Shown in pieces: positions 1 to 20,249 of a DNA stretch of 20,249 nucleotides. The position numbers were made by a program, and so were the translations under genes. The DNA is from a virus. How positions within the stretch are numbered: the first letter of the stretch is position 1; every line of letters begins with the position of its first letter. The notes under the pieces are model-generated. The model was not told the DNA's origin, did not search any database, and worked only from the letters and a program-made list of their open reading frames with translations. The stretch covers positions 1 to 20,249 of IMG/VR virus record IMGVR_UViG_3300046690_000129. One strand, written 5' to 3'.

Positions 1-943
1 ACCCGAGGGCGGGCCCGAGAAGCCCTCCCGCCAGCCCGACGCCCCCGGCCCCGGCAAGGCCCTTGGCCGTCCAGTCCATCGCCTTGGAGGCGGCGGACAT
101 TTTGGGGCTGCCTTCGACAATCTTGTCCATCAGCCGCATCTGGTCGGAGTTGTTGCCGAACGGATTGTACTTGGACGGGTCCTTCTTGAAGCTGTCGGTG
201 AAGGTCTCGAAATTCTCCGCGACCTGCTTGGTGGGGTCGGCGGCCCTGCGGGTGCCCACTTCGGCAAGGGCCTCGGCCTCTTTCGCCTTGGAGCCCGTGG
301 CCCAGAGCCTCCGGGCCTCGTCAATTTCCGTCGCCGGGTTGACCCCCGCCCTGACGCTGCTGGCGGGCATGGTCGGCTTGGCGGTGTGGATGAAGTTGTC
401 CAGTTCGTCGGCCAGTTCGCCAGCCACCCGCCGAAGGCGCGGGTTGTCGCTGGCCTTCAGGTCGCTGATCTGGGTTTGCATGTTCCGAAGCTGGGACCAT
501 GTGGTGCGCTGCCCGCTTGCCGCACCCATCTCGGCGATGGCCGGGATCAGTTCGTGGTGCATGTTCGGGTTGAACCCGGCGGCGTTGAGCCGCTGCACTA
601 CACTGTTGGCCAGCGGTGCGGTCTCGGAGGGCTTGTAGTGGATGCCCGCGTTGTCCAGCCGCTGGAAGATGTTGCCGCCCTCGATATCGAGGGTTTGCGA
701 ATTTCCGCCCCGGCTGGCGGTGCCGATATCGGTCTTGGCATTCTTGACGCCCTTGAACCGATCCAGCAGGGCTCCGAGGACGCCCGTGGTCCCCATGTTG
801 ACGCCCGCGCTGGTGAGGGCCCCGCCTGCGGCGCTCCCGAGGTCTTTCGCGTTGCGCGAAGCCCCTTCGATAGCGCCTTGGACGCCCGACTGGAGCATCT
901 GCGCGCCCCAACTCAGGGCCTTGCGCTGGGTGCCGCCAGCGGC
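1..943 (-). CDS. Internal virion protein, continuation in the -1 frame (partial, runs off the left edge)
   Basis: From about 943 down to the window start the minus strand is open in the -1 frame relative to the 144-aa reading frame. It encodes over 310 residues of ordinary phage-protein composition (early segment AAGGTQRKALSWGAQM, later PSETAPLANSVVQRLNAAGF). If translated separately, the first ATG is at 898, but that start would have no N-terminal docking motif. The sequence has a Gly/Ala-rich possibly membrane-active stretch early on, then a helical domain, then another Gly/Ala-rich segment at the window edge. That pattern fits large structural or ejection proteins found after tail genes in podoviruses. 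I do not recognise an enzymatic motif. The C terminus lies outside the window, so total length is unknown. Confidence 0.7.
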
Positions 944-1347
944 CCCGGGGTGTTCGCCTCGGCGCGCTTGATGTAGTCATCTTCGGCACCCACACCGGCA
1001 CGCCAGCGTTCGCCGATTGTCGCGGGCTTGCCGCCAGTCGCTTCGTCCAGCAGTCCGCTGCCAACCGCCATCGCGCCGCCGATAGGACGCATCACGCCCG
1101 ACGTGGCGTTGTCCTTGATCCGGTCGATATAGCCGGGTTCGGCGAGCTTGCCGCCCGGGCGCATGGGCGTGCCGTCCGGGTTCGCCTGCAACAGCGCCAT
1201 CAGCCGCTCGCGGCGGATTTCCTGCTCGCGGGTCAGCATGCGCTCACCCTTGGGGATCAGCGCCGAAAACTCGTCCGTCGGGGCCTCGGCAGCAGGTGCC
1301 GCGCCTTTCGGGATCAGGGCCGCAAACTCGTCAACGTCGTCAGCCAT
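913..1347 (-). CDS. Internal virion protein, N-terminal part (zero frame, 144 aa)
   Basis: This reading frame starts at ATG 1347, three bases after the stop of the upstream 555-aa gene. It opens with two copies of a D-E-F-x-A-L-I-P-K-G motif (about residues 6-15 and 25-34). Such DEF/DDL-x-x-LIP repeats are common at the N termini of large podovirus internal or ejection proteins, perhaps as docking peptides. The frame closes at a TGA at 913-915. The -1 frame then stays open from about 949 to the window start and continues a sensible phage protein, so I read this as the first part of one long gene split at a C4G4 run (943-951). The break may be a sequencing indel, a true mutation, or programmed -1 frameshifting. 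The protein family is inferred from its position and the motif; no catalytic domain is visible in this part. Confidence 0.7.
   Translation of the reverse strand: MADDVDEFAALIPKGAAPAAEAPTDEFSALIPKGERMLTREQEIRRERLMALLQANPDGTPMRPGGKLAEPGYIDRIKDNATSGVMRPIGGAMAVGSGLLDEATGGKPATIGERWRAGVGAEDDYIKRAEANTPGPLAAPSARP
943..949 (-). other. Candidate -1 slippery heptamer or homopolymer indel (C_CCG_GGG)
   Basis: On the minus strand the zero-frame codons at 951-943 are ACC CCG GGG. This places C CCG GGG exactly in the X_XXY_YYZ arrangement of canonical -1 frameshift sites; slipping gives CCC GGG and then enters the open -1 frame at GCC (943-941). Zero-frame translation would stop only ten codons further on. 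I see only weak downstream pairing (a GCCGC/GCGGC stem with a two-base loop), not a convincing stimulator. A one-base error in the C4G4 run would produce the same picture. Confidence 0.4.
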
Positions 1348-1348
1348 G

Positions 1349-3016
1349 TCATCTGGCCTTCGGTTTCAGGGCCGCCGGATCGCCGCCCTTCGACTTCAAC
1401 AGGTTGGAGATCGCCTCGAATGGGGCCCCGCCGTCGATGGCGGCTTGGGCCCTGCTGAGATCGTCCTTCGGCTTGGCCGAGGCGGGCTCCGTGACGGTGC
1501 CACCGGATGCCTTGACGGCCCGGGCCTCGGCATCGCGGTCAGCCTGTGCGGCGTCCACGACGCGCAGGAACTGGGCGCGCTTGGCCTCGATGCCGATGGA
1601 CGGGTCGTTCCACATCCGCTTGAACTCGGCCATTTCCTTGTCGGTGGTCGCGCCCTTCAGCATCGTGGACATATCGCCGACGGCGGCGCGGTTCATGACG
1701 TTATCGACGCGCCGCGTCCGCTCTGACTTCTCCCTGTCGCCGATGTAGGGCCCGACAATCGGGGCCAGACCGGCAGAGGTCTTGATGCCAGCGTCCGAGC
1801 CCGTGTGGACGCCCTTCCTGAGGTCAGCCCCGGCAGCCGCAAGCTCGTCAATCAGCGAGTTACGGTGGGTGAGCCGCTGCTCCATCTCCGCGCGAAGCTG
1901 GTTGGTCTTGGGGTCGGCGGCAGCCTCGGCTTTCTTGTCCTCCGCAGCCTTGGTCGCGAGGTCCACCTTGGTTTTCCGGTCAGCCTCGTCCCGCTCTTTC
2001 TCGTAGTCCAGCTTGATCCGGTCGCGACCGGCTTCGATGTCGCCCCTGATCCGCGCAAGGTCTTGGTCGGCTTGGCGCGCGGCGGCGTGGTCCTCCCGGG
2101 TGAGGGCGATTTGCTTGTCGGCCTCCAGCGCCTTGGCGGCCAGCAGCTTGTCCTGAAGGCCCAGATCGTTCGCGTACCGCTGGGCCAGCGTCGCCATATC
2201 GTGGGCCCTGCCCTTCTCGGCCTCGGCGGTCTTGTATTCGTTGCCGAGCCGCAGGATTTCCTTCTCTGCCGCAGTTTTCCTGTCGAACATATCGTGGGAG
2301 TTGGCGTAGTCGCGTTCCTGTTCGGCGCGTTTGATGGCGGCCTGAACATTCGCCATCTTGACCTCCTGCGCCTGCTTGCTGGCGAGGTGCGCGTCGGCTT
2401 GGGCCCTGTCGGAGGCTCCTTCTTTCTCTTTCGAGGTGATTTGCAGCACCGTGCGGGCGGTGTCCCCGGTGTCCTTGAGCTTGGCGACGTCCTTGGTGAC
2501 TGTGTTCGTGCTGTCGGTGCGCCCGGTGGCGGCTTCCTCTTGGAGCTTGGTGCGCGCCATAGCGCCCGCGTTCGTCCGGTCGGTGTTTTCGAGCGTGGTC
2601 CGGTTGAGCGCGTCGGCGCGGTTGGTCTGGCCGGTATCGACGGTCGTGGTTTTCCAGCGTTCCTCGTTGTGCTGCATGAGCTTGTCCAGAATTTCCGGAG
2701 CCACGCGGCTGAGAACCGCCTGCTGCTCGCCGGTCAAGCCCTTGTCGCGGTCATAGCCCGACATGACCTTCGCCAGATCGGCGCGGTTCGCCGCCAGCGC
2801 GTTGTTGCTCTGCATCTCGCGGAAGCCGTCGGCGGCCACGCCCAGCACATGCCCGATGCCGCCCGGGATGGTCGCCATCGAAGCCGTGTCGGGCTGTTGC
2901 GCGGCGTTCTGGGCGAGAATGTCCTTCTGACGCTGCTCAAGCGCCTTGATGCTCATGGCCTTGAGGCCGTCACCATAGGTTGACGGCGCGGTGGTGGTTG
3001 AGATGACGCTCGCCAT
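1349..3016 (-). CDS. Coiled-coil structural/internal virion protein, 555 aa
   Basis: ATG 3016 overlaps the TGA of the upstream lysin gene in a TGATG junction, which suggests translational coupling. The N-terminal ~130 residues are mixed helical. Residues about 130-420 are dense in Ala, Lys, Glu, Asp, Arg and Gln with almost no aromatic residues, as expected for long amphipathic or coiled-coil helices. The C-terminal part is again helical with a disordered PASAKPKDD stretch before a short last helix. No enzyme motif is visible. Its place between a virion lysin and a large LIP-motif protein suggests a core or ejection protein comparable in position to podovirus internal virion proteins; this is inference from order and composition. 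The ORF on the opposite strand is a shadow produced by GC-rich codon use. Confidence 0.75.
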   Translation of the reverse strand: MASVISTTTAPSTYGDGLKAMSIKALEQRQKDILAQNAAQQPDTASMATIPGGIGHVLGVAADGFREMQSNNALAANRADLAKVMSGYDRDKGLTGEQQAVLSRVAPEILDKLMQHNEERWKTTTVDTGQTNRADALNRTTLENTDRTNAGAMARTKLQEEAATGRTDSTNTVTKDVAKLKDTGDTARTVLQITSKEKEGASDRAQADAHLASKQAQEVKMANVQAAIKRAEQERDYANSHDMFDRKTAAEKEILRLGNEYKTAEAEKGRAHDMATLAQRYANDLGLQDKLLAAKALEADKQIALTREDHAAARQADQDLARIRGDIEAGRDRIKLDYEKERDEADRKTKVDLATKAAEDKKAEAAADPKTNQLRAEMEQRLTHRNSLIDELAAAGADLRKGVHTGSDAGIKTSAGLAPIVGPYIGDREKSERTRRVDNVMNRAAVGDMSTMLKGATTDKEMAEFKRMWNDPSIGIEAKRAQFLRVVDAAQADRDAEARAVKASGGTVTEPASAKPKDDLSRAQAAIDGGAPFEAISNLLKSKGGDPAALKPKAR

Positions 3017-4956
3017 CAGAATAGCTTTCCACTGTTAAGGCGTTGCATGGCCATTGCCAGTTGCTGCCGCTGCATCTCGGCTTGCTTGGGGTCGATCATC
3101 GGCATCATCGGCAGCGGTGTCGGCAGGGACGGCAGCGGCAGGTTCGCAGGGCTTGAGGCCCGGGCGTTGTTCACCGCCGCGCTCTTGGACATGCTGTCGG
3201 CGATGCCGCCAAAGATGTCGCCGATGCCGCCCATGCCCTTGGCGAAGTCCCCGCCGCCCGCGTCGGCGGTGGCGGCAGCGGCAGGTGCGGAGCCCTCGCC
3301 CGTGCGCGCAGCATCAGAGCCGATGCCGCCTTGGCCTTCAGCGACCGCTGTCGCGCTGCCTTCAAGCGGCGATCCGAGGTTCTGGCCGTAGACGTCGGCG
3401 AACTTCGCGCCCTTCCAGTTCTCCTGCGAGCCCCCGGGCAGACTGGGCCACACGCCTTTCAGGGCATCGCCAACGCCGCTGATGAGCTTCGCGTCGTTCG
3501 ACGCGAGATCGCTCGCCATGTCGCGGCCCGTGGCTTTCTTGTAGGTGTCGCTGGCGTAGTTCCACGCCGCCTTGTCCTGCGTCTCGGGCTTGAAATCCGT
3601 GTAGCCGTACTTGGCGGCCTGTTCCCGCCACGTCGATCCGAGGAACTGGTACCTGCCAGCAGCGTCGGAGGTGTAGCCGTTGGCGGTGACCTTCTGCCCC
3701 GGGTGCTTGGAGAAGTCCGAGAACTGCCCGCCGCCGTAGATCGTGGTGTAATTCTTGGCCTCGCCCTTGGCGATGGTGCTGAGAAAAGCCTTCTGCACGG
3801 CGTCGAGGCTCCCGGGGCCCTTGCCGCCGGTGCCGGGCGACGCCGCCTCGCCGGGCTCCGTGGGGGCCGCAGCCGTGGCTTGCGCGGCAACCGCCGGGGC
3901 TGCCGCAGCGGCAGCGCCCGCAGGCATGCCCGCCTTGCGCAGCGCCAGCGCGGCCTCTTTCGCAGAGATGCCCTCGTCGGCGTCGCGGTGGCCCGGGTTT
4001 AGTTCGCCGTGCCCGTAGATGTCCACTGTCGGGTGGTTCTTCTGCGTCCACTCGGCGAAAGCCTTGGTCTGGGCGGGTGTCACGCTCTTGGCGTCCCGCG
4101 CCATGATCTCCACGCCGATCAGGTTCTTGTTGACGAGGCCCTTGTCCCGCATCTCCTTTGGCGTGTAGCCGGGATGCACATGCCCGGTGCCGCCATAGCC
4201 GAACTCGGCCTTGACGTCGTGCATGTTGCCGTCGCGGTCCATGATGTACTGCGCGCCGATGCCGGGCCGCTGAGTTTTCCAGAAGTTGACGATCTCCGCC
4301 GGGTCCTTCCAGTCGGCCCCGGTCTCCGGGTTGTAGCCGGTGTGGTGCGCGACGAGGCCCCGGGGGCCCGGAGCCCCGGCGGCAGAAGGTGGTGCCGCAG
4401 CGACCGGGGCTGGAGCCGCCGCAGGCGCTGTTGCTGCTGGACCAGCGGGTGCGACGGGTGGGGCCGCAGCCGCTGCGACAGGTGGAGCCGCAGCCGCCGG
4501 GGGCTTGGCTGCTGGCGGAAGGGCGTACTGTTTCGCGGGTGGTGCAGCCGCCGCAGCAGGGGGCTGCGCTGGCGCAGCAGCCGGGGGCGTGCCGGGCGGG
4601 GTCTTGAGGGCCCTGTCGAGGTGCGCGGGGGTGTATCCCGCCTCCTTGATCCGGGCTTCAAGCATCGGCCTGATCTGGCTCGCCAGCGCGCCGCCCTCGT
4701 TCAGGAGTTGACGCAGCGGCTTGTTCATTTCGCTGGACGGGATGAGAGCCGTTGCCGCGCTCTCCATCCACGACATTTTTGACTTGTTCTCCGCGATGAG
4801 CTTGCCGAGCGGCTGGTCCAGCATCGCGAATGCAGCCGCCGGGGGCTCCTGCGGAGGCCCCGCCAGTTGGGTGCCTTTTGGCGGCAGCCGGGGGCCCTCG
4901 GGCGCGGAATAGCCGAGCCTCGGGTCCTCTTGCTTCTTCGGCAGCCGCATTACCAT
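3016..4956 (-). CDS. Virion-associated lysin: amidase plus lambda-R-like transglycosylase, 646 aa
   Basis: Two peptidoglycan-degrading domains are seen in one protein. Residues ~199-335 look like an Amidase_2 (N-acetylmuramoyl-L-alanine amidase) domain: HHT at 204-206 and GHGELNPGHRDADEG at 315-329, giving likely zinc ligands His204 or His205, His316 and Asp327. Residues ~385-525 resemble the lambda endolysin R family (GH104 lytic transglycosylase): KAFLSTIAKGE with Glu399 matching the catalytic Glu, then AGRYQ (433-437), DFKPETQD and WPSLPGG (503-509). An Ala/Pro-rich linker (~120-198) precedes the amidase and a Gly/Ala-rich linker separates the two domains. The tail (600-646) is Met/Pro/Gln-rich. 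No signal peptide or transmembrane start is seen, and the gene sits among virion genes, so a role in local wall opening during DNA entry is more likely than lysis. ATG 4956 follows a GAGGG ribosome-binding site. Confidence 0.88.
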   Translation of the reverse strand: MVMRLPKKQEDPRLGYSAPEGPRLPPKGTQLAGPPQEPPAAAFAMLDQPLGKLIAENKSKMSWMESAATALIPSSEMNKPLRQLLNEGGALASQIRPMLEARIKEAGYTPAHLDRALKTPPGTPPAAAPAQPPAAAAAPPAKQYALPPAAKPPAAAAPPVAAAAAPPVAPAGPAATAPAAAPAPVAAAPPSAAGAPGPRGLVAHHTGYNPETGADWKDPAEIVNFWKTQRPGIGAQYIMDRDGNMHDVKAEFGYGGTGHVHPGYTPKEMRDKGLVNKNLIGVEIMARDAKSVTPAQTKAFAEWTQKNHPTVDIYGHGELNPGHRDADEGISAKEAALALRKAGMPAGAAAAAAPAVAAQATAAAPTEPGEAASPGTGGKGPGSLDAVQKAFLSTIAKGEAKNYTTIYGGGQFSDFSKHPGQKVTANGYTSDAAGRYQFLGSTWREQAAKYGYTDFKPETQDKAAWNYASDTYKKATGRDMASDLASNDAKLISGVGDALKGVWPSLPGGSQENWKGAKFADVYGQNLGSPLEGSATAVAEGQGGIGSDAARTGEGSAPAAAATADAGGGDFAKGMGGIGDIFGGIADSMSKSAAVNNARASSPANLPLPSLPTPLPMMPMIDPKQAEMQRQQLAMAMQRLNSGKLF

Positions 4957-4963
4957 CGCGCCC

Positions 4964-5368
4964 TCACATCATCGGCGTGCGGCGCATCGGGCGACCGTTC
5001 GGGTCACTCGGGTCGATCTCGCGCGCCCAGTCACCGTTAGGGCCCGGGCCCCGCCGTCCCGACGACTGCATCTGCGCGGCCTGTATCGCCTGCCCGGCAG
5101 GTCCGAACATCTCATTGGGGCCCCGCAGTTGCCCCAGACCGCCGCCCATCGGCTGTTGCTGGGCCATCGGCGGGCCCTGCCGTCCTGCCGCCATCAGCTT
5201 CGCAAGCTGCTCCCGGAAACTCGGGTCCTGCGCCAGCGCCGCCATCAGCCGGGCATCACCGCCGCCACCCTGCTGGGGGGCCATCGGGTCCATGCCGCTT
5301 GGGGCAGGAGGGGCTTCCGCACCCATGCCCCCGCCGCCTTCTTCGCCGCCTCCAGCGCCCATGCCCAT
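4964..5368 (-). CDS. Gly/Met/Pro-rich small protein, 134 aa
   Basis: Starts at ATG 5368 after a GGGAG ribosome-binding site spaced seven bases away; the upstream gene stops at 5371. Residues 1-38 are nearly all Gly, Met, Glu, Ala and Pro. A short helical segment follows (ARLMAALAQDPSFREQLAKL, about residues 39-58), then more Gly/Pro/Gln-rich sequence. I do not recognise a family. The single helix in a disordered chain, in the internal-protein part of the operon, suggests a small structural or chaperone-like partner, but no function can be assigned. The region 5040-5051 holds one of the GGGCCCGGGCCC palindromes, encoding Gly-Pro-Gly-Pro. Confidence 0.7.
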   Translation of the reverse strand: MGMGAGGGEEGGGGMGAEAPPAPSGMDPMAPQQGGGGDARLMAALAQDPSFREQLAKLMAAGRQGPPMAQQQPMGGGLGQLRGPNEMFGPAGQAIQAAQMQSSGRRGPGPNGDWAREIDPSDPNGRPMRRTPMM

Positions 5369-5370
5369 GG

Positions 5371-5766
5371 CTATGCTCCCTGTACGTCCATGCTGGCGTC
5401 ACGCCACAGTGGCGGGCCCTGCCCGTTGCCGCCCAGCACGTTGTTGCCTGCTGCGCCGCCCGCCTTCAGCTTGGCGAGTTCGTCACGCAGGCCCTTGATC
5501 TCATCCGCGCCCGGGTTGGGCGCGATGACGCCAGAGGGCGATTTGAACTTCATCATGTCGGAGTTGATCCCCGTCGCCGACGGGGCCCGCATGCCTTCCT
5601 TCATCTGATCCGCCGACGGCAGGTCAGGCAGGAAGCTCTGGTACTGCCCGTACTCGAAAGGGCTCCCAATCGTGCTGTCCTTGCCAGCGATAGGAAGCCC
5701 CTCCATCGGGGCTGCGTTCTGGTAAAGGGCTGCGGGGTTGCCGCCGCCACCACTGTCTCCACCCAT
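5371..5766 (-). CDS. Hypothetical phage protein, 131 aa
   Basis: The ATG at 5766 is preferred over the GTG just upstream (5769) because AGGAGG at 5773-5778 lies six bases before the ATG and only three before the GTG. The protein starts with a Gly-rich segment, has a central polar part with Pro and aromatic residues (FEYGQYQSFLPDLPSADQM), and ends with a short charged helix (GADEIKGLRDELAKLKAG) followed by a Gly/Asn-rich tail. No domain is recognised. It sits between the 360-aa structural protein and the 134-aa Gly-rich protein and is probably co-expressed with the internal virion proteins. Confidence 0.72.
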   Translation of the reverse strand: MGGDSGGGGNPAALYQNAAPMEGLPIAGKDSTIGSPFEYGQYQSFLPDLPSADQMKEGMRAPSATGINSDMMKFKSPSGVIAPNPGADEIKGLRDELAKLKAGGAAGNNVLGGNGQGPPLWRDASMDVQGA

Positions 5767-5779
5767 CACAAACCTCCTG

Positions 5780-6862
5780 TCACATCATCGGCATCATCTT
5801 CGCAAGACCACCGATCATGCTGAAGATACCGGCATTGGTTGACGCTGCTGCCGCGCTCTCGGCCTTGTAGTTGTCGGAAATGTACTGGCCGATGTTCGAC
5901 GGATTGATCGGCGAGCCTTGGAACGGCTGGAATTGCGGAATGGTCGCCTGCCCGCCGTTCATCAGTGCAGTGATTTCGTTGATCGGCTGGTTGCGCAGCG
6001 CGATATCTTCCGACGCCTGACCCTGCCGGATGTTGTTGTAGTAATCCGCCACCGCCTTATCCATGTTGAACTTGTTGGTTGCGGCGGCGCTCTCCATGCC
6101 GAATTTCGTGGTCGCGGCGGTGTTCGCCATGTTGAAGCGCGAATTTTCGGCCTGATCGCCCATCGCGAAGCGCGAGGCGGCGACGCTGTTGTAGGCGTCT
6201 TGGTTCTTGCGGGCCTCGTCACCTGACGCGAGATACGCCTTGTTCGCAGCTTCGGTGCGGCTGTCATCGCGCTGCATCTGCCAGCCACCGTAGCCTTGGC
6301 TGCCGGGGCTCAAGCCTCGCGCCGCAAGGCTCGCCTCCTGCGCGTCCTCCGTCGGCTTCACGCTCCTGTTGTAACTGTCCATCATCGCTTTTTCGACGGA
6401 CGCACGGTCGGTCGGGGCCTGATCCTGCCGCATCTCCTGCAACGGGTTATTGTAGGTCCCGTTGACGTTGTAATTCGCCTCGGGCGTTTTCTGCGCCTTG
6501 AGGTCCGTCTGCCACGCCTGCCACTTGCTGGGATCGAGGCTGGTATTGAGTTGGTCGCGCAGCTTCGCCGACTGCTCAACCGCAGTCGTGCCCATGTTGT
6601 ATTTTGACTGCGTTTCGAGCCCCAACAGCTTCTGCTGGTCGGGGCTCAGGACGGTTGTTCGTTGATAACGAGGCGCGTAGCCGCTGATCTGCCCGTTGGT
6701 GTAGATCGGGACTTGCTCGATGGCCTTGTAGCTCACCGAGCCGTAGGGATTGATCTCGTTGGCGTTGTTGCTGACAGAGTTATACTGGCTCGCGGACTGG
6801 TTCTGCGAGTTCTGCGCGGCAGCGGTTGCATACGGGTCCGGCGGTGAAGGTTGGCTTACCAT
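5780..6862 (-). CDS. Conserved podovirus structural protein with N-terminal PDPxATA motif, 360 aa
   Basis: ATG 6860-6862 directly follows the TAG of the 53-aa gene. The N terminus (PPDPYATAAAQ, then an Asn/Gln/Ser-rich stretch, NPYGSVSY and LSPDQQKLL at about 73-81) matches from memory a recurrent protein found downstream of tail genes in many podoviruses and metagenomic phages. The middle has a run of short Phe/Met-containing repeats (SRFAMGDQAENSRFNMAN, TKFGMESA, NKFNMDKA; roughly residues 230-270), likely regular helices. The C-terminal 25 residues are Ala/Gly/Met-rich and hydrophobic, so could touch a membrane. Biochemical role is unknown; an internal or tail-tip protein is likely from its place between the GNAT protein and the lysin. 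Confidence 0.75.
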   Translation of the reverse strand: MVSQPSPPDPYATAAAQNSQNQSASQYNSVSNNANEINPYGSVSYKAIEQVPIYTNGQISGYAPRYQRTTVLSPDQQKLLGLETQSKYNMGTTAVEQSAKLRDQLNTSLDPSKWQAWQTDLKAQKTPEANYNVNGTYNNPLQEMRQDQAPTDRASVEKAMMDSYNRSVKPTEDAQEASLAARGLSPGSQGYGGWQMQRDDSRTEAANKAYLASGDEARKNQDAYNSVAASRFAMGDQAENSRFNMANTAATTKFGMESAAATNKFNMDKAVADYYNNIRQGQASEDIALRNQPINEITALMNGGQATIPQFQPFQGSPINPSNIGQYISDNYKAESAAAASTNAGIFSMIGGLAKMMPMM

Positions 6863-7024
6863 CTATTTCTCCCACCGCTTCAGCGCGTCCATCATCAGCA
6901 GGTCAGGCACAACCTGATCGCCATACGGGCCCTGCGTGGCATTGCAGCCAAGCCGGATGGCGCACCAGTAGACGACGCGCCGAGGCAGCGCCCACGCGAT
7001 TTTCATGGCCAGTTTCTCGACCAT
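6863..7024 (-). CDS. Small conserved phage protein, 53 aa
   Basis: This short gene lies exactly between its neighbours: its ATG (7024-7022) shares one base with the TGA of the GNAT gene (TGATG), and its TAG (6865-6863) abuts the ATG of the 360-aa gene. It encodes a compact protein beginning MVEKLAMKIAWALPRRVVYW, continuing with CAIRLGCNATQGPYGDQ and ending MDALKRWEK. I recall similar 50-60 aa proteins with an LPxRxVYxCAIR...ATxGxYGxQ...MDALKRW pattern in many phage tail regions; none has a known function to my knowledge. The perfect fit between two coupled neighbours is the main evidence that it is translated. Confidence 0.82.
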   Translation of the reverse strand: MVEKLAMKIAWALPRRVVYWCAIRLGCNATQGPYGDQVVPDLLMMDALKRWEK

Positions 7025-7515
7025 CAGTGAACCCTCTCATATGTCGCGGCTGGGAGTGTCGGCGTCGCCAGCACGGTGGGGCCCGTGTAGCCCGGCAGGT
7101 ATTTGCAGTCGGCCTTCAGCATGCCGTAGCACATCACATCGCGCGTGCCGCCGAGCCCTATGCGGCGGTAGCCCTCGTAGACGAAGCCCATCCGCTGCAC
7201 CTGCCGCAGGGCCCTGAAATTGTCGGGCTCCACCTCGGCGGTGAGACGGCGGGCCTGCGTGAACGCGGCGGTGAAGATCGCGCGCAGCACGTTCTCGGTC
7301 ATGCAACGCTGATCCAGCACCAGCACGTTGATGTGGCCGTCGTACCAATATTTGAACTCGATTGCGAAAATCCCGGCGAGCTTGCCGGTGTTATCGCGCG
7401 TCCACGCCGAGAACCAGCGCGGGGCCCTGAAGCTCGCGCCGCTGAAGTTGGCGTGCATCTTCGTCGCCAGTAACTCTTGCGCGTCTCTTGGGAGGTCGCC
7501 GAAGTTGGGCCTCAC
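7024..7515 (-). CDS. GNAT-fold N-acetyltransferase-like protein in the tail module, 163 aa
   Basis: The start is GTG at 7515, overlapping the TGA of the nozzle gene (GTGA), with GGAGG six bases upstream inside the last nozzle codons. The segment RRLTAEVEPDNFRALRQVQRMGFVYEGYRR (split here as RRLTAEVEPDN, FRALRQVQRMGF and VYEGYRR) is typical of the second half of RimJ/RimL-type GNAT domains (residues ~85-120), where Asn and a following helix line the acetyl-CoA site. GGTRDVMCYGMLKADCKYLPGY follows. The usual R/Q-x-x-G-x-G/A pyrophosphate loop is not obvious, so catalysis is uncertain. GNAT-like proteins recur next to tail genes in podoviruses, and T7 internal protein gp13 is often described as acetyltransferase-like, so a structural or ejected role is possible. 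Confidence 0.78.
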   Translation of the reverse strand: MRPNFGDLPRDAQELLATKMHANFSGASFRAPRWFSAWTRDNTGKLAGIFAIEFKYWYDGHINVLVLDQRCMTENVLRAIFTAAFTQARRLTAEVEPDNFRALRQVQRMGFVYEGYRRIGLGGTRDVMCYGMLKADCKYLPGYTGPTVLATPTLPAATYERVH

Positions 7516-9116
7516 ATCAGTCCTCCCAGTTCATAGAGGACGTCCACGCCAGACAGCGAGAAGGTCGCGCCGGTCACGCTGATGCGAACACGCACCGCGC
7601 CGACACGCCCGAGGCCCGTGACCCCTTGCCAGTTCTGCTTGGGCTGCGTCGAGGCTGACCAGCTTGTTGCATCCCAAGATGCAATATCCCATTCGGCACC
7701 GCCCGAGGGCCCAAGCGTCAACTCGGGCTGGTTGGTCGGCGGCATGTTGTTGTAGTCCACCTCAAGGTCGATGAACGGGCGCGGCTGGCCGTCGGTGATG
7801 GTGTAGAGCCGCACCATCTTGAAATTCTTCTTGGTGACGCTGCGGAAGCTGGACCATGCAAAGCGCACATCGGCGTTGATCGCCGCGCCGTTGTCGTTGA
7901 GGTACTCGGTGCCGCCGAGGTAGAGCCCTCCCTTGTCGTCCCCGAAATACGCGTGGTTGTTGATCCAGCCCCAGCATCGCGCCGGGATATCCAGCCACTT
8001 GGTCCAGACCTGATCCGGCATCCGCCGCACCATCTGCTGGTACTTGCCCTGACCAATCGGCATGTTGCAGATCGCGTGGCCGGTCTGGTGATTTAACATC
8101 ACCTGCCAACCGGGCTCGTCCCGGTGATTGCGCGCGACGTCCTCAAACTCTTTCATGATGCTGAGATCGGACCTGCCGAGGTTCTCCGTCTCGGCACGGA
8201 TCATCGTCGTCATCGGCACAAGGCCCGTGGAGACCATCGCGTAGAGGTCGCCGCCGAAGTTGATGATGCTGTCTTTCGACATGGGCGCGTCGAAGCGAAA
8301 CACGCCGACAAGCTGGAAGTTGGTGGCAGGGTCCACGCCCGAGTAGATCGCGACCTCGCCGTTTGAGGTGAAGATCGCCAGCGCGTCGTCAAGGCCCGTG
8401 CCGCCGTCGATGGACCAAGTATAGAGGCCGACGATGTGCCCGCCGCGCTTGAAGATCGCATTCAGCGGCAGCAGCAGAAGCGTGCCGCTCTTTTGCTGAA
8501 CGGGGAGGTAGTAGACCGCAAGGTTATTGTTGTCGGCGAACCAGAGCCGGTTCATATGCACGATGACTTTATCCAGCGCGGTGACGATGACCCACGGAGC
8601 CCCGGCAGGTGCGGCAACCGCTTCCTGCGTAAACGCCGTGTTAACGCCGTAGCTGCCATCCCATGAGATGACGCCGTTGTTGCCATTGACCATGACCGTG
8701 TAATCCACGGCGGACAGGTTGGCGAACGCCGCCCACGACCACTGATCGAATGTGGTCCCCGAGGCGTAGCCCTGAATGAACACGCCACTGCTGGTGTACC
8801 AGCTACCACCAGAAGCCAAGGCCACCCTGCCGGGCTCGCTGCCGTAGTACGGGATGATGGTGCCAATCGGCAGGTTGGTCGCGATCTGCCCCACTTTGAG
8901 GTAGCCGGGCCTTACGGTGATGCGGTCCTGCTCGATGATCCAGTTGGTGAGGATCGAGGCTTGCAGCGGATCGTTGTCGCCGATCTCCGCGAAATGCGAG
9001 AGGCCCTTCAGCGGTGCGCTGAAGTGCGCGACCTTCGCGGCAGGCTGCACCTTCACCCGGACAGGTGTCCCCTTGCGGTTCTTGAGAGGCAGGAAACCGC
9101 CCGGGGCCATTCTCAT
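7512..9116 (-). CDS. Tail nozzle / packaged-DNA stabilisation protein (P22 gp10-like), 534 aa
   Basis: ATG 9116 overlaps the adaptor stop (ATGA). The protein is beta-rich throughout, with repeated segments such as YTVMVNGNNGVISWDGSYG, LWFADNNNLAVYYLP, DALAIFTSNGEVAIYSGVDP and WINNHAYFGDDKGGLYLGG. These look like blades of a beta-propeller, as in P22 gp10 (Phage_stabilise family) and other podovirus nozzle proteins. The N terminus (PLKGLSHFAEIGDNDPLQASILTNWIIEQDRITVRPGY; split by domain at about residues 35-72) resembles the conserved opening of this family, where lists of genes and values in a fiducial loop precede the propeller. It directly follows the adaptor gene, the usual order. Likely role: plugging the portal-adaptor channel and holding the tail tip. 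Assignment is by family memory and context. Confidence 0.8.
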   Translation of the reverse strand: MRMAPGGFLPLKNRKGTPVRVKVQPAAKVAHFSAPLKGLSHFAEIGDNDPLQASILTNWIIEQDRITVRPGYLKVGQIATNLPIGTIIPYYGSEPGRVALASGGSWYTSSGVFIQGYASGTTFDQWSWAAFANLSAVDYTVMVNGNNGVISWDGSYGVNTAFTQEAVAAPAGAPWVIVTALDKVIVHMNRLWFADNNNLAVYYLPVQQKSGTLLLLPLNAIFKRGGHIVGLYTWSIDGGTGLDDALAIFTSNGEVAIYSGVDPATNFQLVGVFRFDAPMSKDSIINFGGDLYAMVSTGLVPMTTMIRAETENLGRSDLSIMKEFEDVARNHRDEPGWQVMLNHQTGHAICNMPIGQGKYQQMVRRMPDQVWTKWLDIPARCWGWINNHAYFGDDKGGLYLGGTEYLNDNGAAINADVRFAWSSFRSVTKKNFKMVRLYTITDGQPRPFIDLEVDYNNMPPTNQPELTLGPSGGAEWDIASWDATSWSASTQPKQNWQGVTGLGRVGAVRVRISVTGATFSLSGVDVLYELGGLM

Positions 9117-9535
9117 TGGACGCGCCCCGCGTCGCTGTTGAGGTCTATCACGGGGGCATTGGCTCCCGCGATCTTGTTGAGCCTCGCGATGAAGTCCCGC
9201 TGCTCCTCGCCGTATTCGAGGCCCTTGGCTTTCAGGAAGCGGTACTTGAGCCCGTTCACCGCCAGCCGCGCGTCGAACAGGATCACGTCGTTGTCGGCGG
9301 TGGGGCGCGATTTGCGGACGACACCGGCATAGTCGATCAGCCAGTTGCCGTCGCCGAGCATGTCGCGATACGGCGGGTCAATCAGCAACTCATCAGCGAC
9401 GTTCTGCATGAGCGCGGCCATCTGGGCGATGTCCTGATCCGCGGTGCCTATGACGTTGGTCACGGGGCGCTGAACGATCCCTATCTCAAGGGAAGCGTCA
9501 GACACGACGTCGTTGATGGTTGCCAGTTGAGCCAT
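9113..9535 (-). CDS. Head-tail adaptor (P22 gp4 / tail tubular A-like), 140 aa
   Basis: ATG 9535 shares a base with the TGA of the 183-aa gene (TGATG). The chain is mostly helical: an N-terminal helix with DVVSDASLEIGI, then TADQDIAQMAALMQNVADELL, a short beta segment with GDGNWLIDY, and DARLAVNGLKYRFLKAKGL. This layout (helix, IG turn, long helix, L-x-x-x-P, later a helix with YRFLKAKG) is characteristic of short-tail-phage adaptor proteins that bind the portal ring and recruit the nozzle. Length of 140 aa is in the range expected for gp4-like adaptors. P22 gp4 also has muralytic activity; nothing here allows that to be judged. Confidence 0.77.
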   Translation of the reverse strand: MAQLATINDVVSDASLEIGIVQRPVTNVIGTADQDIAQMAALMQNVADELLIDPPYRDMLGDGNWLIDYAGVVRKSRPTADNDVILFDARLAVNGLKYRFLKAKGLEYGEEQRDFIARLNKIAGANAPVIDLNSDAGRVQ

Positions 9536-10086
9536 CAGGCAGCAGCCTTCAGCCTGAGAGTGTCGATCAGGGTTTTCTGCGCGGCGATGGTCGAGATCGC
9601 CTCGTCAAACTGCTCTTTCATCGCGTCAAGCTGCGACTGGAGATTGCCGACGATTTCCTCGTACTGGCCCGCCTTGCCGTGAAGCTCGATCATCTTCACC
9701 GCACGGTCGGCGATCTCGATGATATCCGGCGGCATGCTGCGGACAGCTTCGGCGCGACGCTTCTTGGAGACAAGCTGCGCCAGTTGTTCGACGGTGAAAA
9801 TGTCCCGAGCCACCAGCATCTGAAAAATGTGCGGTGCGCACGCAGGCCACAGCGCCAGAGGATAGCCAACGATCTCTTTGCGAGCGGCGCAGGTCTTTTG
9901 ATAGAGCGCATAGGGCTCCGGGTGGTCGGCGATATCACTCTCGTCGGCTTCGCGCTCAATCGAGAGGTAAGGGGGGCGGTCCATCCGCACGCGCACGGTC
10001 TCGCGATACAGCGGCAAGCCGTCAGGGCCCGAGCCCTCACGCTCCCAGCCAGAGTAAAATCTTACAAGGGTAGGGTGGTCTGACAT
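9535..10086 (-). CDS. Conserved phage head-region protein with C-terminal coiled coil, 183 aa
   Basis: ATG 10086 is preceded by GGAG five bases away. Residues 1-50 are beta-like and polar (LVRFYSGWEREGSGPDGLPLY). Residues ~45-110 carry a conserved-looking core with PEPYALYQKTCAAR, YPLALWP and a DIFTVEQLAQL helix. Residues ~120-183 form a likely coiled coil. I recall proteins with the ...PLxxWP...xxIxTVEQLA pattern next to capsid genes in other proteobacterial podoviruses, but know no established function. It is the first gene after the hairpin/pseudoknot that follows the capsid gene, so its expression may be lower than that of the capsid protein. Confidence 0.75.
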   Translation of the reverse strand: MSDHPTLVRFYSGWEREGSGPDGLPLYRETVRVRMDRPPYLSIEREADESDIADHPEPYALYQKTCAARKEIVGYPLALWPACAPHIFQMLVARDIFTVEQLAQLVSKKRRAEAVRSMPPDIIEIADRAVKMIELHGKAGQYEEIVGNLQSQLDAMKEQFDEAISTIAAQKTLIDTLRLKAAA

Positions 10087-10100
10087 CAGGGCTCCGTGAA

Positions 10101-10148
10101 GGGGAGCGGGGAAAACGGCAGCCGCGCTCCCCGAACTCGGCTGCCGTT
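10101..10148 (-). terminator. Hairpin/possible H-type pseudoknot after the capsid gene, likely (partial) terminator
   Basis: Seven bases past the capsid stop, the minus-strand RNA can form an 11-bp perfect stem AACGGCAGCCG (10148-10138) with CGGCTGCCGTT (10124-10114) and a 13-base loop, followed by UUUU when the last two stem U are counted, then CCCC. Eight loop bases, GGGGAGCG (10132-10125), also pair perfectly with CGCTCCCC (10108-10101) downstream. The two helices therefore interlock as an H-type pseudoknot or compete as alternative hairpins. A leaky terminator or 3'-end-stabilising structure would favour capsid mRNA over the downstream genes. Confidence 0.7.
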
Positions 10149-10155
10149 CGCGAGG

Positions 10156-11109
10156 TCAGGTACCGCTGGCGGTGAGCCTGCCCTGCATTGCGCGATTGGA
10201 CAGCGTGAGGGCCCCCATGAAGGCGAGGTGCTTGGTCACGGCGTCCATATCGGGTGACATATCCGGCAGGTCGAGTGCCTCGAAATTCCTGCCGGAGTAG
10301 ATTTCAAACTTGAGGTACTTGGTGTTCAGGAAGTATGCCCCCGTGATACCCGTGGCAGCACCGTCGAACACCAATGGGGCGGATTTGTATTTGAGCGTCT
10401 CGAAACCGAGGGCTCCGAGCTTCGCGTCGGCGTACCGCTGGTTCTCCTGCAACCCGCTTTCATAGGTTGAGTAGATTTCGCCATCAGCCACGATCAGGTC
10501 GGGCTTCTCCGCGCCACGGATCAGCTTCATCCAGAGTGCGTTCATTGCGGCCTTGAGGGCCGGATACTGGAGGCCCGTCGCGCGCGCGACCACTTGGAAC
10601 TGGTTCTTCCAGAAGGTCCACGTTGCCGCGTCGATGCCGCCGATGAGGCCCAAGCCGTCGGGCGTGACCATGCCCTTGAGGCCCACGAAGCTCTTGGCCA
10701 CCGTGCCGTCGCCGTAGACCGCCTTGGTGATGTTGTTCTTCATGGTCGCTTCCGCGTTGTCCATCTTGCCCTCAAGCAGGTTGAGGATGCGCTCGCGGGA
10801 GCGGTTCTTGGCGAGGTCAGGGCCCGAGAGGGTCACGCTCGCGACAGCATTCGCCGGGTCGTAGTGGGCTTCCGAGATGGTCTCCTTGGTGGCGCGGGAG
10901 AGAAGCTCCGTGCCGATGTACCAAGCGAACGTCTCTTCGGCGTAGGTGAGCGGGCAAGCAATAGCGCGTCCGCCCTCGATGACCCTTACGCGGTTGCCTT
11001 CACGCAGAAGCGCCGTGACGGCATTGGAGTTGGAAATATTGTCGGCAAACTGCTTGTGGTAGTTCTGGATTGTCGTCGCAACGAGTTGCGTGACGGTGGG
11101 TTCGGCCAT
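10156..11109 (-). CDS. Major capsid protein, 317 aa
   Basis: The gene follows the scaffold by 19 bases and has a strong AGGAG ribosome-binding site six bases before ATG 11109. The sequence looks like a HK97-fold phage capsid protein: helical N-terminal arm (residues 1-35), a beta-strand segment (RVRVIEGGRAIACPLTYAEE), a spine-helix region (LEGKMDNAEATMKNNITKAV), an extended YGDGTVAKSFVGLKGMV loop characteristic of the E-loop/peripheral domain in this family, then a KPDLIVADGEIYSTYESGLQ segment and a beta-rich C terminus (GAYFLNTKYLKFEIYSG). Length, position after scaffold and the strong start signal support the assignment. Together these subunits form the icosahedral shell around the scaffold. 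Confidence 0.88.
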   Translation of the reverse strand: MAEPTVTQLVATTIQNYHKQFADNISNSNAVTALLREGNRVRVIEGGRAIACPLTYAEETFAWYIGTELLSRATKETISEAHYDPANAVASVTLSGPDLAKNRSRERILNLLEGKMDNAEATMKNNITKAVYGDGTVAKSFVGLKGMVTPDGLGLIGGIDAATWTFWKNQFQVVARATGLQYPALKAAMNALWMKLIRGAEKPDLIVADGEIYSTYESGLQENQRYADAKLGALGFETLKYKSAPLVFDGAATGITGAYFLNTKYLKFEIYSGRNFEALDLPDMSPDMDAVTKHLAFMGALTLSNRAMQGRLTASGT

Positions 11110-11128
11110 CGAAGGCTCCTATGAGGGG

Positions 11129-12319
11129 TCAATACCCGATCTCATCGGCAGACCGTTCGATTGCGTCGCGAATACCCCCCTTGGAAGGCCCGTCCGTGCC
11201 GTTGGGGCGTGTGACCGAGGACGTGAGCCCCCGGGTATTCCCCCGCTGCGCGCTACGGGCCCTTGCAATGTCCTGCTGCGACTGCTGGCGAAACTGATGC
11301 GCCGCCATGAGTTGCTGCCTGACTTCCGGGTTAGCCCAGCACGCAGTCTCGTAGGCTTCGGCCATGTCCCGCTGGGGATTGGCCCTGAACATCTCGATGA
11401 GTTGCGGCAGCACCGTATTGAAGTGAGGCCGCAGGGGTCTGCCGTCTGCACTCTTGGCGTCCGCAAAGCCGTTGATGTTCTGTGTCGCACTTTCGAGAGC
11501 TACCTGTTCGCGGGCGGCTTGCTCTGCCCGCTCCCGTTGCTGGATTTGCCCTTCAAGGGCCGCGATCTTGTTTTCGGTCTTGCCGATATGATCGGCGAAC
11601 AACTTGATTGCCGGGTCCTTCAGGTCCTCTTGCGTGAACCCGGGAGGCAACGGCGGCGACTGGTTCTGCAAGGCCGCGAATATGCGCGCTGGGTCCAGAC
11701 CCATGCGTTGCGTCAGTCCAACAAGCAGCGTGAACTTGTCCTGCTGGTTCTCCGACGTCCCCATCTTGTGCCACGCGGCCCAAGTCTGGATAGCCTGTGC
11801 AGGAGTAGCCTTCTCTTGCTGCAAAATCCGCGACATGTGCGGATCGTTGAAAACCGGCGCAATCGCCTGCGTGAACTGGACTGCTCCCGCACTCGCCTGT
11901 GACTTGCGTGTGAACTCGGCTTCCATCTCGCCGTGACGCCGCAGAAGGAAGTTCTTCCCCTCCTGAGGCAGCTTGGCGAATGTCGCCTTGTCCTCTGCGT
12001 TCCAGTGTTCCGGGGCCTGATTGCTACGCGCCTGTTGGGCGGCTGGATCAGTTGGAGGTGGCTGGGCCGCTTCAATCTTTGGCTTCAGGGCTGGGTCGAG
12101 GGGCTCGACTGCTTCTCCCGGCTGGTTCTCCGACTTGGCGACCCAGCGACCACGGTTATCGCGCTGTCTGCCGGTGTCTGCAAGGGGTTCTTCAGCAGTC
12201 CCCTCATCTCCAGGGCCCGGGCCCTCGGTCTCAAGGGCCCCAGTCTCCAGATCGTCGTAGGCCTGTTCAGCTATATCGCGAAGGGTCGGCGCTTCGCCGT
12301 TGTCGTGCGTGTCGGACAT
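11129..12319 (-). CDS. Scaffolding protein, 396 aa
   Basis: ATG 12319 lies inside the end of the preceding 93-aa gene (53-base overlap) and follows an AGGA-type ribosome-binding site. The protein is acidic at the N terminus (DLETGALETEGPGPGDEGTAEE, split: DLETGALETEGPGPG and DEGTAEE), Gln/Ala/Pro-rich in the linker, then helical with PEHWNAEDKATFAKLPQEG (a pattern common in podovirus scaffolds), a coiled-coil segment around residues 230-275 and a short basic C-terminal tail. It sits immediately upstream of the capsid gene, the usual scaffold place. It would guide capsid assembly and leave or be degraded before DNA packaging. A GGGCCCGGGCCC palindrome (12212-12225) encodes Gly-Pro-Gly-Pro in its disordered N-terminal part. 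Confidence 0.87.
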   Translation of the reverse strand: MSDTHDNGEAPTLRDIAEQAYDDLETGALETEGPGPGDEGTAEEPLADTGRQRDNRGRWVAKSENQPGEAVEPLDPALKPKIEAAQPPPTDPAAQQARSNQAPEHWNAEDKATFAKLPQEGKNFLLRRHGEMEAEFTRKSQASAGAVQFTQAIAPVFNDPHMSRILQQEKATPAQAIQTWAAWHKMGTSENQQDKFTLLVGLTQRMGLDPARIFAALQNQSPPLPPGFTQEDLKDPAIKLFADHIGKTENKIAALEGQIQQRERAEQAAREQVALESATQNINGFADAKSADGRPLRPHFNTVLPQLIEMFRANPQRDMAEAYETACWANPEVRQQLMAAHQFRQQSQQDIARARSAQRGNTRGLTSSVTRPNGTDGPSKGGIRDAIERSADEIGY

Positions 12320-12548
12320 TTTGGGCTTTCCTGAAGGAGGCGGGGGTATCCCGAGGATCGTAACTGCCCGAGTTGTGCAGGTCCTTGTCGCGCTGGCGGT
12401 GCGAGCTTATCGGCGCGTCATTGATCGGGGAGGCGTAGGTTTGAAATGACTGCACTGACGGTGCAGGAAGGTCACTGGCCGCGTGGTTGGACGCGGGCAG
12501 GTATTTCTTTTCGATCAGGCGGCCCTGATACATCACCCAGACGGGCAT
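12267..12548 (-). CDS. Small phage protein with MPVWVM...RLIEK start, 93 aa
   Basis: ATG 12548 overlaps the stop of the 81-aa gene (TGATG) and has GGAGAGGG upstream. A longer in-frame extension exists but lacks its own start signal. The pattern MPVWVMYQGRLIEKK, then SPINDAPISSHRQRDKDLH, then PASFRKAQ matches from memory a frequent phage protein with MPxxVMRDGxLVEK, a middle part with xxSDxxP..H..DG.., and a SKSxFR end. Such proteins commonly lie between portal and scaffold genes; their role is not known to me. The last ~17 codons overlap the scaffold start, so the C terminus (KAQNVRHARQRRSADPSRYS) is constrained by the scaffold N terminus. Confidence 0.75.
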   Translation of the reverse strand: MPVWVMYQGRLIEKKYLPASNHAASDLPAPSVQSFQTYASPINDAPISSHRQRDKDLHNSGSYDPRDTPASFRKAQNVRHARQRRSADPSRYS

Positions 12549-12793
12549 CAGCCCTCTCCGTGATCCATGATTGCCGCCGAGGCCCACATCACGGCCTCGT
12601 CCAGTTTGGTGAAGGCGAGCGCCATCCGGCGGTCGCCGGGCCTTGAGCCCATCGTCGTGCCGTCCAACTCGTGAAGGGCGCTGCGGAAGATCACCGCGAC
12701 GTCATCGAGCCGCTTGAGCCGCTGGGTCACGACCGGCTTCAGCACGAAGCCGGTCTTGGGGTCCACCGGCACGCCCAGACCCGGAAGGGACAT
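12548..12793 (-). CDS. Acb2/Tad1 hairpin-domain-like small protein, 81 aa
   Basis: ATG 12793 lies 29 bases after the stop of the 116-aa gene; an in-frame upstream extension to 13003 would run through that gene and is rejected. No strong ribosome-binding site is seen immediately upstream. The second half, RPGDRRMALAFTKLDEAVMW followed by ASAAIMDHG (residues 51-79), closely resembles the helical hairpin ending of Acb2/Tad1-domain proteins (family pattern from memory: P-G-R-E-x-S-L-A-x-T-x-L-E-E-A-x-x-W-A-N-A-x-I). Acb2 and Tad1 bind cyclic nucleotide signals made by CBASS or Thoeris defence and keep them from activating effectors. The assignment rests on this C-terminal motif; whether the ligand-binding residues are kept cannot be judged here. 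It sits unexpectedly among capsid genes. Confidence 0.6.
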   Translation of the reverse strand: MSLPGLGVPVDPKTGFVLKPVVTQRLKRLDDVAVIFRSALHELDGTTMGSRPGDRRMALAFTKLDEAVMWASAAIMDHGEG

Positions 12794-12822
12794 CTGGTCG
12801 TGCGGGCGGGCCGCTCCGCCGC

Positions 12823-13173
12823 TCAAGGCTTCACCGACGGGTAGGGCTGGTACGGGTGAATGGTGCCCGTGCGCTTCCCCGCACCCGCGTAGACCCCGTA
12901 GTCCTTGCCGAGATCGGCAAGGACCGTGAGGACCGGCACCATGTCGTTGGCCTTGGCCTTCTGGTGCTGCGGGTCGTAGTCGGTTTCGACCCGGATGGAG
13001 CAACTGTTGGCTATCGCCTGCGTCGCTTCAGCCTGATCGTAGTCGTCACCAAAGTCGCCGCCATGCCAGTCGGTGGCCACTTCGGCAGGCACGATGTAGC
13101 GCGGCTTGGTGATGTTGCCGTTGGCGGGCGTCAGCATCGCCCGGGTGATCGGCAGCGGGACGCGCTGGGCCAT
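12823..13173 (-). CDS. Hypothetical phage protein, 116 aa
   Basis: ATG 13173 directly follows the TAG of the 91-aa gene, as expected for a tightly packed operon. The protein has no signal peptide or membrane segment. It contains a Tyr/Trp/His-rich stretch (KPRYIVPAEVATDWHGGDFG, about residues 22-41), a helical part (DQAEATQAIANSCSIRVE), a second helix (KANDMVPVLTVLADLGKDYG) and a short Pro/Tyr-rich end. I do not recognise a family. Its place between portal and scaffold is a region where phages keep small accessory head or anti-defence proteins. Confidence 0.7.
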   Translation of the reverse strand: MAQRVPLPITRAMLTPANGNITKPRYIVPAEVATDWHGGDFGDDYDQAEATQAIANSCSIRVETDYDPQHQKAKANDMVPVLTVLADLGKDYGVYAGAGKRTGTIHPYQPYPSVKP

Positions 13174-13449
13174 CTACTTCTTCCCCTTCTCACGCGCCAC
13201 GGGCGGCGGCGTGTCGGCGCTGGGATACGGATCGCGGGGCCCGATGCCCTGCGCCTCCATCGTCTCCACCGGCACGCTCTGCGCCGACGCGGATGCGGGC
13301 CCTACGCCGGTCCCGCCCGCCAGCACGTCCTGCTCCTGTTCGGTGAGCATATCCTCGGGCGGGATCGGCGCGGAGGTGTAGCCCGCGCCGGGGGCCCGCA
13401 GGTCCTGCGTCGGGTTCGGGTGCGGATCGATTTCCTTGTCTTTGGCCAT
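13174..13449 (-). CDS. Small hydrophilic phage protein, 91 aa
   Basis: ATG 13449 is chosen because GGGAG lies seven bases upstream; a longer ORF to 13548 would overlap the portal C terminus and lacks a start signal. The protein is rich in Pro, Asp, Glu and Ala, with only a short acidic helical part (PPEDMLTEQEQDVLAGG, residues ~30-46), and has a basic end (REKGKK). It is likely mostly disordered. Small proteins with an 'MAKDKEIDPHPNPTQD'-like start next to portal genes are known to me only as hypothetical. No function is assigned. Confidence 0.68.
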   Translation of the reverse strand: MAKDKEIDPHPNPTQDLRAPGAGYTSAPIPPEDMLTEQEQDVLAGGTGVGPASASAQSVPVETMEAQGIGPRDPYPSADTPPPVAREKGKK

Positions 13450-13465
13450 AGCGGGTCTCCCTTGG

Positions 13466-15982
13466 TTACATCGGAGGTGGTCCGCCCATCCCGGGCGGTG
13501 GCGCTTGCGGTTGTGGCATTTTTGGCGGGCCCTTGCCATTCGCGCCACGGCTGGGGCCCGGCGGCGGCGGCCCGGCCCCCGGCGGCGGGGCCCCGGGAGG
13601 TGGCGGCGGCGGCGGGGGCCGCATCATCGCACCCGTCGGGTCCATCTGCATGTACGCGCCCAGCATCTCCTGATAGCCGTCGATGAGGTCGATGACGCCC
13701 CGGCTGTGACGCACGGGGTGCAGCAGCATCTTAATCATCTCAAGCGAGAGATTGATAATCATCGGCGGCGGAAGGATGCCTGTCTGAAGAAGGCCTTGAG
13801 CAGCGGTGAGGGTTCCTCCCACCACTTGCATGATCTGGGCGTTGGCTTCTTTTTCCGTGGCTTCATCGACTTCGACCGTGCTGTCGGTTTCGATGTCGAT
13901 GGCGCAGAAACGCGTGAACTCATTGCGCAGTATCTCCATGACTTCAGGCGTGCAGTTCTCGCCGGTCATCTTGGTGAGGGTATCAGCGTCGAAGTTCTTG
14001 GCGATGATATCGCCCTTCAACCGCATCAGATCGCGGACGAAGTTTCCGACGCTGGTCTTGACGCCCTGCATGCGGCCCGAACCGACAGTGCCTTTCATGC
14101 GCTGCGCGGTGGCGGTTTCGTAAGGGTTGGTCGCGCCCCTGATGATATCGGCGATGCCGATGATCTCGTAGATCGCGTTCTTCTGCTGGTCGCGCGAGTG
14201 GTAAAGCTCCTTCAGCGCGTTGACCCATTCGAGGATCGGGACGAGCCAGATATGATTTTGCAAACCGCCTGACATAAGATCAACGCCGTCAACAGGCAGC
14301 AGCTTGCCGTCATCAGCAGTAAGAAGGTTCGCGATATCCTTGTTGGCCGCGTTGTATCCGCCACGAACCTTGATCTTTTCGGTGAGGTCGCTGATCCGCT
14401 TGGAAGTGTCATCGAGGTCCGCCGCGAGATGTGCATAGAGATCGAAGAAAGCCTTCGGGATCATGCTGTCGGTTGTGACGACGGCGCAAATCGGTTTTGG
14501 GATCGGGTAGAAGCCCTGAAGGCCCAGCACGTCAGGCTCAACGCGCAGCACGCAGCCGCCGCCTTCCCTCACGAGCCAGATGATCTCGCGCGTGGCGCGG
14601 GTCCATATTTCCCAGACCATCGCCTTTCTGACGACGCTATCCAGCTTGCCTGCTGTCTTGGGGCTGGGACCGCCGCCGACAGGGCTCTTGGCGGCGCTCT
14701 CCTCGGTCCACTTGAGAAGCTCTGAGACCTTCCCCGCCTTCTTGTACTCTTGCAGCTTCTCGCTCTCGCCGAACTCGTCCAGCAGGGCCTTTTCCGAGAA
14801 CAGGTGGCGGAACGCGACCCACTCGACGTCACCATGCTGACGGACGGGATCAATAAGGATATCTTCCCAGAACACATATTCGTCGTCCACGGTCTCCCAG
14901 ACCTTGGCGTCCTTGGTCTGGGGCTCGCCCGTGATCGGGTGCGCAAGAGGCCCGCCCATCACCGGGTCCTCGACCGGGACCGCCTTGATGACCGGCTTCC
15001 AGCGCACGCGGCAGGTGCCGCGACCGGGGAGAAGCATGTCTCTTACGGCAGCCTTCACCGCTTCGTGGCTGGCCTCGTCGCCGACGACGATCTCAAGCGC
15101 CTTCTCCATCACGGCAGCGGCAGTCTCGATATCCTGCTGACGCGGCATGCCCGGGGGCATGGGCGCGGGCTGCGGCACCGTCTGGGGCCCGACAGGCTGT
15201 TGCGGCGGCATGGGGCCCGGCGGCATGCCGGGCGGCGGCGGGGGCTCGGGCCCCAAGCCGGTCATGCCCGGGGGCGGCATCCCGGGAGGTCCACCGGCAG
15301 GCGACGGCGGTGGACCCCCGGGGCCCGGTGGCGGCCCGGGGGGTGCCGGGGGCTGGTTGCCATCGGGAGCGGCAATAGGAACGCCGGGCGCGGGCTGCGC
15401 CGTGACGGGTCCTGCGGGGGCCCCGGCCTGAGGCGGTCCCCCGGGCGGCAGTGTCGGCGGCGCGGGAGGGCCTCCGGGACCCAACGGCGTGCCCGGTGCG
15501 CCCGGGGGAGCCATCCCCGGAGGGATGCCCATTTCAGGTGGACCGCCCATAATCATCGGCATGGGCGGCGGTGGAGCGGGAACGGCGGATTTCTTGACGA
15601 AGCGGGACTTAACTACGGGATCGGGCGGCTTGGAGTAAGCGGCAGGCAGCATCACCTCGGTATTGGCGTAAAGCACGTTGAAGTGGCTGGAATTTCTGGG
15701 GCCCGTGTAGGCGCTGGTCTTGCCGCTTTTGGTGGACTTGGGGCGGGAGATCGGGATATCGCCCCGGTACATCTGGACGATCTCACGACCGCGTGTACGC
15801 CAGTCCCTTTCGGCACGCTCGCAGTCCGCTAAGGCCTGTTCCCAGAAGGAGGTATCCACCTCCTTGTCGCCGCTGGCGGCGAGTGCAACGTCCGGGCGGT
15901 CAGGGTTCTGGCCCTCGGGGCTCCTGACCTGAGCCGCCTGCGGCGGGGCCTCTTCGCCTTTGGTGAAGCTGGTCGCCGCCAT
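13466..15982 (-). CDS. Portal protein (P22 gp1-like) with long Pro/Gly-rich insertion, 838 aa
   Basis: The dodecameric portal is the channel through which DNA enters the capsid. The start of the chain has the typical WRTRGREIVQMYRGD helix (61-75) and FNVLYANTEVMLPAAYSKPP (101-120). After the insertion, portal sequence resumes with AVMEKALEIVVGDEASHEAV and MLLPGRGTCRVRWKP, then WEDILIDP, HLFSEKALLDEFGESEK, YHSRDQQKNAIYEIIGIADI with a GATNPYETATAQRMKG motif, ending with a C-terminal helix. Residues ~133-281 (15140-15586) are an almost pure Pro/Gly/Met/Ala stretch, and residues ~795-838 are again Pro-rich with eight consecutive prolines. The long insertion is unusual for a portal. ATG 15982 follows six bases after the 75-aa gene stop; no clear ribosome-binding site is seen there. 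Confidence 0.88.
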   Translation of the reverse strand: MAATSFTKGEEAPPQAAQVRSPEGQNPDRPDVALAASGDKEVDTSFWEQALADCERAERDWRTRGREIVQMYRGDIPISRPKSTKSGKTSAYTGPRNSSHFNVLYANTEVMLPAAYSKPPDPVVKSRFVKKSAVPAPPPPMPMIMGGPPEMGIPPGMAPPGAPGTPLGPGGPPAPPTLPPGGPPQAGAPAGPVTAQPAPGVPIAAPDGNQPPAPPGPPPGPGGPPPSPAGGPPGMPPPGMTGLGPEPPPPPGMPPGPMPPQQPVGPQTVPQPAPMPPGMPRQQDIETAAAVMEKALEIVVGDEASHEAVKAAVRDMLLPGRGTCRVRWKPVIKAVPVEDPVMGGPLAHPITGEPQTKDAKVWETVDDEYVFWEDILIDPVRQHGDVEWVAFRHLFSEKALLDEFGESEKLQEYKKAGKVSELLKWTEESAAKSPVGGGPSPKTAGKLDSVVRKAMVWEIWTRATREIIWLVREGGGCVLRVEPDVLGLQGFYPIPKPICAVVTTDSMIPKAFFDLYAHLAADLDDTSKRISDLTEKIKVRGGYNAANKDIANLLTADDGKLLPVDGVDLMSGGLQNHIWLVPILEWVNALKELYHSRDQQKNAIYEIIGIADIIRGATNPYETATAQRMKGTVGSGRMQGVKTSVGNFVRDLMRLKGDIIAKNFDADTLTKMTGENCTPEVMEILRNEFTRFCAIDIETDSTVEVDEATEKEANAQIMQVVGGTLTAAQGLLQTGILPPPMIINLSLEMIKMLLHPVRHSRGVIDLIDGYQEMLGAYMQMDPTGAMMRPPPPPPPPGAPPPGAGPPPPGPSRGANGKGPPKMPQPQAPPPGMGGPPPM

Positions 15983-15988
15983 TGGAGG

Positions 15989-16216
15989 TTACTTTTTGGT
16001 TGTCGCGGCTTTCACCGCCCACATGGCGGCCTCTTCGTAGGCGGTCTGGGCGAGGGACGCGAGACGGGGCTCGACCTGCTTCAGGTCCTCGCACAGATCA
16101 ATCAGATCGGCGGTGTACCGCTTGAGCTTATCAACGACGTTCTCGCCGCTGGGGTTGAAGCTCTCCCTGACGCGGTGCGCGCCAATGGAGCCCTGTGTCT
16201 GGCCGACATCGCCCAT
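15989..16216 (-). CDS. Acb2/Tad1-like anti-defence candidate (cyclic-nucleotide sponge), 75 aa
   Basis: ATG 16216 is preferred because AAGGGG lies about six bases upstream; an alternative GTG at 16261 would overlap the terminase stop (GTGA) and add 15 residues. The protein contains RVRESFNPSGENVVDKLKRY (residues 15-34), a helix TADLIDLCEDLK, then RLASLAQTAYEEAAMWAVKA (51-70) and a basic end. The FNPSG ... VDxxKxxxAxLI ... AxxxxExAAMWAVKAxT pattern matches from memory the short Acb2-type (T4 Vs.4-like) proteins that sequester cyclic di- and trinucleotides and block CBASS. This is the second such candidate in the window. It lies between the large terminase and portal genes. Ligand binding is inferred, not shown. 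Confidence 0.63.
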   Translation of the reverse strand: MGDVGQTQGSIGAHRVRESFNPSGENVVDKLKRYTADLIDLCEDLKQVEPRLASLAQTAYEEAAMWAVKAATTKK

Positions 16217-16257
16217 TGTTCGCCCCTTGTTCGCGATTTTTCCCTGATTTGCCTTTA

Positions 16258-17673
16258 TCACGCGTGGTCGAGTTCGTCCAAGCGGAAAGCATTGGAGACG
16301 CGCAGCGGGTCGAGGTCCTCGCTTGTTTCGAGGCGGGCCCCGAACGGGCGGGACATGCAGGCGTAGCGGATATCATCGACCGCATGGTCCTCGCCTTCGG
16401 TGTCGAGGTCCTCGGGGCGGTTCTCGTCGTGCTGCTGCATCGGCAGCGTCCTGATGGCGTCCTTGCAGTGATCGACAAAGAAGATCATCGGGTCGCCGTC
16501 GTCGTCGCCCTTGAGACGCCAGCGCAACTGATCCCATCCACCCATTCGTTTGGCGGTAGAGACACGAGAGTTGTCAGCGCGGCGGAAATAGACACCCTGT
16601 CGCGCAAAGGTCTCTCCAATCGAAGGTCCACTGACCACTTGGAAGGCTGACGGGTCGAGTATCCCGTAAGCAATTGGTTCGCGAAAGCCTCGGCCATCGG
16701 TCTCTCTCCGAACTACTTCTTTCGCGACAGCATCCGCAGGGAGCTGTAACCCTTTGTTGGGGCCACTTGAGCCGTACCATTCGCGGTAGCGGATGATGGA
16801 GTTCTTCGGCAGTCTCTTCTTGTCATGGATCATATCGTCCTGAACCACAGCCCACCAGCCGATGGAGAAGGGGGAAGCACTTCCCCAGTCCATGCTGCGG
16901 AAACGCGTCCAGTGCAGTGGTATGCGGGGCGGGGTTATCACATGCCTGTTCGGGTCGAACTCCGGGAAGAACGCGCCCTCGATGATATCCCAGTTACCAT
17001 CGAGCCAAGCCTTGACCAAGGCGGCGCTGCCCGAGGCCCTGAGGCGGTTGATATAGCCGGGGTCGTTATTCAGCAGGCTCGGGTTATCCGTGATCTTTGC
17101 GGGGATGAAAATTCGTATAAGGCCCGTCTCGGCGTCTTTCACCGGGCGATACGGACCATTGTCGATGACCCATGATTTAACCCAGTGATGCCCCGGGCCC
17201 CCGGGATTGCAGGTGGCCCTCAACTGGCATCTGGCTCCCGAGGTGGTTCTCAGTGTCGCAAAAAGCCGGAAAATGCCGGTTGGCGAGGCGTATTGCGTCA
17301 ATTCCTCCACATACACCCGCGTTAAACTCCACCCCTGATAGTTCATCGCGTCGGTGTCGTTCTCCAGATACGCCATGTGAAAAACCGCACCATTCCTGAA
17401 GCGAAACTGCTTCTCCTTGTCCTTCCATTCGGCAGCGTCTCCGTACATTTGTCTTGCGACGTCGATGGTGTCCTTCAAATCCTCGCGTGAGCGCCTGAGC
17501 ATCAGGCCCTTTGCGGCGGGGCCCCAGTCCTCGGAGTGACACCAGAACTCTCCCAAGGCCGCGAAGCTCTTACCGCCGCCCCGGGCCCCGCCATAAACGA
17601 CGATATCGGCAGGGCAGGTCAGAAAGTGGTGCTGGGGGCCCGGCTGGGGCTTGAAGCCCGTGATGATCTTCAT
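16258..17673 (-). CDS. terL: Terminase large subunit (packaging ATPase/nuclease), 471 aa
   Basis: The N-terminal ATPase has Walker A GGARGGGKS (28-36), Walker B RVYVEE (119-124) and a coupling motif with TCNPGG (154-159). The C-terminal RNase H-fold nuclease has metal-binding acidic residues in MDWGS (Asp262), GILDPSAF (Asp340) and HAVDDIRYA (Asp433/Asp434). All key motifs are present and the length is normal. The protein cuts concatemeric phage DNA and pumps it into the procapsid through the portal, guided by the small subunit. ATG 17673 overlaps the small-terminase stop (ATGA). The next gene, the 75-aa protein, follows after its stop at 16258. Codon choice here resembles the rest of the structural module and differs from the small-terminase gene. 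Confidence 0.96.
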   Translation of the reverse strand: MKIITGFKPQPGPQHHFLTCPADIVVYGGARGGGKSFAALGEFWCHSEDWGPAAKGLMLRRSREDLKDTIDVARQMYGDAAEWKDKEKQFRFRNGAVFHMAYLENDTDAMNYQGWSLTRVYVEELTQYASPTGIFRLFATLRTTSGARCQLRATCNPGGPGHHWVKSWVIDNGPYRPVKDAETGLIRIFIPAKITDNPSLLNNDPGYINRLRASGSAALVKAWLDGNWDIIEGAFFPEFDPNRHVITPPRIPLHWTRFRSMDWGSASPFSIGWWAVVQDDMIHDKKRLPKNSIIRYREWYGSSGPNKGLQLPADAVAKEVVRRETDGRGFREPIAYGILDPSAFQVVSGPSIGETFARQGVYFRRADNSRVSTAKRMGGWDQLRWRLKGDDDGDPMIFFVDHCKDAIRTLPMQQHDENRPEDLDTEGEDHAVDDIRYACMSRPFGARLETSEDLDPLRVSNAFRLDELDHA

Positions 17674-18626
17674 TCGTCTGACCCGAAGAGTTCTTTCATA
17701 CTAGGAATTTTTCCCTTTTTCCTAATAGCCTTTGCCCCCAATTTTTTAACAGGTACCTGTCGCGGTGTCAGTTTCCGTTTTTTCCTGCCGGGGGTGGGGC
17801 CCGGGCCCCGCTTGCCTAATACCTTGGTGCGCGCGCCGCCGTTAGGGGTCCCAGTTACCGGCCTCGGAGGGGCCCCGTTTTCGGGTCGCCCCGGCGTACC
17901 GCCTAAGCCCTTGATATCATTGGACAATTCAGGGCCCGAGCCCTCAGGGCCAAGGCCCGGGCCTTGGCTCATTCCTTGTAACCAATTGATATTGCTGGAG
18001 ATTTCAGGGTTTGGCAAGGGCTCGTCGCCATATGGGGCAGGGCCCGGGCCCTGAAAGGCCCCTTGGACGGGCATATCGGCAGGGCTTGGGGCAAGGCCTG
18101 AGGCCTCGGGGCTTGGGCCCTGAGGGCTTGGGGCAGGCAGGGCAGGCAGTGACGCGACCCAATCGCCCAAGGCCTGTTCGGACGGGGCGTCCGGGTCACG
18201 GCTAGGCCGTCTAATCACTTCCAGCGTGGCCCTGTCAGTAACATGGCCATACAGGCGGGCCAGACTAAACGCGGCATTATGGGCGGGGCTATAATCTTCA
18301 CTGGTCATGGCCCCGGCAAAAACCCGCTGTAGCATGCTGGTCACTTCAGGCAGGGTCACGACCCCCGTTGACCGTCTGGCTTCAAGTATCGCGGCGACCC
18401 TCTCTTGAACGCGTGGCAAGTGAAACAGATTAGACGGGGCCATGGGGTCAGCCAAAGTGAAGCCCGCCTTGGTGAAGGCCACGCCAAAGGCCACGCCATC
18501 GCAGACCATGCGGGCAAACATTTCCTCTCTAGCGTCCTGCAAGTCAGCCCCTAGGACAACAGCCCCGCGTTCTGATTTGCCAAGGGCCTTCCGCTGCCCG
18601 GGGGTTAAAAACAACTGGCTTTTCAT
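17670..18626 (-). CDS. terS: Terminase small subunit (probable), 318 aa, with long Gly/Pro linker and basic tail
   Basis: ATG 18626 follows AGGAA spaced eight bases away. Residues ~30-100 resemble the DNA-binding part of small terminases (MVCDGVAFGVAFTKAGFTLA, then LFHLPRVQERVAAILEARRS), the usual first-helix/AG-turn/recognition layout. It ends in an overlap with terL, the standard order. At 318 aa it is longer than typical small terminases: residues ~155-275 are Gly/Pro-rich and disordered, and the last ~45 residues are strongly basic (GRKKRKL, VPVKKLGAKAIRKKGK). The linker DNA holds three long GC palindromes (17796-17809, 17949-17968, 18038-18053). The gene uses more TTG, TTA, CTA and CCC codons than terL, suggesting different ancestry. 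It would recognise the packaging site and load terL. Confidence 0.78.
   Translation of the reverse strand: MKSQLFLTPGQRKALGKSERGAVVLGADLQDAREEMFARMVCDGVAFGVAFTKAGFTLADPMAPSNLFHLPRVQERVAAILEARRSTGVVTLPEVTSMLQRVFAGAMTSEDYSPAHNAAFSLARLYGHVTDRATLEVIRRPSRDPDAPSEQALGDWVASLPALPAPSPQGPSPEASGLAPSPADMPVQGAFQGPGPAPYGDEPLPNPEISSNINWLQGMSQGPGLGPEGSGPELSNDIKGLGGTPGRPENGAPPRPVTGTPNGGARTKVLGKRGPGPTPGRKKRKLTPRQVPVKKLGAKAIRKKGKIPSMKELFGSDE
17796..18053. repeat. Cluster of three long GC palindromes with GGCCCGGGCC core inside terS
   Basis: Three perfect palindromes occur within 260 bases: GGGGCCCGGGCCCC (17796-17809), GCCAAGGCCCGGGCCTTGGC (17949-17968) and CAGGGCCCGGGCCCTG (18038-18053). All encode Gly-Pro-Gly-Pro/Leu in the disordered linker of the small terminase. 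Two further copies of the dodecamer lie at 5040-5051 and 12212-12225. Packaging (pac) sites often lie in or near the small-terminase gene, so a recognition role is possible. Confidence 0.6.
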
Positions 18627-18806
18627 CTCAAAGTTCCTGTTTGCCTAAGGGTTTGGCATACAACCCCCGGTGTGCCTACGAAAGCGGCAAATACACGCGA
18701 GAACAAAACGTGAAAACGCCGCTGGTGCGTTATTTTGGAAAATATGACCCAAGGTAGCGGGCAAAATCGGGGGCCCTGTACGGGCCCCGTAAGGGCAGGG
18801 CGGGGC

Positions 18807-18836
18807 TTTTGAGGGTTTGGAGCAAAACCCCCAAAA
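18807..18836. repeat. Inverted repeat, 11 of 12 bases paired, next to the iterons
   Basis: TTTTGAGGGTTT (18807-18818) pairs with AAACCCCCAAAA (18825-18836) around the loop GGAGCA; only one A-C mismatch interrupts the 12-bp stem. It lies nine bases left of the first iteron. Neither strand has a U-run beyond the stem that would make it a clear terminator, so an operator or origin structure is at least as likely. Confidence 0.6.
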
Positions 18837-18845
18837 CGACCCCAT

Positions 18846-18887
18846 TGGAACCCGGTGGAACCCGGTGGAACCCGGATTGGAACCCGA
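18846..18887 (+). repeat. Four iterons TGGAACCCGR
   Basis: Three perfect head-to-tail copies of TGGAACCCGG (18846-18855, 18856-18865, 18866-18875) are followed after two bases by TGGAACCCGA (18878-18887). The period of 10 to 12 bases puts all copies on nearly the same helix face, as with replication-initiator or regulator binding sites. Confidence 0.75.
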
Positions 18888-19024
18888 TTGAAAGCCCCCG
18901 CCCATATAGAGTGTGCAAAGGGTTTGCCCTCGGGCCCCGATTTTTGTTGACAGTCAAACCCCCGGCATGCGAAGCCAATGGCGAACCCCCATTTCGGGGG
19001 CCGCAAACCATAGGACGCCATCAC

Positions 19025-20249
19025 ATGCTTACCCTCCAGACACAAATCCCCACTGCTGCCCGTGGCACCATTCGCGCATTGGTCAAGGCCCATGCCGATT
19101 GGGCTGCATACCTTGCAGCCAAGGGAATTACCGTTCCCGCTAATGCCCGCAATTTTAACCTTCTAGAGTTTGCCTTGCAGCATCCTGACTTGACCGCAAA
19201 GATTGAAGCCATCCTAGGCCAGTCGCCCTCGGGGGCACAATCGGCAGGGCCCAACGCCATGCTGGAAGATGCCCCGGAGGGCTTTGTTGACGCGGCCCCG
19301 GATGACTTCATTGCCACGACCCCCGACGCTGAATTGACCCTTGAGGAAAACATGGAAAGTGAACAGGCCGTTCGCGACATGAACGCCAGCGTAGCGGATA
19401 AAATTCTGGCCCCCGTGGATCAACTGTTGTCGCCCTTGGTCCGCGCTGAAATTGTGAAGGCCTTGCAGCCGGTCATTACCGCCGCGAACAAGCCCCCGGT
19501 TGAAATTGAAAAAATCGTTGAAGTAGAACGGATTGTAGAACTGGCCCCGGGCGAAGCCCCGCGACCAGCGGCAGGGCCCCGGGCCAAGCGGGGCAAGAAA
19601 ACCACATTCCGAACCCTGTTTCCGAACAAGGCCAAGGATGCGTGGCGCGACATTCCGTTGACCCAATGGGACGGCCTGACTTTCCCTGCGGTCCCTGCGG
19701 TTGACCCGTTTTATGTGGTTAACCACAAGCAAATGGCTGCCCTTATGACGGCCTTTGAACGGGCCACAAATTGCTGGCTGACTGGCCCCGCTGGTACGGG
19801 AAAAAGCACCATGCCCGAACAGTGCTGCGCGCATTTGGGACGGCCTTTTTGCAAAATCGGCATGACACGCCAGACGGACGTTGACAGCCTTATCGGGGGC
19901 CCGGGGCTGCATGGGGGCAATACGCGTTGGGAAGATGGGGCGCTAATCAAGGCCATGCGGCAGCCCGGAATGGTGATCCTGATAGACGAGTTGACCCTTG
20001 CCCCCGCTGGTGTGCAGGCCATCGTTCAACTGGTGGCAGACGATCACAGGACCATTACCTTGCCCTCGGGCGAAGTCGTGAAAGCGGCAGATGGGGTCGT
20101 TTTTGTTGTCGCCGACAATACGGCAGGCAGCGGCGATGCAAGCGGGCTTTATGAGGGCACAAACATTTCAAACGCGGCCCTTGTGACCCGCTTTCCGCGC
20201 ATGCTGCACATTGACTATCTGACCCCCGAACAGGAAGCGGAAGCCCTCG
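19025..20249 (+). CDS. CobS/MoxR-like AAA+ ATPase with long N-terminal extension (partial)
   Basis: The first plus-strand gene starts at ATG 19025 after AGGA spaced about 11 bases, and is cut by the window end after 408 residues. The ATPase core has Walker A GPAGTGKS (254-261), Walker B VILIDE (317-322), sensor 1 in VVADN (Asn365) and the segment GSGDASGLYEGTNISNAAL followed by TRF (368-390), which resembles the GTGDTxGxYxGT...DRF region of CobS cobaltochelatase subunits and MoxR relatives. Residues 1-230 are a poorly recognised extension with a charged helical stretch EIEKIVEVERIVE (160-172) and a basic patch RAKRGKK. Partner VWA-domain (CobT-like) genes usually follow such ATPases; the window ends before this can be seen. 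Function may be remodelling rather than cobalt insertion. Confidence 0.87.
   Translation, partial: MLTLQTQIPTAARGTIRALVKAHADWAAYLAAKGITVPANARNFNLLEFALQHPDLTAKIEAILGQSPSGAQSAGPNAMLEDAPEGFVDAAPDDFIATTPDAELTLEENMESEQAVRDMNASVADKILAPVDQLLSPLVRAEIVKALQPVITAANKPPVEIEKIVEVERIVELAPGEAPRPAAGPRAKRGKKTTFRTLFPNKAKDAWRDIPLTQWDGLTFPAVPAVDPFYVVNHKQMAALMTAFERATNCWLTGPAGTGKSTMPEQCCAHLGRPFCKIGMTRQTDVDSLIGGPGLHGGNTRWEDGALIKAMRQPGMVILIDELTLAPAGVQAIVQLVADDHRTITLPSGEVVKAADGVVFVVADNTAGSGDASGLYEGTNISNAALVTRFPRMLHIDYLTPEQEAEAL

Follow-up and report, generated by a model that had tools for sequence, protein, structure and literature searches.

Which role does the small gene wedged between the terminase and portal genes of an uncultured phage play, and does a product of this kind belong among late virion genes? 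The window, i.e. the entire stretch of DNA analyzed here, is a 20,249-bp IMG/VR fragment whose minus strand carries, in this order, terL, the gene in question (acbA), the portal gene, small ORFs, a further small gene (acbB), a putative scaffold gene and the major capsid gene. The features to which we refer are the following:

16258..17673, minus strand: terL, large terminase subunit, upstream neighbor of acbA (PF03237, 44.3 bits; PHROG 979)
16223..16228, minus strand: AAGGGG, likely ribosome-binding site of acbA, six bases before the ATG (from the sequence)
15989..16216 including the stop, minus strand: acbA, 75-aa Acb2/Tad1-hairpin protein, probable cyclic-oligonucleotide sponge (PF24729, PHROG 717, AF2 hairpin, dN/dS)
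13466..15982, minus strand: portal protein, downstream neighbor of acbA (PHROG 12082, E 2.6e-118)
12548..12793, minus strand: acbB, second, divergent Acb2/Tad1-hairpin protein of 81 aa (PF24729, 11 kin loci, AF2 hairpin)
10156–11109, minus strand: major capsid gene

An earlier sequence-only reading had placed an Acb2-like sponge candidate between terL and portal, and the terL–acb–portal order on the minus strand is confirmed here, as is the presence on that strand of a 75-aa ORF with the motifs FNPSGENVVDKLK and EEAAMWAVKA. With respect to the proposed boundaries, the end at 15989 stands, whereas 16261 is the start of a GTG-initiated form of 90 aa, which overlaps the stop of terL; the ATG of the 75-aa form lies at 16216. 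We favor the 75-aa form over the longer one, which is unsupported, because conservation in the alignment of relatives starts at around residue 9 of the 75-aa form and because AAGGGG precedes its ATG by six bases.

As the ORF is short and its surroundings are GC-rich and full of overlapping frames, and as its single-sequence similarity to the solved Vs.4 is weak, it might be spurious or not be expressed as protein. However, the gene possesses its own ribosome-binding site, 206 relatives and a PF24729 match (E 3e-11), and the median dN/dS of its family amounts to 0.095 (~0.1; 499 pairs with unsaturated dS). acbA is under purifying selection, which makes a spurious ORF very unlikely, and we rejected this explanation as having next to no chance of being correct.

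The Pfam profile PF24729 (Acb2/Tad1 hairpin) matched acbA with an E-value of 3.1e-11 and 43.7 bits (curated cut-off, 27), while 0 of 14 control genomes yielded a match above the cut-off; the match is therefore beyond chance. The best PHROG of acbA was 717, albeit weakly (E 0.001). T4 Vs.4 and PaP2 Acb2 likewise had their best match in this group, via which Jenson et al. had collected and defined Vs.4 homologs (PMC10097602). Profile–profile comparison revealed similarity of acbA to Vs.4 relatives and to the Acb2-type proteins of PaP2 and Aussie, and an HMM made from Vs.4/Acb2-type proteins retrieved acbA-type proteins. Searches of PDB sequences returned Vs.4 only at E 1 (phmmer) or E 0.06 (profile search), in both cases amid unrelated proteins; an NCBIfam search with acbA gave no match, and no DNA-level relative was found among cultured phages. 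Judged by profile, acbA adds a new member to the Acb2/Tad1-hairpin family, which was already known along with its mechanism.

The AlphaFold (AF2) model of acbA (pLDDT 88) features a short N-terminal helix (residues 11–15) and a long hairpin of two antiparallel helices (26–45 and 50–72). The 75-aa model is all-helical, with no strand and hence none of the N-terminal β-sheet of Tad1 (Thoeris anti-defence 1), in which such a sheet precedes the helical hairpin (PMC12043709); what acbA has in common with Tad1 is the C-terminal hairpin domain to which the name of PF24729 refers. Among viral folds, the two top-ranking matches of the model both bore the name Acb2/Tad1 hairpin protein. Against the PDB, the Acb2 structures 7uq2 (Z 5.3) and 8h2j (Z 4.3) ranked among unrelated hairpins of similar Z, and in Foldseek and VIA-align comparisons Acb2 entries were interspersed with unrelated rows, i.e. 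PDB comparison does not discriminate the helical hairpin, because many unrelated hairpins score alike. The Acb2-like identity put forward earlier is borne out by the PF24729 match over the curated cut-off, PHROG 717, the profile–profile similarity and the names of the viral fold matches.

T4 Acb2 (Vs.4; PDB 7UQ2) resembles acbA in PF24729 and PHROG 717 membership, hairpin fold, hexamer-interface residues and Lys/Arg ligand contacts, and its YKPH motif is the counterpart of FNPS in acbA. The two proteins differ in that acbA is only ~21% identical and has a shorter inter-helix loop; moreover, the T4 gene adjoins regB rather than lying in a packaging operon. Pseudomonas phage PaP2 Acb2 (PDB 8H2J, 8H2X), of the same Pfam family and PHROG, is 12% identical to acbA in the alignment, its K26 and R67 aligning with acbA K32 and R51; its Tyr11 is not clearly kept in acbA, and its gene forms the end of an early-strand block. 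Closer homologs (43–46% identity), annotated only as hypothetical, are encoded by Enterobacter phage EcP1 (gp26), Flavobacterium FCV-1, elemoA and Pasteurella Pmp11; they match acbA in length and FNPS motif, but are not located between terL and portal.

Vs.4 contacts cGAMP via Y8, H11, K23, R79 and F82, and requires L29, A66, A73 and A77 to form its hexamer (PMC10097602). All four hexamer residues are kept in acbA (L38, A56, A63 and A67) and are invariant or nearly so. The ligand contacts, whose absence from an alignment would by the sequence-only reading refute the assignment, gave a split picture: the basic residues K23 and R79 have counterparts in K32 and K69, neither of which varies among 21 relatives, whereas the F82 column is occupied by T72, with loss of the aromatic, and the Tyr8 column depends on the alignment register. 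In Pfam coordinates, acbA P22 equals profile position 4, which places F20 at the Y8/Y11 column (YKPH vs. FNPS), while a gapless alignment extended back from K32 puts R17 at the Tyr8 column, with F20 three residues off. We prefer the former because F20, but not R17, is invariant in the acbA subfamily and present in EcP1, Pmp11, FCV-1 and elemoA; the stacking Tyr8 is thus probably replaced by Phe, the register being uncertain. R51 and T58 are likewise invariant in the 21 relatives, and R51 may be a trinucleotide-site contact. As far as alignment can tell, acbA retains part of the dinucleotide pocket, and its preferred ligand could therefore differ.

With regard to the ligand, acbA might sequester something other than dinucleotides, namely cyclic trinucleotides bound at the distal trimer site or a Thoeris-type ADP-ribose signal. 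In line with this, the dinucleotide pocket is altered at T72 and at the shifted or replaced Tyr8, R51 and T58 do not vary, and Acb2 possesses a trinucleotide site apart from its dinucleotide site (PMC12043709). Yet, acbA still has K32, K69 and the invariant aromatic F20, and an aromatic at the F82 column is likewise missing from PaP2 Acb2, which is proven to bind dinucleotides. We consider such a changed ligand a credible proposal, though one that would sooner prove wrong than right; as it is a version of the sponge reading and overlaps it, their likelihoods are not expected to sum to one.

Relatives of acbA are encoded on 206 IMG/VR stretches, 80 of which (~65–87% identity) were kept for comparison. 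The window's terL is clearly common only to three of these loci (L002, L003 and L028), with a recognizable portal in a few others; the window's capsid and portal proteins are closest to the Mx8 type (Stenotrophomonas BUCT555, Bradyrhizobium ppBjS10J-1, Myxococcus Mx8). As a separate observation, residues ~135–285 of the portal protein (13466–15982, minus strand) form a long Pro/Gly-rich insert, and portal homology in kin begins only after residue ~210–280. Packaging/head modules house at least 39 of the 80 acb loci (29 of 59 distinct proteins), as judged with a limited set of seed proteins; 37 of the 80 loci remained without label. Seed labels reflect homology to the window's proteins plus sequence reading rather than a family scan of each neighbor. 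The gene occurred between terL and portal (4 loci), between terS and terL (10), upstream of terL (10), between capsid and neck genes (9), elsewhere close to the capsid gene (6) or beside a RecD-like helicase (4). Its location in a late operon had been called odd for a presumed early-acting protein; the recurrence in packaging/head modules, at several junctions, contradicts this view. Among cultured phages, the Pmp11 homolog lies directly upstream of terS and that of Aussie in a head–tail connector block, whereas the EcP1, FCV-1 and elemoA homologs reside in non-structural (early) or replication regions.

Comparison of close kin revealed the terL–portal junction to hold acbA in L002, L003 and L028, to be nearly empty (36–43 bp) in L083, L091 and L093, and to be filled by other small ORFs in L085, L087, L088, L089, L090 and L092. 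L002 and L091 have common sequence just after the terL stop. The copy nearest to the window's acbA was not one of the kin's but the one in L001, whose neighboring capsid gene is different (a 180-base comparison of modest weight). acbA looks like mobile accessory cargo, exchangeable at this junction and carried by mostly unrelated phages. Two further observations concern the junction itself: GGATTATAGTCCCGACC-like sequence follows the terL stop in L002, L028, L091 and partly L083, irrespective of whether acb is present, and the empty junctions, Pro-rich ORF and other small ORFs across L083, L085 and L087–L093 may point to accessory genes.

The recurrence of acb beside terL, terS, portal or capsid genes, along with its strong conservation, would also suit a small packaging or head-assembly protein acting on the terminase–portal machine, with a merely coincidental hairpin and no role in defense. 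However, close kin whose operons are otherwise intact lack the gene at this junction; the gene occurs in phages whose terminases and capsids are unrelated, has homologs in early or replication regions of cultured phages, and belongs to a Pfam family and PHROG that include proven sponges. We rejected a virion-assembly role on grounds of this absence, spread and family content, and regard it as improbable.

The best explanation is that acbA acts as a cyclic-nucleotide sponge, which we consider quite probable on the strength of the profile, fold and residue evidence, of the accessory behavior of the gene and of the homologs in early or replication regions. As a small protein of the Acb2 (T4 Vs.4) family with a helical-hairpin fold, it would by homology assemble into a hexamer that tightly binds, without degrading, the cyclic-oligonucleotide alarm signals of host CBASS or related systems, such that the suicide effector would stay untriggered before burst. 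Counting against a sponge, a SMODS cyclase domain was present in only 2 of 13 genomes with acb relatives, although these are few genomes and lack a background rate. The gene would be accessory cargo in the terL–portal junction, probably made late and from one mRNA with the packaging and head genes: we infer that it is likely transcribed together with late genes because it has its own ribosome-binding site and no recognizable promoter, a promoter scan being uninformative in this GC-rich phage. As mutations of the major capsid gene favor the escape of acb2-deleted phage from CBASS (PMC10419184), this defense may be provoked by late products. Late expression of acbA need not be odd if late structural products provoke CBASS and the sponge acts stoichiometrically, i.e. 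by quantity.

A second PF24729 gene, acbB (12548–12793), had gone unmentioned in the earlier reading. Its product scored 32.1 bits against PF24729 (cut-off, 27), exceeded the cut-off in all seven kin records tested, and was modeled by AF2 as a hairpin (pLDDT 83). In each of 11 loci, as far as contigs reach, its neighbors were those of the window, with a small ORF on one side and the scaffold gene on the other, and acbB appears fixed in the close kin lineage; PF24729 was not found in six Mx8-like cultured phages. The last helix retains the A-x-T, EA and WA positions, while the R79 column holds Ala, the K23 column is variable (Asp in the window) and no N-terminal aromatic is conserved. In terms of sequence, acbB has mostly lost the dinucleotide-pocket residues. 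Conceivably, fixed acbB, with its oligomer interface kept and its dinucleotide pocket lost, and exchangeable acbA constitute a two-sponge or mixed-oligomer set for different alarm signals, made when capsid products trigger defense, but this is speculative and rather unlikely.

These findings extend the Acb2/Tad1-hairpin family to uncultured phages with Mx8-like heads and delineate a short, conserved FNPS subfamily that recurs across unrelated phages and frequently sits in late packaging/head modules. What is informative here is that the gene keeps turning up in late modules, that the junction is open to exchange and that the phage has a second hairpin gene. Should these proteins be sponges, phages would seem to match the timing of signal sequestration to that of the late products presumed to trigger CBASS, and the terL–portal gap would be a place to seek other small anti-defense genes.

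Two minor observations concern the relatives and the far end of the window. Seven contigs of one Rhodobacteraceae MAG (L119–L125) carry acb relatives whose match statistics are identical, which suggests that related prophages are repeated. At 321–1347 (minus strand), the ORFs 913–1347 and 321–1064 overlap in different frames and could represent one virion gene split by a frameshift or an assembly error.
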